Below are positions 1 through 64,000 of a DNA stretch of 64,000 bases, in pieces; position 1 is the first letter of the stretch; each line of letters starts with the position of its first letter. Source of the DNA: Opitutus sp. ER46 (GTDB lineage: Bacteria; Verrucomicrobiota; Verrucomicrobiia; Opitutales; Opitutaceae); assembly GCF_003054705.1 (NCBI RefSeq), contig NZ_QAYX01000022.1, positions 310,001-374,000 on the forward strand, in the 5' to 3' direction. Below the pieces are notes generated by a model. It ran no database searches, was not told where the DNA came from, and was given only the letters and a program-made list of their open reading frames with translations. The position numbers and the translations under genes are program-made.

Positions 1-120
1 GAGGACGGCGTGCGCCTCGACGTGGAGCCACACTACCCACGCTCGGTCATCACCGACCGGATCGCACCGGAGAACGTGCACCGCCTTATTGCCCAGATCC
101 GCGGTTGTGGCGCCGCGTGA
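1..120 (+). CDS. 3' end of an unidentified gene
   Basis: Frame 1 is open from the window edge for 39 codons and ends at a TGA. The tail contains the stretch VEPHYPRSVITDRIAPENV and ends in GCGAA. The start and most of the protein lie outside the window, and I do not recognise the family. Codons have the usual G/C third-position bias, which supports a real gene. It is convergent with the aminotransferase gene that ends at 301. Confidence 0.5.
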   Translation, partial: EDGVRLDVEPHYPRSVITDRIAPENVHRLIAQIRGCGAA

Positions 121-300
121 CGCGCCGATGTGGCGGGGCGACGCCCGGCGACGCGACGGCCAGCCGCGTCGCACGGAGTGGCGACACGCCACCGCAGGCG
201 CCTCAGATATCTGGATGCGCGCGGACCGGGTTTGGTCCGCACGCCGCGCGAACCGTGCGCCCGGGGCAGCGTAACGACGCCGCCCCGCCGGGCGGACGCG

Positions 301-1491
301 TCACTTCAGGCTGGCGCAGAACTTGGCGAGGCGCTCGACGCCCTTGGTGATGACGGCGTCGCTGGTCGCGTAGCTGAGGCGGAGGTAGCCCTCGGCGCCG
401 AAGGCGCTGCCCGGGACGGCGGCGACCTTCTGCTCCTCGAGGAGGCGCGAGCAAAAATCCATGTCCTTCAGCCCGAAGCTGGCGATCTTGGGGAAGAGAT
501 AGAACGCGCCCTGGGCCAGGAGGCAGGAGACGCCCGGGATCTTGTTCAACTCGGAGTGCAGCAGCTTCCGGCGCCGGTCGAACGCGGTGAGCATGATCTG
601 CAGGGCGGCGGCAGTCTTCTCCTTTTGCGTGAGCGCTGCGAGGGCGCCGAACTGGGCGAAAGTGGTGACGTTGGACGTCATCTGGCTCTGCAGTTCACCG
701 ATCGCCTTGGCAATCGGCAGCGGGGCAACCGTGGTGCCGATGCGCCAGCCGGTCATCGCGTACGTCTTGGAGAACCCGGCGACGGTGATCGTGCGCGCCT
801 CGACCTCCTTGCCGAGCGTGGCGACGCAGGTCGGCTTCAGGCCGTCGTAGATGAGATGCTCGTACATCTCGTCGGAGAGGATGTAGAGATTGTGCTTCAG
901 CGCGACGGCCACGATGGCCTCGAGTTCCTGGCGCGAGTACACCGCGCCGGTGGGATTCGAGGGCGAGTTGAGAATCAGCAGGCGCGTCTTCGGCGTGATC
1001 GCGGCCTCAACCATCTCGGGCGTCAGGCGGAACCCGGTGCGGTCATCAGCAAGCACATACTTCGGCACCGCGCCGGCGAGCTTCACCATCTCGGGGTAGC
1101 TCACCCAGTAGGGCGCCGGCACGATCACCTCGTCGCCGGGCGAGCACGTCGCCAGCACGCCGAGGTAGCAGTTGAACTTTCCGCCCGGCGAAACGACGAC
1201 CTGGCCCACAGTAGCCTTGAGGCCGTACTCGGCGGCGTAGCGCTCCACGATCGCCTGGCGCAGCGGCTCGATGCCCGGTGTCGGCGCGTACTTGGTTTTC
1301 CCTGACTTCAGCGCCGCGATGCACGCGTCCTTGATGTGGTCGGGGGTATCGAAGTCAGGTTCGCCGGCGGCGAACCCACACACATCCTCGCCGGCGGCCA
1401 TCATCGCCTTGGCTTTGGCGTCGACGGCCAGGGTTGGGGACGGCGAGACGTTGCGAGCCCAGCTGGACAAGGGGGCGGGAGTTATGCTCAT
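301..1491 (-). CDS. aspC: Aspartate aminotransferase (PLP, class I/II fold type I)
   Basis: 396 aa, the usual length for bacterial type I-gamma aspartate aminotransferases. These interconvert aspartate and oxaloacetate with 2-oxoglutarate and glutamate in the cytoplasm. The PLP Schiff-base lysine is K242 in [14 protein letters not shown]. The substrate and cofactor motifs NSPSNPTG (175-182) and [10 protein letters not shown] (from about 204) are intact, and the N-terminal [10 protein letters not shown] loop is typical of the family. The start chosen is the ATG just before [13 protein letters not shown], which fits the family N-terminus. Related enzymes of this subgroup can prefer other amino acids such as prephenate, so exact specificity is inferred. 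It appears monocistronic, about 190 bp downstream (in the minus direction) of the RHH gene. Confidence 0.9.
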
Positions 1492-1677
1492 GGAGAAAAC
1501 GGGCCGACGAAACGGGGCGCAGATGGCAAAAGCAAGCCCGGGGCACGACAGAGTGTGTCACGTGCATCCAGCTGCCGCGGGATCACGCGACACCCTTCTC
1601 CAACCGCGGCTGGACTTGGATAAACGCCAGCGCGGAAGGCCCAGGCCCACCGAGTGACGACACCGACCGGGACGTGC

Positions 1678-1992
1678 CTAGCGCTTGCGCTTGGGGCGGT
1701 CCGGCATGGCCTCGAGGGCCAGGCGGAGCAGCTCTCCGACGCTCGCATTCTTCTTCTTCGAAAAACGCTTCAAGGTCGCGCGCTGGTCGTTGGTGATCCG
1801 CACGGAAATCTGGCGGTGGGGATCGCGGTCCAGTTCGCAGGTATCGAAGTCGAAGCCGGCGATCGCGGTACGCACTACTTCGCTCGCGGTGGCGTATCCA
1901 TGACCTTTCCGACAAGTCTCAATCCGAGCAATGAGTGACTCGGGCAGATCGAACGTGAGGGGGGCAGAAGCCTTGCGGGATGTTTTGGCCAT
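1678..1992 (-). CDS. Small protein with two ribbon-helix-helix-like units
   Basis: 104 aa. The N-terminal half (about residues 10-48) reads like a CopG/MetJ-type ribbon-helix-helix: a short strand LTFDLPESL, a helix, then TASEVVRTAIAGF. The C-terminal half (about 60-96) repeats the pattern: QISVRITNDQRATLKRF, then SVGELLRLALEAM. RHH proteins normally dimerise to make one two-stranded DNA-binding sheet. Two units in one chain could give a single-chain pseudodimer, or one unit may be degenerate. The tail PDRPKRKR is basic. A DNA-binding autoregulator or antitoxin is a reasonable guess, but no toxin partner is adjacent: neighbours are the aminotransferase and a HAD hydrolase. The start ATG precedes AKTSRKASAPL. 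Confidence 0.7.
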   Translation of the reverse strand: MAKTSRKASAPLTFDLPESLIARIETCRKGHGYATASEVVRTAIAGFDFDTCELDRDPHRQISVRITNDQRATLKRFSKKKNASVGELLRLALEAMPDRPKRKR

Positions 1993-2057
1993 ACGTGCGT
2001 CGCAGGCAACGAGCTACGACGCAGCATTACTGCCACTTTCCTGCGGTGGGCGGCAAC

Positions 2058-2086
2058 AAAATACTGCTTTTATTATTGGTGCGCAA
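2058..2086 (-). promoter_or_regulatory. Candidate sigma70-type promoter for the RHH gene
   Basis: On the minus strand TTGCGC (2086-2081) and TATTTT (2063-2058) are separated by 17 bases inside an A+T-rich pocket that stands out from its surroundings. The predicted leader to the ATG at 1992 is about 60 nt. This is motif reading only. Confidence 0.3.
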
Positions 2087-2132
2087 CGACTCGCGCGGTC
2101 ACGCGTCTGACTCCACACCGGTGATACGTCCG

Positions 2133-2801
2133 CTAAACCTGCACCGGCAAACCGGCGGCTTGAGCTACGGTCCGGTACGCTTCGGCGGGGTCGGCGACCA
2201 CGCGCCACGCGCGTCCGGCGATCGCCGGCGCAATCCCGCGCGCATGCCGGATCAGGATTGTATCCACTCCGCACCCACTGCCGCCCAGCACGTCGACATC
2301 GGCATCGCCGACAAATAGCGTCTCCGCCGGTTGAATACTAAGTCGGCGCATGATTTCCCTCAGCCCAGCGGGATCCGGCTTGTGCGTCGCGAGGTCGTCG
2401 CCGCACACGACGGTGGCAAAATGCGGCTGCAGGCCGAGCGTCGGCAGCAGCAACTCGGTCGAGAGGCGGTCGCGACCGGTCCACACCGCCGTCTTGATCC
2501 CCGCCGCGGCCAGTTGCGCCAGCAGCGTCGTCGCCCCGGGGAACACCTCGAGGAGATGGTTGTTCGCCTGATGATACGCGTCCATGCGCGCCAGCGCCTC
2601 GGGCGCGTGCCGCGGGTCGGCCAGCAGCTCCGGCAGGAACCGCTCCGGGGGGCCGCCAAGCCGCGCGAAGATGTCCATCGTCGGCGCGCCGCCAAAGGGC
2701 GCCAGCGCGTGCGCGATCGAAGCTAGCACCAGCGGCAGGCTGTTCACGATCGTGCCGTCGAAATCGAACACGACGGCCCGCAAGGGGACCGGCCGTTTCA
2801 T
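2133..2801 (-). CDS. HAD-superfamily phosphatase (phosphoglycolate phosphatase-like)
   Basis: 222 aa from the ATG before KRPVPLRAVVFDFDGT. The HAD motifs are all present: nucleophile and acid/base aspartates D13 and D15 in DFDGT, T108 in VWTGRD, K141 in THKPDP, and acidic D166/D170 in VGDADVD. The alpha-helical cap between motifs I and II places it with Gph/PGMB-like C1-cap phosphatases, which hydrolyse small phosphorylated metabolites; the substrate cannot be told. A longer open frame extends upstream to 3485 but is out-of-frame shadow of the LolA-like gene. The ATG overlaps the stop codon of that upstream gene by four bases, so the two are probably translationally coupled in a secG - LolA-like - HAD unit. 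Confidence 0.85.
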   Translation of the reverse strand: MKRPVPLRAVVFDFDGTIVNSLPLVLASIAHALAPFGGAPTMDIFARLGGPPERFLPELLADPRHAPEALARMDAYHQANNHLLEVFPGATTLLAQLAAAGIKTAVWTGRDRLSTELLLPTLGLQPHFATVVCGDDLATHKPDPAGLREIMRRLSIQPAETLFVGDADVDVLGGSGCGVDTILIRHARGIAPAIAGRAWRVVADPAEAYRTVAQAAGLPVQV

Positions 2802-3661
2802 GGGGCCACCCGCACAAGCCGGTCCGTCGGCGGCTGCACCGCCTCCGTCAGGCTGGCCGGCTCGAAAACGAGCGGCGCAAATTCCAACCGCAGCGCGACC
2901 GCGGTGACGACGAAGCGCGTCTTGTCCCGTGTGACCTCGTTGCGGATATCGAACGAGCGCGGGATCCACTGCTCCCCCACCTTCTTCAGGTCCACGAGCG
3001 ACACCGTCTTCACGACACGCTTGGCGTCGGTGAACTCGGTCTGCATCGGGGCGCTGTATTGCGCGTCGAAATACGCGCGCACCCGTTGCAGCCCGGAGTG
3101 CGCCCGCGCGAAGGTCGCCGGCGGGGTGAACAAAAACGTGTAGGCCGGGCGCCCGCGCATGCGGACCACGCTCTCCACCGCAAACTCGGGCCAGTAAAGG
3201 TACGGCATCTGCAGGTCGAACGCGCTCACCTCCACGCCGGGGATCAACGGGTCGAGGAGCGCCGCGCCCTGGACCACCTCCGGCCGGCCGAGCCGGACCC
3301 GCCAGACTGCAGCCTGTTCGCCATTCTGCAGGAGAAATCGCTGCACCACGCCCTGGGCGTCGGTGAGCTCGATCCTGGTCACCGCTCCCTGCCCGTTGAA
3401 GCCACCCCAGAGACGCCCTTGATAAACCCTCTCGTCGCCCTGCCGCGGAAGGGCGCGCAGTTCGAACTCCACGTAGCCGAGCCACCCCGAGCGCCGAAAC
3501 TGCTCAAGGATGCGGCCAGCTTCCGCCGCCGTCGGCTTGCCGACTTGGGCCAGCGGAGCCTGCGTGCCCGCCGTCGGCGGGCCGGCGAACACCGCGCCGG
3601 CCGTCGCCAACGCCACAATAAAAAACGCCCGCCGAAGCCGGGCGGGCGTAAAGGTAAACAT
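2798..3661 (-). CDS. Exported LolA/outer-membrane lipoprotein-sorting-like protein
   Basis: 287 aa from the ATG before FTFTPARLRR. A signal peptide is clear: RR, hydrophobic FFIVALATAGAVFAG, with likely cleavage near AVFAG. The mature part resembles the LolA/TP_0789-like beta-sheet family that binds lipoproteins or lipids in the periplasm: it has QGRLWGGFNGQGAVTRIEL, then a region around YLYWPEFAVESVVRMRGRPAY, and late strands DFIRNEV-like. The exact role is inferred. An alternative ATG five codons upstream (3676) is possible; the chosen one has GGGGA five bases before it. The open frame extends further upstream only as an arginine-rich shadow of secG. Its first codons coincide with a strong terminator hairpin (3618-3649). 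Its stop overlaps the HAD start. Confidence 0.7.
   Translation of the reverse strand: MFTFTPARLRRAFFIVALATAGAVFAGPPTAGTQAPLAQVGKPTAAEAGRILEQFRRSGWLGYVEFELRALPRQGDERVYQGRLWGGFNGQGAVTRIELTDAQGVVQRFLLQNGEQAAVWRVRLGRPEVVQGAALLDPLIPGVEVSAFDLQMPYLYWPEFAVESVVRMRGRPAYTFLFTPPATFARAHSGLQRVRAYFDAQYSAPMQTEFTDAKRVVKTVSLVDLKKVGEQWIPRSFDIRNEVTRDKTRFVVTAVALRLEFAPLVFEPASLTEAVQPPTDRLVRVAP
3618..3649 (-). terminator. Intrinsic terminator of secG, inside the next gene
   Basis: On the minus strand a perfect 9-bp stem ACGCCCGCC / GGCGGGCGT with a 7-base loop is followed directly by TTTTT. It lies about 32-63 bases past the secG stop and within codons 5-15 of the LolA-like gene, across its signal peptide region. 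Confidence 0.75.
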
Positions 3662-3680
3662 GGACGTCCCCAGCATGCGG

Positions 3681-4076
3681 CTACTTGGTCGCCGGAGCCG
3701 GCGCGGGCGCCGTGCTGGTCGTCGCGGTCGGGGCCGGCGCAGCGGTCGCGGGAGCGGGCGTCGTGGCCGGAGCCGGCATTGCCGGAGCCTCAACCGTCGG
3801 CAACGCGTTGTCGGCGGCCGCATTGGCATGCGAGCGCTCCCAGATGCGGCCGAGATACAGCACGAACGCCAGGACGAAAAATACGATGGCCGCGTAGATG
3901 GTCGACTTGCTCAGCACGTTGTTCGTCTCCGCGCCGAAGGCCGCTTCGGCAGCACCGCCGCCCAGCGCCGCACCCATGCCACCGTCCTTCGATTTCTGGG
4001 CGAGAACGACCAGGACGAGGAACAGCGAGACGAGGATGAGAATAAAGGTGAGGATTCCGAGGACGATGCTGGCCAT
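3681..4076 (-). CDS. secG: Preprotein translocase subunit SecG
   Basis: 131 aa. SecG is the small accessory subunit of the SecYEG channel in the inner membrane. Two transmembrane helices are visible: [19 protein letters not shown] (about 8-26) and a second around [19 protein letters not shown] (about 57-75). They are separated by the conserved SecG loop [22 protein letters not shown]. The C-terminus carries an Ala/Pro/Thr-rich low-complexity extension of about 50 residues, longer than in classical SecG but common in this family. The start is the ATG before [10 protein letters not shown]; the longer upstream frame lacks family similarity. First gene of the minus cluster, divergent from the GGT gene. 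Confidence 0.88.
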
Positions 4077-4287
4077 AGAAAGGGGACAAAAGGAGCAGGG
4101 CCGCGCGGGGGTTGTCAACCCAGCTGTGAGCCGGCCCAAATCGTTGTCCCGTCGTGCCTGGCCGCCGGCCGGCCGCCGCTCCCCCTCTCGACAGGCCCCG
4201 GCCCCCGCCTCCGGCAACGGTCAGACACCCGCTTTGACGCCCCGCGCCCCGCCGCTACCGTTTCCACCACCACCCGTCTCGCTTGCC

Positions 4288-6177
4288 ATGTCGCGCTGCT
4301 TCCCCACCCGCTCCGCACTCGCCGTTCTCGCTCTCCTCTGCGGCTCCGCCGCCCCGACGTTCGCCCAGTCGCCCCGGACCAATAAGCCCATCCTGCACGG
4401 TCGCCACTGGGTGGCGGTCACCGGCAAGCCGCTCGCGGCCTCCGCCGGCGCGCTCACCTTTGCCAAAGGCGGCAACGCGATCGATGCCGCCTGCGCCATG
4501 CTCGCCGCCACGTGCACCATGTGGGACACCCTCGGCTGGGGCGGCGAAACCCAGGCTCTTATCTACCATCCGAAGACCGGTCGCGTGATCGGCGTCAACG
4601 CGCTCGGCGTCGCCCCAACCGGCGCCACCGTCGAGTTCTACCGCCAGAAGGGCATGGATTTTCCGCCCGAGTACGGCCCGCTCGCCGCGGTCACCCCCGG
4701 CACGCCCGGCGGGCTCATGGTCATGCTCGCCGAGTTCGGCACGCTGTCGCTGGCCGAGGTCCTTGCGCCCGCGATCGAGATGGCGGACGGCTATCCCATC
4801 GAGGCGCAGGCGGCTGACACCATGGAACGTTTCCGCACGCAGATCTCCGCCTGGCCGGACTCGCGCCGTGTCTTCCTGCCGCATCTCGACCCCAAGGACG
4901 CCAGCCGGCGCGCCGCCCCACAACCCGGCGATATTTTCCGGCAACCGGAGCTCGCCGCCACCCTGCGCCGCCTCGTCGAGGCCGAACGCGCCGCTCTCGC
5001 CGCCGGTCGCGACCGCAAGTCCGCCATCATGGCCGCCTATGATCGCTTTTACCGCGGTGACATCGCCCAGGAGCTCGTCGCCAGCGTCCGGACGCAGGGC
5101 GGTTTGTTCACCTTGCGTGACCTCGACACCTGGCGCGTGCAGCTCGAGGAACCCGTTTCGACGACGTACAAGGGCGTCGAGGTCTACAAACTCACCACCT
5201 GGACCCAGGGTCCCGCGATGCTCCAGGCGCTCAATCTGCTCGAGCCTTTCGATCTCCGCGCGATGGGCTACAACAGCGCGCGCTACATCCATACCGTCTA
5301 CCAGGCGATGAACCTGGCGTTCGCCGATCGCGATTTCTACTACGGCGATCCCGCTTTCCCGCCGGCCGAGCCCATCCGCGGCCTGCTGTCGAAGGACTAC
5401 GCGAAAGCGCGTCTCCCGCTCCTCAACCTCGAGCGCAATGATCCCCGCGCCCGCCCGGGAGACCCTTATCCTTTCCAAGGCGAAACCAACCCCTACTCCG
5501 CGCTGCTGGAAAAGTGGACGCCCACTCCCGCCCGCTCCGCCCAACGCCCCGCGGGTTTTCAGGTCTCCGCTCTCACCCCTGACGAGGTCTTTCGCATCGG
5601 CACCACGTCCATCCAGGCCGCCGACGCCAGCGGCTGGGTGATCTCTGTCACCCCGAGCGGCGGCTGGATTCCCGCCGTCATCGCCGGGCGCACCGGCATC
5701 GGACTCTCGCAACGCATGCAGAGCTTCGTCTTCGAGCCGGCCATGAATCCCTTCAACGTCCTCGAACCGGGCAAGCGCCCGCGCGTCACGCTCACGCCTT
5801 CCCTCGCACTCAAGCAGGGCAAACCGTTCCTCGCCTTCTCCGTCCAGGGCGGCGATTCGCAGGACCAGAACCTGCTCCAGTTCTTCCTCAACGTCGTCGA
5901 GTTCGACATGGACGTCCAGCAGGCCGCCGAGGCCGCCAACTTCGCCAGCTACCAGATGCAGTCCTCCTTCGGCGACCATCGCTCCGAGCCGGGACGCCTC
6001 GAGGTGCGGCAGGACGTTCCGGAGTGGGTGCGCACGCAGCTCACCCGCATGGGCTACAAGGTGGAAACCCTCCCGCGCGTCTACGCCCCCACCACGGCGA
6101 TCCGGATCGATTCCGCGCGCGGGACATTCCAGGGCGCCGCCTCCGACACCGGCGAGGATTACGGCATCGCCTGGTGA
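4288..6177 (+). CDS. Gamma-glutamyltransferase family (Ntn) hydrolase, exported
   Basis: 629 aa from the ATG before SRCFPTRSALAVLALL; the signal peptide ends near TFAQ. The family makes one precursor that self-cleaves before a threonine, which becomes the N-terminal nucleophile; substrates are glutathione and gamma-glutamyl compounds in the periplasm. The candidate nucleophile is T439 in RIGTTSIQAAD. The N-terminal KGGNAIDAACAMLAA and AVTPGTPGG motifs and the later GGDSQDQN segment match the fold. Compared with classical enzymes the residue after the TT pair is Ser instead of His and the oxyanion segment is altered, so this may be one of the divergent GGT-like proteins with another substrate. 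Divergent from secG; 155 bp before the DGPF gene. Confidence 0.85.
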   Translation: MSRCFPTRSALAVLALLCGSAAPTFAQSPRTNKPILHGRHWVAVTGKPLAASAGALTFAKGGNAIDAACAMLAATCTMWDTLGWGGETQALIYHPKTGRVIGVNALGVAPTGATVEFYRQKGMDFPPEYGPLAAVTPGTPGGLMVMLAEFGTLSLAEVLAPAIEMADGYPIEAQAADTMERFRTQISAWPDSRRVFLPHLDPKDASRRAAPQPGDIFRQPELAATLRRLVEAERAALAAGRDRKSAIMAAYDRFYRGDIAQELVASVRTQGGLFTLRDLDTWRVQLEEPVSTTYKGVEVYKLTTWTQGPAMLQALNLLEPFDLRAMGYNSARYIHTVYQAMNLAFADRDFYYGDPAFPPAEPIRGLLSKDYAKARLPLLNLERNDPRARPGDPYPFQGETNPYSALLEKWTPTPARSAQRPAGFQVSALTPDEVFRIGTTSIQAADASGWVISVTPSGGWIPAVIAGRTGIGLSQRMQSFVFEPAMNPFNVLEPGKRPRVTLTPSLALKQGKPFLAFSVQGGDSQDQNLLQFFLNVVEFDMDVQQAAEAANFASYQMQSSFGDHRSEPGRLEVRQDVPEWVRTQLTRMGYKVETLPRVYAPTTAIRIDSARGTFQGAASDTGEDYGIAW

Positions 6178-6332
6178 CGCATCGGCGCCGCGTGGGCGTG
6201 ATCGACGCCGCGCTTGGGTCGCATCCCGGGACCCTGGCTCGGAGAATTGCCGATGCCAAACCAAGAAAATTGCGTCGCGAATTGTCCTTCCGACCAGTCC
6301 TCGTTCGTTGACGCTCGAACCCACCCATACCC

Positions 6333-6743
6333 ATGCCCACCCAACCCTACATGATCATCTTCCGCGACGCGTCGCCCGAGACGTATCGCGCGATGTCGGC
6401 TGACCAGCGACAGCAACTCCTGGAACAGTGGAATGCCTGGTACGACGGCCTCGCCGCCCAGGGAAAGGTCGAACACGGCCATCCCCTCGCCCCCACGGGC
6501 CGGGTGGTTTCGGGCCCACGCGGCGAACGCGTCACCGACGGCCCTTTCCCGGAATCGACCGAAGGCATCGGCGGCTACTTTCTCCTCCAGGTCAGCGGCC
6601 TCGATGAGGCCACCGCGATTGCCCAGCGCTGCCCGAGCCTGCCCCACGGCATGTCGGTCGAGGTGCGCCCCGTCGCCGATGCGTGCGCGACGCTCGGCGT
6701 CCGCGGCCGCCCGCGGGCCGTGCCCGAGCCGGTGAACGCCTGA
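6333..6743 (+). CDS. DGPF (YCII-related) domain protein
   Basis: 136 aa, a ferredoxin-like YCII/DGPF fold protein. The namesake motif is visible as VTDGPFPESTEGIGGYFLLQV. The N-terminal MIIFRD strand and the C-terminal VEVRPVAD strand complete the domain. Genes of this family are typically next to ECF42 sigma factors and are thought to be their regulon members or partners; the biochemical function is unknown. Here the sigma gene follows after about 20-75 bp, depending on its start. The ATG precedes PTQPYMIIFRD. Confidence 0.85.
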   Translation: MPTQPYMIIFRDASPETYRAMSADQRQQLLEQWNAWYDGLAAQGKVEHGHPLAPTGRVVSGPRGERVTDGPFPESTEGIGGYFLLQVSGLDEATAIAQRCPSLPHGMSVEVRPVADACATLGVRGRPRAVPEPVNA

Positions 6744-6762
6744 AGTCCTGTCCGCGCGCCCC

Positions 6763-8139
6763 GTGCCGATTCGGCGGCAAGCTCCGCCGAACCGGTGCGC
6801 GCGTCGCCTTCGCTCCCCGGTGAATCCAACGCCCCCGTCTTCCGCCACCCCGGCCGGCCCGCCGGCCGCCGACGCCGCCTCGGCCGCGCGCGCGTCCGCC
6901 GTCGTCGAACATTTCTTCCGCCACGAGTCGGGCCGACTCCACGGGGCCCTGATGCGGCACTTTGGGCCCGCCAACTTTGCCCTCGTCGAGGACGTCGCCC
7001 AAGCCGCCCTGTTGCAGGCAATGCGGGTGTGGTCGATCGGAGGCCTGCCGCCCAATCCTTCGGCCTGGATCACGCGCGTGGCCATCAACCTCGCGCGCGA
7101 CGCACTCCGCCACCAGCGCATGTCGAGCGGCAAGGAGGGGGCGCTCATCAGTTATCTCGAGCAATTGCAGCCCGACTCGCGCTTCGTCGGCGAGTCCGAC
7201 CAACAGCTTCGTGAGGACGCGCTCCGGCTGATGTTCGTGTGCTGTCATCCGGCGCTGGCCTCCGACGCCCAGGTGATCCTCGCGTTGAAGACGCTGTGCG
7301 GCTTCAGCACGGGCGAGATCGCGCGGGCGTTCCTCAGCACCGAGGCGGCGATCGAGAAGCAGCTCACGCGCACCAAGCAACGGATCCGCGAGGCCCAGAT
7401 CCGTTTCGAGATTCCCGAGTCGCGCGAGCTCGGCCCGCGCCTCGATGGCGTGCTCGCCACACTCTACCTGCTGTTCAACGAGGGCTACAAGGCCTCGAGT
7501 GGCGACCGGCTGCTCCGCGAGGAGCTCTGCGACGAGGCCGTGCGCCTGACCTCCATCCTCGTCGAGCATCCCGCGGGCCGCACGCCGCGCAGCCACGCCC
7601 TGCTTGCCCTCATGCTGCTGACGGCCGCGCGATTCCCCTCGCGCACGGCAGACGACGGCATGCTGCTCCGGTTGCACGACCAGGATCGGGGCAAATGGGA
7701 CCAGGCGCTCATCTCGCGCGGCTTGGTCGAATTGCTCGCCGCCGCCCAAGGCGACGAGGTGTCCGAATACCATCTGCAAGCCGGCATCGCCGCGTGCCAC
7801 TGCACCGCGCCGGACTACGCGTCCACCGACTGGCGGCGCATCCTGAGTCACTACGACGCCCTGAATCGGCTGAAGCCCTCGCCGGTCGTCGCGCTCAACC
7901 GCGCCGTCGCCCTCGCCAATGTCGAAGGCGCCCAGGCCGGCCTCGATGCGATCGCCGCCATCCCGCGCCGCGAGCTGCTGGAATCCCACTATCTCTACCA
8001 CACCGTGGTCGGCGAACTGGAGGGACGCCTGCTCCACCACGCTGCCGCCGCCGACAGCTACCGACGAGCCCTGCAACTCGCAACCGTCGGCCCCGAGCAG
8101 GTTTATCTCAGCCGTCTCCTCGACCGCGCCGGTCTCTGA
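6763..8139 (+). CDS. ECF42-type RNA polymerase sigma factor with TPR-like C-terminal extension
   Basis: Up to 458 aa from a GTG at 6763; a GTG at 6820 (VNPTPPSS) is an equally possible start. Sigma region 2 lies around HFGPANFALVEDVAQAALL and PNPSAWITRVAINLARD; region 4 around LALKTLCGFSTGEIARAFL with the helix-turn-helix. After the YLLFNEGY motif, characteristic of this group, come about 220 residues of helical repeats ending SYRRALQLATVGPEQVYL, the TPR-like C-terminal domain needed for activity in ECF42 members. There is no anti-sigma gene; ECF42 genes instead neighbour DGPF proteins, as here. It probably directs transcription of its own locus. Confidence 0.88.
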   Translation: MPIRRQAPPNRCARRLRSPVNPTPPSSATPAGPPAADAASAARASAVVEHFFRHESGRLHGALMRHFGPANFALVEDVAQAALLQAMRVWSIGGLPPNPSAWITRVAINLARDALRHQRMSSGKEGALISYLEQLQPDSRFVGESDQQLREDALRLMFVCCHPALASDAQVILALKTLCGFSTGEIARAFLSTEAAIEKQLTRTKQRIREAQIRFEIPESRELGPRLDGVLATLYLLFNEGYKASSGDRLLREELCDEAVRLTSILVEHPAGRTPRSHALLALMLLTAARFPSRTADDGMLLRLHDQDRGKWDQALISRGLVELLAAAQGDEVSEYHLQAGIAACHCTAPDYASTDWRRILSHYDALNRLKPSPVVALNRAVALANVEGAQAGLDAIAAIPRRELLESHYLYHTVVGELEGRLLHHAAAADSYRRALQLATVGPEQVYLSRLLDRAGL

Positions 8140-8167
8140 CCCTGTTTGTGGTACTTGGGAGGGAGAA

Positions 8168-11100
8168 TTGGCGTTTACGTCCGCCGTTTCCCCCGCCGAT
8201 ATCAGGGTCACGGATTCCAGCCCCGACATCACTGTTACCCGTCACGCTCCTGCCGGCCGTTCCCGCAGGCGAGGTTGGGTTGTCTTCGTTCTCCTCGCGC
8301 TGGTCTGGCTCCTTCCGTCGGCTCACGCCCAGGTGGAGGCGCCGCTCGACGCCTTCGTGCGGCTGGGCGAGGACGATCGGCTGGCCAACGCCGACGTCCG
8401 CACGATCGCGCAGGACCGCGACGGCTTCATGTGGTTCGGCACGCGGCTCAGCGGGCTGGTGCGCTATGACGGTTACGAACTGAAGGTCTTCGAGCACGAC
8501 ATCGCCAATCCGCGCAGCCTGAATCATCAGGTCATCTGGGCCCTCCTGGTCGACCGCGCCGGCGACCTCTGGGTTGGCACCGCGGGCGGTCTGGCCCGGT
8601 ATGATCGCAAGACCGATTCCTTCATCCGCTTTCGGAACGAACCTTCGCGGCCCGACAGCCTGTCGAACGACGCCGTCATCTCGCTCTTCGAGGACGCCGC
8701 CGGCCGGCTCTGGGTTGGCACGCGTGGCGGGCTTTGCCGGATGGACGACCGCGAACGCGGTGTGTTCACCGTGTTTCGGCGGCCGGAGGTGCTCAAGGGC
8801 AGCACCACCAAGGACACTTTCCGGTCGATCACCGAGGATCCCACCACCGGCCTGCTCTGGCTCGGCGCCAGCGACGGCCTCGCGGCCTTCGATCCCCGCA
8901 CCGGCGCCTTTGCCTCCTACCTGCACGACCCGCAGGACCCCGCGAGCATCGCCAACAACGCGGTGAACAAGGTCATTCGCGCGCCCGACGGCGTGTTCTG
9001 GGCGTTCACCGAGGACGGGACCAGCGCCTTCCGGCCCACCTTTGCCGCGATCGCGGCCCACTCCACGCAGACGCCCCGGATTGAGTTCCGGCGTTTCCGC
9101 CAGACGGCCAGCGCCGCCTTGCCGGGGATAAACAGCGTGCGCGACGGCCTGATCGACCGCCGGGGCCGGCTGTGGCTCGCGACCCGCGGCGGCCTGCAGC
9201 TGCTCGATCGCGACACCGGCAAGTTCACCCTGTACCAGCACCGGCCGAGCGACATCACCAGCCTGAGCGACAACCTCACGCACACCGTCTTCGAGGACCG
9301 CACCGGCAACCTGTGGGTGGGCACCTTTGCCGGTGGGGTATGCCGGCTGCGCCATGAGTCCAAACCCTTCCTCGTGCACCGCCACCTGCCCGACGACCCG
9401 CGCTCGCTCAGCGACAACGCCGTCGCCGGGCTCGCCTTCGACCAGCAGGGGCGCCTTTGGGCTGCGACCGCCAACGGACTGAACCGGCTCGACCCCGAGG
9501 GCTGGACGCGCTTCCTGCACGAGCCCGGCAACCGCGAGTCACTGCCCACCAACAACCTCGCCGCCCTGGCCGTCGCGCCCGATGGCGACATCTGGTTGGG
9601 CTCGTTCTACTCGGGCCCGATTCGCTTCGATGGCCGGCGCTTCCAGGAAATGCCCATCGGGGCCCGCAATGTGCCGGTCGACTCGGGCGAGTACCCCTTT
9701 ACCAACGTTAACGTGAACTCGATCCTGCCCGACGCCCACGGCGGCATCTGGCTGGCGGCGCGGGCGAACGGACTCGACTACTACCGCGACGGCATTTTCC
9801 GGCACTACCGGCCCGACGGCCGCGACCGCGCGAACACGCCGACGATGAACGTGCTGCTCGGTGCGTTCGGCGAGAACGGCGAACTGTGGTACGCGACCGA
9901 GGCTGATGGCCTCGTGCGGCTCGAGACGTTCTCCGGCCGGTTCACTGTCTTCCGCCTGCCTCGCGATCCACGTACCGGCACCGGCGACCAGACGCTGCAA
10001 TGCATCGCCCGCGATGACGACGGCATCATCTGGCTCGGCGCCACCGACGGTCTCATCAAGTTCGACCCGCGCCACCGTCGTTTCCTGCGCCGCTACACCA
10101 TCGACGACGGCCTGCCGAGCAATGCCATCATGTCGATCGTGCCCGACTACCACGGGCATCTCTGGCTCGGCACCGCGAACGGCCTGGCCAACTTCGCGCC
10201 GCGCACCGGCCGGGTGCGCAGCTACCACAAGCCCGACGGCCTCCCGAGCAACGTGTTCGCGGCGCGCGCCGGCGCCGTCGGCCGCGACGGCCGCGTCTAT
10301 CTCGGGACGCGCGCTGGCATCGTCTCCTTCCAGCCGGCACAGTTGCGCGACAACCCGACGCCACCCGCGGTCGCGATCACCGACGTGCGCTGGCTCGGCA
10401 ACGACTACTCCAGCAACCCGCGCCAGGGCGTGCAGTGGCCCGCCGGCGACACGCTGTGGGTCGCCCCCGAGCAGCTCGGGTTCAGCATCAAGTTCACCGC
10501 GCTCGATTTCGCCGCCCCTGAGGCCAATCAGTTCCGCTACCGCCTCGATGGCTGGGACTCAGAGTGGACCCCCAGCAGCGCCCACGAACGCATCGCGACC
10601 TTCACCGCCCTGCCGCCCGGCCGCTACACGCTGCGCGTGCAGGCCAGCAACCCCGACGGCGTCTGGAACGAAAAGGGCGCCGCGCTCACGATCGTGATCG
10701 CGCCCCATTTCTGGGAGCAGCCGTGGTTCCATGCGATCGTGCTCGTCGCCGTCTCCGCCCTGGTCGGCTTCACCCTGAGCTGGCGCATGCGCTCGGTCCG
10801 CCGCCGCAACGCCATGCTCGAGGAACTCGTCGCCCAGCGCACCGCCGAGCTGCAGCGCGAGGTGACCATCCGCCGCCACGCCGAGGCCGCCGTCCGCCAG
10901 TCCCGCGACAACCTCGAGCGCCGCGTGCAGGAGCGCACCGCCGAACTTGCGACCGCCAACGCCACCCTCGAGGCCGAGATCGCCGGACGCCGGAAGGTCG
11001 AAGCCCAGTTGCGCCAGTCCCAGAAGATGGAAACCGTCGGCCAGCTCGCCGGCGGCATCGCCCACGATTTCAACAATCTCCTGACGGTCATCCTCGGCCA

Positions 11101-12154
11101 GGGCGAACTGCTCCAGCTCGACCGCCTCTCGCCCGAGGAACGCGATGCCTCGCTGCGCGACATCATGAACGCCGCCCGCCGCGGCTCGAAGCTCACGCGG
11201 CAACTGCTGGTCTTCAGCCGGCGCGAGCCCGTCCGTCTCTCGGCCCTCGATCTCAATGCCGTCGTCGCCGCCAGCAGCTCCATGCTCCAGCGTGTCCTCG
11301 GCGATGACATCGTCTTTGCCAGCCACCCGTCGCCCGACCCGCTGCCCGTCCTCGGCGACGCGGGCATGATCGAACAGCTCCTCCTCAACCTCGCGTTGAA
11401 CGCCCGCGACGCCATGCCCCGCGGCGGCAGCCTCACCATCAGCACCACCGCGGTCACCCTCGAGCCCGGCCAGACCCACCGCAGCGCATTCGCCGCGCCG
11501 GGCCGCTATGGGCGAATCAGCGTCACCGACACCGGCAGCGGGATCCCGCCCGAGGTCCTGCCGCACGTCTTCGAACCGTTTTTCACCACCAAGCCCAAGA
11601 GCAGCGGCACCGGCCTGGGATTGTCCATCGCCCAGAGTGTCCTGCTGCAGCACCACGGCTGGATCGACGTCGATACCGCCATCGGTCAGGGCACCACGTT
11701 CCACGCGTGGATTCCGCTCCAGACCCAGTCCGACGCCCCCATCGCGCCTTCGTTCGCCGTCGACGACGACGCCGCCCGTGGCGCCACCGTCCTGCTGGTC
11801 GAAGACGAGCCGGAAGTGCGGGAGCTCGCCCGCCGCGTTCTCAGCGACGCGGGATGGAACGTGGTGCTCGCGGGTTCCGGCGGCGAAGCCCTTTCCCAAT
11901 GGGCGCGATACCGGGGAATCATTACGCTCCTGCTCACCGACATCGTGATGCCCGGCGAGCCGAACGGCCATCAACTCGCCCGCCGGTTGGTGGAGGCGAA
12001 GCCGTCGCTTCGCGTTATCACCATGAGCGGCTACAATTCAGCTCTGTCGGGTGAGGTCGCTCCCGGCTCGCTGCACCTGCAAAAACCTTTCACCGTCGCC
12101 GATCTCCTCGCGATCGTGGCGCAAGCGACCCACGCGCAGTCGACTCAGTCCTAG
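8168..12154 (+). CDS. Hybrid histidine kinase with two-component regulator propellers
   Basis: About 1328 aa. The start is placed at the TTG at 8168 because GGAGG sits five bases before it and no in-frame ATG or GTG precedes the signal anchor GWVVFVLLALVWLLPSAHAQ. Residues about 50-740 form periplasmic Reg_prop propeller blades, repeating patterns such as DLWVGTAGGLARYD, then a Y_Y_Y domain (FRYRLDGWDSEW). One membrane helix lies near 851-873, followed by a coiled coil, HisKA with H966 in GGIAHDFNNLL, a HATPase with DTGSGIPPEV and GTGLGLSIAQS, and a receiver with D1258 in LLTDIVMPG. There is no DNA-binding domain, so the output must go elsewhere. Such kinases often sense glycans or breakdown products. 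It converges on the RAM-domain gene. Confidence 0.88.
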   Translation: MAFTSAVSPADIRVTDSSPDITVTRHAPAGRSRRRGWVVFVLLALVWLLPSAHAQVEAPLDAFVRLGEDDRLANADVRTIAQDRDGFMWFGTRLSGLVRYDGYELKVFEHDIANPRSLNHQVIWALLVDRAGDLWVGTAGGLARYDRKTDSFIRFRNEPSRPDSLSNDAVISLFEDAAGRLWVGTRGGLCRMDDRERGVFTVFRRPEVLKGSTTKDTFRSITEDPTTGLLWLGASDGLAAFDPRTGAFASYLHDPQDPASIANNAVNKVIRAPDGVFWAFTEDGTSAFRPTFAAIAAHSTQTPRIEFRRFRQTASAALPGINSVRDGLIDRRGRLWLATRGGLQLLDRDTGKFTLYQHRPSDITSLSDNLTHTVFEDRTGNLWVGTFAGGVCRLRHESKPFLVHRHLPDDPRSLSDNAVAGLAFDQQGRLWAATANGLNRLDPEGWTRFLHEPGNRESLPTNNLAALAVAPDGDIWLGSFYSGPIRFDGRRFQEMPIGARNVPVDSGEYPFTNVNVNSILPDAHGGIWLAARANGLDYYRDGIFRHYRPDGRDRANTPTMNVLLGAFGENGELWYATEADGLVRLETFSGRFTVFRLPRDPRTGTGDQTLQCIARDDDGIIWLGATDGLIKFDPRHRRFLRRYTIDDGLPSNAIMSIVPDYHGHLWLGTANGLANFAPRTGRVRSYHKPDGLPSNVFAARAGAVGRDGRVYLGTRAGIVSFQPAQLRDNPTPPAVAITDVRWLGNDYSSNPRQGVQWPAGDTLWVAPEQLGFSIKFTALDFAAPEANQFRYRLDGWDSEWTPSSAHERIATFTALPPGRYTLRVQASNPDGVWNEKGAALTIVIAPHFWEQPWFHAIVLVAVSALVGFTLSWRMRSVRRRNAMLEELVAQRTAELQREVTIRRHAEAAVRQSRDNLERRVQERTAELATANATLEAEIAGRRKVEAQLRQSQKMETVGQLAGGIAHDFNNLLTVILGQGELLQLDRLSPEERDASLRDIMNAARRGSKLTRQLLVFSRREPVRLSALDLNAVVAASSSMLQRVLGDDIVFASHPSPDPLPVLGDAGMIEQLLLNLALNARDAMPRGGSLTISTTAVTLEPGQTHRSAFAAPGRYGRISVTDTGSGIPPEVLPHVFEPFFTTKPKSSGTGLGLSIAQSVLLQHHGWIDVDTAIGQGTTFHAWIPLQTQSDAPIAPSFAVDDDAARGATVLLVEDEPEVRELARRVLSDAGWNVVLAGSGGEALSQWARYRGIITLLLTDIVMPGEPNGHQLARRLVEAKPSLRVITMSGYNSALSGEVAPGSLHLQKPFTVADLLAIVAQATHAQSTQS

Positions 12155-12200
12155 GCCCCCCGCGGCGCTCGCTGCTCCGCGCGCCCGACCCAGCCCCGCG

Positions 12201-12473
12201 TCAGTCCACCTGGACCGCCCGGCCGCCTTCGCGTTTGTCGTAGCTGCGGAAGGCGAACATCGTCTCGCTGTCGACAATTCCCTCCGTGCGCAGGAGCTGG
12301 TCCGTCACCAGGGTCTCAATCTTGTCGACGCTGTCGCATTTGATCATCACCAGCAGGTCGTACCTTCCGGAGATCGAATACACCTCGGTCACATCCGGAA
12401 TATCCAGCAGCTTCTCGGCCGTGCCGGTGACTTTGCGGTGATCGACTTTGAGCAGGATGATCGCGGTAGGCAT
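12201..12473 (-). CDS. Stand-alone Lrp/AsnC ligand-binding (RAM) domain protein
   Basis: 90 aa. It consists only of the AsnC-type C-terminal domain: strand PTAIILLKVD, helix VTGTAEKLLDIPDVTEV, then YSISGRYDLLVMIKCD and helix KIETLVTDQLLRTEGIV, ending SETMFAFRSYDK. The helix-turn-helix found in full Lrp proteins is absent and the start is clean, so this is not a truncation visible in the DNA. Such single-domain proteins assemble as dimers or octamers and bind amino acids or effectors; how they regulate is unclear. The 3' end faces the hybrid kinase 46 bp away. Confidence 0.85.
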   Translation of the reverse strand: MPTAIILLKVDHRKVTGTAEKLLDIPDVTEVYSISGRYDLLVMIKCDSVDKIETLVTDQLLRTEGIVDSETMFAFRSYDKREGGRAVQVD

Positions 12474-12793
12474 GCCGCGTAGCTACCGGGGAAATCAGCC
12501 GCCCGCCAGTCGAAAGCCGCCCCGTCCGCGCCAGCCCCACGTCCCTCCCGCCATGTCCCATTTGCGGGATGGATGTCTCCCAAATTCGACCTGGCCGCAA
12601 CGACTCCCGAAAACAGCTAATGTCATTAGCCTTTGATCTTCAGGTCCTTTTAACGCGTTAGGGCGCTTGGCCCGGCAGCTGCTATTTCCACGGTGTTCCA
12701 CACGCCCATACGCCGCGCTCCTGGCGGCGCATCTTCCATCCGTCCCCGTCTCCTTCTTCAGCCGGCGCCACCGCGCCGGCTGCCGTGTCGAAC
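12474..12793. promoter_or_regulatory. Divergent intergenic region with two palindromes
   Basis: Between the RAM-domain gene (minus) and the first ADOP permease (plus). It holds a perfect 15-bp palindrome, GCTAATGTCATTAGC at 12616-12630, and a 10-bp palindrome TAACGCGTTA at 12651-12660, in a locally A+T-rich pocket. They are candidate operators for either gene. Nothing else is recognised here. Confidence 0.35.
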
Positions 12794-15205
12794 ATGCCCA
12801 ATCTCCGCCTCGCCCTCCGGTCGCTCGCCAAAGCGCCCGGGTTCACGCTGACCGCCGTGCTGATGCTGGCGCTCGGTATCGGGTTCAGCACGTCCTCGTT
12901 CAGCGTCGCCAATGCCTTTCTCCTCCGGAACGTCCCCTATCCGGAAAGCGATCGTCTCGTCCGGATCTTCCGCACCACCGAGCAATCCGCCACCCAGGGG
13001 CACTCCCCCGCCAACCTCCTCGATCTTCGTCGCACGCTGACGTCCTACACCGGCATCGGCATCTACAGTGGCCAGAGCTACGCCCTCGGCGAACCCGGCC
13101 AGCCGGCCGAGCATATCTCCGGCGTCAGCGCCACCGCCGACTTCTTCACGATCCTCGGTGTTCAACCTCGGCTCGGCCGCGGTTTCGCCCCCGGTGACGA
13201 CGCCCCAGGCAAGCCCCTCATCGCCATCGTTACGCACCGGCTATGGGTCCGCCACTTTGGTTCCGACCCCGCGGTCGTCGGCCGCCAGATCCGCCTCGAC
13301 AGCGCCCCTGCCACCATCGTCGGCGTCCTCCCGCCCGAGTTCGACGCCCCGCTCGTCTGGGGGCCCGTCGACGTCATCGTTCCCCGCACGCTCGAACCCA
13401 CGTTCGCCACGGAGCGCAGCAATCCCTGGATGCACTCGATCGCCCGCCTCAAGCCGGGCGTCACCCTCCGCCAGGCCCAGGCCGAGCTCGATACCTTCGC
13501 CGCGCGCCTCGCCCGCGAATACCCGAAGGAAAACGGCCGCGACGGCCTGCGCGTCGTCGCGCTCTACACCTCCAACATGGATGGCGTCAGCCGGAACCTC
13601 ATGTGGCTCATGACGGCGCTCTCGCTCACGATGCTGATCATCGCGTGCGCCAATCTCGCGAGTCTCCAGGTCGCCCGCGCCCTCTCCCGCGCCCGCGAGT
13701 TTGCCGTCCGCGCCGCGCTCGGCGCCTCGCATCGGCAATTGATGCTGCCCCTCGCCGCCGAAAGCGTCGTGCTCGCCAGCATCGGCGGCGCCCTCGGGCT
13801 GCTCGTCGCCCTCTGGACCAACGACATCGTGGGCGCAAACCTCTCGATCAACCGCGAGCCCGGCTTCGCCATCCCGCTCGATGAACGCGTCCTGGTGTTC
13901 GCCGCCGTGGCCTCCGTCATCAGCGGCCTCGCCTTTGGTCTCGCCCCGGCCTGGCTCGCGGGCCGCGCCCCCGCGGGGGAGATCCTGAAGGACGGCTCCC
14001 GCGGCAACACCGGCACCGCCTCGCACCACCGCCTCAAGCGCGCGCTCATCGTCGTCGAACTCGCCCTCGCGCTGGCGCTGGTGGGGGTTGCCGCCTCGTT
14101 CGGCCTCGGCGCGCAGAAATTCTTCCGTCGTCCACTTGGCTGGAACATCGATGGCGTCCTCTCCGGCCAGATCGTCCTGCCCTACAACCGCTACGCCGAT
14201 GATCACCAGTGCCGGGCCTTCACGCGCAGCCTGCTCGAACGGCTCGCCGCCACGCCCGGCGTCGAACGGGCCGCGCTCGGCAATGGCGCCCCATTGTATG
14301 AACTCGGCCGACTGCAGCGCGTCGTCGCCGAGGGCCGGCCCGCCGTCGAGCAGGGACGCGAACCCACCGCCGCCACGCTCTCCGTCACGCCCGACTGGTT
14401 CCACACGCTGGGGATTCCATTCCAGCGCGGCGCCGCGTTCTCGGCTTCCCTGCAGCCCGAGGATCCGCGTGTCGCCGTCATCAATGAATCGACCGCGCGG
14501 CAGCTCTGGCCCAACGAGGACCCCATCGGCCGGCGGCTCCGGTTCGCCGACCGTGACCAATGGATCACCGTCATAGGCGTCGTCGCCGACATCCGGCTCG
14601 CCGTCCGGCCGGAGTCCCCGGAAACCCGGCTCAACCTCTTCCTGCCCTACGTCCAGACCCCGAGCCATTTCCTCACCGTCGTCGCCCGCACCAGCGTCCC
14701 ACCCGAAACCCTGGCCCCCACGCTGCGTCGCCTCGTCGCCGAGCTCGATGCCGACCTTCCCGTCGAGAACGCACACTCCCTGCGCACCGAGGCCGACCTC
14801 AGCCTCACCAACGTCAACCTCATCGTCGCAAACCTGGCCACGTCCGCCGTCATGGGCCTGGTCATCGCCGCCATCGGCCTCTTCGGCGTCATCTCCCAGC
14901 TCACCGTCCAGCGCACCCGCGACATCGGCGTGCGCATGGCCCTGGGCGCGCAGGCCGGCGACATTGCGCGGATGATCCTGGGCGAGGGTGCGCGTCTGCT
15001 GCTGGTGGGCGTGGTGGTCGGTGCTCCCCTCCTGCTCGCCCTCAACGAACTGCTCCGGCGCGTCACGTCCGAGATCGCGCTGCCCGGCGCCTGGGTCCTC
15101 GTCGGCAACGTCATCGTGCTCTCCGCCACGATGCTGCTCGCCTGCTGGCTCCCCGCTCGCCGCGCCATGCACATCAACCCCGTCGAGGCGCTCCGCGCCG
15201 ACTGA
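12794..15205 (+). CDS. ADOP-type orphan permease 1 (MacB_PCD/FtsX, duplicated)
   Basis: 803 aa. The family (acidobacterial duplicated orphan permease type) is related to MacB but has two permease halves in one chain and usually no adjacent ATPase. Visible order: N-terminal helix after LRLALRSLAKAPGFTLTAVLMLALGIGFSTSSF, a large periplasmic domain, three FtsX helices from about residue 270 (ALSLTMLIIACANLASLQVARAL), a second periplasmic domain, and three final helices ending in INPVEALRAD. The ATG at 12794 is preferred over the GTG at 12785 because the paralogues start at the same point. First of four in tandem. Transport substrate unknown; without an ATPase it may pair in trans or act as a mechanotransmission protein. 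Confidence 0.85.
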   Translation: MPNLRLALRSLAKAPGFTLTAVLMLALGIGFSTSSFSVANAFLLRNVPYPESDRLVRIFRTTEQSATQGHSPANLLDLRRTLTSYTGIGIYSGQSYALGEPGQPAEHISGVSATADFFTILGVQPRLGRGFAPGDDAPGKPLIAIVTHRLWVRHFGSDPAVVGRQIRLDSAPATIVGVLPPEFDAPLVWGPVDVIVPRTLEPTFATERSNPWMHSIARLKPGVTLRQAQAELDTFAARLAREYPKENGRDGLRVVALYTSNMDGVSRNLMWLMTALSLTMLIIACANLASLQVARALSRAREFAVRAALGASHRQLMLPLAAESVVLASIGGALGLLVALWTNDIVGANLSINREPGFAIPLDERVLVFAAVASVISGLAFGLAPAWLAGRAPAGEILKDGSRGNTGTASHHRLKRALIVVELALALALVGVAASFGLGAQKFFRRPLGWNIDGVLSGQIVLPYNRYADDHQCRAFTRSLLERLAATPGVERAALGNGAPLYELGRLQRVVAEGRPAVEQGREPTAATLSVTPDWFHTLGIPFQRGAAFSASLQPEDPRVAVINESTARQLWPNEDPIGRRLRFADRDQWITVIGVVADIRLAVRPESPETRLNLFLPYVQTPSHFLTVVARTSVPPETLAPTLRRLVAELDADLPVENAHSLRTEADLSLTNVNLIVANLATSAVMGLVIAAIGLFGVISQLTVQRTRDIGVRMALGAQAGDIARMILGEGARLLLVGVVVGAPLLLALNELLRRVTSEIALPGAWVLVGNVIVLSATMLLACWLPARRAMHINPVEALRAD

Positions 15206-15216
15206 TTTTCACCACC

Positions 15217-15471
15217 ATGTCCTCCCTCGCCCGTCTGTTCCCTTGTTTCCTGCTCGTGGCCGCCAACGCGGTGCTGCGTTTCTCCACCAGCACCGCGCGC
15301 GTCGAGGAAGAAGATCCGGCTCCCCGCGCCCGCTCCACGTGGACGCTCGGCGTCGGCGCCGCCTCGGTCCTGCACCGCGCGCCAAGTACGTCGCTTCAAC
15401 TCACTCCCGGCGTCGAGATCGTCTCCGATCGGCGGACCGCCGAGACCGCCGACGAACCCACCCATCCCTGA
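15217..15471 (+). CDS. Small exported-looking protein between ADOP genes
   Basis: 84 aa. The ATG lies 11 bases after the stop of permease 1 and the stop lies 47 bases before permease 2. The N-terminus looks like a signal sequence: SSLARLFPCFLLVAANAVLRF. The remainder (EEEDPAPRARSTWTLGVGAASVLHRAP, then LQLTPGVEIVSD) has alternating polar/hydrophobic pattern as in a beta-barrel strand pair, and might be a fragment of a longer outer-membrane protein. No family recognised. Position inside the permease cluster suggests co-transcription. Coding status is only moderately supported. Confidence 0.4.
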   Translation: MSSLARLFPCFLLVAANAVLRFSTSTARVEEEDPAPRARSTWTLGVGAASVLHRAPSTSLQLTPGVEIVSDRRTAETADEPTHP

Positions 15472-15518
15472 CGCACCCGCTGCCGCCGCACCCGCTCCGC
15501 CAACTTTTCGCCCGCCCC

Positions 15519-17912
15519 ATGACCCAGGACATCCGGTACGCCCTCCGCCAGCTCGCCAAGACCCCGGGATTCACGTTCCTCGCCGTCCTCACGCTGGCGC
15601 TCGGCATCGGCGCCAACACCGCCATCTTCAGCGTCGTCAACGCCCTGCTCATCCGGCCCCTGCCCTACCCGGAGGCCGACCGGCTGGTGCAGGTCGCCGA
15701 GGTCACCAACACCGGCATCAACACCGGCTCCGACGGTGGCGTGTTTTCCGACTGGGAGCGGCAGACCACCCAGCTCGAGTCCATCGCCGCACTGCACACC
15801 GTCGACCGCAATCTGACCAGCGGCGGAGAACCCGTCCGCATCAGCGGCGCCGACGTTTCGTTTCGCTACCTCCATGTCCTGCGGGTGAAGCCGCTGCTCG
15901 GCCGCGATTTCACCGCCGCCGATGACGCGCCCGGCGGCAACCGCCACGTCGTCATCCTCAGTCACGAGTTGTGGCAGTCCCGCTTCCTGGGCGACCCGGG
16001 GATCATCGGACGCCAGGTGCAGCTCGACTCCTCCAGCTACACCGTGATCGGCGTCCTTCCGCCTCTCGCGCTGCTCAACCCCGGCATCTCGTTTCTCACT
16101 CCGGCCACCATCCGCGCCGACGCCTACAAGCTCGTCCGCAACTACAACTATGTCTGTGTCGTGATCGGCCGGCTCGAAGCGGGCGCCACGATGGAGCAGG
16201 CCACGGCCGAACTCGTCGCCGCGCGCCAGGCCATCAATCACGAATACCCCTCCTTCCGGCAGAACTGGAGCATCCGCGTGCGCTCCCTGCAGGAGGCCCT
16301 CTTCGGCAACACGCGGCCCTTCGTCCTCACGCTGCTCGCCGCGGTGGGCGCCGTTCTCCTGGTCGCCTGCGCCAACGTGGCCAACCTTCTCCTCGTCCGC
16401 GCCTCCGGCCGCGGCGGCGAGATCGCGATTCGCGTCGCGCTCGGCGCGTCGCGCGGCGCCATCATCCGGCAGTTCCTGACCGAGAGCATGCTGCTCGCCA
16501 TTGGCGGTGGCATCGTCGGCCTCCTGCTCGGCGCGTGGATGGTGCGGCCCATCGTCACGTTCACCGGCCTCGCCACCACCATTCCAGGGCTGGAAGTCTC
16601 GATTGATCCCCGCGTGCTGGCTTTCACGGTGGCGGCCACCCTGTGCACCGGACTGCTCTTCGGCCTGATCCCGGCGCTGAGCGCCACGCGCGTTGACGTG
16701 AACAGCTCGCTCAAGGAGGGCGCGCGTGGTTCGACATCCGGCTCCCGCCGTCGGCTGCAATCGATCCTGGTCGTCGCCGAAACCGCGCTCACCGTCGTGC
16801 TGCTGGTCTGCGCCGGGCTGCTCCTCCGCAGTTTCCTGCGCGCCTTCAACGCCTCCGCCGGCTTCAACCGCGAACAGGCGCTCGTGTTCAGCATCACCCA
16901 GCCCGGCACCAAGGCCCCCACCGTCGATCATCGGCTGCGCTTTGTGCGCGACGTCGTCGAACGCATCCGCGCGCTGCCGGGTGTCGCCTACGTCGGCGTG
17001 GGTTCGTCGACGCCGATGAACGGCCGGATTGGCTTCGGCGACTTCGTCAGCCGCGAGGACCAGCCGCTCACGCGCAACGACCTCAACGCCGGCTTCGACT
17101 CCGCCTACGCCGACTTCTTCCCCGCCCTCGGCGTGCCGCTCCTGCGCGGCCGCTTCTTCACCGAAGCCGACAATGGCGAGAAGGCGCCGCTGGTCATGAT
17201 CATCAACGAGGTTCTCGCCCGGCGCCTGTTCCCGGACCGCGACCCGCTCAGCCAATTGTTGAACTTCAAGAATCAAACCTGGCAGATCGTCGGCGTGGTC
17301 GGAAGCGTCCGCCAGTTCCAGCTCGATATCGACCCGACCCCGCATGTCTACCTGCCGGAGCGCCACTTCCCGTGGCACACGATGATCATCGTGCGCACGC
17401 ACGTGCCGCCGCTCACCCTCGCCGGCGACCTGCGTCGGGCCGTGCAGTCCGTCGACCCCGAGCAGCCCATCGCCAACCTCTCCACCCTCGAAGTCGCCGT
17501 CGAAAACTCCCTGCAGGCCCGGCGCGTGATGCTGACCCTCGTCAGCCTCTTCGCGGGGCTGGCGCTCCTCCTCGCCGCCATCGGCATCTACGGCGTGATC
17601 TCGTACACCGTCGCCCAGCGCACCCGCGAAATCGGCATCCGCATCGCGCTCGGCGCCGGCCTGCGGCGGGTGGTTCGGCTCGTCGTTGGCGACGGGTTTC
17701 GCCTCGTCCTCGCCGGACTCGCGCTCGGTGCGATCGCCAGCTACGGCGCCGCCCGCCTGCTCGGCACCCAGCTCTATTCCACCTCGACGCTCGATCCCCT
17801 CGTGCTGCTGCTCGTGACGGTGCTGCTGGCCGGCGTCGCGCTCCTTGCCTGTCTCGTGCCCGCCCGCCGCGCCACGAACGTCAACCCCGTCGAGGCGCTC
17901 CGCGCCGAATAG
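15519..17912 (+). CDS. ADOP-type orphan permease 2
   Basis: 797 aa from the ATG before TQDIRYALRQLAKTPGF. Same architecture as permease 1: first helix FLAVLTLALGIGANTAIFSVV, periplasmic MacB_PCD domain, FtsX helices starting near FVLTLLAAVGAVLLVACANVANLLLVRA, a second periplasmic domain, and terminal helices around LVSLFAGLALLLAAIGIYGVISY, with the closing motif VNPVEALRAE. The large open frame upstream of this ATG is shadow sequence. Fourteen bases separate it from permease 3. Divergence among the four copies is considerable, so this is an old expansion, not a recent duplication. Confidence 0.88.
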   Translation: MTQDIRYALRQLAKTPGFTFLAVLTLALGIGANTAIFSVVNALLIRPLPYPEADRLVQVAEVTNTGINTGSDGGVFSDWERQTTQLESIAALHTVDRNLTSGGEPVRISGADVSFRYLHVLRVKPLLGRDFTAADDAPGGNRHVVILSHELWQSRFLGDPGIIGRQVQLDSSSYTVIGVLPPLALLNPGISFLTPATIRADAYKLVRNYNYVCVVIGRLEAGATMEQATAELVAARQAINHEYPSFRQNWSIRVRSLQEALFGNTRPFVLTLLAAVGAVLLVACANVANLLLVRASGRGGEIAIRVALGASRGAIIRQFLTESMLLAIGGGIVGLLLGAWMVRPIVTFTGLATTIPGLEVSIDPRVLAFTVAATLCTGLLFGLIPALSATRVDVNSSLKEGARGSTSGSRRRLQSILVVAETALTVVLLVCAGLLLRSFLRAFNASAGFNREQALVFSITQPGTKAPTVDHRLRFVRDVVERIRALPGVAYVGVGSSTPMNGRIGFGDFVSREDQPLTRNDLNAGFDSAYADFFPALGVPLLRGRFFTEADNGEKAPLVMIINEVLARRLFPDRDPLSQLLNFKNQTWQIVGVVGSVRQFQLDIDPTPHVYLPERHFPWHTMIIVRTHVPPLTLAGDLRRAVQSVDPEQPIANLSTLEVAVENSLQARRVMLTLVSLFAGLALLLAAIGIYGVISYTVAQRTREIGIRIALGAGLRRVVRLVVGDGFRLVLAGLALGAIASYGAARLLGTQLYSTSTLDPLVLLLVTVLLAGVALLACLVPARRATNVNPVEALRAE

Positions 17913-17926
17913 CGCGTCCTCTTTTC

Positions 17927-20332
17927 ATGTTCTCCGATCTCAAGTTCGCCCTGCGCCAGCTCACGAAGGCGCCCGGATTCACGCTGCTCGCCGTGCTCAC
18001 GCTCGCCCTCGGGATCGGGCTCAGCACGACAATCTTCAACGGCGTCAACCCGCTGCTCTTCCGCGCCCTGCCGTTCCGCGATCCGGACACGCTCGTGTAC
18101 CTGAATGAGTCCAGCCCGAAACAGGGGTTCGAGCACATGAGTGTTGCCTATGCCGATTACGCCCATTGGCGGCGCGAGAACCGCGTGTTTGCCGATGTCG
18201 GCGTGTGGCGTCCGATCAACGTGACCCTCGGCGGCGACCTGCCGGAGCGCATCGAGGGCTGCCACGTCTCCGCCACGCTCCTCTCCATGCTCGGGATCAA
18301 CCCCGTGCTCGGCCGCGGCTTCGCCGTCGCCGAGGACGCGCCCGGCGCCGCCCCGGTCGTCCTGCTGAGCCATGGTTTGTGGCAACGCCGGTTCGGCTCC
18401 GACCCCGCGATCATCGGCCAGTCCCTCCCGCTCAACGGCACCCAGCACACCGTCATCGGCGTCCTGCCGCCACGCGTGCGGTTCCCCAACGACTCCGAGC
18501 TCTGGATCCCGCTCGTCGTCGCCCAACCCGAGACCACCCACGGCCACTTCAACTATCGCGCCGCCGCGCGCCTGCGCCCCGGTGTCTCCCGCGCCCAGGC
18601 ACGCGCGGACCTCGACGCAATTCACGCCCGCATCGCCGCGGAGTCGCCGGCGTCCAACCTGCACATCACGCCCATCGTCCGGCCAATCGAGGATGGTTTC
18701 CTCGACCCCGAACTGCGCACGATGGGCTGGACGATGCTCGGCGCCGTCGCGTTCGTCCTCGCCGTCGCCTGCGCCAATGTTGCAAGCCTCTTCGTCACCC
18801 GCGCGCTCGCCCGTCAGAAGGAGTTCGCCGTGCGCGCCGCGCTCGGCGCCGGCCGCTGGCGCACCGTCCGGCAGTTGCTCATCGAGAGCCTCACGCTCGG
18901 CCTCGTCGCCGGCGTCCTGGGCCTGTTCCTCTCGGTCTGGGGACTCGAGGTGGTCATCCGCCTCGTGCCGATCGAGATTCCGTACTGGATCGACTTTTCC
19001 CTCGATGGACGCGTCTTCGCGTTTGCCGCCGTCATTTCCCTCCTCACCAGCGTGCTCTTCGGCCTCGCGCCGGCATGGCAGGCCATCCGCGTCGACGTGC
19101 TCGGCGCTCTCAATGAATCCGCCCGCGGCAGCACCGGCAGCCGCGAGCGTCACCGGCTGCGCAGCGCCTTCGTCGTCGGCGAGGTCGCCCTCGCCACGCT
19201 GCTGCTTTGCGGCACCGGCCTGATGCTGCGTTCCCTGTTCAACCTCCAACGCGCCGACCCTGGATTCGATCCGGCGCGGGTCACCGTCTTCTACCTTGGC
19301 CTCGGATCGGTGGGTGATTCCACGGCCATGCGCCGGGCGGCGCTCATCGACAACCTCGTCACCGACCTCAGCCGGCTGCCAGGCGTCAGCTCCGCCGCCG
19401 CCTGCACCGCGCTGCCACTCAGCGGCCGGTTCAACGGCCAGCGTTTCGCCGTCGAGGGCCGGCCCCCGGCGCCCGACGGCATGGATCCGGTCGGCAACCT
19501 CCGGGCGGTCACGCCCGGCTACTTTGCCGCGCTGCATGTTCCGCTGCAGCGGGGACGTGACTTTATCGCCGCGGACGACGCCGGCAGCCAGAAGGTCGTC
19601 ATCATCGATGCGGCTTTCGCTCGGCGGTATTTCCCCGACCAGGACCCGATTGGCCAGAGGCTCCGCTGGGATCCGGCCGATCCCGCCAGCTCGCGGGTGA
19701 TCGTTGGCATCGCCGCCGACGTGAAACACTCCGCCCTCGACCAGGACAGCCGCCCCGGCTTCTACGTCCCCTATGCGCAGGATCCACAGCGCAGCGTCGG
19801 CATTGTCATGCGCACCGCCCTCGACGCGCCCGTCGGCTTGCTCGACAGCGCCCGCGGCGTGCTGCGCCGGCTCGAACCCGACCTCCCGCTCTACGGCGCC
19901 ATGACCATGACCGAGCAGATTGCGGAGACCTACTGGATCCGCCGCTTTCTCGGCCGTCTCCTGGTCGGATTCGCCGCGCTGGCACTCGCCCTGGCCGCCG
20001 TCGGCATCGCCAGCGTCGTCGGCTACGCCGTCACCCAGCGCACCCACGAGATCGGCGTCCGCATGGCGCTCGGCGCCACCAGCCACAACATCCTTCGCCT
20101 GGTCCTCCAACAGGGGCTGCGATTGGTCGCCCTGGGGCTGGCGCTCGGACTCGTCGCCAGCGTGGCACTGACGCGCCTGCTGCAGGCCCAATTGTTCGCG
20201 ATCGGTTGGCTGGACCCGCTCGCGATCGGCGGCAGCACGATCGTATTCCTGCTCGTCGCCCTCATCGCCTGCTGGCTGCCCGCACGCCGCGCCACCCGCA
20301 TCAACCCCGTCGAGGCGCTCCGCACCGAATGA
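17927..20332 (+). CDS. ADOP-type orphan permease 3
   Basis: 801 aa from the ATG before FSDLKFALRQLTKAPGF. Same two-half layout: first helix LLAVLTLALGIGLSTTIF, central FtsX helices near MLGAVAFVLAVACANVASLF, and terminal helices near VGFAALALALAAVGIASVVGY, ending INPVEALRTE. The periplasmic loops differ clearly from those of the neighbours, which would allow different ligands or partners. It follows permease 2 by 14 bases and precedes permease 4 by 7, consistent with one mRNA. Confidence 0.88.
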   Translation: MFSDLKFALRQLTKAPGFTLLAVLTLALGIGLSTTIFNGVNPLLFRALPFRDPDTLVYLNESSPKQGFEHMSVAYADYAHWRRENRVFADVGVWRPINVTLGGDLPERIEGCHVSATLLSMLGINPVLGRGFAVAEDAPGAAPVVLLSHGLWQRRFGSDPAIIGQSLPLNGTQHTVIGVLPPRVRFPNDSELWIPLVVAQPETTHGHFNYRAAARLRPGVSRAQARADLDAIHARIAAESPASNLHITPIVRPIEDGFLDPELRTMGWTMLGAVAFVLAVACANVASLFVTRALARQKEFAVRAALGAGRWRTVRQLLIESLTLGLVAGVLGLFLSVWGLEVVIRLVPIEIPYWIDFSLDGRVFAFAAVISLLTSVLFGLAPAWQAIRVDVLGALNESARGSTGSRERHRLRSAFVVGEVALATLLLCGTGLMLRSLFNLQRADPGFDPARVTVFYLGLGSVGDSTAMRRAALIDNLVTDLSRLPGVSSAAACTALPLSGRFNGQRFAVEGRPPAPDGMDPVGNLRAVTPGYFAALHVPLQRGRDFIAADDAGSQKVVIIDAAFARRYFPDQDPIGQRLRWDPADPASSRVIVGIAADVKHSALDQDSRPGFYVPYAQDPQRSVGIVMRTALDAPVGLLDSARGVLRRLEPDLPLYGAMTMTEQIAETYWIRRFLGRLLVGFAALALALAAVGIASVVGYAVTQRTHEIGVRMALGATSHNILRLVLQQGLRLVALGLALGLVASVALTRLLQAQLFAIGWLDPLAIGGSTIVFLLVALIACWLPARRATRINPVEALRTE

Positions 20333-20339
20333 TTCCACG

Positions 20340-22772
20340 ATGAACCTGACGAATTTCCGCTTCACCCTGCGTCAGCTCGCCCGCTCGCCGGTCTTCACCG
20401 CGATGGTGGTGGCGTCCACCGCGCTCGGCGTCGGCGCCACGACCACGGTTTTCTGCTGGATGCAGGCAATCCTCTTCCATCCGGTGCCCGGGGCCGATCG
20501 CGAGGAGCAGCTTGCCGTGCTCACAACGCTCAACCGCGATGCGATGTGGGACTGCGTTTCGCTCCCCGACCTGCAGGACAGCCGCGAACTCCGCGGCGTC
20601 TTCGCCGACGTCATCGGCTCCCAGGTCACGCCGGCCTGCCTCCGCATCGACGATCGGCTCGAGTGGATCTACGGCCAGGTCACCACGGCCAACTTCTTCA
20701 CCGCCCTCGGCGTCCAACCACTGCTGGGCCGGACCTTCCGTACCGGCGAGGATGTTGGCGCCGGGCAGCACCCGGTGATGGTGGTCAGCGAAACGTTCTG
20801 GCGCTCCCGCCTCGGCGCTGACCCGGCGATTGTCGGTAAGCAAGTCGAGCTGAACCAGCACGCCTTCACCGTCATCGGCGTCACGCCCGCCGCGTTCCCG
20901 GTAACGATGAGCGGCCTGCGCTGCGATTTCTGGGCGCCCATCGCGATGCACCAGGAAGTCGCCGGCTTCGGCACGATCACCCCCAACCGCCACGATCGCT
21001 GGCTGCACACGCAGGTCCGGCTGCAGCCCGGCGTCAGCCGCGCCACCGCGCAGGCCGCGGTGGACGTGTTGTCCGCGCGGCTCGCGCAGACGCACCCCGA
21101 CAGCAATCGCGACATCCGCCTGCGGGTCCTGCCGTTTTCCGAATCTCCCTACGGCGCGCAACCGCTCCTCGGTCCCGTCCTGCGCCTGCTGCTCGCGGTG
21201 AGTTTCGGCGTGCTGCTCATCGTCGCGGCCAACACCTCCAATCTCCTGCTGGTCCGGGCCACCGCGCGGCAGAAGGAGATCGCCGTGCGGCTCGCCATCG
21301 GCGCCGGCCGCCGCAACCTCGCCGCCCTGCTCTTCACCGAGAGCCTGGTGCTGGCCCTGGCGGGCGGCGTGCTCGGCATCGTGCTCGCCAACTTCGGCCT
21401 GGGCGCCCTCGAGGCCTGGTTCCCCCAGACATACCTGCCGATCGGATTCGCGATCGCCATGGATCCGATGACGCTTGCCTTCGCCTTGCTCGTCGCCGTC
21501 GCCACGGGCTTCGTTTTCGGCCTCGCCCCGTTGTGGCACGCCCACCGCACCGACGTAAATGCGACCCTCAAGCAGGGCGGCCGGTCCAGCGGTGCCGGAG
21601 CCTCGCCCCGGCTGCGGCGCGTCTTCGTCGTCTCCCAGGTTGCGCTCTCCGTGGTGCTGCTCGCGGGAGCCGGCCTGTGCGTGAAGAGCGTCCGCCAGAT
21701 CCGGCAGGCGAACTTCGGCTGCGACCCGCAGGGGATCCTGCTGGCCGGCTTGCGTATCGGGATGAATGGATACGACGAGGCTTCCGGCAAGGGCTTCTAT
21801 CGCGAGTTGCAGCAGCGGATGGCGCAATTGCCCGGCGTCGAGTCCGCCGCGCTCGCCAGCTGGTATCCGCTGGGTTTCGAGGGCACCGGCAGCCACGGTG
21901 TCTCTGTCGCCGGCCACCTGCCGCAACCCGGGGAGAGCGATAGCGTGATGTGGGCGGCGATCTCGCCCGGGTACTTTCCGACCCTCCGCATTCCACTCGT
22001 GGCCGGCCGCGACTTCACCGCGGCGGACGACGAGCACGGGCCGCGCGTCGCGATCATCAACGAGGCGATGGCCCGGCGCTACTGGCCCGGGCAGCCGCCC
22101 GTCGGCCGCGTCTTCAAGGACAACGGCCGCGAGGTGCGCGTCGTCGGTGTGGCGGCGGATGGCAAGTACCGGTCGCTCAACGAACCGCCGCGCTGCTTCT
22201 TCTACCGGCCGTACCTGCAGGGCATTCCCGACCTGAATCTCGCCGTCGCCGTCCGCACGCACGGCGACCCCGCCGCCCTGGCCAACAGCGTCCGCCGCGA
22301 GATCCGCGCCCTCGATGCCGGCGTCGATACGTGGGCCCTCATTCCCATGGTCGAATACGTCAAGGCCGCGTCCTCCGCCGCCGGTCTCGCCGCCCGGCTC
22401 CTCACCGTGCTCGGGGTGGTCGCCCTCGTCCTCGCCGCGTTGGGCATCTACGGCGTCATGGCGTACGTCGTCAGTCTCCGCACCCACGAATACGGCGTCC
22501 GCACGGCCTTGGGCGCGGCGCCCGCCGACCTCCGCCGGCTCGTGCTTCGCGAGGGTCTCCTGCTCGCCGGGATCGGCATCGCCCTCGGCCTGGTCCTCGC
22601 GCTGCCCGCCACCCGCTTCCTCGCGAGCCTCCTCTACGGGGTGCGTTCGTTCGATGCTGCGATTCTGTCGCTTGTCTCCGTTGCGTTGGCCGCGGCCGCC
22701 CTCCTCGCTTCCTGGATTCCCGCGCAACGCGCGACCCGGGTCGAACCGCTCGAAGCGCTGCGCGCCGAGTAA
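20340..22772 (+). CDS. ADOP-type orphan permease 4
   Basis: 810 aa from the ATG before NLTNFRFTLRQLARSPVF. It is the most divergent of the four: the first helix reads AMVVASTALGVGATTTVFCWMQ, and the closing motif is VEPLEALRAE instead of NPVEALR. Central helices lie around LRLLLAVSFGVLLIVAANTSNLLLV; terminal helices around LTVLGVVALVLAALGIYGVMAYVV. Its start is 7 bases after the previous stop. Last gene of the tandem cluster. No ATP-binding subunit, efflux adaptor or outer-membrane channel gene is in the window. Confidence 0.85.
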   Translation: MNLTNFRFTLRQLARSPVFTAMVVASTALGVGATTTVFCWMQAILFHPVPGADREEQLAVLTTLNRDAMWDCVSLPDLQDSRELRGVFADVIGSQVTPACLRIDDRLEWIYGQVTTANFFTALGVQPLLGRTFRTGEDVGAGQHPVMVVSETFWRSRLGADPAIVGKQVELNQHAFTVIGVTPAAFPVTMSGLRCDFWAPIAMHQEVAGFGTITPNRHDRWLHTQVRLQPGVSRATAQAAVDVLSARLAQTHPDSNRDIRLRVLPFSESPYGAQPLLGPVLRLLLAVSFGVLLIVAANTSNLLLVRATARQKEIAVRLAIGAGRRNLAALLFTESLVLALAGGVLGIVLANFGLGALEAWFPQTYLPIGFAIAMDPMTLAFALLVAVATGFVFGLAPLWHAHRTDVNATLKQGGRSSGAGASPRLRRVFVVSQVALSVVLLAGAGLCVKSVRQIRQANFGCDPQGILLAGLRIGMNGYDEASGKGFYRELQQRMAQLPGVESAALASWYPLGFEGTGSHGVSVAGHLPQPGESDSVMWAAISPGYFPTLRIPLVAGRDFTAADDEHGPRVAIINEAMARRYWPGQPPVGRVFKDNGREVRVVGVAADGKYRSLNEPPRCFFYRPYLQGIPDLNLAVAVRTHGDPAALANSVRREIRALDAGVDTWALIPMVEYVKAASSAAGLAARLLTVLGVVALVLAALGIYGVMAYVVSLRTHEYGVRTALGAAPADLRRLVLREGLLLAGIGIALGLVLALPATRFLASLLYGVRSFDAAILSLVSVALAAAALLASWIPAQRATRVEPLEALRAE

Positions 22773-22851
22773 GCTAAAGCCGGCTCAAACTCCCAGGCCG
22801 CCCCCCCAGCACCGAGTCCACCGCTGTCCCGCGATTATCGCCGCGCCTTCA

Positions 22852-23217
22852 ATGTCACCCCGCGCCATCGATTTCATCCTCTGTCCCGTGACCGACCTTC
22901 GCCGGGCCGCGGACTTCTACCGCGACGTTCTCGGGCTCAAGCCGGGCGTCTATAGCGAGGCCCATCAATGGGCGGAGTTCGAGTGTGGCAACGTCACTCT
23001 GTCCTTGAAGGGCAACTCGCCCCCCGGCGCGACCGATGCCGACCTCCGCCTGGCCTTCAGCGTCGCCGACATCTCGGTCGCGTACACGGAACTGCGGGCG
23101 CGCGGTCTGACACCTGCCGCCCCTCAGGACCACGGGGTCTGCCAGCACCTCGAGATTCGTGATCCCGACGGTCACGTCGTGATTCTCCATCACCGGGCCG
23201 ATGGCACGGCGGGCTGA
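22852..23217 (+). CDS. VOC-family (glyoxalase/bleomycin-resistance fold) protein
   Basis: 121 aa, a single vicinal-oxygen-chelate domain made of two beta-alpha-beta-beta-beta modules. The first module starts IDFILCPVTDLRRAADFYRDVLGL; the second contains LRLAFSVADISVAYTELRARGL and ends HLEIRDPDGHVVILHH. The family covers glyoxalases, dioxygenases and resistance proteins acting as dimers with a metal; the substrate cannot be inferred. The start is the ATG before SPRAIDFILC; a longer frame upstream is shadow of permease 4. About 80 bp follow the permease cluster, so it may or may not be in the same unit. Confidence 0.85.
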   Translation: MSPRAIDFILCPVTDLRRAADFYRDVLGLKPGVYSEAHQWAEFECGNVTLSLKGNSPPGATDADLRLAFSVADISVAYTELRARGLTPAAPQDHGVCQHLEIRDPDGHVVILHHRADGTAG

Positions 23218-23285
23218 CCAGCATTCCCGCGCCCCTCTCATCATCTGCAGCATCCCGAACCTGATTCTTTTCGGCATCCTACCTC

Positions 23286-23987
23286 ATGAACTCTCGTCGT
23301 TCCTTCCTCCAGTCCGCCGCGCTGCTTGGCGCCGGCGTCCTTGTCGCCCACTCCGCTCGCGCCCAAGGCGCAGCCGCCTCGGCCGCCGGCTCCTCCGCCG
23401 CTCCCGATTTCTGGACCGTCGTGCGCTCCCGCCGCTCCGTCCGCCGCTTCAAGGCCGGCGCCCCGGTTCCGGAGGAGGATGTTCGGCGCATCCTCGAGGC
23501 CACCCAGCTCTCCGCCACCTCGGGCAACCAGCAGCCGTGGAAGTTCCTCGTCGTCCGCGATCCCGCCAAGATCGCCGACCTCAAGGCGGCGTGCCTCAAG
23601 GCGGCCCTCGAGCAGTTTGACCAGCACCCGTCCGCCAAGAAGGACGACCGCGCCGCCTACGAGCAGCGCGCCCGCGACACCTACGACGGCTATCTCTCCG
23701 CCCCGGTGTATATCGTCCTGCTCACCGACAACGAATCCCGGTATCCGACCTACAATCACTTCGATGGTCCGCTGGCCGCCTCGACGCTCATGCTCGCCGC
23801 CCGTGCGCTCGGCTATGGCACGGTCTTCCTGACCGACTCCATCCCCGACAGCATCACGAAGTCCGTCTTCAAGATTCCCGATCGCTACACCCGCGTCTGC
23901 ATCACACCGATCGGCGTCCCGGAGGAATGGCCGAAGGGCCCGAAGAAGAAGCCGCTCGATGACATGATCGTGCGGGAATCGTTCTAG
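23286..23987 (+). CDS. Nitroreductase-family flavoprotein with Tat-like signal
   Basis: 233 aa. The N-terminus NSRRSFLQSAALLGAGVLVAHSARAQ is a twin-arginine signal, implying export of a folded, flavin-loaded enzyme. The nitroreductase core starts at WTVVRSRRSVRRFKAGAPVP, with the FMN-binding arginines of the RRSVRRF segment, then SATSGNQQPWKFLVV, and ends with the ALGYGTVFLTDS region and ITPIGVPEEWP. These enzymes reduce nitro groups, quinones or flavins with NAD(P)H as dimers; the substrate is unknown. Most family members are cytoplasmic, so the Tat signal is worth noting. It stands 68 bp after the VOC gene on the same strand. Confidence 0.85.
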   Translation: MNSRRSFLQSAALLGAGVLVAHSARAQGAAASAAGSSAAPDFWTVVRSRRSVRRFKAGAPVPEEDVRRILEATQLSATSGNQQPWKFLVVRDPAKIADLKAACLKAALEQFDQHPSAKKDDRAAYEQRARDTYDGYLSAPVYIVLLTDNESRYPTYNHFDGPLAASTLMLAARALGYGTVFLTDSIPDSITKSVFKIPDRYTRVCITPIGVPEEWPKGPKKKPLDDMIVRESF

Positions 23988-24118
23988 CCCCCGCCCGCGC
24001 GTCGCGCCGGCGCGATTCGGCGCCCTGCCGCATTTTTAGCAGGCTTGGCACTCCGGCCTGGGCCCCTTTTGCTGCGTCGGTCGTCGCCGATCGGCCCCCT
24101 TCGTTTTCCCTCCGGACC

Positions 24119-25315
24119 ATGCCCAGACCAACTGTCAGTCTCCCCCCAGCTCCCATCCTTCCGCTTTCGTCCCCCGCCTCGCGAGCAACGAAGCCCCGCC
24201 TCGCCCAGCCAGCGACCCGCTGGCTCGCCGCGGTTTTCGTCCTCGCCGTTGGTCTGGTCAGCGTCCGCTTGTCCGCCGGCGAATCACCCGCGCTCACGCC
24301 CGAACAGCAGGAGACGCTGCGCAGCGTGGTGCTCCTGAACCCGGAACAGACCGCCGCGCCGCTCTATCGGATGACGTACGTCGGCGACTACGGCTTCGAC
24401 GCGTACCTCAAGGTCGGCTCGCCCACCGAGCCTGCCCTCGAGGCCTACCTCCGCGATCGCCTCCCGCTGCCGAAGCAGCCCGCGAAAGCAACGACCGCGC
24501 GCGGACACGACGAGTGCAGCGCCTTCCTCGCCCGCAACGAGCAGGGGCACTTTCTCTACGCGCGCAACCTGGACCTCCCGGACTGTCACCCCGCGGTCCT
24601 GCTATGGACGAGACCACCGCAAGGCTACGCCTCGCTGTCGATGGTCGACTTGAACGGCCTCGGCTACGCGCTCGACGAAAAGCATCGGGATCTGCCCGCC
24701 GACCTGACCGGCCGCATCCCGCTGCTCTCCGCGCCCTTCGTGCCCCGCGACGGCGTGAACGAGCACGGCCTCGCCGTCGCGACGCTCAACGTGCCGCAGG
24801 CCGAGGCCAAACCCGATCCCGCCAAGGTCACAATCTGCCGCTGGCAGGTGAACCGCCTCCTGCTCGACCACGCACGCGACGTGCCCGAGGCCATCCGTCT
24901 CCTCGCCAGCTACAACGTCCACGCCGGCGACTCCGGCGTGCACTTCTTCGTTGCCGACGCCCAGGGAAACTCGGCCGTCATCGAGTACCCGGCGGGCGGC
25001 GCGATGACCGTCACGCGCAACACCGCCCCGTGGCAGGCGGTGACGAACTTCTACCTTTGCGGCGAGACGCAGGCCGGCACCGGCAAGGAACGGTACGCCT
25101 GCGCCACCCGCGTCCTCGGCGCCGCCCAGGGCGTTCTCGCGGCGCGAAACGCGATGATCCTCCTGCGGGATGTTTCCCAGGCGTCCACAGTCTGGTCGGT
25201 CGTGTACGATCTCTCGGACGGTGCGGCGCTCGTCTCGATGGGCCGCCGTTTCGAGGTGCCGCTGCAGGTGAGCCTGAAAACGCCCGGCGTCGCCATGCCG
25301 CTCGCCGTGCGCTGA
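24119..25315 (+). CDS. Exported Ntn hydrolase of the linear-amide C-N hydrolase / C45 type
   Basis: 398 aa. A hydrophobic segment WLAAVFVLAVGLVSVRL (about 35-51) follows a proline-rich N-terminus and looks like a signal or anchor. The candidate autocatalytic nucleophile is C133 in GHDECSAFLARN, followed by the typical GHFLYARNLDL strand seen in acyl-CoA:6-APA acyltransferase and choloylglycine hydrolase relatives. Later segments VPRDGVNEHGLAVATLN and NSAVIEYPAGG match the same fold. Likely reaction: hydrolysis or transfer at a linear amide bond outside the cytoplasm; substrate unknown. It may start further downstream, because the first 34 residues are atypical. Confidence 0.7.
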   Translation: MPRPTVSLPPAPILPLSSPASRATKPRLAQPATRWLAAVFVLAVGLVSVRLSAGESPALTPEQQETLRSVVLLNPEQTAAPLYRMTYVGDYGFDAYLKVGSPTEPALEAYLRDRLPLPKQPAKATTARGHDECSAFLARNEQGHFLYARNLDLPDCHPAVLLWTRPPQGYASLSMVDLNGLGYALDEKHRDLPADLTGRIPLLSAPFVPRDGVNEHGLAVATLNVPQAEAKPDPAKVTICRWQVNRLLLDHARDVPEAIRLLASYNVHAGDSGVHFFVADAQGNSAVIEYPAGGAMTVTRNTAPWQAVTNFYLCGETQAGTGKERYACATRVLGAAQGVLAARNAMILLRDVSQASTVWSVVYDLSDGAALVSMGRRFEVPLQVSLKTPGVAMPLAVR

Positions 25316-25393
25316 GTTCGCCGCCCCCGGGAATGGGGAGGCGGATCGGCGGCGTCGCAACGGAGTGACGGCCGCTGCGTCTTGTCTTTCTCC

Positions 25394-27088
25394 ATGCCCC
25401 AACGCCTCTCCCCTGTCTGCTGGATCGCCGTCGCGATCCTGGCCGCGTTCATGTGCGTCACCCATCTGGGCGTGATGCTGAGCCTGATGGTCGCGCGCGG
25501 CGGCCTCGCGCTGGCCGCGCCGCTCGGCCTGGTGCTGGCGCTCCTCCTGGGCGATGTCCTCGCCCGGCGCGCGGGTCTGACCGGGCGGGCCCGCGTGGCG
25601 CCGGCGGTCCTCGCGTTGCTGGCGCTCGCCGGCGCGCTCGGCATTTCCGCCTGGTTCTTCGATCTCTCCTGGGACGGCCAGTGGTACCACCAATGGGCCG
25701 TGTACTCGATGGCGCAGGACTGGAACCCGCTCGCCGAGCCGATGCGGGAGTTTCCCAAGCACGTCCACCTCTGGGTGCGGCACTACGCCAAGGGCACGTG
25801 GTACGTTGCCACCGCGATCTTCCAGACGACCGGGATGGTCGAACTCGGCAAGTGTCCCGCCGTGTTCGTCGTTCCCGCCATGGCGCTCGCGGTGTTCGCC
25901 GCCGGCCTCGACTGGGGCTTCCGCCGCCTCCCCGCCGGCATCGTCGCCGCCCTGGTGGCCTGCAACCCCGTCGTCTTCTGCGAGCTCACGACGTACCTCG
26001 TCGACAGCATCATGTACGGGTTCCTCGTCGTGGTCGCCGCCGCCGTGTTCAGCACGTGGCGGCAGCCGCGCGCCGAGGTTCTCGTGACCGCCGCGCTCGC
26101 CACGATCGTGTGCGTGAACGCCAAGTTCACCGGTCTCGTGTTTCTCGGCTTCGTCTTTGCCGCCGGCTGGATCTGGTGTGCGTGGCACCGGCGCGCCTGG
26201 CTGTGGCGCTACACCGGGGGCGTCGCCGCCGTCCTGGTGCTCGCAATCGTCGGCTTCGGCTACAATCCGTACGTCACCAACGCCATGCACCGCGGCCAGC
26301 CGTTCTATCCCGTCCTCGGCTCCCGGGCGTTTCCCAGCCTCACGACGCAGGGCAAGGAGGGCATCGAGTTGTACGAGACGCCGAAGAATCTCCTCGGCCA
26401 CAACCGGCTCTACCGGCTGGCCTACGCCACGTTTGGCCGCCCCGGAAACGCGCCCTATCGACACGAGCCAAACGCGGCGCTGATGTGGCCGTTCACCGCC
26501 CGGCCGGCCGACCTGTTCTACTACAACTATCACGAGGTGCGGATCGCCGGCTTCGGGCCCTTCTTCAGCGGCGCTCTCCTGCTCGCGTTCGGCCTCGGCC
26601 TGTGGCTGCTCCTGCCCCGCTCCGCGCCTTCGGTCCGTGGTCCCGCGCTGCTCACCGCCCTCGCCGTCGCGGGCTCGCTCGTGATCAGCGAGCACCTCTG
26701 GTGGCCGCGCTACGGCCCGCAGCTCTGGCTGCTGGCACTCGTGCCCGTGCCGTTCATTCTCCACGCGGCGTCCTCCCGCTGGATGCGCGGCCTCGCGTGG
26801 ACGCTCGTCGCGCTGCTCCTGGTCAACACCGCGATCGTCGGCGCCGTCCATCTCACGTGGGAAGCCCGGCATTCCGCCGCCCTTCGCCGGCAACTCATCG
26901 AACTCCGTGCCCAACACCGCCCGATCGAGATCAGCATCCCCTATTTCGAGGTCGGCGTGGAGGAACGGCTCAAGACCTGGGGCATCTCCTACCAGAAACG
27001 CGGCCGCAAGGAACTGCGCGACGCCGAGGACCTCATCAGCGTCGTCGAGGGCTACCCCGGCGCCGTCAAGTACCGCGTCCTGCCGTAG
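25394..27088 (+). CDS. Polytopic membrane protein, GT-C glycosyltransferase-like
   Basis: 564 aa, about ten or eleven transmembrane helices, starting with CWIAVAILAAFMCVTHLGVML. The first extracytoplasmic loop contains FDLSWDGQWYHQWAVYSMA, with acidic residues placed as in GT-C enzymes that use polyprenyl-phosphate sugars. A soluble C-terminal tail of about 90 residues (LRRQLIELRAQHRPIEIS onward) follows the last helix. The assignment to GT-C is by topology and loop acidity only; it could equally be an uncharacterised membrane protein. The ATG at 25394 is preferred over the TTG at 25382. It precedes a 339-bp non-coding stretch. Confidence 0.6.
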   Translation: MPQRLSPVCWIAVAILAAFMCVTHLGVMLSLMVARGGLALAAPLGLVLALLLGDVLARRAGLTGRARVAPAVLALLALAGALGISAWFFDLSWDGQWYHQWAVYSMAQDWNPLAEPMREFPKHVHLWVRHYAKGTWYVATAIFQTTGMVELGKCPAVFVVPAMALAVFAAGLDWGFRRLPAGIVAALVACNPVVFCELTTYLVDSIMYGFLVVVAAAVFSTWRQPRAEVLVTAALATIVCVNAKFTGLVFLGFVFAAGWIWCAWHRRAWLWRYTGGVAAVLVLAIVGFGYNPYVTNAMHRGQPFYPVLGSRAFPSLTTQGKEGIELYETPKNLLGHNRLYRLAYATFGRPGNAPYRHEPNAALMWPFTARPADLFYYNYHEVRIAGFGPFFSGALLLAFGLGLWLLLPRSAPSVRGPALLTALAVAGSLVISEHLWWPRYGPQLWLLALVPVPFILHAASSRWMRGLAWTLVALLLVNTAIVGAVHLTWEARHSAALRRQLIELRAQHRPIEISIPYFEVGVEERLKTWGISYQKRGRKELRDAEDLISVVEGYPGAVKYRVLP

Positions 27089-27427
27089 CCGCCCCCGCCG
27101 CCCACGGCCCCACGGTACGACACTTCGCCGCCTCTTAGGCCGCGCTCGGGCCGCCGCATTGGCTGAGCCATTCTCACCCTCACTTTCACTCTCACTTTCA
27201 ACTTCCGTTGCCGCGCGCCGCCACAGAGCGCCGCGCGGCAACGGAGCGTCCCAACCGCGGAACCGCGCATCCCACGAGCGGACACCCAGCGCACGGCCAC
27301 GCCAAGTACCCCCATTGGCTAGTCGTTGTCCTCCAACCGCCTCGTTACCGTTGCGCCCTTCTGGAATGGGGAGTGCTACCACCGGGACGAATCGCGGTCT
27401 GCACCGGATTCTCACCCCCATTCTCAC
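27089..27427. repeat. Non-coding stretch with TTTCAC-type hexamer tract
   Basis: Contains an imperfect period-6 pyrimidine tract at about 27170-27205 (units CTTTCA and CTCTCA), and a second short one (TTCTCAC, then CATTCTCAC) that ends at the ATG of permease 5. No gene, hairpin or promoter is convincing in the remainder. Confidence 0.5.
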
Positions 27428-29833
27428 ATGTTTCAGGATCTCCGACTCGCCTTTCGCCAGCTCGCCAAGTCGCCCGGATTCGCCGTGGTCGCGATTCTCA
27501 CCCTGGCGCTCGGGATCGGCACCAACACCGCGATCTTCTCGCTCGTCCAGGCCGTCGTGTTGCGCCCCCTGCCATGCCCGGCGCCGGCGCAACTCGTCAC
27601 CCTCGGCGAGTGGTCGGAGGAGGTGCCCGAGATGTCGATCGCGTATCCGAACTTCATCGACTGGCGCCAGCGCCAGTCCTGTTTCACCGCCCTCGGCATC
27701 GGGCGCCGCCAGGATTTCGCGTGGGTCCGGCCCGCGGGCGCCGAACGTGTCTCCGGCTCCCAGGCCACGCACGACCTCTTTGCCGCGCTTGCCGTGCCGC
27801 CTCTCCGCGGCCGGCTCTTCCGCCCCGACGATGATCGCCCCGGCGCCGCCCGCACTGCCCTCCTGGGCGAGCGGTTCTGGCGCGCCCAATTCGCCGGCCG
27901 CGACTCCGTCATCGGCGAACCGCTCCAGCTCAACGGCAGCACCTACACGATCGTCGGCGTGTTGCCGGCCGACATCGACGTGCTCCTCGGTGCGGCGGAT
28001 GTCGTCGTGCCGCTCGGCTTGTCCGCCGACGACTTTGCCAGCCGCTGGGTGCACGCCGGCATGTACAGTGTCGCCCGGCTCAAGCCCGGCGTCTCCATCG
28101 AGCGCGCCCGTTCGGAGATGCAGGCGATCGCGGCCGACCTTGCCCGCGAGTTTCCCGTCACCAACGCCCGCCAATCTGTCACCGTCACGCCGCTGGCCGA
28201 GACGCTGTTCGCCGGCAAGGACCACGCGCTCTACGTCCTGCTCGGCGCCGCCGGCTTCGTCCTCCTCATCGGTTGTGCCAACGTCGCCAATCTCCAACTC
28301 GCCCGCGCCCAGGCGCGCGAGCGCGAGTTCGCCATTCGCGCCGCCGTCGGGGCCAGCCGCCTGCGCCTCCTCCGCCAACTCCTCATCGAGAGCCTCGCGC
28401 TCGGACTCCTCGCGTGCCTCTTCGGGGTGCTGTTTGCCGCCTGGGGGCTCGACGGTCTGCGCGCCATCATTGCCACGAACCTGCCCCGCGCCGCCGAGGT
28501 GTCCCTCGACGCCCGCGTGCTCGCGTTTGCGACGGGCATCGGCCTCCTCAGCAGCGTCCTGTTTGGCCTCGCGCCTGCGCTGCACACCGCGAAGACCGAT
28601 CTCCGGTCGGCCTTCGTCACGTCCGCCGGCACCGCCGGGACGCGCTCCGGCCGGCGCTGGCGCACCGCGCTGGTGGTGGGCGAGTTCGCCCTCACGTGTC
28701 TCCTGGTCACCGGGGCGAGCCTCATGCTCCGGACCTTCGCCAAGCTGCACCACGCCAATCTCGGCTACTCCGTCGATCATGTCGTCACCTTCGACGTCGA
28801 TCTCTCCAGCCCGGCCTTCCAGTCCGACGAGCGACGCCGCACGTTGATCGCGCAGGCCACCGAACGCCTGCAGACGATTCCGGCGGTTTCCGCCGCCGGC
28901 GCCATCAACCCGCTCCCGCTCCGCGGCGCCAATCAGACATCCTACCTCGTCGAGGGCGCCACCCGCCCGACCAGCGGGATGGGCCCGACGGCGGAGCATG
29001 CCCAGGTCAACCCGGAGTTCTTCCCGGCGCTCGGACTGACGCTCGTCGCCGGCCGGGGATTCAATCACGAGGACTCCGTCACCGCGCCGCGCGTGGTGAT
29101 CATCGACACGCTCTTCGCCGAGAAGAACTTCCCCGGGCAGAACCCGCTCGGGAAGCGGATCGCCTTCGGCCCGGATGAGACCCGCGATTCCGATTGGTGC
29201 CGGGTCGTCGGCGTCGTGTCGCACATCCGGAATCTCGGCGTCCGCGCCCCCACGCGCGAGCAGAGCTACGTGCCCTACACGCAGTCGGTCCCGACCAGTC
29301 TGTCGTTTGCCCTGCGCACCAACCGCGACGCCGCCACGCTCGCGGCCGACATCCGCGCGGTCATGCACGGCCTCGCGCCCGACCTGCCGGTGTTCAATGT
29401 GCGCACGATGGCCGACCGGTTCGCCGCCACCCTCGCGACGGAACGGCTCAGCGTAGTCCTCCTCGGGCTGTTCGGCGCGCTGGCGCTCGTCCTGGCCGCC
29501 GTCGGTCTGTACGGCGTGATCAATTACATCGTGGGCCAGCGTACCCGCGAGATCGGCGTCCGCATCGCGCTCGGCGCCACGCCCGGCGCCATTCTCAACC
29601 TGCTGCTGCGGTATGGACTCGGGCTGGCCGGCGGCGGGTTGCTTATCGGGCTCGTCACGGCGCTCGCCCTCACCCAGTTCCTCCGGAGCCTGCTCTACGA
29701 GGTCTCGCCGTTTGATCCCTTGAGCTTCGCCGCCGTTGCGCTCATGCTCGCCCTCCTCGGCCTGGCGGCCTGCTGGATCCCCGCCCGCCGCGCCGCCCAG
29801 GTGAACCCCGTCGACGCCCTCCGCGCCGACTAG
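27428..29833 (+). CDS. ADOP-type orphan permease 5
   Basis: 801 aa from the ATG before FQDLRLAFRQLAKSPGF. Same duplicated MacB_PCD/FtsX architecture as the cluster 5 kb upstream: first helix VVAILTLALGIGTNTAIFSLV, central helices VLLGAAGFVLLIGCANVANLQLARA, terminal helices LLGLFGALALVLAAVGLYGVINYIV, ending VNPVDALRAD. It is separate from the four-gene tandem and is instead followed after 56 bp by an ECF sigma factor fused to a membrane domain, on the same strand. ADOP genes next to sigma or PadR-type regulators are common, so the pair may be functionally linked. No SD is visible; a pyrimidine tract leads into the ATG. Confidence 0.88.
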   Translation: MFQDLRLAFRQLAKSPGFAVVAILTLALGIGTNTAIFSLVQAVVLRPLPCPAPAQLVTLGEWSEEVPEMSIAYPNFIDWRQRQSCFTALGIGRRQDFAWVRPAGAERVSGSQATHDLFAALAVPPLRGRLFRPDDDRPGAARTALLGERFWRAQFAGRDSVIGEPLQLNGSTYTIVGVLPADIDVLLGAADVVVPLGLSADDFASRWVHAGMYSVARLKPGVSIERARSEMQAIAADLAREFPVTNARQSVTVTPLAETLFAGKDHALYVLLGAAGFVLLIGCANVANLQLARAQAREREFAIRAAVGASRLRLLRQLLIESLALGLLACLFGVLFAAWGLDGLRAIIATNLPRAAEVSLDARVLAFATGIGLLSSVLFGLAPALHTAKTDLRSAFVTSAGTAGTRSGRRWRTALVVGEFALTCLLVTGASLMLRTFAKLHHANLGYSVDHVVTFDVDLSSPAFQSDERRRTLIAQATERLQTIPAVSAAGAINPLPLRGANQTSYLVEGATRPTSGMGPTAEHAQVNPEFFPALGLTLVAGRGFNHEDSVTAPRVVIIDTLFAEKNFPGQNPLGKRIAFGPDETRDSDWCRVVGVVSHIRNLGVRAPTREQSYVPYTQSVPTSLSFALRTNRDAATLAADIRAVMHGLAPDLPVFNVRTMADRFAATLATERLSVVLLGLFGALALVLAAVGLYGVINYIVGQRTREIGVRIALGATPGAILNLLLRYGLGLAGGGLLIGLVTALALTQFLRSLLYEVSPFDPLSFAAVALMLALLGLAACWIPARRAAQVNPVDALRAD

Positions 29834-29889
29834 AAATAAATCGTGCCACGATTTCTTCCCTGTCACCTTTTCCGGCCAGTCCGCCACGT

Positions 29890-31536
29890 ATGGGCATGAC
29901 CATACCCACCTCCGCCGCGATTAGCCCCTTTTCCGACCAGGAACTTGTCACCCGCACCCTCGCGGGGGACCGCGAGGCTTACCGTCGGATCGTCGAGCGC
30001 TATCAGGCTCTCGTCTGCTCCGTCGCCTACAGCTCCACGGGGGACCTCGCGCACAGCGAGGATGTCGCCCAGGAGACGTTCGTCGCCGCGTGGCGGCAGC
30101 TGCGTCAACTTCGCGAACCCGGCAGCCTGCGCAGTTGGTTGTGCGGCATCGCGCGGAATCTCGTCGCGAATCGCCGGCGCCAACTCGCCACGGAGCCTTC
30201 ACACGCGGGATCGCCGCTGCCGGTCGATGCCGCCGGCCCCGAACCACTCCCGTCCGAGGCCGCCGTGCGCCGCGAGCAGGAGGCGATCCTGTGGCAGGCT
30301 CTCGCCCAGATTCCGGAGCTCTACCGCGAGCCGTTGATCCTCTTCTACCGCGAGCACCAGTCGGTGGAGCGCGTCGCCGTCGACCTTGGGCTCACGGAGG
30401 ACGTCGTCCGCCAACGACTCTCCCGGGGGCGCAAGCTGCTCCACCAGGAGGTCGCCCGATTCGTCGAGGGCACGCTCACCCGCACCGCGCCCGGGGCCAG
30501 TTTCACGCTGGGCGTCATGGGCGCGCTGCCGCTGCTCACCGTCCCGGGCGGCGCAACGGCCGCCGCCTGGGGAGCCGCATCTCCAGGCTGCACGGCCGGA
30601 CTCGCGGCCAAGCTGCTGGCGTTCGCGCAACTGGCAATCGGGCCGGTCATCGGCCTGGTCGCCGCCTGGCTGGGCATCCGCGCGTCGCTCCGCGCCACGC
30701 GCACCCCGGAAGAACTGGCCTTCGTTCGCCGCTACCTCCGCCGACTGCTGCTTTGCCTGCTCGCCTTCTGCGTCGCCGCCATCGGCATTACCACGATCGC
30801 AGCCAAGGCGGGAATGGCCAGCCCACGGCAGGTCGTATGGCTGTGGGTGACACTCGGCGTCGTTTACCTCCTCGGGATCGTCACTCTCGCGCTGCACGCC
30901 AAGTCCACCTTGCGCCGCTTGCGGCGAATCGGGCGCGCCGAACACCCCGAGGCTTTTCGCGACGCGCCGGCCGATCCGGCGTGCTGGAACTATCGGAGCC
31001 GGGCCAGCCTCTTCGGCCTGCCCCTTGTCCACGTGCGCTTCGGTGGCGAGGAAGAAGCGCGCAGCCGCCCGGTGGTCGGATGGATTGCCGGCGGCGAATA
31101 CGCGATCGGTATCATTGCCGCGTTCGGCGGCGTGACCCTCGGCGCGTTCAGCGCCGGCGGCATATCCGCCGGCGTCATCGCCATTGGCGGCGTCAGCCTG
31201 GGACTGCTGTCGCTGGGCGGCCTCGCGATCGGCGCGATCGCCATTGGCGGCCTCGCGATCGGGATCGTGGCGACGGGCGGCGTCGCCCTTGCCGGCACGG
31301 CCGCCCTCGGCGGCTACGCGCTTTCGCGGGAGTTCGCCGTGGCCGCCCAAGGCTCTGCGCCGCACCTCAATGACGCGCTCGCGCAGGCCTACTTCGCTGC
31401 GCGGCCCTGGCTGGACCTGCGCACCGCCACCGGCAAGGCCGTCCTCAGCCTCGCATGGTTGCCCGCGTTGTTCGTGATCTGGCAACACTGGCCGCGCCGA
31501 GCGGCGCCAAGGACCCGATCCGCCGGGGCGGAATAG
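29890..31536 (+). CDS. ECF sigma factor fused to a C-terminal membrane domain
   Basis: 548 aa. Residues about 15-90 form sigma region 2 (EAYRRIVERYQALVCSVAYS, then LAHSEDVAQETFVAAWRQL); region 4 follows at about 135-185 (LPEL-like ALAQIPELYREPLILFYRE and EDVVRQRLSRGRKLLHQ). After that come at least four hydrophobic helices (for example LLLCLLAFCVAAIGITTIAA and VVWLWVTLGVVYLLGIVTLAL). A glycine-rich stretch of repeated GGxxxGxxAIGG units (about 410-475) follows, then a final helix. Such fusions put the anti-sigma or sensor function in the same chain: the sigma part would be held at the membrane until a signal arrives. Whether it is released by proteolysis is unknown. An ATG six bases further in is an alternative start. 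Confidence 0.8.
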   Translation: MGMTIPTSAAISPFSDQELVTRTLAGDREAYRRIVERYQALVCSVAYSSTGDLAHSEDVAQETFVAAWRQLRQLREPGSLRSWLCGIARNLVANRRRQLATEPSHAGSPLPVDAAGPEPLPSEAAVRREQEAILWQALAQIPELYREPLILFYREHQSVERVAVDLGLTEDVVRQRLSRGRKLLHQEVARFVEGTLTRTAPGASFTLGVMGALPLLTVPGGATAAAWGAASPGCTAGLAAKLLAFAQLAIGPVIGLVAAWLGIRASLRATRTPEELAFVRRYLRRLLLCLLAFCVAAIGITTIAAKAGMASPRQVVWLWVTLGVVYLLGIVTLALHAKSTLRRLRRIGRAEHPEAFRDAPADPACWNYRSRASLFGLPLVHVRFGGEEEARSRPVVGWIAGGEYAIGIIAAFGGVTLGAFSAGGISAGVIAIGGVSLGLLSLGGLAIGAIAIGGLAIGIVATGGVALAGTAALGGYALSREFAVAAQGSAPHLNDALAQAYFAARPWLDLRTATGKAVLSLAWLPALFVIWQHWPRRAAPRTRSAGAE

Positions 31537-31700
31537 CCGCCCCCGTTCGACGGCCGCACCAATGCTCGAAGGGCAAACGCTCGCGGCGGGGTTTACTCTT
31601 GCACGCTGCCACAGGGCGGCCGCCGCGCACCCACCCCACGAGATGCGCGCCAAGCCCGGCGTCGCGGCGCGCTTTCCGACCTCAACTCCCAAGACGCCCC

Positions 31701-32282
31701 ATGACTCGCTCCGAGTTCCTTCAACGCACCGCCCAACTCGCCTGCGGCTCCTGCGCCGCGGTCATCCTGGCCAGGACCGCCACCGCCGCCGAGACCGCTC
31801 CCACGTCCGCGCCCAAGCCCACGCCGCTCGACGAAGCCTTGAAGAAGGCCCAGTACGAAAACCAGTTCGTCAACAACTGGCTCACCGACCTCTTCGCCGC
31901 GATCGACACCGAGCTCGATCCCGCCGCCCAGATGAAGCTCATCGAGGCCTGCGGCCGCGGCTGCTACGAACGCCACGCGTTCAAGCAGGAGATCGCCGCC
32001 GCCGGCAAGGGCGACGTCGACCGGCTCGTCGCGGCTTACGCGAAGAACTTCGGCATCCACCGCGAGGGAAACTTCGTCCACATCACCTACGGCGGCGGTA
32101 AATGCTACTGCCCCGCCGCCCGCAACCGCCCGACCCGCCCCAACGACCTGCAGTGTGAGTGCACCCGCGCCACGCACCAAGCCCTCTGGCAGGCCGCCAT
32201 GGGACGCCCCTACAAGATCGAGCTCCTTGAAACCGTCCGCCGCGGCGGCCAGAAATGCCATCTCCGCGTCACGCTCGTCTGA
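31701..32282 (+). CDS. Cysteine-rich exported protein of unknown function
   Basis: 193 aa from the ATG before TRSEFLQRTAQLACGSCAAV; the N-terminus looks like a signal sequence. The mature part has spaced cysteines: ACGRGCYERH, GGGKCYCPAA and LQCECTRA, which could bind a metal. The C-terminal block WQAAMGRPYKIELLETVRRG, followed by a further cysteine, recalls DUF6144 and V4R-type small-molecule-binding domains, but I cannot confirm this. It stands alone: 164 bp after the sigma factor and 245 bp before the SMP-30-like gene, with repeat tracts between. Confidence 0.6.
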   Translation: MTRSEFLQRTAQLACGSCAAVILARTATAAETAPTSAPKPTPLDEALKKAQYENQFVNNWLTDLFAAIDTELDPAAQMKLIEACGRGCYERHAFKQEIAAAGKGDVDRLVAAYAKNFGIHREGNFVHITYGGGKCYCPAARNRPTRPNDLQCECTRATHQALWQAAMGRPYKIELLETVRRGGQKCHLRVTLV

Positions 32283-32297
32283 CGACGATCGTGCCGC

Positions 32298-32527
32298 GGA
32301 AGTGAAAGTGGCCTCCGGAGTGAAAGTGGCCTGCGGAGTGACAGTGAAAGTGAGAGTGAAAGTGCCCGGATCTTTCTCTTACTCTTACTCGTCCTCTTCC
32401 TCTTGCTCTCACACCATCGATCGCTCGAACCAGCGGCCCCCTCACTCGATACTTCACTCACGCCGCCTCACTTTCCGCCGCCTCCTCACCAATCCGCCTC
32501 CGATCCACTTTCACTTTCACTCTCCCC
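32298..32527 (+). repeat. Hexamer repeat cluster before the SMP-30-like gene
   Basis: Three imperfect period-6 tracts. About 32298-32362: AGTGAA / AGTGAG units mixed with an 18-bp variant (GTGGCCT, C/G-CGG). About 32371-32411: TCTTAC, TCGTCC, TCTTCC, TCTTGC units. About 32504-32523: CACTTT and CACTCT units, ending four bases before the ATG at 32528. The first tract is the reverse complement type of the third, so the leader could fold into a long imperfect hairpin. Confidence 0.75.
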
Positions 32528-33829
32528 ATGCCCCGGCTCTCGCTCGCCTTCGCGTTCTTCGCTGTCCTCGTCGCGCCGCTGTTCGGCGCGACCTCCGAAC
32601 CGGTGCCGGGGCTCGTCACCCCATGGGAGATCTCCGCACCCGTGCGGCTCAACCCGATCGAGCCGGAGCGCTGCCCAAGCGCCAAGGCCCTTGGCTCCGC
32701 CGACTGGAAGCCCGCGGCCCCGGATACCCTCGGCGTGATCGACATCGCTGCGCTCCACCCCAATCCACCCGCTGGCGCGACGCGGATCTACGCGCGCACG
32801 ACGTTGCCAGCGACCGAGGCCGGCCCGCGTGCCTTCACCTTCGGTTATCGCGGCGACCTCGCCGTGTACCTCAACCGGCAATTGGTGTTTCACGGCCACA
32901 GCCACGCCCCAACGGGCGCCCCTTGGACCGCCGACACCACGATCTCCCTGCCGCTCTCCGCCGGCTCGAACGACCTGCTGGTCGTCGCGACCCGCGGCGC
33001 CGACGGCTGGGCCTTCAGCGTCCGCGACCGCGATGCAGTCTTCCTGCACGCCGGCGTCACGCGCGCCTGGGAGTTGCCTGACCTCGGTGGCCTCGAATCG
33101 GTCGCCTTCGACGCGAAACGCAACGTCCTCTTTGCCTCCAACTATGCCGGCAATGCGCTCGCCCGGCTCAACCTCGACGGTCGCGACGTCAATCTCACCT
33201 GGATGTCGGGCTTTCGCCGCCCCACCGGCGTCAAGGTCGCCCAGGACCGGCTCTACGTCATCGACCGCTCCGGGCTTTCCGTGATCGATCCAGAGTCCGC
33301 GCAGGTCCTCTCCCGCACCCCCATCGAGGGCGCCGGTTTCGCCAACGACCTGGTCGTCCACCCAAGCGGTGTCGTCTACGTCACCGACTCCGCCCGCGGC
33401 ACGCTTTACCGGCTTGAATCCGGCAAGGCTGAGCTGTGGCTCGCCGATCCGCGCCTTGCCCAGTGCAACGGCCTCGCCCTCGATGGCGAACGCCTCCTCG
33501 TAGGCGTGAGCAGCAGCGGCACGATCCAACGCGTCGACCTCGCCACGCGGCAGATTGCGACCGTCGCCACGATCGGGCCGGGCGTGATCATGGACGGCCT
33601 CGTCGGCGACGGACGCGAGGGTTGGTTGTTCTCCGACTATTTCGGCCGCGTGTACCGCGCCAACGCAAAGGGCGAGACGACTCTGCTCATCGACGGTCGG
33701 GGCCCCCAGCGCTTCTGCGCCGACTTCGAATTCATTCCTTCCCTCAGCTTGCTCGTCATCCCATCCCTCCACGAACAGCGCCTCACCGCCTACCGGCTCG
33801 CTCCTCCCGCCCTCGGCGCCACTCGATAA
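32528..33829 (+). CDS. Secreted SMP-30/gluconolactonase-like beta-propeller protein
   Basis: 433 aa with a signal peptide (RLSLAFAFFAVLVAPLFGA). Residues about 90-170 look like a jelly-roll binding module (FTFGYRGDLAVYLNRQLVFHGH). The rest forms propeller blades with the family pattern: GGLESVAFDAKRNVLFASN, GFRRPTGVKVAQDRLYVID, GFANDLVVHPSGVVYVTD, QCNGLALDGERLLVGVS. Family members are lactonases or esterases with a central metal; others only bind ligands. No direct evidence for the substrate. No SD is present: a TTTCAC-type hexamer tract runs to the start codon. Confidence 0.7.
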   Translation: MPRLSLAFAFFAVLVAPLFGATSEPVPGLVTPWEISAPVRLNPIEPERCPSAKALGSADWKPAAPDTLGVIDIAALHPNPPAGATRIYARTTLPATEAGPRAFTFGYRGDLAVYLNRQLVFHGHSHAPTGAPWTADTTISLPLSAGSNDLLVVATRGADGWAFSVRDRDAVFLHAGVTRAWELPDLGGLESVAFDAKRNVLFASNYAGNALARLNLDGRDVNLTWMSGFRRPTGVKVAQDRLYVIDRSGLSVIDPESAQVLSRTPIEGAGFANDLVVHPSGVVYVTDSARGTLYRLESGKAELWLADPRLAQCNGLALDGERLLVGVSSSGTIQRVDLATRQIATVATIGPGVIMDGLVGDGREGWLFSDYFGRVYRANAKGETTLLIDGRGPQRFCADFEFIPSLSLLVIPSLHEQRLTAYRLAPPALGATR

Positions 33830-33911
33830 GACACTGTGTCGCCGGAAGCCGCCCCAAGCGATTATGCGCAAGCCACTAGGCTTCTGAGGTTTAAACCACC
33901 CACCCCATTGA

Positions 33912-33952
33912 TCGCGCAATTCGGGCGCCGCTTGCGCGCCGGAATTGCGCGA
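33912..33952 (+). promoter_or_regulatory. Long hairpin between the SMP-30-like and DUF4097-like genes
   Basis: Arms TCGCGCAATTC and GAATTGCGCGA pair perfectly over 11 bp. After one mismatch, an inner GGCGC/GCGCC stem closes a 7-base loop. A weak TTTCTG follows on the plus strand. It is a possible terminator for the gene ending at 33829, or a leader structure of the gene starting at 34026. Confidence 0.45.
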
Positions 33953-34025
33953 TTTCTGTAACTTTCCTGCCCCGCACCGGGTTTTGTTCACGTCCACGGC
34001 ATTTGCCGTGGCCAATTCTCCACTC

Positions 34026-34793
34026 ATGAACCTGCGCTACCTTCCGTTCTTCACCGTGCTGTTCTTTGGCGCGGCCCATCTCGAGGCCGATGCTTACCCG
34101 TACAAACAGTCGATCAACGAGACGCACCCGTTCCAGGCCGACGGCACCCTGTCGCTGCACAACGTGAACGGCGAAGTCACCGTCCGTACCTGGGATCGGA
34201 ATGAGATCCAGATCACCGGCGAGCGGAGCGCAAAGACCGAGGAGGAACTCGCCCTGATCGAGCTCAAGATCGATCCCCGCCCGGAGCGCGTCGCCATCGA
34301 CGTGAAGCTGCCGAAGCGCAAGAAGGGCTGGTTTGGCGGCGGCGAGATCCGCGCCAACGTTGAGTTCACCATCACCGTTCCCGTCGGCGCCCGGCTCGAC
34401 GCCGTCTCCACCGTCAACGGCACCGTCAACATCCAGGGCGTTCGCGGCCGCGTTCACGCCAGCACCGTCAACGGTGCCGTAAAGGCAGTCGACATCGCCG
34501 GCGACGTCTCGCTCTCCACCGTCAACGGCGGCATCAACGCCCAACTCGCCGCCCTCCAGGCCGACGGCGAGGTCGAAGCCGAATGCGTCAATGGCGGCGT
34601 CACCCTCAAGCTCCCCGCCAACGCCAGTGCGAAGATCGACGCCTCGGTCGTGAACGGCGGCATCGACTGCGACTTCCCCGTCCAGGTGAATGGCAAGATC
34701 GGAGGCCGGCGCCTCAACGGCGTCATCGGCGACGGCGCCACGAAGGTCAAAGCGCGCACCGTCAACGGCGGCGTGCGCATCGAGCGTTCCTGA
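34026..34793 (+). CDS. Exported DUF4097-type beta-solenoid protein
   Basis: 255 aa from the ATG before NLRYLPFFTVLFFGAAHLEA, a signal sequence. The mature protein is a run of short beta-helix rungs in which the phrase VNG recurs nearly every 20 residues: LHNVNGEVTV, STVNGTVNI, STVNGAVKA, STVNGGINA, CVNGGVTL, VVNGGIDC, RLNGVIG, TVNGGVRI. This is the DUF4097 (putative adhesin) signature, also found in membrane-stress operons. Function is unknown; it is likely periplasmic or cell-surface. It appears to be a single-gene unit ended by a clear terminator. Confidence 0.85.
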   Translation: MNLRYLPFFTVLFFGAAHLEADAYPYKQSINETHPFQADGTLSLHNVNGEVTVRTWDRNEIQITGERSAKTEEELALIELKIDPRPERVAIDVKLPKRKKGWFGGGEIRANVEFTITVPVGARLDAVSTVNGTVNIQGVRGRVHASTVNGAVKAVDIAGDVSLSTVNGGINAQLAALQADGEVEAECVNGGVTLKLPANASAKIDASVVNGGIDCDFPVQVNGKIGGRRLNGVIGDGATKVKARTVNGGVRIERS

Positions 34794-34838
34794 GCGCGAC
34801 GCCAAGGCTCCCTGCTAACCCCGATTAGCTTCTTTCAA

Positions 34839-34864
34839 ACCGGCGCCGCGGCGTCGGTTTTTTT
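34839..34864 (+). terminator. Intrinsic terminator after the DUF4097-like gene
   Basis: A G+C-rich stem (ACCGGCGC pairing with GCGTCGGT, one G-T pair) with a four-base loop is followed by seven T, 46 bp after the stop codon. Confidence 0.75.
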
Positions 34865-34952
34865 GCGCCGCGCCGCGGGAGCCCGGCCTCCGGCGGCGTT
34901 AAGGCTGGTGGTCATGAGCCACTCTGCCCCCCGTCGCGACTTTCTCCTGCAG

Positions 34953-34986
34953 CCGTTTTCGTGAAACGAAAACGGTCCGGTATAAG
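34953..34986 (+). promoter_or_regulatory. Perfect 10-bp inverted repeat next to a -10-like hexamer
   Basis: CCGTTTTCGT and ACGAAAACGG flank GAA (34953-34975). TATAAG follows five bases later (34981-34986). There is no T run, so this is more like an operator over a promoter than a terminator. It would control the radical SAM gene starting at 35127, with a leader of about 135 nt. Confidence 0.45.
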
Positions 34987-35126
34987 AGACACAAGCCGAG
35001 CCGGCCAAAATATGCGGTGCCTTTTCCCTGTGATGTTCGGACGTCCGCCCTAAATTGGCGGTCTCCAATCTGGTTGCGCGGCGACGGTTTCCCGGCCCGC
35101 GCCTCCCCTGGAGGTACATCCACCGC

Positions 35127-36614
35127 ATGAACGTCCTGCTCCTTTATCCCGAATTTCCAGCCACCTTCTGGAGCTTCAAGCACGCGCTTAAGTTTATCCG
35201 CAAGAAGGCCTCCCTGCCCCCCCTGGGTCTCCTGACCGTCGCCGCCATGCTGCCCCGCTCCTGGCGCCCGCGTCTCGTCGACCTCAACGTCCGGACCCTC
35301 CGTGATCGCGACCTGGCTTGGGCTGACGTCGTCTTCATCAGCGCCATGATCGCGCAGCGTGAATCGGTCCAGGAGCTGATCGCCCGCTGCCGCGCCGCCG
35401 GCAAACGCATCGTCGCCGGTGGTCCCCTCTTCACTAGCGCCCACGCCGACTACCCCGACGTCGACCACTTCGTCCTCAACGAGGCCGAGATCACGCTCCC
35501 CGGCTTTCTGGCCGATTTCGAGGCCGGCACCGCCCAGCGCCTTTACAGCACCACGCGCTTCGCCGACGTGCGGCAGTCCCCCGTGCCGCGTTGGGAACTG
35601 GCCGACGTCAACCGCTACGGCTCCATGGCGCTTCAGTTCTCGCGCGGCTGCCCGTTCGACTGCGAGTTCTGCGACGTCACCGCAAAGTTCGGACACGCGC
35701 CGCGGACGAAATCATCCACCCAGGTCATCGCCGAGCTGGATGCCCTCCGCTCGGCCGGCTGGCGCGGCCCGGTCTTCTTCGTCGATGACAACCTCATCGG
35801 CAACAAGCGCGCCCTCCGGGAAGACCTCCTGCCCGCGCTCATCAAGTGGCAGAGCCGTCACCCCCGCAGTGCCGGATTCCCTCTCTACACCGAAGCCTCC
35901 ATCAACCTCGCCGACGACCCCGTGCTCATGCAGCAGATGGCGGACGCCGGCTTCGACACGGTGTTCATCGGGATTGAAACCCCGGACTCGGCCGCGCTCG
36001 CCGAGTGCAACAAGCGGCAGAACCAGGGGCGCGACCTCATCGAGGACGTGAAGCGCATCCAGCGCGCCGGTCTTCAGGTCCAGGGCGGCTTCATCGTCGG
36101 CTTCGACAACGACGCGCCGAGCATCTTCCACCGCCAGGTCGAGTTCATCCAGAGGAGCGGCATCGTCACCGCCATGGTCGGCCTCCTGAACGCCCTGCCC
36201 GACACCAAGCTCTACGCCCGCCTCCAACGCGAGGGGCGCCTCCTCGGCAAGACCTCCGGCAACAACGTCGACGGCACGATCAATTTCCTGCCGAAGATGC
36301 CCATGGACAAACTCGTCGAGGGGTACCGTGACATCCTGCGCCGGGTCTATTCACCCAAGCCCTACTACACGCGCGTGCGGACCTTCCTGCGCGAATACAA
36401 ACGGCCGCGCATCGCCGCCCCGCTGAGCTGGCGTCACGGCTGGGCGCTCATGCTCGCCAGCCTCCGGCTCGGCGTCATTGGCCGCGAGCGCTGGCAATAC
36501 TGGCGCCTGATGCTCTGGACGCTCACGCACCGGCCCGCGTTTCTGCAGCTCGCGGTCACCCTGGCCATCTACGGCCACCATTTCCGGAAGTGCTGCGACG
36601 CCATGCGTGCGTAG
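35127..36614 (+). CDS. B12-binding-domain radical SAM protein (DUF4070 type)
   Basis: 495 aa from the ATG before NVLLLYPEFPATFWSFKHA; GGAGG lies 12 bases upstream. Residues 1-150 form a cobalamin-binding-like Rossmann domain, without a visible DxHxxG motif. The [4Fe-4S] cluster site CxxxCxxC is C175, C179 and C182 in FSRGCPFDCEFCD. The TIM-barrel follows (FFVDDNLIGNK, TEASINLADDP, FIGIETPD, GFIVGFDND), then a helical DUF4070 domain. Related proteins methylate or couple unactivated carbons in lipid and secondary metabolite synthesis, hopanoid methylase being one example, but the substrate here is unknown. It is a single-gene unit bracketed by a palindromic promoter element and a strong terminator. 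Confidence 0.85.
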   Translation: MNVLLLYPEFPATFWSFKHALKFIRKKASLPPLGLLTVAAMLPRSWRPRLVDLNVRTLRDRDLAWADVVFISAMIAQRESVQELIARCRAAGKRIVAGGPLFTSAHADYPDVDHFVLNEAEITLPGFLADFEAGTAQRLYSTTRFADVRQSPVPRWELADVNRYGSMALQFSRGCPFDCEFCDVTAKFGHAPRTKSSTQVIAELDALRSAGWRGPVFFVDDNLIGNKRALREDLLPALIKWQSRHPRSAGFPLYTEASINLADDPVLMQQMADAGFDTVFIGIETPDSAALAECNKRQNQGRDLIEDVKRIQRAGLQVQGGFIVGFDNDAPSIFHRQVEFIQRSGIVTAMVGLLNALPDTKLYARLQREGRLLGKTSGNNVDGTINFLPKMPMDKLVEGYRDILRRVYSPKPYYTRVRTFLREYKRPRIAAPLSWRHGWALMLASLRLGVIGRERWQYWRLMLWTLTHRPAFLQLAVTLAIYGHHFRKCCDAMRA

Positions 36615-36647
36615 GCGTCGGCCCGAACCTCGTTTCGCGTCAGCTTC

Positions 36648-36679
36648 GCCGTCGCGCCTCTGGGCGCGGCGGCTTTTTT
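36648..36679 (+). terminator. Intrinsic terminator after the radical SAM gene
   Basis: An 11-bp stem, GCCGTCGCGCC with GGCGCGGCGGC, and a TCTG loop are followed by TTTTTT, 34 bp past the stop codon. Confidence 0.85.
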
Positions 36680-37017
36680 CGGCCCCGATCCAGCCTGCGG
36701 GGTTGTCAATGAGGTGCCTGCGTGCATCTTTGGGCCAGCGTCATCGACCTGCCCCACGCCGTTAGTCTGGTCGCCCCGACGAGCACTGACGCGCGCGGTT
36801 TACCCCACCCTTGCCTGCGATTCCCCCCTTCGCCTGACCCACCGCCAGAACCGTGTTTTCTGGACACGATTCCCCGATGCGAACGGCGTCTGTTCTCAGC
36901 CTGTTCCGCGGATGCCCATTCCTTCTCACTTCCGCCTCGGTGCGATGGCCCCGCTGCGTTTCGCTCTCGGATGCGCCCGGCCGCCGAATCTCTTCCCCGC
37001 CCAAAGGAGACCCCAAA
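36680..37017 (+). other. Leader region before the 58-aa small gene
   Basis: About 340 bp without a credible coding frame: the open frames here lack consistent codon bias. It ends in AAAGGAGA, the ribosome-binding site of the small gene at 37018. No hairpin or repeat stands out. Confidence 0.3.
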
Positions 37018-37194
37018 ATGAATAATCGACCCGCTGTGTCACAGTGCACCCCCACTGTCGCGGCGCACATTTGCGCCGGACCCCAAACCGCCGTGCAGGC
37101 CCCGCCTGTATTCAGTATCCGGATCGCGGCCCACGGCCGCGATATCACCCTCCCCGCCCACCCCGTTGATCCCGGAGAGGAGGCTGACGTATGA
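37018..37194 (+). CDS. 58-aa small protein coupled to the DUF3788-like gene
   Basis: ATG AAT AAT, opening NNRPAVSQCTPTV, has one of the best ribosome-binding sites in the window: AAAGGAGA, eight bases before the start. The stop codon overlaps the next ATG (ATGA at 37191-37194), a classic translational-coupling layout. The sequence (two cysteines, prolines, ending DPGEEADV) matches no family I know. The last codons contain GGAGAGGAGG, which is also the SD of the downstream gene. It may be a leader peptide that controls the next gene, or a real small protein. Confidence 0.55.
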   Translation: MNNRPAVSQCTPTVAAHICAGPQTAVQAPPVFSIRIAAHGRDITLPAHPVDPGEEADV

Positions 37195-37637
37195 AAACCA
37201 TCGATCTGGCCACCGAGGCCATGCCCGCGATCGCGTTCTCCGATCCCCAGAACGCCCCGACGAACGAAGCCATCGTTGAGATGGTCGGCGCCGAAGCCCA
37301 CGCGGCCATTGCCGCCGTGAACCACTGGCTCGAAACCTCCCACCAGCACGTCACGCACGAGTGGAGATTCTCGCAGACGTCTGGCTGGTATGACATCGCC
37401 CTCATCAAGGAGCGCCGGATCTTCTATTTCATCCCGAAACCCGGCGGGTTCCTGCTGAACATCGTGCTCAGCGACCGCGCCATCGCCGCACTGCCCCATT
37501 GGCTCGACGATAAGCACATCACGCGCCTGGTGCGCGCGGCCAAACGGTACGCCGAAGGCACGGTGTTCTCCTTTGCCGCCCAAACCTTGGTCCCGGAGGT
37601 CGCCATCGCCCTCCTGAAGGCCAAAATCAGCCACTAG
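37191..37637 (+). CDS. DUF3788-like protein
   Basis: 148 aa. The sequence NHWLETSHQHVTHEWRFSQTSGWYDIALIKERRIFYFIPKPGGF has the pattern of DUF3788, a small alpha/beta domain found across Bacteroidota and Verrucomicrobiota with unknown function; it is sometimes annotated as a phosphoribosyl-transferase-like or YdhG-related fold. The end VRAAKRYAEGTVFSFAAQTL, then AIALLKAKI, is helical. The SD GGAGAGGAGG lies within the preceding small gene and the start overlaps its stop codon, so the two are made together. Confidence 0.7.
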   Translation: MKTIDLATEAMPAIAFSDPQNAPTNEAIVEMVGAEAHAAIAAVNHWLETSHQHVTHEWRFSQTSGWYDIALIKERRIFYFIPKPGGFLLNIVLSDRAIAALPHWLDDKHITRLVRAAKRYAEGTVFSFAAQTLVPEVAIALLKAKISH

Positions 37638-37797
37638 GCGCGTCGCCTTCCGCGCCCGCTGCGGCCGGACACGAAGCCTCATTTCCTCGCGCGCCCCCGG
37701 GTCCGTCCGGTTCCGGCGCGCCCGTGTCCGCGCCGCCGCCCAACCACGGTGCCTCCGCCCAGTGCGGCGGCACCGTCCCGGCCCGTCTCCCCAGGGC

Positions 37798-39330
37798 TCA
37801 CCCGGGCACATTCTGCGGGCTCGTCGCCGCGCCCGGCAGTTCCAGCCAGAAGACGCTGCCCGCGACCCCATCGGAAATCACGCCGACCTGCCCCTCCATC
37901 TTCGTCACGGCCCGCCGCACCAGCGCCAACCCCATGCCCGCGCGGTCTCCGGTGCGGACCAGTTGCTCGAAGGGGTGAAAGATCCGCTCCTGAAAACGCG
38001 GCGCCACGCCGACGCCTTCATCCCGCAGCAGGTACCGCACGCTCGCCGGATGCTCGTGGCAGGAAATCGTGATGCGCGGTGCCTCGCCGTTGCGCGCAAA
38101 CCGGCACGCGTTGGCCAGCAGCTCCCGAAAGACCTCCGCCAGGCCCGCCGGATCGGCGCGCGCTGGCGCCAGCGGGCCCTCGATCGTGATCGTCGCCTCG
38201 CTCCACTGTCGTCGGGTCTCCGCGGCCACGGCTTGAACCAGGGCGTCGACTTGCACCGGCCCGAGCTGGAACGGCCGGCGCGACAACTCTCCGTAACGCA
38301 GCATGGCCTGGGTAAGTGCGTCGATCCGACGGCACGCCCGGCCCGCGCGCTCCACATAGTCCCGCGCCATCGGCGACAGCTCCTCCGCATGCTCGTCCTG
38401 CAGCATGGCAAGGAATTCCCGGAGGTTGATGAGCGGCCCGCGCACGTCATGCGCGAGCGCCTGGGAAAACTCTTCGACCTCCTCCACGGTCTCGCTCAGC
38501 CGGCGCGTTCGACTCTTCACCAGCCACTCCAGCCGGGCTTCGGCACCATTCACCGTCAGGGCGTACGCCCACGTCACTCCGCCCAGTACCAGCATCACGC
38601 AGACGGCCAGCAGCGCCAATGCCGCCTCCGAGGTGTACCAGCCGGATCGCAACCCCGTCGCCACCGCGAGCGCGAGCACCAGCGGCGCGCCGAAGACCAG
38701 CGGCAGGAAGATGCGCGTCCGTCCGCTGCTCGAAATGTAGAACACCCGTACGAGGCTCGACTGCGGAAAGACCCCCAGCACGCCGAAACTGAGCAGCGCG
38801 GTGATCAATGCCGTCAGCGGGGAGATCCCACGGTGGCCATCGACGGAATAGAGCTCCCGCGCTCCAAACACGAAGGCCATGATGACGAACGTCGCTTCCG
38901 TGAGCCCCGCGAGCGCGACCACGTGCCCGATCCGAGTCGACGGCCCGCGACGCACCGCCACCAGCGCCAGCGCCGTCCCGAGCAGCGTTATGCCCAACGC
39001 CGCGTGAGGCGACACCGGTCCCACCCTGGCCAGCCAGGGCCGCACCCACTCATCCGCCGCGGTGCCCGCCAACGCCAGCGCGATCAGGATGCTCGCCCCG
39101 CCCAGCGCCACGCCCAGCGCGAGCACGAGGCTCAGGCCACGCCGGCGCGCCGTGGTCAGCAGCAACGCCCCCGTCGCCCCGCCCAGCAGGCCGATGGAGG
39201 TCGGCACCGGTTTCGGTGCGCCGCTCAACCACGGCTCGAGCGAAAGCACCTCCTGCGAAACCAGGGCCGCGACCACACCCAACGCGACCGCGGCGACGCC
39301 GGTGGCAATGACCAGATGCTGTGGTTTCAT
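37798..39330 (-). CDS. Membrane-bound sensor histidine kinase
   Basis: 510 aa from the ATG before KPQHLVIATGVAAVALG. Residues 1-260 contain about eight transmembrane helices, an integral-membrane sensor of the MASE type. A short coiled coil precedes HisKA with H294 in FSQALAHDVRGPLINLREF. The HATPase domain has LAEVFRELLANACRFARN as N box, RDEGVGVAPRFQERIFHPFEQ, and a weakly glycine-rich GMGLALVRRAV. No response regulator is adjacent, so the partner is unknown. The longer upstream frame to 39444 lacks a domain match and the chosen ATG starts right at the first helix. Confidence 0.85.
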   Translation of the reverse strand: MKPQHLVIATGVAAVALGVVAALVSQEVLSLEPWLSGAPKPVPTSIGLLGGATGALLLTTARRRGLSLVLALGVALGGASILIALALAGTAADEWVRPWLARVGPVSPHAALGITLLGTALALVAVRRGPSTRIGHVVALAGLTEATFVIMAFVFGARELYSVDGHRGISPLTALITALLSFGVLGVFPQSSLVRVFYISSSGRTRIFLPLVFGAPLVLALAVATGLRSGWYTSEAALALLAVCVMLVLGGVTWAYALTVNGAEARLEWLVKSRTRRLSETVEEVEEFSQALAHDVRGPLINLREFLAMLQDEHAEELSPMARDYVERAGRACRRIDALTQAMLRYGELSRRPFQLGPVQVDALVQAVAAETRRQWSEATITIEGPLAPARADPAGLAEVFRELLANACRFARNGEAPRITISCHEHPASVRYLLRDEGVGVAPRFQERIFHPFEQLVRTGDRAGMGLALVRRAVTKMEGQVGVISDGVAGSVFWLELPGAATSPQNVPG

Positions 39331-39520
39331 GCACGGAAACGTCGCGCCCCTCCTGGAATGACCAGACGACGGGCGATGTGAATCGGCGGAACCAAGGCGG
39401 ATTGACGCTAGCAATGTTCGCCCGGATCGCCACCCGCCGCGCACGAATGTTCCCGCGCGACGCCGCTCGGCGGCGACTTCGCGCGGTTTTCAACCGAAAC
39501 CGTAGCGCGGGCGCGCCTCG

Positions 39521-39976
39521 CTACCCGAGCTGCGCGTCCATCGAAATCTCCGCCTTCAGCAGCCGCGAGATGGGACAGCCGGCCTTGGCGCCAATCGCGA
39601 TTTCCATGAAGCGCGAGACGGTGATCTCGGGTACCTTCGCCTTGGTATCGAGGTGCACGCGGCTGACCGTCCAGCCGTTTTGCGGATGGTTCTCCAGGGT
39701 GACGGTCGCGTGGGTGTCGATCGCCTCGGGAGTGAAACCCGCCTTTTGCAGTTCTGCGCACAGGGCCATGCTGAAGCAGCCGGCATGCGCGGCGCCGATC
39801 AGCTCCTCCGGATTTGTCCCGATGCCGTGCTCAAAACGCGTCCCGAAAGAGTACTGGGTTTCCTTCAGGACACCGCTATCGGTCGTGAGGCTGCCGTGGC
39901 CGGTTTTGAGGTCGCCGCGCCAGGAGGCGGAGGCTTTGCGTTTGATGGCGTGGAAGGAAGGAACGTGCGTTGGCAT
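39521..39976 (-). CDS. OsmC/Ohr-family peroxiredoxin
   Basis: 151 aa, from the ATG before PTHVPSFHAIKRKASASW. OsmC-type proteins are cytoplasmic dimers that reduce organic hydroperoxides with a pair of cysteines. Both are visible: one in GAAHAGCFSMALCAEL and one in GAKAGCPISRLL. The GTNPEELIGAAHAGC segment is the diagnostic family motif. A third cysteine lies just after the first. It stands alone between the histidine kinase (190 bp) and the GH105 gene. Confidence 0.9.
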   Translation of the reverse strand: MPTHVPSFHAIKRKASASWRGDLKTGHGSLTTDSGVLKETQYSFGTRFEHGIGTNPEELIGAAHAGCFSMALCAELQKAGFTPEAIDTHATVTLENHPQNGWTVSRVHLDTKAKVPEITVSRFMEIAIGAKAGCPISRLLKAEISMDAQLG

Positions 39977-40081
39977 GGGTAATCGCCCGCACCGTAGCGA
40001 CATTCCCGATTCGCGCAAATGCCGCGGCCAGGAGGGCGCCGGTGCGGGCCGACACCGCCGGCACGCCGGGCCCACGGACCC

Positions 40082-40110
40082 AAAAAAAGGCGGGCCGTTT
40101 TCGGCCCGCC
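40082..40110 (-). terminator. Intrinsic terminator of the GH105 gene
   Basis: On the minus strand a perfect 9-bp stem GGCGGGCCG/CGGCCCGCC with an AAAA loop is followed by seven T. It lies 26 bp past the stop codon at 40136. Confidence 0.9.
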
Positions 40111-40135
40111 TCGAAAGGGTGCAGATGCGTTGGCC

Positions 40136-41542
40136 TTACAGGCCGACGGCGCGGCCGAACATCACGGCCTCGTCGTTGATCAGCGCGCGATCAGTCTTCG
40201 CGAGCTTGATCATCTCGGCGCCCGCGAGGAGCACCGGGCCGTAGCCGTGCGGCGCCACCGGGCTGACCGGCCGCGAGCAGTAGAAGGCCGGGTCGAAACC
40301 CATGCCGGTGCCGACGCACACGTTCTCGACCTGTCCCTGGGCGTTGACCTGGGTCGAGACCGCATGCCAGGCGAGCACGGCCATCGGACCGTAGGCCAGG
40401 GGCTCGAGCCAGCCGCGGTTGATCGCGTGGGCGATGCAGTACGCGTAGATCGCGGTCGCCGAGGTCTCGAGGTACGAATCGTTGCGGTCGAGCAGCTGGT
40501 GCCAGCGGCCGTCCTTGTTCTGCAGGCGGGCCAGGCCGCGCGCGTGGGCGCGGAACAGCTCCAGCACGTCGGATCGGCCGGGATAGTTCTCCGGGAGGAC
40601 GTCGAGCAGCTCGGACATCGCGAGCAGCGCCCAGCCGTTGGCCCGGCCCCAGCGGAACGCCGGGTGGTCGTTCATGCCCTGGATCCAGCCGTGCATCCAA
40701 AGCCCGAGCTCCCGATTGAACATCCGGGAGGCGAACTGGGTGATCTGCCGCACGCCTTCGTCGAGGTACTTCTTGTCGCCCGTCAGCCTGGCCATCTGGG
40801 ACAGGCATGGGACGCTCATGTAGAGGTCGTCGAGCCAGACCGAATCCGGCAGCGGCCGGCTGCGCGAGAACGTGCCGTCCGCCAGGCGCTGCTGCTTGGT
40901 CATGATCCAGCCCACGTAGTTCTCAATGAGCGGCTCGATGGGGGCCTTCAGGCCGGCGCGCTGCGCCTTGATCATCGCGGCGCACATCGAACCCGAGTCG
41001 TCGAGCGTGCGCGGGTTGAGGACGGAGCGGAAGAGGTTGATGCCACCCCCGCGACCGGCCACCGGCCCGAGGTTTTCCTGGCCGGCCGCCTTGGCCAGCG
41101 CCCGGAAATACGGGGCCATTTCGGCGATGAAGCCGAGCCGCTCGTTCGTGTACTGGCGGAAGCGCTTGTCGCCGGTCGCCTCGGCGGCGAGCAGCATGCC
41201 CGAGTAGGTCACGCCCCACTCGTAGCCAATCACGTTGAACTCACCGCGTTCGAGGTTGGCCTTCGGGTTAACCCGCTTGAAATTCGTGATCTCCTCGCCG
41301 GTGTCCCGGTTCACCACCCGCATCGGCGTATTCGCCGCCAGATAGTCCCGCACGCGTACGAGCAGGGCGGTGATCTCATCGACTTGGGGCACCCCGTACG
41401 GAACGGAGTACACCGCCCGCGGGCGGGCGGCGCTGAACGCCGGGTTGATGATCCCGGGGCCGGAGACCGGGACCCGGGGGGCGGAGACGGACCGGGCGCG
41501 CGCAGACGCGCCAGCCGGCTTCACTTTTTTCTTCGTAGGCAT
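40136..41542 (-). CDS. Glycoside hydrolase family 88/105 (unsaturated glycuronyl hydrolase-like)
   Basis: 468 aa. The alpha/alpha-barrel motifs of GH105 are intact: WLDDLYMSVPCLSQMARLTG with the catalytic-type Asp pair, HPAFRWGRANGWALLAMSEL, LDRNDSYLETSATAIYAY and GYGPVLLAGAEM. GH105 enzymes remove the unsaturated uronic acid made by polysaccharide lyases from pectin, rhamnogalacturonan or ulvan oligosaccharides. The N-terminus (PTKKKVKPAGASARARSV) is basic and low complexity with no clear signal peptide, so the protein is likely cytoplasmic. No lyase, transporter or regulator is adjacent, so it is an isolated catabolic gene. Its 5' side faces pyruvate carboxylase. Confidence 0.88.
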   Translation of the reverse strand: MPTKKKVKPAGASARARSVSAPRVPVSGPGIINPAFSAARPRAVYSVPYGVPQVDEITALLVRVRDYLAANTPMRVVNRDTGEEITNFKRVNPKANLERGEFNVIGYEWGVTYSGMLLAAEATGDKRFRQYTNERLGFIAEMAPYFRALAKAAGQENLGPVAGRGGGINLFRSVLNPRTLDDSGSMCAAMIKAQRAGLKAPIEPLIENYVGWIMTKQQRLADGTFSRSRPLPDSVWLDDLYMSVPCLSQMARLTGDKKYLDEGVRQITQFASRMFNRELGLWMHGWIQGMNDHPAFRWGRANGWALLAMSELLDVLPENYPGRSDVLELFRAHARGLARLQNKDGRWHQLLDRNDSYLETSATAIYAYCIAHAINRGWLEPLAYGPMAVLAWHAVSTQVNAQGQVENVCVGTGMGFDPAFYCSRPVSPVAPHGYGPVLLAGAEMIKLAKTDRALINDEAVMFGRAVGL

Positions 41543-41954
41543 GGACGGTTAAAGGGAAGTCTCGATGTACTTTACAGGCCTGACCGGTGCACGTCCGGCG
41601 CTTGCCGGATTGTCCGGCGCAACCTGCCCCGCGGTCCGCAGGGTGCCGCGCTCCGCCCACCGGCGGATCCGCACGACGCCCCCCTGCGGCTCTCCGGGAG
41701 CGATGTCATGGAGACATGACGGGGATGGGCGGAAGGCATCAGGAAGGGTGGTTTGCCGTGAGGATTATTCCGCGTCGGTTCGCGCCCAACCTGAAACATG
41801 GCGCCTGTTGGCGGACAGTCCGGCGATTTGCGGTCCCAGGGGAGCTTCACTCATTGCCTTCGCTCCCGGCTACGCCCGGTCCTAATTCCCGCGTCACCTG
41901 CAACTTCCCCCTTCCCCTCGGCCCAGCTTCACCCTTAATCCGGAACTCCCACCC
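41543..41954. other. Divergent intergenic region, GH105 / pyruvate carboxylase
   Basis: 412 bp without a plausible gene. It must hold promoters for both flanking genes. I see no convincing -35/-10 pair, operator or riboswitch. Short CCGG-rich inverted motifs near 41590-41625 are too weak to call. Confidence 0.3.
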
Positions 41955-44900
41955 ATGTCCGCGAAGACCACTGTTCCCTCCGCGTCGTCCACCGTGCCCG
42001 GATCCTCCCCGGCCAGCCCCGCCTCCCTCCGGCCCGTCCGGAAACTGATGGCCGCCAACCGCAGCGAGATCGCCGTCCGCGTCTTTCGCGCCGGCACCGA
42101 GCTGAACCTCCGCACCGTCGCCATCTACGCCCAGGAAGACCGGCTCTGCATCCACCGGTACAAGGCCGACGAAGCGTACCAGGTCGGCCAGGGCAAGGGC
42201 CCCGTCGCTGCCTACCTCGACATTCCCAGCATCATCGGCGTCGCGCGCGAACATGGCGTCGACGCCATCCACCCGGGCTACGGCTTCCTCTCCGAGAACG
42301 CCGACTTTGCCCGCGCCTGCGAGGAGGCCGGCCTCGTGTTCGTCGGCCCGCGTTCCGAACTGCTCGACCTCATGGGCGACAAAACCGCTGCTCGCGCCCT
42401 CGCCCAGCGCATCGGCGTGCCCACGCTGCCGGGCACCGACGAACCCGTTTCCGACCGCGACGAGGCCCTGCGCATCGCCAAGTCCATCGGCTTCCCCCTC
42501 ATCATCAAGGCCGCCTTCGGCGGCGGCGGCCGCGGCATGCGCGTCGTGCCCAAGGCCGCCGACCTGGCCGCCCTCCTCGACGAGGCCCAGGCCGAGGCCG
42601 GCCGCGCCTTCGGCAATCCCGCCGTCTTCCTCGAGAAGTACATCCCCCGCGCCAAGCACATCGAGGTCCAGATCCTCGGCGACAAACACGGCAACGTCCT
42701 CCACCTCCACGAGCGCGACTGCTCCGTCCAGCGCCGCCACCAGAAGGTCATCGAGGTCGCCCCGTCCTTCGGTCTCCCGCCCGAGGTCGTGCGCCAGCTC
42801 TGCGAGGCCGCCGCCCGCCTCGCCCGCGAGATCCGCTACGACAACGCCGGCACCGTCGAATTCCTCTACGACCTCGACCGCCACGAGTGGTTCTTCATCG
42901 AGATGAACCCGCGTATCCAAGTGGAGCACACGGTCACCGAGGAGATCACCGGCATCGACCTCGTCCGCGCCCAGATTCTCGTCGCCCAGGGCCACTCCCT
43001 CCACGGGCCCGAGATCGGACTGCCCGCCCAGGCCGACATCCCGCGCCACGGCTTTGCCATCCAGTGCCGCATCACCACCGAGGACCCGGAGAACCGCTTC
43101 ATTCCCGACTACGGCCGCATCCTCGCCTACCGCTCGCCCGGCGGCTTCGGGCTCCGCCTCGACGGCGGCATGGGCTACGCCGGCGCCGTCATCACCCCGT
43201 TCTACGATTCGCTCCTGGTCAAAAGCATCACCAGCGCGCCGTCCTACGAGCTCGCCATCAAGCGCGCGCTCCGTGTCCTGAGCGAATTCCGTATCCGCGG
43301 CGTCAAGACGAACATCCCGTTCCTCGAGAACGTTCTCGCCCACCCCGCCTTCCGCAGCGGCCAGGCCACCACGACGCTCATCGACACCACGCCCGAGCTG
43401 TTCGCCTTCCGCCCGCGTCGCGACCGCGCCACCAAGCTGCTCGCCTTCATCGGCGACGTCGTCGTGAACGGCAACCCGCACGCCAAGGGCTACCGTCCCG
43501 ACAAGCCGTTTCTCTACCCGCCCGTCCTCGACTACGACCGCACCGCCACCCCGCCCGCCGGCACCCGCCAGCGGCTGCTCGAGCTCGGCCCGCGCAAGTT
43601 CGCCGAATGGACCGCCCGCCAGCGCGCCCTGCTCGTCACCGACACCACCTGGCGCGACGCCCACCAGTCCCTCATGGCCACCCGCGTGCGCTCGTACGAC
43701 ATGCTCGCCGCGGCCGACGCCATCGCCCACCGCGTGCCCCAGCTCTTTTCCCTCGAGATGTGGGGCGGCGCCACGTTCGACACCGCCATGCGGTTCCTCA
43801 ACGAGGACCCGTGGGAACGCCTCCGCCAGCTCCGCGCCCGCGTCCCCAACATCTGCTTCCAGATGCTGTTCCGCGGCGCCAACGCCGTCGGCTACACCAA
43901 CTACCCCGACCACGTTGTCGCCGGCTTCGTCCGCCACGCCGCCGCCAGCGGCATGGACATCTTCCGCGTCTTCGACTCGCTCAACTACCTGCCGAATCTC
44001 CGCGTCGCCATGGAGGCGATCAACGAGACACACGCCGTGTGCGAGGCCGCCGTGTGCTACACCGGCGACATCCTCGACGACCGTCGGGACAAGTACTCGC
44101 TCAAGTACTACGTCCGCCTCGCCCGCGAACTCGAGCGGATGGGTGCCCACTTCCTCGCCATCAAGGACATGGCCGGCCTCTGCCGCCCCTACGCCGCCTA
44201 TAAGCTCGTCAAGGCGCTCAAGGAGGAGGTCGGCCTCCCCATCCACTTCCACACGCACGACACCAGCGGCATCGCCGCCGCCAGCGTCCTGCGCGCCAGC
44301 GACGCCGGCGTCGATGTCGTCGATCTCGCCATCGCCTCGATGAGCGGCAGCACGTCACAGCCCAACCTCAACTCGATCGTCGCCGCCCTCCAGCACACCC
44401 CGCGCGACACCGGCCTCGACCTGGGCACGCTCAACCAGGCCTCCGACTATTGGGAGGCCGTCCGCGAGTTCTACCGGCCATTCGACACGGCGCCGAAAAG
44501 CGGCTCCGCCGAGGTCTACCTGCACGAGATGCCCGGCGGCCAGTACACCAACCTCAAGGAGCAGGCCAACGCCATGGGCGTCGCCCACCGCTGGCCCGAA
44601 ATCGCCCGCACCTACGCCGAGGTCAACCAGCTGTTCGGCGACATCGTGAAGGTCACGCCGTCCTCCAAGGTCGTCGGCGACATGGCGCTCTTCCTCTTCA
44701 CCCGCGGCATCAAACCCGCCGACGTCGTCAACCTCGAGCCCGGCGCCATGCCGTTCCCCGAAAGCGTCATCGACATGATGATGGGCGGCCTCGGCTGGCC
44801 CGCGGGCGGCTGGCCCGAGCCCGTCTGGCGCGTCATCCTCGGCGACGCCCGGCTCAAGGAGGCCCAGGCCCGCTACTCCGCCGCCACCCGCGCGAAGGCC

Positions 44901-45530
44901 GACCGCGCCGCCAAGCGCTCCCGCGCCGCGAGTCCCGCCGTGGAACTGGAACGGCTGCGGACCGAGCTAAGTGAGAAGCTCAAGCGGCCCGCGACCGACG
45001 ACGACCTCTACTCGCACCTGATGTACCCGCAGGTCTTCGCGGACTTCCTCAAGCACCGCCAGGCCTTCGACAACGTCTCTGTCCTGCCCACGCCCGTGTT
45101 CTTCTACGGACTGAAGGAAGGCCAGGAGATTGCCGTCAGCATCGAGGAGGGCAAGGTCCTCATGATCCGGCTCGTCTCGATCGGCGCGCCCGACCAGGAC
45201 GGCCGCCGCACCCTCAGCTACGAGCTCAACGGCATGGGCCGCGAAACGTTCGTCGTCGACCGCAGCGTCGCGCCGAAGACCAAGGCCCGCGCCAAGGCCG
45301 ATCTCTCCGATTCCACCCAGGTCGCCGCCCCCATCCCCGGCCTCATCGCCCAGCTCCAGATCTCCGTCGGCTCCAAGGTCACGAAGGGCGACAAGCTTCT
45401 CATGATGGAAGCGATGAAGATGCAGAACACGGTCTACGCCCCCTGCTCCGGCGTCGTCTCCGAACTCTTCGTCGCTCTCGGCGACACCGTCGAAAGCAAG
45501 GACCTCTTGGCCCGCATCCGCCCAGCATGA
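41955..45530 (+). CDS. pyc: Pyruvate carboxylase
   Basis: 1191 aa, the full single-chain enzyme that makes oxaloacetate from pyruvate, bicarbonate and ATP (anaplerosis). Order: biotin carboxylase (about 28-480; VRKLMAANRSEIAVRVFRA, ATP-grasp loop KAAFGGGGRGMRVV, FIEMNPRIQVEHTVTE), carboxyltransferase (about 555-830; DTTWRDAHQSLMATRVR, SLEMWGGATFD, GLPIHFHTHDTSG), the allosteric/tetramerisation region, and a biotinyl domain with K1155 in MEAMKMQ. An extra 28 residues rich in Ser, Pro and Ala precede the first domain; the ATG at 41955 is kept because no better in-frame start lies before VRKL. The stop is followed immediately by a repeat-and-hairpin element. Confidence 0.97.
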   Translation: MSAKTTVPSASSTVPGSSPASPASLRPVRKLMAANRSEIAVRVFRAGTELNLRTVAIYAQEDRLCIHRYKADEAYQVGQGKGPVAAYLDIPSIIGVAREHGVDAIHPGYGFLSENADFARACEEAGLVFVGPRSELLDLMGDKTAARALAQRIGVPTLPGTDEPVSDRDEALRIAKSIGFPLIIKAAFGGGGRGMRVVPKAADLAALLDEAQAEAGRAFGNPAVFLEKYIPRAKHIEVQILGDKHGNVLHLHERDCSVQRRHQKVIEVAPSFGLPPEVVRQLCEAAARLAREIRYDNAGTVEFLYDLDRHEWFFIEMNPRIQVEHTVTEEITGIDLVRAQILVAQGHSLHGPEIGLPAQADIPRHGFAIQCRITTEDPENRFIPDYGRILAYRSPGGFGLRLDGGMGYAGAVITPFYDSLLVKSITSAPSYELAIKRALRVLSEFRIRGVKTNIPFLENVLAHPAFRSGQATTTLIDTTPELFAFRPRRDRATKLLAFIGDVVVNGNPHAKGYRPDKPFLYPPVLDYDRTATPPAGTRQRLLELGPRKFAEWTARQRALLVTDTTWRDAHQSLMATRVRSYDMLAAADAIAHRVPQLFSLEMWGGATFDTAMRFLNEDPWERLRQLRARVPNICFQMLFRGANAVGYTNYPDHVVAGFVRHAAASGMDIFRVFDSLNYLPNLRVAMEAINETHAVCEAAVCYTGDILDDRRDKYSLKYYVRLARELERMGAHFLAIKDMAGLCRPYAAYKLVKALKEEVGLPIHFHTHDTSGIAAASVLRASDAGVDVVDLAIASMSGSTSQPNLNSIVAALQHTPRDTGLDLGTLNQASDYWEAVREFYRPFDTAPKSGSAEVYLHEMPGGQYTNLKEQANAMGVAHRWPEIARTYAEVNQLFGDIVKVTPSSKVVGDMALFLFTRGIKPADVVNLEPGAMPFPESVIDMMMGGLGWPAGGWPEPVWRVILGDARLKEAQARYSAATRAKADRAAKRSRAASPAVELERLRTELSEKLKRPATDDDLYSHLMYPQVFADFLKHRQAFDNVSVLPTPVFFYGLKEGQEIAVSIEEGKVLMIRLVSIGAPDQDGRRTLSYELNGMGRETFVVDRSVAPKTKARAKADLSDSTQVAAPIPGLIAQLQISVGSKVTKGDKLLMMEAMKMQNTVYAPCSGVVSELFVALGDTVESKDLLARIRPA

Positions 45531-45535
45531 AAAAA

Positions 45536-45616
45536 GGGAATGAGGGAGTGAGGGAGTGAGGGAATAAGGGGGCGGCACGCCCCCCCAACTCTTTCTCTTT
45601 CTCTTTCTCGTTCTCC
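45536..45616 (+). repeat. Octamer - hairpin - hexamer element behind pyruvate carboxylase
   Basis: Starting six bases after the pyc stop: four octamers, GGGAATGA, GGGAGTGA, GGGAGTGA and GGGAATAA (45536-45567). Then a perfect hairpin, GGGGGCG-GCA-CGCCCCC (45568-45584). Then imperfect hexamers CTTTCT / CGTTCT (about 45590-45616). The hairpin followed by a pyrimidine-rich tract could act as an atypical terminator. A further short hexamer tract lies near 45697-45712. Confidence 0.8.
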
Positions 45617-45755
45617 CCATCCGTCTCACCGCCGACGTCCGGCCATCTATTCCAGCGATTAAGGGATCGAGGGCATCTAGGCTAGCGAGCCCCCGTCGTT
45701 CTCGTTCTCCCCATCGGTCTCACCGGCCTCCGGCCTTCCGTCATTCCAAACTCTG

Positions 45756-45809
45756 CATTCTCCATTCTGCATTCTCCATTCTCCATTAGCCGGCGCGTCA
45801 CGCGCCGGC
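45756..45809 (-). repeat. Gene-end hairpin plus heptamer element, copy 1
   Basis: On the plus strand, heptamers CATTCTC, CATTCTG, CATTCTC, CATTCTC, then CATTAG (45756-45789), then a perfect 9-bp hairpin, GCCGGCGCG-TCA-CGCGCCGGC (45789-45809). Read in the direction of the aldo/keto reductase gene, the order is stop codon, one base, hairpin, TAATG, repeated GAGAATG. The same layout recurs at 62072-62137. Confidence 0.8.
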
Positions 45810-45810
45810 G

Positions 45811-46686
45811 TCAGAACGGCACGTTCATCGGATCAGCCCCTGTCCGCTGGTCGCGATCCAGTGCGTCGATCGCCGCCATCTCCTCCTCGCTGAGCACGAA
45901 GTCGAAGATGGCGGCATTCTCCGCCATCCGCTCCTGATGCTGCGTCTTCGGGATCGTCACGATTCCGCCCTGCACGTCCCAGCGCAGGATCACCTGCGCG
46001 ATCGTCTTGCGGTGCCGCGCGGCAATCGCGGTCAGCGTCGGATCCTGCAGCACGGCCCCTCCGACCATGAGCGGACTCCACGCCTCCAGCTGGATCCCCT
46101 TTCCCCGACAATATTCGAGGAGCGGCCGGCTCTGCAGGTACGGGTGAAACTCGATCTGGTTCACGGCTGGTACGACCTCCGCCTCCGCCAGCAATTCCTC
46201 CAGGTGCGGCACCATGTGATTGCTCACGCCGATCGCCTTCACGCGGCCGGTCAGGAGCAGTTTCTCCACCGCCTTCCACGTCGCCACCACCTTGCCGCGA
46301 ATCGGCCAGTGCACGAGATAAAGGTCCACGTAATCGAGCCCGAGCGCCCGCAGACTGGCCTCGAACGCCTCCGCCACCCGGCCCGTGCGGATATCGTCGT
46401 TCCACACCTTCGTGGTGACGAACAATTCCTCGCGCGGCACCCCGCTGGCCCGCACCGCCCGGCCTACTCCCCGCTCATTCCCGTAGATTGTCGCCGTGTC
46501 GATGCTGCGATACCCCAGGTCGATCGCGCTGCGCACCACGCGCTCCGTCGCCGCGTCGCCGCTGATCTGCCACACGCCGAGCCCGAGCCACGGAATCCCG
46601 CCGCCATGCGCGAGCGGCACCGTCGCCCGCAGGCCAAAGTTGGGTGACTTGAAGGTGGCCGTAAGTCTCCGCTGGGAAGATGGCAT
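45811..46686 (-). CDS. Aldo/keto reductase
   Basis: 291 aa, a TIM-barrel NADPH-dependent carbonyl reductase of the AKR5-like group. The catalytic tetrad is D63, Y68, K93 and H126 in SIDTATIYGNE, VTTKVWND and LVHWPI. Further family motifs: IGVSNHMVPHLEELL, NQIEFHPYLQ, LEAWSPLM and IPKTQHQERMAEN at the NADPH phosphate-binding loop. The substrate is unknown; relatives reduce 2,5-diketo-gluconate, methylglyoxal and other aldehydes. It starts at the ATG before PSSQRRLTATFK. Its 3' end converges on pyc across the repeat region; its 5' end faces an 855-bp non-coding stretch. Confidence 0.92.
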   Translation of the reverse strand: MPSSQRRLTATFKSPNFGLRATVPLAHGGGIPWLGLGVWQISGDAATERVVRSAIDLGYRSIDTATIYGNERGVGRAVRASGVPREELFVTTKVWNDDIRTGRVAEAFEASLRALGLDYVDLYLVHWPIRGKVVATWKAVEKLLLTGRVKAIGVSNHMVPHLEELLAEAEVVPAVNQIEFHPYLQSRPLLEYCRGKGIQLEAWSPLMVGGAVLQDPTLTAIAARHRKTIAQVILRWDVQGGIVTIPKTQHQERMAENAAIFDFVLSEEEMAAIDALDRDQRTGADPMNVPF

Positions 46687-46832
46687 GCAGAAAGCCCGTT
46701 ACGCCGGACCTCCCAATTCGCAAGGCGCGGAAACACTCAGCGCGGAGCACCCGCCGACGGGAAATCGAGCCTTGGCGGCCGCAAACCGGCCAAACAGGCC
46801 GCTCCGCCGCGATTTTGCCGATCGGGAATGAA

Positions 46833-46856
46833 TACCGGAAATCCGGTAGTTTTTTT
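46833..46856 (+). terminator. Intrinsic terminator with no gene in front of it
   Basis: TACCGG-AAAT-CCGGTA followed by GTTTTTTT on the plus strand. The nearest plus-strand gene upstream ends 1.3 kb away, so the terminator would end an unannotated transcript or one antisense to the 5' end of the aldo/keto reductase gene. Confidence 0.65.
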
Positions 46857-46945
46857 ACGCGCCGTCAGGTCCGCCGGCTGTCTCACTCCAGCTGTCACTG
46901 GCAAATCTGAAGCTTGCCGGTGGCGAGTTAGGCATAGGGTATCCC

Positions 46946-46977
46946 AGCCGGACCACACAGGGGTGTGTGGTCCGGCT
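46946..46977. promoter_or_regulatory. Perfect 14-bp inverted repeat with GGGG loop
   Basis: AGCCGGACCACACA (46946-46959) and TGTGTGGTCCGGCT (46964-46977) flank GGGG. No T run follows on either strand, so it is not a standard terminator. It lies in the divergent gap and could be an operator or a stable RNA structure. Confidence 0.5.
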
Positions 46978-46989
46978 TATCTGTGAGGA

Positions 46990-47350
46990 AGGGAGTGAGG
47001 GAATGAGGGAATGAGGGAGTGAGTGGCGCCGGCTCCTCCTCCTCTCGTGGGATCGGTCGTTCTCGTTCTCTTTCTCTTTCTCGTTCTCTCAATGACCCGG
47101 CTCAAGGGCTCGCGGAATTGCCCCGCGCCCCAGTCCCCCAAAAAATCGTTCTCGTTCTCGTACTCGTTCTGGCCCCTCCGCGCCCTCCGTCCGCATCTTT
47201 CTCTTACTCTTCCTCTTTCTCTTCCTCTCGACGGCTCACTGGATCGAAGGTTTGGACCCGCCGCCATAACCCGGCGCCCCCCGCGTCTTCGCCCGGCCCC
47301 GCGCCTCGCACAAACAGAGCAGGAGCAAGAGTAAGAGTAAGAGTAAGAAC
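46990..47350. repeat. Octamer and hexamer repeat cluster
   Basis: Four octamers GGGAGTGA, GGGAATGA, GGGAATGA, GGGAGTGA (46990-47021) are followed by TTCTCG/TTCTCT hexamers at about 47058-47090, TCGTTC-type hexamers at about 47145-47170, a TCTTNC-type tract at 47197-47229, and a reverse-complement AGTAAG tract at 47321-47350. The last two can pair across about 90 bases. The remainder of the 46.7-47.5 kb gap shows no gene; no promoter for the kinase operon is obvious. Confidence 0.75.
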
Positions 47351-47541
47351 GCGGAGAAGACATCCCCCCTCCCTCCGCTCGGCCCGCCCGCCCCGCCAGC
47401 CCACACCCAATGCCTACTCCGCCCCGTTCGCCGCAAGTGGCACCGTCCCAACAGTCCGACAACCGCACCGCCGTTGCCTGACCGTTAAATCTTGGCGCCA
47501 ACTGTGCCGATACCTGTCTTTCCCGGCGCGCGGCCACTGCC

Positions 47542-49823
<2,282 letters not shown>

Positions 49824-49827
<4 letters not shown>

Positions 49828-51095
49828 GCCCGCTGTCGCCCCCCGCCGCCGCCCGCCCCGACCGCGCCGCCGCCGCTCCGCTCCTGCACGCGCTCCTCGC
49901 GACCATCCCGGAGCTCGTCTATTTCAAGGACCGCGACTCCCGCTTCATCGCCGTCAGCGCTTCGCTCGTCCGCGCCTTCGGCTGCGCGTCCGCCGCCGAG
50001 GTCATCGGCCGCACCGACGCCGACTTCTACGCCGCAGCCCACGCCCAGGCCGCGCGCGCCGACGAAGAGGCCATCCTCCGCACCGGCTGCCCGCTCCGCC
50101 GCAAGATCGAGCAGGAACACTGGCCCACCGGCCGCGTCACCTGGGCCCTCACCAGCAAGTATCCGCTCCACAACCACGCCGGCGAGATTGTCGGCACCTT
50201 TGGCCTCAGCCGCGACATCACCCGCAAGCGCGAGATGGAGCAGGAGCTCGAGCAAACCCAGCGCGACCTGGTCGAGGCCTCCCGCGTCGCCGGCATGGCC
50301 GAGGTCGCCACCGGCGTGCTCCACAACGTCGGCAACGTCCTCAGCAGCCTCAACGTCTCCGCCTCCGTCATCACCTCGGGGCTCCGTCATTCGAAGGCCG
50401 ACAGCCTCACCCGCCTCGCCGCCCTCCTGCGCGAACACCGCGCCGACCTCGGCGCGTTTCTCAGCCAGGACGCCAAGGGCCGCCGCATCCCCGAGTATCT
50501 CGCCTCCGTCGCCCGGCACTCCCTCGAGGAGCGCGATCGGCTCCTCCGCGAGATCGCGTCCCTCCAGAAGAACATCGACCACATCAAGGAGATCGTCGCG
50601 ATGCAGCAGGCCTACGCCACGATGATCGGCGTCGTCGAACCGCTCGAGCCCGCCGGCCTCGTCGAGGACGCCCTGCGCATGAACGCCGACCCCCTCGCGC
50701 GCCACGAGATCGCCGTCCGGCGCGACTTCGCCGCCGTCCCCGCCGTCTCCGCCGAAAAGGGCAAGGTCGTCCAGATTCTCGTGAACCTCGTCCGCAACGC
50801 CCAGCTCGCCTGCGACGAGGCGCGCACCACCGGCAAGGAGATCACCGTGCGCCTGCGCGCCGCCGGCGGCCGCGTGCAGCTCAGCGTCATCGACAACGGC
50901 GTGGGCATCCCCGCCGCCAACCTCACGCGCATCTTCCAGCACGGCTTCACCACCCGCGCCCGCGGCCACGGCTTCGGCCTGCACTCCTCCGCCAACGCCG
51001 CCCGCGAAATGAAGGGCACCCTCACCGTCCACAGCGACGGTCCCGGCACCGGCGCCACCTTCACCCTCGACCTTCCGGTCGCCCTCTCCCGATGA
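49824..51095 (+). CDS. PAS-domain histidine kinase A (tandem duplicate)
   Basis: 423 aa, soluble. The N-terminal PAS/PAC domain (about 20-135: [21 protein letters not shown], then [19 protein letters not shown]) senses an unknown signal. The H box is unusual: H167 in [20 protein letters not shown], a HNVGN pattern instead of H-E/D-x-R-x-P. The ATPase domain follows with [36 protein letters not shown] and [13 protein letters not shown]. The start overlaps the stop of the hybrid kinase (ATGA) and its stop overlaps the start of kinase B the same way. About half of the residues match kinase B by eye, so the two arose by gene duplication. Confidence 0.92.
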
Positions 51096-52405
51096 GCACC
51101 ACGCCCGACCCCATCGCCCCGCTCGATGACGCCACGGCCGAGATGTGCCTGGGCGAGCTCCTCCGCTCCCTCAACAGCCTCGTCTACTTCAAGGACCACC
51201 AGAGCCGCTTCATCGCCGTCAGTAGCTCCAAGGCGGCCCGCCACCAGCTCCTGCCCGCCGACCTCGTCGGCAAATCCGATCGCGACCTCTTCGCCGACAT
51301 CCACGCCGACGAGACCCTCGCCGACGAGGAGCGCATCATGCGCACCGGCGAGCCATTGATCGCCAAGCTCGAGAAGGTCGAGTGGCGCGACGGCCGCGAG
51401 ACCTGGTCTGAGACGTCCAAGCTCCCGCTGCGCGACGCCGCGGGCGCCATCATCGGCACGTACGGGCTCACCCACGACGTCACCGAGCGCGAGCGGGTCG
51501 GCCAGGAGCTCGAGCAGGCGCATCGTGCCCTCCTCGAGACGTCCCGCCTCGCCGGCATGGCCGAGGTCGCCACCGGCGTCCTCCATAACGTCGGCAATGT
51601 CCTCACCAGCCTCAACGTCTCCGCCAACGTCCTCTCCGGCGGCCTGCGCCAGACCAAGACCGAGAACCTCGCCCGCGTCGCCGCCCTCCTCGCCGCGCAC
51701 GAGGCCGACCTCGCGACCTTCGTCACGGACGACCCGAAGGGCCGCCTGATTCCCGAGTACATTGAGACGTTGTCCCGCCACCTGGTCGAGGAGCGCGACC
51801 GCCTCCTCGCCGAGGTCGGGGGACTCCAGCAGAACATCGATCACATCAAGGAAATCATCACCATGCAGCAGGCGTACGCCACCACCGCCGGCGTGGTCGA
51901 GCCCCTCGCCCCCGCGACCCTCGTCGAGGACGCCCTGCGCATGAACACCGGCGCCCTGCTGCGGCACGCCGTCACCGTCGTCCGCGAGTTCCAGCCCGTC
52001 CCCCTCGTCCGCGCCGAGCGCGGCAAGGTCCTTCAGATCCTCGTCAACCTCATCCGCAACGCGAAGTACGCCGTCGATGACGCGGGTCGGGCCGACAAGA
52101 TCATCCGCATCCGCATCGAGTCCGACGCCTCCGGTTACGTGCGACTGATCGTTGCCGACAACGGCATCGGCATCACGCCCGAGAACATCACCCACATCTT
52201 CCAGCACGGGTTCACCACCCGCGCCATCGGCGGCGGCCATGGTTTCGGCCTGCACTCCGCCCGCCGCGCCGCCACCGAGCTCAAGGGCAGGCTCACCGCC
52301 GAGAGCGACGGCCCCGGCCAGGGTGCCCGCTTCACGCTCGAGCTCCCGGTCGCCGAGTCCGCCATCACCGGCACGCCGGCCGTGCCCGCTTCCGCCGGCA
52401 GCTGA
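51092..52405 (+). CDS. PAS-domain histidine kinase B (tandem duplicate)
   Basis: 437 aa, same layout as kinase A: PAS (LNSLVYFKDHQSRFIAVSSS, then GTYGLTHDVTERERVG), H165 in [20 protein letters not shown], a long helical linker with IDHIKEIITMQQAYATTAGV, and an ATPase domain with KVLQILVNLIRNAKYAV and [13 protein letters not shown]. It differs from kinase A mainly in the sensor pocket and the C-terminal tail (TGTPAVPASAGS), which suggests two signals feeding one phosphorelay. Last of three overlapping genes. Confidence 0.92.
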   Translation: MSTTPDPIAPLDDATAEMCLGELLRSLNSLVYFKDHQSRFIAVSSSKAARHQLLPADLVGKSDRDLFADIHADETLADEERIMRTGEPLIAKLEKVEWRDGRETWSETSKLPLRDAAGAIIGTYGLTHDVTERERVGQELEQAHRALLETSRLAGMAEVATGVLHNVGNVLTSLNVSANVLSGGLRQTKTENLARVAALLAAHEADLATFVTDDPKGRLIPEYIETLSRHLVEERDRLLAEVGGLQQNIDHIKEIITMQQAYATTAGVVEPLAPATLVEDALRMNTGALLRHAVTVVREFQPVPLVRAERGKVLQILVNLIRNAKYAVDDAGRADKIIRIRIESDASGYVRLIVADNGIGITPENITHIFQHGFTTRAIGGGHGFGLHSARRAATELKGRLTAESDGPGQGARFTLELPVAESAITGTPAVPASAGS

Positions 52406-52582
52406 CCCGCGCCCTGTTCTGCCGAAACAAAGCCCGACCGCGCACGTCGTACCCGGCACCACGCCGCCGCTTGGCCCAGGCAGTGCTGCTACGCAGTACC
52501 ACGCCGGCCAGGCCGTTGCGGAACAATCCTGACTCGCAATACGACCAAAGATCGTGACGCTTGCGCCGTTGTAGGTTCATCA

Positions 52583-54388
52583 ATGCTCCGTTTCCGCTGC
52601 AGCTTCTTCTTCACTTTCCTCCTTCTCGCTTGTGCCGCAATCGCCCAACCGACGGAAACGGAAGTACTTCCACTCGACGAGTTGAAGCCGGGCCAGCGCG
52701 GTGAGGTTTGGACCGTCTTCCGCGGCACCACGCCTGAGCCTTTCACCGTCGAGGTCACCGGAGTCCTCCGCAATGCTCTCGGCCCGGGTAAGTCGTTGAT
52801 TCTCTGCCAGCTCACCGACCCGCGCGTCCAGTCCATGGGCGCCGTCGCCGGCATGAGCGGCAGCCCGCTCTACATCGAGGGCAAGTTCGCCGGCGCCCTC
52901 AGCTACCAGCTGCAGAAGTTCGAGACCGTACGCTATGCCGGCTTCACGCCCGCCGCCGATCTCATCGAGGTCAAGGACCGCGCCACCCGCGATCACGCAA
53001 ATTTTGCAGCCAATACGGCCCCACGGCCTTCCGGCAACGTCCTCGCGATCGCCACCCCCGCCGCCGACTCGCCTTACCAACCGCTGCAGCCGGTCTTCAC
53101 GCTCGGCGGCCTGAGCCCCGCCGTCGCCGACCTGTTCGCCCCGCGCTTCGCCGCCATGGGCCTCAGCGCCATCGCCCTCGGCGGCAGCACGCAAAGTGGC
53201 AGCGCCGAGCCCGCCGGGGCCAAGCTCCAGTCCGGCGGCGACGCCGCGCCCGTCACTCCTCTCGTCCCCGGCGCCGCCGTGTCCGTCGCGCTCGCCACCG
53301 GCGACATCACGCTCGCCGGCACCGGCACCGTCTCTCGCATCGACGGCAACCGCATCACCGCCTTCGGCCATCCGATGCTCTCCCTCGGCGATGTCGCCCT
53401 GCCCATGTGCGCCGCCGACGTCGTCACCATCCTGCCGTCGAGCATGCACTCGGTGAAGCTCGCCAACACCGGCGCGGTCATCGGCACCATCACCCAGGAT
53501 CGGCTCTCCGCCATCTCCGGCACGCTCGGCGCAGGACCGCAGATGATTGCCGTCGAGGTCACCGTCAAACCCGCCAGCGGTGCCGTCCGCACGCTCCACT
53601 TCTCCGTCGCGCGCCAGCAGCAGCTCACCCCCGTCCTCGTTGCCTCCGGCGTCAGCCAGGCCATCCTCGGCTCCAACGACGCCGGCCTCGCCAACGGCTT
53701 CAAGCTCACCAGCGACGTCCAGTTTCCGGCTGCGCAGAACCTCGCCTTCGCCACGCTCTATTCCGGCCCCCAGGGCTTCGCCCAGGGCCTAAGCGAATTC
53801 GTCCAGGGCCTCGCCGCCAACCTCCAGAATCCGTACGCCAAGACGTTCCCCGACAAGGTCGCCTTCTACGTCGAGGCCCTCGAGACCAACCCCGCCGTCA
53901 CGCTCGACGTCTTCCAACTCTCCCGCTCCACCGCCCGCGGCGGCGAAACCATCCAGGCCACCGTCGCCTGGCGCGACTGGCAGGGCGAAGCCCATCGCGA
54001 GACGGTCGACATCCCCGTCGATCCCGCCTGGGCCGGCAAGAACCTCGAGGTCGTCCTCGCCCACGGCCGCGCCCTCGACGAGCTCACCGGCCGCCCGCGC
54101 ATGATCAACGCCGGCGAACTGCGCAGCTTCGAGGCCTACCTCGCCGCCATGCGCGACGATCGCCCGACCGACGGCGCCTGCCTCGCGGTCGTGGAGCGCG
54201 CCTCCCTTTTCACCGACCAGACCGTCGCCACGCCCGATACACCCGGCTCCATCGAGCGCATCGCCCGCGCCGCCGACGAGTCCCGCTTCCGCACGCGCTC
54301 CGCCCTGCTCCCGCTCTGGGAAAAGCACCTGCTCGACGGCAAGCTCTTCAATCCCGTCGTCCGCCGCGCCCTCGTCGTCGTCGACTGA
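52583..54388 (+). CDS. Exported SpoIVB-like S55 peptidase-domain protein
   Basis: 601 aa with a signal peptide (FFFTFLLLACAAIAQ). The SpoIVB (S55) serine-peptidase domain occupies about residues 30-250: the catalytic-type serine is S92 in GAVAGMSGSPLYIEGKFAG. A second conserved patch is RIDGNRITAFGHPMLSLGD. SpoIVB in Bacillus is a sporulation protease; in Gram-negative phyla this domain is found on large exported proteins of unknown role. Residues beyond about 380 are beta-rich and match nothing I recognise. It starts a secreted-protein pair with the propeller gene after it, separated by a 301-bp gap with repeats. Confidence 0.8.
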   Translation: MLRFRCSFFFTFLLLACAAIAQPTETEVLPLDELKPGQRGEVWTVFRGTTPEPFTVEVTGVLRNALGPGKSLILCQLTDPRVQSMGAVAGMSGSPLYIEGKFAGALSYQLQKFETVRYAGFTPAADLIEVKDRATRDHANFAANTAPRPSGNVLAIATPAADSPYQPLQPVFTLGGLSPAVADLFAPRFAAMGLSAIALGGSTQSGSAEPAGAKLQSGGDAAPVTPLVPGAAVSVALATGDITLAGTGTVSRIDGNRITAFGHPMLSLGDVALPMCAADVVTILPSSMHSVKLANTGAVIGTITQDRLSAISGTLGAGPQMIAVEVTVKPASGAVRTLHFSVARQQQLTPVLVASGVSQAILGSNDAGLANGFKLTSDVQFPAAQNLAFATLYSGPQGFAQGLSEFVQGLAANLQNPYAKTFPDKVAFYVEALETNPAVTLDVFQLSRSTARGGETIQATVAWRDWQGEAHRETVDIPVDPAWAGKNLEVVLAHGRALDELTGRPRMINAGELRSFEAYLAAMRDDRPTDGACLAVVERASLFTDQTVATPDTPGSIERIARAADESRFRTRSALLPLWEKHLLDGKLFNPVVRRALVVVD

Positions 54389-54689
54389 CGCCCACAGGCC
54401 CATCTGGCCCGACCCTGTGTTCCGCGTCCCGCGTGTAACGCCGTGTCCTCATCCGAAATGTGACGCCCATCTCCGGAAATGGGGTCGTCACCGCGTCACA
54501 AATTTCCCCCTCTCCGCGCTTCCGCTCGCCCCTCCTTTCGCCATACTCTCCCACCCCGCCGCACTCTCCGCCCCCACTCCGTCTCCGCCCCCACTCCGTC
54601 TCCGCCCCACTCCGTTTCCGCCCCACTTTCACTCTCACTTTCACTTTCACTCCGCAGGTCACTTTCACTCCGAAGGCCTTTCACTTCTC
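54389..54689 (+). repeat. Pyrimidine repeat leader before the propeller gene
   Basis: After the stop of the S55 gene come CTCCGCCCC-type units of roughly 18 bases (about 54565-54622), then TTTCAC/TCTCAC hexamers (about 54622-54655) and two further copies separated by CCGCAGG and CCGAAGG, running to the GTG at 54690. No promoter consensus is visible. Confidence 0.7.
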
Positions 54690-56978
54690 GTGCCTCGCCG
54701 TCTCCTCCCTCTCCTTGCCGCCCTCTGCTGCGTCGTCAGCACCTTCGCGGATCCGCTCTCGAAGAAGATCGACATCGACTTCTTCCGTGATGTCCCCAGC
54801 CGCAGCCTCAAGGGCCTCGCGACCCGCTCCGACGGCCGGCTCGTCGGCGGTCCCAAGCTCACCGACCTCACCGCCGCCGGCCTGCCCGAGCTGCTCTGGT
54901 GCCTCGAGCCCGCCGCCGCCCCCGACCGCTTCCTCGTCGGCACCGGCCCCGATGGCCGCATCTTCGAGCTGACCCTCAAGCTCGCCGATGGCAGCACCGC
55001 CGTCCGCGAACTCGCCAAGCTCGAGGACCCGCAGGTCTTCGCCCTCAAGCGTCTGCCCGACGGCAGCGTTCTCGCCGGCACGTCCCCGCGCGGCGGCCTG
55101 TACTTGTTGCGCGAGGGCAAGACCGTCGCCCGCGTGCGGCTGCCTGCCGATTCCATCTTCGACCTGCTCGCCCTCGATGCCCAGACAGTCCTCGTCGCCA
55201 CCGGCAACCCCGGCCGCATCTACCGCCTCGACCTCCGCACGTTCGCCGACTCCGGCACCGCCGCCGAAAAACCCGCCGACTCCTCACAACTCGCCGCCCG
55301 CGGCCTCACGCTCTTCGGCGAGATTCGTGACCGCAACGTCCGCCGCCTCGCCGCGCTCGCCGACGGCCGCTTCGTCGCCGGCTCCTCGCCGAAAGGTAAT
55401 CTCTACACGTTCCCCGCCGCCGGCGGCGCGCCCGTGATCCTCCAGGAAAACCGCGAGGCCGAGGTCACCGACCTTCTCCCTCAGCCCAACGGCGACCTCT
55501 ACGCCACCATCGTCTTCTCCGGCACCTCCGGCGACGCGCGCATCACGCCCGGCGCCGTCCGTGCCGTGCCGGCCACGGGCGAGGCCATCACCATCCCGAT
55601 CGCGCCGCTCACGCCCGCCGCCCAAATCGAAAAGTTCGGCGGCCGCAGCACCCTCGTGTTCTTCCCGGCCAAGGGCTATCCCGAGACGCTCAGCTCGCGC
55701 AGTGGCGTCGCGTTCTACCGGCTCGCCCGCTACGGCAACACGCTCCTCCTCGCCGGCGGCGACACCGGCGACATCGCCGGCTACGATCTCGACAGCCGCT
55801 TCGGCCTCACTTTCCCGGGCAGCATCTCCGCCCAGCTCAACGGCCTCGCCGCCATCGGCCCCGGTCGCTTCCTCCTCCTGCGCAACAACGCTCCCGGCCT
55901 CGCCGTCCTCGACTTCCAGGCCGCCGGCCCGCGCGAGGCCGAGACCAAGCGCATCGACCTCGGCACCGCCGCCCAACTCGGCGCGCTGCGTTTCAACCGG
56001 GTGCGCGCCATCGACGAGTCCGCCCTCAAGCTCGAGCTCCGCGTGAGCAATGGCTCCGACGAGGTCGAGGGCTGGGGACCGTGGACTTCCCTCGCGCTCT
56101 CCTCCGACGGCGGCTGGCGCGCCGCCGCCCTCCGCGGCCGCAACGCCCGCATTCGCCTCCAGTTGCCTGCCGCGCCCGCTCCCGCCGCCAACGCTCCCGC
56201 TGGCCGCGATCCCGTCGAGCTCGATCGCGCCTCCCTCTTCGTCCTTCCGCAAAACCGGCGTCCCCAGTTGCAGGAGTTCCACGTTCTCTCCCCCGGCTAC
56301 GGCCTCATCGTGGCCAACGAGCCCACACCGAGCGTCTCCACCACGCTCAACCAGCTCACGCAGACCGCCCCGCGCGACGACGACACCAAGCCGCGCAACA
56401 GCTTCCTCAACAGCCAGGTCGTCCCGCAGCCCGGTGCTCAGGTCGTGTTCTGGAACGTGACCGATCCCGACACCGACAACTTCACCTGCACGTTCTCCCT
56501 CCGCCGCGACGGCGAAACCACCTGGACCGACATCGTCACGAACACGCGCGACAGCTACGCGCAGTTCGACGTCTCGCACCTGCCCGATGGCCTCTATTTC
56601 ACGCGCCTCGTCGTCACGGAAACCGCGCCGCGCCCCACCGCCGAGCGCCTCACGCACACGTTCGAAACCGACGACCTCGTCGTCGATCACACCCCGCCCG
56701 AAATGCTCGAAGCCACCGCGCGCCGGAACGGCGACACGATCATCATCACCGTCCATGGACGCGACGCCCTGTCACTCCTCGACGGTATCCAGGCCAACTT
56801 CAGCAACGGCGTACAGGAGACGGTGCAGCATCCGATCGACGGCGTGCGGGACGGCCGCGAAGAAACCTTCACGTACGAAGTCCCCGTAGCGCGCGTCTCC
56901 AACGCAACCTCCGTCGAAGTCACCCTCTTCGACTCCCTCGGCAACACGACCTCCCGCCGCCTCACCTGGACTCCCTAA
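54690..56978 (+). CDS. Secreted propeller and Ig-like protein
   Basis: 762 aa from a GTG at 54690: VPRRLLPLLAALCCVVSTFA is a signal peptide. No in-frame ATG lies between the repeat tract and the signal. Residues about 30-430 repeat a propeller pattern (FLVGTGPDGRIFEL, VLAGTSPRGGLYLLR, VLVATGNPGRIYRLD, FVAGSSPKGNLYTF). The C-terminal 300 residues are beta-sandwich (WGPWTSLALSSDGGW, VVFWNVTDPDTDNFTCTFSLRR, VVDHTPPEMLEATARRNGD), like cadherin/Ig-type modules. Likely cell-surface or periplasmic, with a binding role. It probably works with the S55 protein before it, but that is from position only. Confidence 0.75.
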   Translation: MPRRLLPLLAALCCVVSTFADPLSKKIDIDFFRDVPSRSLKGLATRSDGRLVGGPKLTDLTAAGLPELLWCLEPAAAPDRFLVGTGPDGRIFELTLKLADGSTAVRELAKLEDPQVFALKRLPDGSVLAGTSPRGGLYLLREGKTVARVRLPADSIFDLLALDAQTVLVATGNPGRIYRLDLRTFADSGTAAEKPADSSQLAARGLTLFGEIRDRNVRRLAALADGRFVAGSSPKGNLYTFPAAGGAPVILQENREAEVTDLLPQPNGDLYATIVFSGTSGDARITPGAVRAVPATGEAITIPIAPLTPAAQIEKFGGRSTLVFFPAKGYPETLSSRSGVAFYRLARYGNTLLLAGGDTGDIAGYDLDSRFGLTFPGSISAQLNGLAAIGPGRFLLLRNNAPGLAVLDFQAAGPREAETKRIDLGTAAQLGALRFNRVRAIDESALKLELRVSNGSDEVEGWGPWTSLALSSDGGWRAAALRGRNARIRLQLPAAPAPAANAPAGRDPVELDRASLFVLPQNRRPQLQEFHVLSPGYGLIVANEPTPSVSTTLNQLTQTAPRDDDTKPRNSFLNSQVVPQPGAQVVFWNVTDPDTDNFTCTFSLRRDGETTWTDIVTNTRDSYAQFDVSHLPDGLYFTRLVVTETAPRPTAERLTHTFETDDLVVDHTPPEMLEATARRNGDTIIITVHGRDALSLLDGIQANFSNGVQETVQHPIDGVRDGREETFTYEVPVARVSNATSVEVTLFDSLGNTTSRRLTWTP

Positions 56979-56980
56979 AG

Positions 56981-57085
56981 CTCTTTCTCTTGCTCCTACT
57001 CTTCCTCTTTCTCTCGAGGGATTGAGGGATTGAGGGATTGAGGGATTGAGGGATTGAGGCACCGGCAATCGTTCTCGTTCTCTCA
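56981..57085 (+). repeat. Hexamer - octamer - hexamer element
   Basis: Begins two bases after the stop of the propeller gene: TCTTTC, TCTTGC, TCCTAC, TCTTCC and TCTTTC hexamers (about 56982-57014), then five perfect octamers GAGGGATT and a partial one (57016-57059), then CACCGGC and TTCTCG hexamers (about 57068-57085). Confidence 0.85.
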
Positions 57086-57537
57086 AGCGGATCGAGGATC
57101 GACGGATCGCTCGTCGTAGTCATACGCCGTTGCCTTCGCCTCTTCGACACCTCCGACGACCTCGACGCTCTCACGCCAGCCGTTGGCAGCCCATCACGTC
57201 GTTGCGCCGAATCGTAGTGGTGACTACCGCGACATCGCATTGGTTACGGCAACGACTGACGTCACCTCATTTTTCGCCGTCGCGCGCACGCCAGTCGCCG
57301 CGGAGCGTCACGAGCACCCCTCCGAGCGATCACCACAAACAATGGGATGCATCGGCAACCGCTCGCACGGAAAAAGAAGCTTCGGGTATCATCGAGCTGG
57401 CACTGAATAGCCTGAAGGCCTTTGCGAAGCTACAAGAGCAAGCGGCGATCGCACGGTAACCCAACGCCGGGTAACGACCGGAACTCCAAGAGTCGCAAGG
57501 CGGTTGGGATGGCTTGCCATGGAGGCGCAAACGTTTG
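57086..57537. other. Gap before the accessory island
   Basis: About 450 bp. An open frame to a TAA at 57459 ends in a helix-like stretch, SGIIELALNSLKAFAKLQEQ, and could be the end of a decayed gene, but it has no good start. G+C content falls visibly after about 57350, so the island boundary is near here. No tRNA or direct repeat marks an attachment site. Confidence 0.35.
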
Positions 57538-58065
57538 ATGCTTTTGCCTCCAGCAATGCAAGAGAGGTATTGGAGACTTCTGATTCAGCTGAAGGCCGAC
57601 GCGGTATATACGGGATGCTACGTCGAACGCTCAGAGGCGTGGGACAATGGCATCGCGATGTTCAGTGCGCTGGTTTCGAGCGGAAGCATTTCCGCGTGGG
57701 CTGTTTGGAAAAAATTCGACTGGCTGTGGGCACTACTTGTTGCGGCGTCCCAAGTATTGAACGTCGTAAAGCAGTACCTCCCGTTCAAGAAACGAATCCT
57801 CCCGGTTCGTGCGATTGCCTACGCGTACGAGGAGATTTTCCTCAAGGCAGAGTCTAGATGGTTCGACGTGGCACAAGGCAACCTGACGGAAGCTGAGATC
57901 AATGAGATGATCAGTGATCTCAAAGTGGACCAATTGCGGGCGTGGAAGAAGGGAGTCGGCAATCTCACGGTTCCCATTAGCAGCGGGGTCCGGAAGAAGT
58001 CGGACCTACTCACCGCCGAGTATTTTCGTCAGACCTATAGCATGTCAGTCACCATTCGACCATGA
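57538..58065 (+). CDS. 2TM protein of an unknown two-gene cassette
   Basis: 175 aa from the ATG before LLPPAMQERYWRLLIQLKAD; GGAGG lies 12 bases upstream. Two membrane helices make a tight hairpin: GIAMFSALVSSGSISAWAVW (38-57) and DWLWALLVAASQVLNVVKQY (61-80), followed by LPFKKR and a long helical cytoplasmic tail (AYEEIFLKAESRWFDVAQG, INEMISDLKVDQLRAWKK). The topology resembles SLATT-type 2TM effectors of defence islands, but the resemblance is structural, not by motif. Base composition is near 50-55% G+C on sampled lines, well below the neighbours, suggesting transfer. The stop overlaps the next ATG. Confidence 0.7.
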   Translation: MLLPPAMQERYWRLLIQLKADAVYTGCYVERSEAWDNGIAMFSALVSSGSISAWAVWKKFDWLWALLVAASQVLNVVKQYLPFKKRILPVRAIAYAYEEIFLKAESRWFDVAQGNLTEAEINEMISDLKVDQLRAWKKGVGNLTVPISSGVRKKSDLLTAEYFRQTYSMSVTIRP

Positions 58066-58223
58066 AACAAAACACCTCCATCAAGGCTGCAAAGATCATC
58101 ACCGAGGTTGTGCGGCCCAGACCCACGGAAGTCCCACTGCGTGAAACAAAGGGAAGCTCCACGCCTCCAACAAAGGTTGATGTACAGATGCCACCGGTTC
58201 AGCCACCGAAGAAGAGTAGCTGA
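58062..58223 (+). CDS. 53-aa proline-rich partner of the 2TM protein
   Basis: The ATG overlaps the TGA of the 2TM gene (ATGA). The protein begins KQNTSIKAAKIITEVVRPRP and ends VDVQMPPVQPPKKSS: a short basic helix, then a disordered Pro/Thr/Lys-rich tail. It is too short for a domain call. Overlap and shared base composition argue it is co-translated with the 2TM protein and may bind it. The stop is six bases before the first long direct repeat. Confidence 0.6.
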   Translation: MKQNTSIKAAKIITEVVRPRPTEVPLRETKGSSTPPTKVDVQMPPVQPPKKSS

Positions 58224-58229
58224 GCCAGA

Positions 58230-58773
58230 CCCGGGTTCGTCGCGTTCAGGTGATCGGTTCGAACGAAAGGGGTCTTCCCTGGTTCGACCGAAGGCGATCA
58301 AAAGGAGTCATCCCTTACCGTTTGCCTTTTGCCAACGCTGACGTTCTCCGCGGCATAGCGCGAGCGGCGTGCAACGAGGCTGATCGCGCCGGCTTTCACA
58401 GGCGGCGAATTCTTGCTCCATGCAAATCGTTCTGCCGCGCCGAGCCTGCCTCCTCAACTCTGTTTCCAGGGTACCGCCTTCGAGAGAACTGCCGTCGCAC
58501 GCGACTCCATGACGATGGCGGCGTTTCCCGCCGTTCATTCTCGCCGTGACCGGATCATCGTCCGCACGCGAACGTCTCGCGGAAACAGCGTGAATCCTGT
58601 GTCGATCGCGTAGCGGCGATCCTCAGAAATCCACGCGGCTCGCTTCAGATTCCCTCACAATTTCCGCGCAGAGTATCCGGACATTATGAAAAAGTATCCG
58701 GACATTATGGCGGAGTATCTGGACATTATCCCGCAACCCATTGCCACCACGCTCGTAATAATTGCAGCCCTCG
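58230..58773. repeat. Long direct repeat, copy 1
   Basis: 544 bp, nearly identical to 60058-60600 (roughly 97% by eye; about fifteen changes and one single-base indel, mostly in the second half). It begins CCCGGGTTCGTCGCG and ends AATTGCAGCCCTCG. Near its end are three 21-bp iterons, AGTATCCGGACATTATG plus four bases, at 58672, 58693 and 58714. Open frames inside it change mostly at non-synonymous positions between copies, so it is probably not coding. Confidence 0.9.
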
Positions 58774-58784
58774 AGGACTAAGCT

Positions 58785-60051
58785 AAAGGGGACGGACACG
58801 TTCGCCACATGAAACTGCGCAGGGATCGTCCGTCGTCCATCGATTTCGGGGATTGGCCGACATTAAAGGGCTTCAGCCTCAGCCGAGATCTCTCGGCGCG
58901 CTCGTCGGTGTTCTCATCGGCGCCGCGGGTCCGACATTGCTTTCATGCCGAACACCGAAGGGCAGCTCCGCCCCGTGCGCGGCTCCCTGCCGCGTTCGCC
59001 CACAAGTTCGGTCAGCTCAGCAAGGCTCCGCGAAGCGGTCGCAAGCCGGCGATTTCACCCCAGCCGGGGTCCGGCAGGTCATGACGTTTCACTCGATGGG
59101 TCAGGCTGTGCTTCGTCCGGTACGCGGCGACGTGCTCGTCGACGAACTCCCGCCCACCCAGGACAACCCCCTCGCTGAAATACCGGATCCGGCAGCGGAG
59201 CACGTCGGGCAGGCTCAGTTTCCCGCCGGCCTCGACCGCGGCCCGCACCTGCTTGACGGGGAGCGATGCCCTCCCCTCGCGCGCCGCGCCGCCGCTCGTG
59301 AACAGCAGCAGCCGATAGCTGCACTGCGCCTGCTCCCAGTTTCCCCCCACCACCGCCTGCAGGCCTTGGCGCGCGGGGACATGGCCACTCACCGCCTCAG
59401 CGTACCCGCAGAACCGGTAGTCCTTCGGATCCTTCGAGATTCCGGCGCGGACGCAGTTGAGATCGATGTACGCCGCCACCGTCTGGACGACCCGCTCCTT
59501 ACCCTCGAGCAACTGGCTCTTGAACCGATCCGCCCACACGGGTCCAAACCGCCGATGTCGGGCGTTGTACCAGATCGAGAAACGCTCCTTCAGCAGCTTC
59601 ATGTACTGAGATACGTCGTACATCAACGCCCGCTGCCGCTTGCGCCACGCCTCGGCGGCGGGGGTGTTCGCCGCCAGCCCGGCCCGGATCACCTCCAGCC
59701 GCGCAACTTGGTGCTTGGTCGGTTTCGGATAAAGCACCGCGTAGCGCCGGAGCAGTTCCGCGTCCGAGAGCTCCGGTCGCTGCGGCACCTGCACCAGCAA
59801 ATGAAAGTGATTCGACATGATGGCGTAGGTGAGGATCTCAACCCCGGCGAAGTCTGCCACCTGCCACATCTGCCGCCGCAGGATCTCCTTGGCGGTCGTG
59901 CCAAACATCCACTCCCCGTTCACCGTCCGGCTGATCAAGTGGTACACGCCCGGCTCCAGCTCCGAGTTCACTTTGATCCGTGCGCGCCGCATGCGCTACC
60001 GACAATTGTTTTTTACCTTTTAGTCAATCCATTTGCGTGTCTGTCCCCCTT
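58785..60051 (-). mobile_element. Y1 (REP-associated) transposase element between the repeats
   Basis: Imperfect terminal inverted repeats flank the transposase gene: AAAGGGGACGGACACG at 58785-58800 and CGTGTCTGTCCCCCTT at 60036-60051. It sits 11 bp from direct-repeat copy 1 and 6 bp from copy 2. Size about 1.27 kb, one gene. Confidence 0.65.
59012..59992 (-). CDS. REP-associated tyrosine transposase (Y1, IS200-like fold)
   Basis: 326 aa. The HUH motif is in ILTYAIMSNHFHLLVQVP. The catalytic tyrosine is likely in YDVSQYMKLLKERFSIWYN; the family block RRFGPVWADRFKSQLLEG, then VVQTVAAYIDLNCVRAG, is intact. RAYT proteins nick single-stranded DNA and act on REP hairpins scattered in the host genome; most are domesticated single copies. 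The C-terminal 120 residues are an extension without a recognised domain. The reading frame is complete, so it may be active. The start is the ATG before RRARIKVNSELEPG. Confidence 0.9.
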   Translation of the reverse strand: MRRARIKVNSELEPGVYHLISRTVNGEWMFGTTAKEILRRQMWQVADFAGVEILTYAIMSNHFHLLVQVPQRPELSDAELLRRYAVLYPKPTKHQVARLEVIRAGLAANTPAAEAWRKRQRALMYDVSQYMKLLKERFSIWYNARHRRFGPVWADRFKSQLLEGKERVVQTVAAYIDLNCVRAGISKDPKDYRFCGYAEAVSGHVPARQGLQAVVGGNWEQAQCSYRLLLFTSGGAAREGRASLPVKQVRAAVEAGGKLSLPDVLRCRIRYFSEGVVLGGREFVDEHVAAYRTKHSLTHRVKRHDLPDPGWGEIAGLRPLRGALLS

Positions 60052-60057
60052 GGCTCT

Positions 60058-60600
60058 CCCGGGTTCGTCGCGTTCAGGTGATCGGTTCGAACGAAAGGGG
60101 TCTTCCCTGGTTCGACCGAAGGCGATCAAAAGGAGTCATCCCTTACCGTTTGCCTTTTGCCAACGCTGACGTTCTCCGCGGCATAGCGCGAGCGGCGTGC
60201 AACGAGGCTGATCGCGCCGGCTTTCACAGGCGGCGAATTCTTGCTCCATGCAAATCGTTCTGCCGCGCCGAGCCTGCCTCCTCAACTCTGTTTCCAGGGC
60301 ACCGCCTTCGAGAGAACTGCCGTCGCACGCGACCCCGCGACAATGGCGGCGTTTCCCGCCGTTCATTCTCGCCGTGAACGCGTCATCGTCCGCACGCGAG
60401 CTCTCGCGGAAGCAGCGTGAATCCTGTGTCGGTCGCGTAGCAGCGATCCTCAGAAATGCGCGCGGCTCGCTTCAGATTCCCTCACGATTTCCGCGCAGAG
60501 TATCCGGACATTATGAAAAAGTATCCGGACATTATGGCGGAGTATCTGGACATTATCCCGCAACCCATTGCCACCACGCCTGTAATAATTGCAGCCCTCG
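60058..60600. repeat. Long direct repeat, copy 2
   Basis: 543 bp, same orientation as copy 1 at 58230-58773. The three 21-bp iterons are at 60499, 60520 and 60541. It ends about 180-245 bp before the low-coordinate end of the CRISPR array. Confidence 0.9.
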
Positions 60601-60778
60601 TACCCTCGGTGTCGACGCCGGATGGCGTGTGAAGAACCGAGAATGCACTCGTTCAGGTACCAGCGCCGGCTCACGCCATCCATTCCCGCGCGCAAACTCC
60701 GCGCCCCAAAGGGGCGCGCCCCCTACAGAGTCAGGGCGCAATCTCATGCATTTCCCCGCCAGAGACCGCGCCCCACCC

Positions 60779-60810
60779 CGCCCAACTCCCGCGCCCAACT
60801 GGGGCGCAAC
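60779..60810 (-). repeat. Decayed CRISPR repeat beyond the array end
   Basis: The segment ending CCAACTGGGGCGCAAC keeps the stem core of the CRISPR repeat (about 20 of the last 28 positions). It is followed by exactly 35 bases before the first counted repeat, the same as the array's spacer length. Confidence 0.5.
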
Positions 60811-60845
60811 TCGCGACACTAGACACACTCCTCTCGGCAATGGTC

Positions 60846-61803
<958 letters not shown>

Positions 61804-62071
61804 GGCGGGGATCTCAAGTCACACGGGGGGCGGGTGTCAAAGAACGAGATTCGCGAAGCGGCGTGCACGTGTCGGCTAACACGGGCGGCAGCGTGCGCCG
61901 GACCCGCGCTCCGCCCTGTCTGCCAACGCCCTCGAGAATTCGCGGACCCGCTCCGCGCTTGCCGTTCGGTTCCGGTCCGCGCGCCGCACGGTCGCCTGAT
62001 CCAAAGCCCCTCCTCCCCCCGAGAATTTAAAGACGCCTCACTCCCCCATTCCGCACGAGCGCGCAGGTGCC
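61804..62071 (-). other. Probable CRISPR leader region
   Basis: Lies on the leader side of the array as judged by repeat orientation and by the degenerate repeats at the other end. It has an A+T-rich pocket around 62020-62045 (GAGAATTTAAAGACG) but is otherwise G+C-rich, unlike most leaders. No gene is present; no clear promoter seen. Confidence 0.4.
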
Positions 62072-62137
62072 CATTCTAAATTCTGCATTCTACATTCTAC
62101 ATTAGCGTGATGCGGCCGCGCCGCGGCCGCATCACGC
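62072..62137 (-). repeat. Gene-end hairpin plus heptamer element, copy 2
   Basis: On the plus strand, heptamers CATTCTA, AATTCTG, CATTCTA, CATTCTA, then CATTAG (62072-62105). Then a perfect 16-bp hairpin: arms 62105-62120 and 62122-62137, first arm GCGTGATGCGGCCGCG. The stop codon of the xerC-like gene (62132-62134) lies inside the stem. The layout is the same as at 45756-45809. Confidence 0.85.
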
Positions 62138-63112
62138 TCGCGGGTGCGCTTTCGCGTAAATCTCCTTCAGCCGCGCCACGCTCACGTGCGTGTACACCTG
62201 CGTCGTCGCCAGCTGCGAGTGTCCCAGCAGCTCCTGCACGAGCCGCAGGTCCGCGCCCGCGTTGAGCAGGTGCGTCGCGTAACTGTGCCGCAGCTTGTGC
62301 GGCGTCAGGTCCAGCGGCAGCCCCGCCAGCGCCAGGTACCGCTTCAACATCTGCTGCACCGCCGACACGCTCATCCGCGTGCCGTTCGGATTCACCAGCA
62401 CCGGACTCGCCGGTCCGCTTTGCGGCGCGAACTCGCGCTTGAACTTCTCCAAGACCGCGATCGCCACGCGGCCCAGCGGACACAACCGCTCCTTGCGACC
62501 CTTGCCCAGCACGCGCGCCACGCCCGTATCCAGTTCGATCGCGCCATGGTTCAGCGCCACGAGTTCGCTCACGCGCAACCCGCCGCCGTAAAGCAACTCC
62601 ATCGCCAGCCGGTCCCGCCACGCGGTGTGCGCGTCGATCCCTTCGTTCGCCAGCAGCCGCTGCGGCCCGGCCAGCAGCAGCTTCATCTGCTCCTCGGTTA
62701 AGAATTTCGGCAGCCGCTTCTCCAGCTTCGGCAACGGCACGCCAAGAAACGGATTCCGCGTCAGCCGCCCGCGCCGCATCCAGAATTTGAAGAAGGTCCT
62801 CAGCCCCGACACGTGATTGTGCAGCGTCCGCCGGTCGAACCGCCGCTGCGCCTCGATCACGAAGTCACGCATCTCCCGCACCCCGAGCGCCTCGAACCCG
62901 CCCGCCCACAGGCCGGAGCCTTCCAGCCAGCGGTAGAAATCCTCAAACGCCTGCCGGTAGTTGCGCACCGTGTACGCTGAACAGCGGCGCTCCTGCGCCA
63001 GATGATCGGCAAACGGCTGCCACCACTCCGCCACCACCGCCGGCGGCACCGGAGCCAGCGCCGGATGTCCCGCCGCCGCCCCGCCCCCACCGGAACTCTC
63101 GGGCGCGCCCAT
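62132..63112 (-). CDS. xerC: XerC/D-type tyrosine recombinase
   Basis: 326 aa. The N-terminal SAM-like DNA-binding domain (about 25-120) and the catalytic domain are complete. Catalytic residues: R180 (YGGGLRVSEL), K204 (GKGRKERL), H272 and R275 (PHKLRHSYATHLL), H298 (LGHSQLATTQ) and Y307 (VYTHVSV). Xer recombinases resolve chromosome dimers at dif; some copies instead move mobile DNA. The position 15 bp behind mazG, with an ordinary composition, favours the chromosomal role. Residues 1-20 (SGGGGAAAGHPALAP) are low complexity. XerC and XerD cannot be separated from the sequence alone. Confidence 0.9.
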   Translation of the reverse strand: MGAPESSGGGGAAAGHPALAPVPPAVVAEWWQPFADHLAQERRCSAYTVRNYRQAFEDFYRWLEGSGLWAGGFEALGVREMRDFVIEAQRRFDRRTLHNHVSGLRTFFKFWMRRGRLTRNPFLGVPLPKLEKRLPKFLTEEQMKLLLAGPQRLLANEGIDAHTAWRDRLAMELLYGGGLRVSELVALNHGAIELDTGVARVLGKGRKERLCPLGRVAIAVLEKFKREFAPQSGPASPVLVNPNGTRMSVSAVQQMLKRYLALAGLPLDLTPHKLRHSYATHLLNAGADLRLVQELLGHSQLATTQVYTHVSVARLKEIYAKAHPRA

Positions 63113-63127
63113 CGCGGTCGCCCTCGC

Positions 63128-63811
63128 TCAGCTCCGCGCCGCGCCGCCGTCGCCCGGCGCCACGCGCGCCTCGACGTCGGCCATCACCTTCGTCGCGTGC
63201 AACCGCAGCGCGCCTTCGGGATCCAGCCCCTTCGCCCGCGCCGCCGCCGTAAGCTCAAACAGCATCCGCCCGAGCGTCGCGTCATCGAGCTGCGCGCCGA
63301 GCGCCTTCACCTGCGCCGTGTCGACGACGCCCTCCGCCGGCAGCGCCTTTTTCTCGATCTGCTTCCAGACGGCTTCGGCAAACATCAGCGCCGGCAACCG
63401 CGGCGGCAGGTTCTTGAAGATGCCCTTGGACACCGGGCCATTCTTCTTCTCGGTGGCCTTGATCTCCTCCCACTTGGCAATGACCTGCTCGGAGGTCTCC
63501 AGCTTGCCGGTCCCGAACACGTGCGGGTGCCGCCGGATGAGCTTCTCGTTGATCTCCCGCGCCACGTCGTCGAAGTCGAACGCCCCGCGCTCGCTCGCGA
63601 TCTGCGCGTGAAACACGACCTGGATCAGCACGTCCCCCAGCTCCTCGCGCATGTGCGGGTAATCCTGCCGGTCGATCGTCTCGATCAACTCGCTCACCTC
63701 GTCGATGAGGCAGCGCACCAGCGTGGCATGCGTCTGCTCCTGGTCCCACGGACACCCATCTGGCGCCCGCAACCGGGCCATGGTCTGTTTCAGATCGTCG
63801 ATCGCACTCAT
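63128..63811 (-). CDS. mazG: MazG nucleoside triphosphate pyrophosphohydrolase
   Basis: 227 aa from the ATG before SAIDDLKQTMARLRAPDGC. MazG hydrolyses NTPs to NMP and pyrophosphate and helps clear non-canonical nucleotides and limit (p)ppGpp effects. The first domain has DGCPWDQEQTH, the acidic Mg site E38/E41 (CLIDEVSELIETID) and E57/D60 (MREELGDVLIQVVFHAQ). The second domain has KWEEIKATEKK and LPPRLPALMFAEAVWKQ. Length is normal for two-domain MazG. The longer frame upstream to 63910 is unlike the family. It forms a minus-strand pair with xerC (15-bp gap). Confidence 0.92.
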   Translation of the reverse strand: MSAIDDLKQTMARLRAPDGCPWDQEQTHATLVRCLIDEVSELIETIDRQDYPHMREELGDVLIQVVFHAQIASERGAFDFDDVAREINEKLIRRHPHVFGTGKLETSEQVIAKWEEIKATEKKNGPVSKGIFKNLPPRLPALMFAEAVWKQIEKKALPAEGVVDTAQVKALGAQLDDATLGRMLFELTAAARAKGLDPEGALRLHATKVMADVEARVAPGDGGAARS

Positions 63812-64000
63812 GGAAGTCGAAGACGCTGCCGCCTCCCGCCCCCCAGCACACGAAAATTCTGGCAACACCAGGGCCACCGAGCAGAACGCCAAACGGGACA
63901 CTGAGGGCACAGAGGGCAGATGAGGGCACCGAGCGACACGACGGGTAGTCCAGCCGAGGGTTTGGAATCCGGGTCTTTCGCTTCCTCTTTCTCTTACTCT
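63812..64000. other. Non-coding end of the window with a hexamer tract
   Basis: No gene is seen. The last 25 bases are imperfect period-6 pyrimidine units (CTTCCT, CTTTCT, CTTACT), the same class as the other gene-end tracts; the tract continues beyond the window. Confidence 0.5.

Follow-up and report, generated by a model that had tools for sequence, protein, structure and literature searches.

The gene-end repeats of the window

The window, a stretch of 64,000 nt from the genome of Opitutus sp. ER46, carries two short repeats on the minus strand, one at the 3′ end of a xerC-like tyrosine recombinase gene and one behind an aldo/keto reductase (AKR) gene (Table 1). In both, a GC-rich hairpin abuts a TAATG motif that is followed by tandem heptamers. 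This layout, on which the original prediction was based, is borne out at both sites, with the correction that the stem of copy 1 has 15 bp and is 16 bp long only if a 1-nt centre is allowed.

Table 1. Positions of the two repeats and of their host genes in the window
Feature	Positions	Strand	Description
End hairpin, copy 1	62105..62137	-	GC-rich, 15 bp, 3-nt loop
End array, copy 1	62072..62104	-	TAATG + four NAGAATK heptamers
xerC-like tyrosine recombinase gene (host)	62132..63112	-	326 aa, PF00589, Pfam-confirmed
End hairpin, copy 2	45789..45809	-	GC-rich, 9 bp, 3-nt loop, 1 nt after AKR stop
End array, copy 2	45742..45788	-	TAATG + four NAGAATG heptamers (to 45756) + two degenerate units
Aldo/keto reductase (AKR) gene (host)	45811..46686	-	PF00248, Pfam-confirmed; stop 45813-45811

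Copy 1 reads, on the minus strand, TAATG (62104-62100, with no gap after the hairpin) and then TAGAATG TAGAATG CAGAATT TAGAATG; with the preceding GC, the array forms five 7-nt units. The xerC stop codon (62134-62132, the gene ending in GCG TGA) lies inside the left arm of the hairpin at 62137-62105. Copy 2 has TAATG at 45788-45784, then GAGAATG GAGAATG CAGAATG GAGAATG and two weaker units. The two hairpins are unlike each other in sequence. What directly follows them on the 3′ side is TAATGNAGAATG; by eye no T-run is present, and the view that these are not normal terminators stands. No inverted partner array was called for either copy, and both are ORF-less, i.e. no gene is present for IVP (PF05635), the four-helix intervening-sequence protein of 23S rRNA.

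Copies in the Opitutus sp. ER46 genome

The genome comprises 5.71 Mb in 25 contigs. It has 38 matches to AGAATGNAGAATNNAGAAT (27 + 11, overlaps counted; control 0 + 0) and 63 + 39 matches to AATGNAGAATKNAGAATKNAGAATK with up to three mismatches (overlaps counted; control 0 + 0), the positions of the latter type being taken from the first approximately 100 among the matches listed. TAATGNAGAATG is found 17 times, with one match in the control. The further copies that had been predicted are indeed present: 44 arrays were found in the window (2) and in 30 other stretches of the same genome (42), as against 2 in the reversed sequence. The 30 stretches were picked for holding such repeats, and counts based on the 44 arrays describe the copies and not genome-wide rates; genes in these stretches and in the window were called with a simple codon-usage model.

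The number of units is nearly constant. Five 7-nt units (GC-TAATG plus four NAGAATK) make up 32 of the 44 arrays, and the others have three (2 arrays), four (4), six (4) or seven (2). Among 43 distinct arrays 29 start with TAATG and 14 with other sequences, seven of which are GCAAATG; several of the GCAAATG arrays come straight after a stop codon. A stem of at least 7 bp lies flush with 16 of the 29 distinct TAATG arrays, compared with 132 of 3056 control positions, which cover up to 60 nt after 191 other stops and are therefore non-independent. Two of the 29 are without any stem of 4 bp. None of the 14 arrays with other starts has a stem of at least 7 bp, the array start and hence the place examined being uncertain for a few. 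An identical 33-nt array is present at three loci where the upstream stems differ and measure 13, 9 and 4 bp. The suggestion that stems vary while the layout is kept is correct, but it does not extend to the arrays that start otherwise than with TAATG.

The arrays also favour the downstream side of genes, on the sense strand, as was foreseen: 26 of the 44 begin no more than 45 nt behind a 3′ end in the sense orientation. Four lie within 45 nt of a 5′ end, and the others are farther off, two from a 3′ end and 12 from a 5′ end, so that for 16 of the 44 the upstream neighbour is a gene 5′ end and not a 3′ end. An inverted partner is found 10–160 nt downstream of 15 arrays and a direct partner in three cases; at 600–750 nt none of the 44 has an inverted partner. 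Inverted pairs also occur between tandem genes (L220, L232 and L245), and this implies that pairing belongs to the element and does not represent one signal per gene. The arrays are therefore better described as the ends of an often symmetrical element: the proposal of a shared gene-end element holds with respect to the 3′-end bias but not with respect to its stand-alone status.

Sequences beside the ORF-less arrays have little in common. A match of 14/16 was found in 9 of 903 pairs downstream and 11 of 903 upstream, with none in shuffled sequences, which argues that the ORF-less copies are not simple deletions of a single IVP parent, and that origin was rejected. At one locus (L241; G000:C24:392893 and 398495) the same array and the same upstream flank are present twice, 5.6 kb apart, probably by duplication of the host gene.

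Distribution in relatives and other phyla

Exact TAATGNAGAATGNAGAAT is present in six of 200 family genomes, that of ER46 included. The family is probably Opitutaceae, as the sequence of an array locus in one member (G034, L079) is identical to that of a locus in Opitutaceae bacterium EW11 (L127). Among 27 genomes of the genus, searched with three mismatches, ER46 has 102 matches and seven others have 1 to 9, some of these counts being no higher than their controls. No array follows xerC at 22 loci from relatives within the genus (22 xerC ends out of 24 relative loci), and two adjacent AGAATK units are found nowhere in those 24 loci. Likewise, at 30 relative loci of the PhoH, FabZ, CobO and YqeY genes no array follows the stop and three units occur nowhere; one FabZ locus (L407) has two AGAATK units, the sole case among the 30. 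Absence behind the same genes in relatives indicates that the ER46 copies are probably recent in this lineage.

Among the matches listed, a related array pattern is found in Bacteroidota, Fibrobacter, Cyanobacteria, Bacillota and others. At 117 such loci, again among the matches listed, 39 arrays start no more than 50 nt from a 3′ end in the sense orientation and 13 equally close to a 5′ end; 10 start farther from a 3′ end and 17 farther from a 5′ end, and three have no upstream gene. The remaining 35 of the 117 lie inside a called ORF and may be chance matches in coding DNA. At one of the 117 (L180), the array, by eye, likewise ends a xerC-like gene.

AAGAATG/GRAAATG elements are numerous in two sister species of one genus, here termed G002 and G051. 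If ends with four or more units are counted, a threshold that very short ends would escape, there are 26, of which 24 have five units; the stem is flush and 7 bp or longer at 10 of the ends and lacking at four. A presence/absence pair was found in which G002 has a 187-nt element and G051 has 34 nt at the same place, with flanks that are 95% identical. The pair could also represent a deletion. In this one case the G051 site shows, by eye, a 5-bp hairpin after the stop, which fits an order in which the hairpin comes first. The analysed loci showed neither target duplication nor movement, and no copying enzyme came to light in them. When counterparts of three G002 copies were sought by synteny in 12 G051 stretches, none was found, and comparison of one array locus (L080) with G002 gave matches in the arrays alone and none in the flanks.

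One paired element lies, in both species, within an open frame of 623–624 codons with ATPase motifs that runs right through it (L379 and L389). In the left hairpin of this in-frame element all three substitutions preserve pairing, and one pair is changed on both sides (G:C to A:T); the right hairpin has a single one-sided change. Another element common to the two species has an unchanged left hairpin and two substitutions in the right hairpin that weaken pairing. Compensatory stem changes, which had been expected, are thus seen in one hairpin and contradicted in another.

Association with IVP genes

Inverted AGAATK arrays 250–1500 nt apart were found at seven loci, and in four of these the enclosed ORF is a PF05635 gene (L225 in ER46, L191, L203 and L257; E values 3e-15 to 1e-34, above the Pfam cut-off). 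Such pairs enclosing a PF05635 gene occur in the ER46 genome and in a Bacteroidetes and a Clostridiales genome. At L225 the likely IVP start codon lies within the last heptamers. Among the 117 array-selected loci, as taken from the matches listed, a profile built in this analysis detected three IVP ORFs (two in Bacteroidetes, one in Clostridiales); their distances from the array are 4, 16 and 101 nt. PF05635 is present, among the matches listed, in 51 of 61 family genomes, with eight copies in ER46, and in none of 14 control genomes.

Seventy IVP loci, taken from the upper part of the matches listed and spread over related genomes, were compared; many occupy a gene junction that is shared with loci of other genomes, and counts of loci are therefore not independent. 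Autocorrelation is strongest at a lag of 7 nt in 47 of the upstream and 53 of the downstream flanks. For the IVP coding body this is so in 5 of 70 cases, and for flanks of other genes at these loci in 9 of 29 and 5 of 33; control flanks show some 7-nt period too. The left flank matches the reverse complement of the right flank (at least 18/21) at 43 of the 70 loci, as against 2 of 70 in cross-locus and 3 of 70 in direct comparisons. The heptamers vary by locus (GAGTTGA, GAGTCAG, TAGCGAG and others). Sixty of the 70 loci are between co-directional genes and 65 lie within 220 nt after a same-strand stop. A stem of at least 6 bp is present at the stop in 13 of these 65 IVP-bearing sites, with 3 of 67 and 18 of 190 in controls.

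Five IVP genes of ER46 were inspected. That at L225 has AGAATK arrays and the other four have other repeats; L376 has a 6-nt unit and is flanked by inverted hexamer arrays. Over 49 of the 70 loci, IVP protein identity correlates with array similarity (Mantel r 0.58, and 0.25 for pairs below 60% identity; 0 of 1000 permutations each), a correlation that common descent alone can produce. In a tree of nine IVPs, the ER46 IVP of the AGAATK type groups with Bacteroidetes and Clostridiales IVPs, apart from six of its own family (100/100); the tree has few rows, and the ER46 sequence is a long branch.

IVP elements are found at recurring junction types in different genomes (L308, L310, L312, L315, L320-L322, L324-L326, L328, L344 and L365). 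By eye, these are after an NtrC-like gene and at pheS/pheT-like, urtA/urtB-like and gyrase-like genes. Either vertical inheritance or repeated insertion may be responsible.

Relation to known elements

The closest likeness is to the intervening sequences (IVSs) of 23S rRNA that encode S23p/IVP. Published IVSs stand in place of a small loop in an rRNA helix and carry an IVP gene and terminal inverted repeats (PMC4990558); in the Coxiella 23S IVS, tandem heptamers are situated just before the IVP start codon (PMC4990558). The shared properties are thus the IVP ORF, the pre-start heptamers, the terminal inverted repeats, sporadic distribution and insertion at a small hairpin of host sequence (PMC4990558). 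Tandem heptamers upstream of the IVP start are likewise found at the IVP loci described here, and the window copies represent heptamers without the ORF and without a called inverted partner. In contrast to rRNA IVSs, the present elements are beside protein genes, mostly after stops, and have many copies per genome; most copies have no ORF and the heptamer sequences differ. As the arrays and IVP loci adjoin protein genes and not an rRNA gene helix, they are classed as relatives of IVSs and not as rRNA IVSs.

A second likeness is to diversity-generating retroelements (DGRs) with Avd. PF05635 resembles Avd (PMC10053308), and the DGR target needs a nearby GC-rich hairpin whose stem sequence is free (PMC3240598). 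The target gene's stop codon is drawn in the hairpin region (PMC3240598, PMC10053308, PMC12875486), and an Avd-like PF05635 protein and a GC-rich, free-stem target hairpin are thus features in common. The loops of the hairpins here, unlike those of DGRs, do not follow GRNA. Group IIC introns offer a further parallel, in that they insert beside terminator-like hairpins by structure and not by sequence (PMC3240598).

The TAACTGA repeats of Beggiatoaceae, Cyanobacteria and Bacteroidetes are also short intergenic tandem heptamers with presumed horizontal movement (PMC4679880). They differ in the heptamer and in being mostly just upstream of start codons (PMC4679880).

Proposed origin and alternative explanations

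The IVP linkage, the hairpin of Avd and DGRs, and the published likenesses to IVSs lead us to regard the window feature as most likely the end array of an IVS-like element. In other words, a selfish element of the IVS/IVP class, ORF-less and MITE-like, probably has one of its ends here. An ideal full element would consist of a hairpin, TAATG, four heptamers, the IVP gene (PF05635), four inverted heptamers, CATTA and a hairpin, with the IVP start codon in the array or just after it. In ORF-less copies, one end array or both would be retained, together with a short spacer. The copies sit mostly after stop codons, where insertion may be tolerated and a hairpin either already stands or is formed.

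A role for IVP may be modelled by analogy on its relative Avd, which aids the DGR reverse transcriptase at a target-adjacent hairpin. Avd is a pentamer. The nearest solved IVP structure, 2rld, has five chains, a chain count in a crystal entry that does not prove a pentamer. The constant five units together with the five chains suggest one heptamer per ring subunit. We infer that IVP, probably a pentamer, would bind the array with one of the five 7-nt units on each subunit, and that bound IVP might mark the element to be copied into gene ends that have a hairpin; movement and the order of events are part of the same model.

One alternative is a host regulatory signal, i.e. a terminator or mRNA 3′-end element whose hairpin stops transcription or protects the message and whose purine-rich heptamers bind a host RNA-binding protein. 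The sense-strand position of 26 of the 44 arrays just after 3′ ends, the flush hairpins and the pair-preserving changes in one hairpin are all compatible with such a signal, and S1, Csp or Csr proteins have been put forward for the TAACTGA heptamers (PMC4679880). We nevertheless consider it unlikely: by eye there is no T-run, the arrays are absent after xerC (22 loci of the genus) and after four other genes (30 loci, one with two AGAATK units), inverted copies also face 5′ ends, one copy in a relative is inside an ORF, and IVP genes are linked to the arrays. A fixed gene-end signal is weakened by the absence in genus relatives and by the inverted partners. The view first proposed, of a stand-alone gene-end element, is incomplete in the light of the inverted partners for 15 of 44 arrays, the 16 of 44 behind 5′ ends, the IVP-bearing relatives, the in-ORF copy and the absence at the same genes of genus relatives. 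A terminator or regulatory role is possible as a side effect of the element. Plain tandem repeats made by slippage, which chance to lie behind hairpins, are very improbable. Arrays of 6- and 8-nt units are present in the window as well, but slippage would not be expected to give arrays that have a near-constant five units, start at a defined place, pair with inverted copies, abut hairpins and are linked to IVP genes; chance or slippage was rejected on the pattern counts relative to controls and the constancy of unit number.

REPs have conserved stems and tags (GTAG/CGTC) and are tied to RAYT genes. An origin as a REP/REPIN-type element, with a Y1 (RAYT) transposase as the mover, has some appeal, as REP/REPIN elements and the present ones are both small dispersed palindromes found singly or in inverted pairs (PMC3733652, PMC3116915). 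On the other strand TTAG abuts the GC-rich hairpin, much as GTAG does in REPs, and an inverted pair of modules would equal a REPIN; Y1 transposase genes give 13 matches in the ER46 genome, one of them in the window. This origin is quite improbable, however. Y1 genes are present in all 12 genomes searched, including three (G214, G215 and G006) without a match to the array pattern. At 27 of 30 Y1 loci that could be used, where the longest ORF at each match was taken to be the gene and a few are thereby misplaced, two adjacent AGAATK units were not found (0 of 27); the best lag was 7 nt in none of the upstream and three of the downstream flanks, and nine loci have inverted flanks of their own. 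The array stems are not conserved in sequence, unlike those of REPs. REPIN/RAYT was thus rejected as the direct partner, and the earlier statement that this is not a known REP is upheld by the differing stems, the TTAG tag and the lack of RAYT linkage at these 27 loci.

With an IVS-like element as the preferred origin, the link to arrays offers a testable role for IVP/S23p genes, which are common in the family, as an array-binding mobility factor; PF05635/IVP is called functionally uncharacterised in PMC10053308. The link may also account for a kind of intergenic repeat met in several phyla, and it joins rRNA intervening sequences to the Avd of DGRs. In the open-licence PMC literature we found no report of a general IVP-heptamer arrangement outside rRNA, the Coxiella case being in print. 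A more speculative extension, which we regard as possible but less likely than not, is that PF05635 proteins might be recognition subunits in a class of bacterial mobile elements that is large but has gone unrecognised. Five-unit heptamer ends would be read by a pentameric ring, one unit per subunit, insertion by stop-codon hairpins would be structure-guided, each family would have its heptamer ‘address’ and ORF-less copies would spread in trans. Orphan heptamer repeats between genes in Bacteroidetes, Cyanobacteria and other groups could then, in many cases, be the ends of such elements.

Other repeats in the window

Tandem octamers, AGGGAATG and GAGGGATT, are found in the window at 45535-45570, 46990-47023 and 57016-57059, the first array directly after the stop of a convergent gene (41955-45530). 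They may be the ends of a similar element family. Tandem hexamers of the CTCTTT, TCGTTC and AGTGAA types are at 32337-32409, 45589-45615, 47057-47348, 54624-54651 and 56981-57014, and these may be element ends too, since inverted hexamer arrays flank the IVP gene at L376 in the same genome.

A Y1/RAYT-like transposase gene (PF01797) is situated at 59012-59992 on the minus strand. Two near-identical sets of a 21-nt repeat, AGTATCCGGACATTATGAAAA, flank it at 58672-58729 and 60499-60556, and are perhaps the RAYT gene's own repeat family. A CRISPR-like array (61110-61803), whose repeat starts with GTTTCAATCCGCGCGCCCACGAGGGGCGCGAC and has a period of approximately 65–67 nt, separates this gene from the xerC element.
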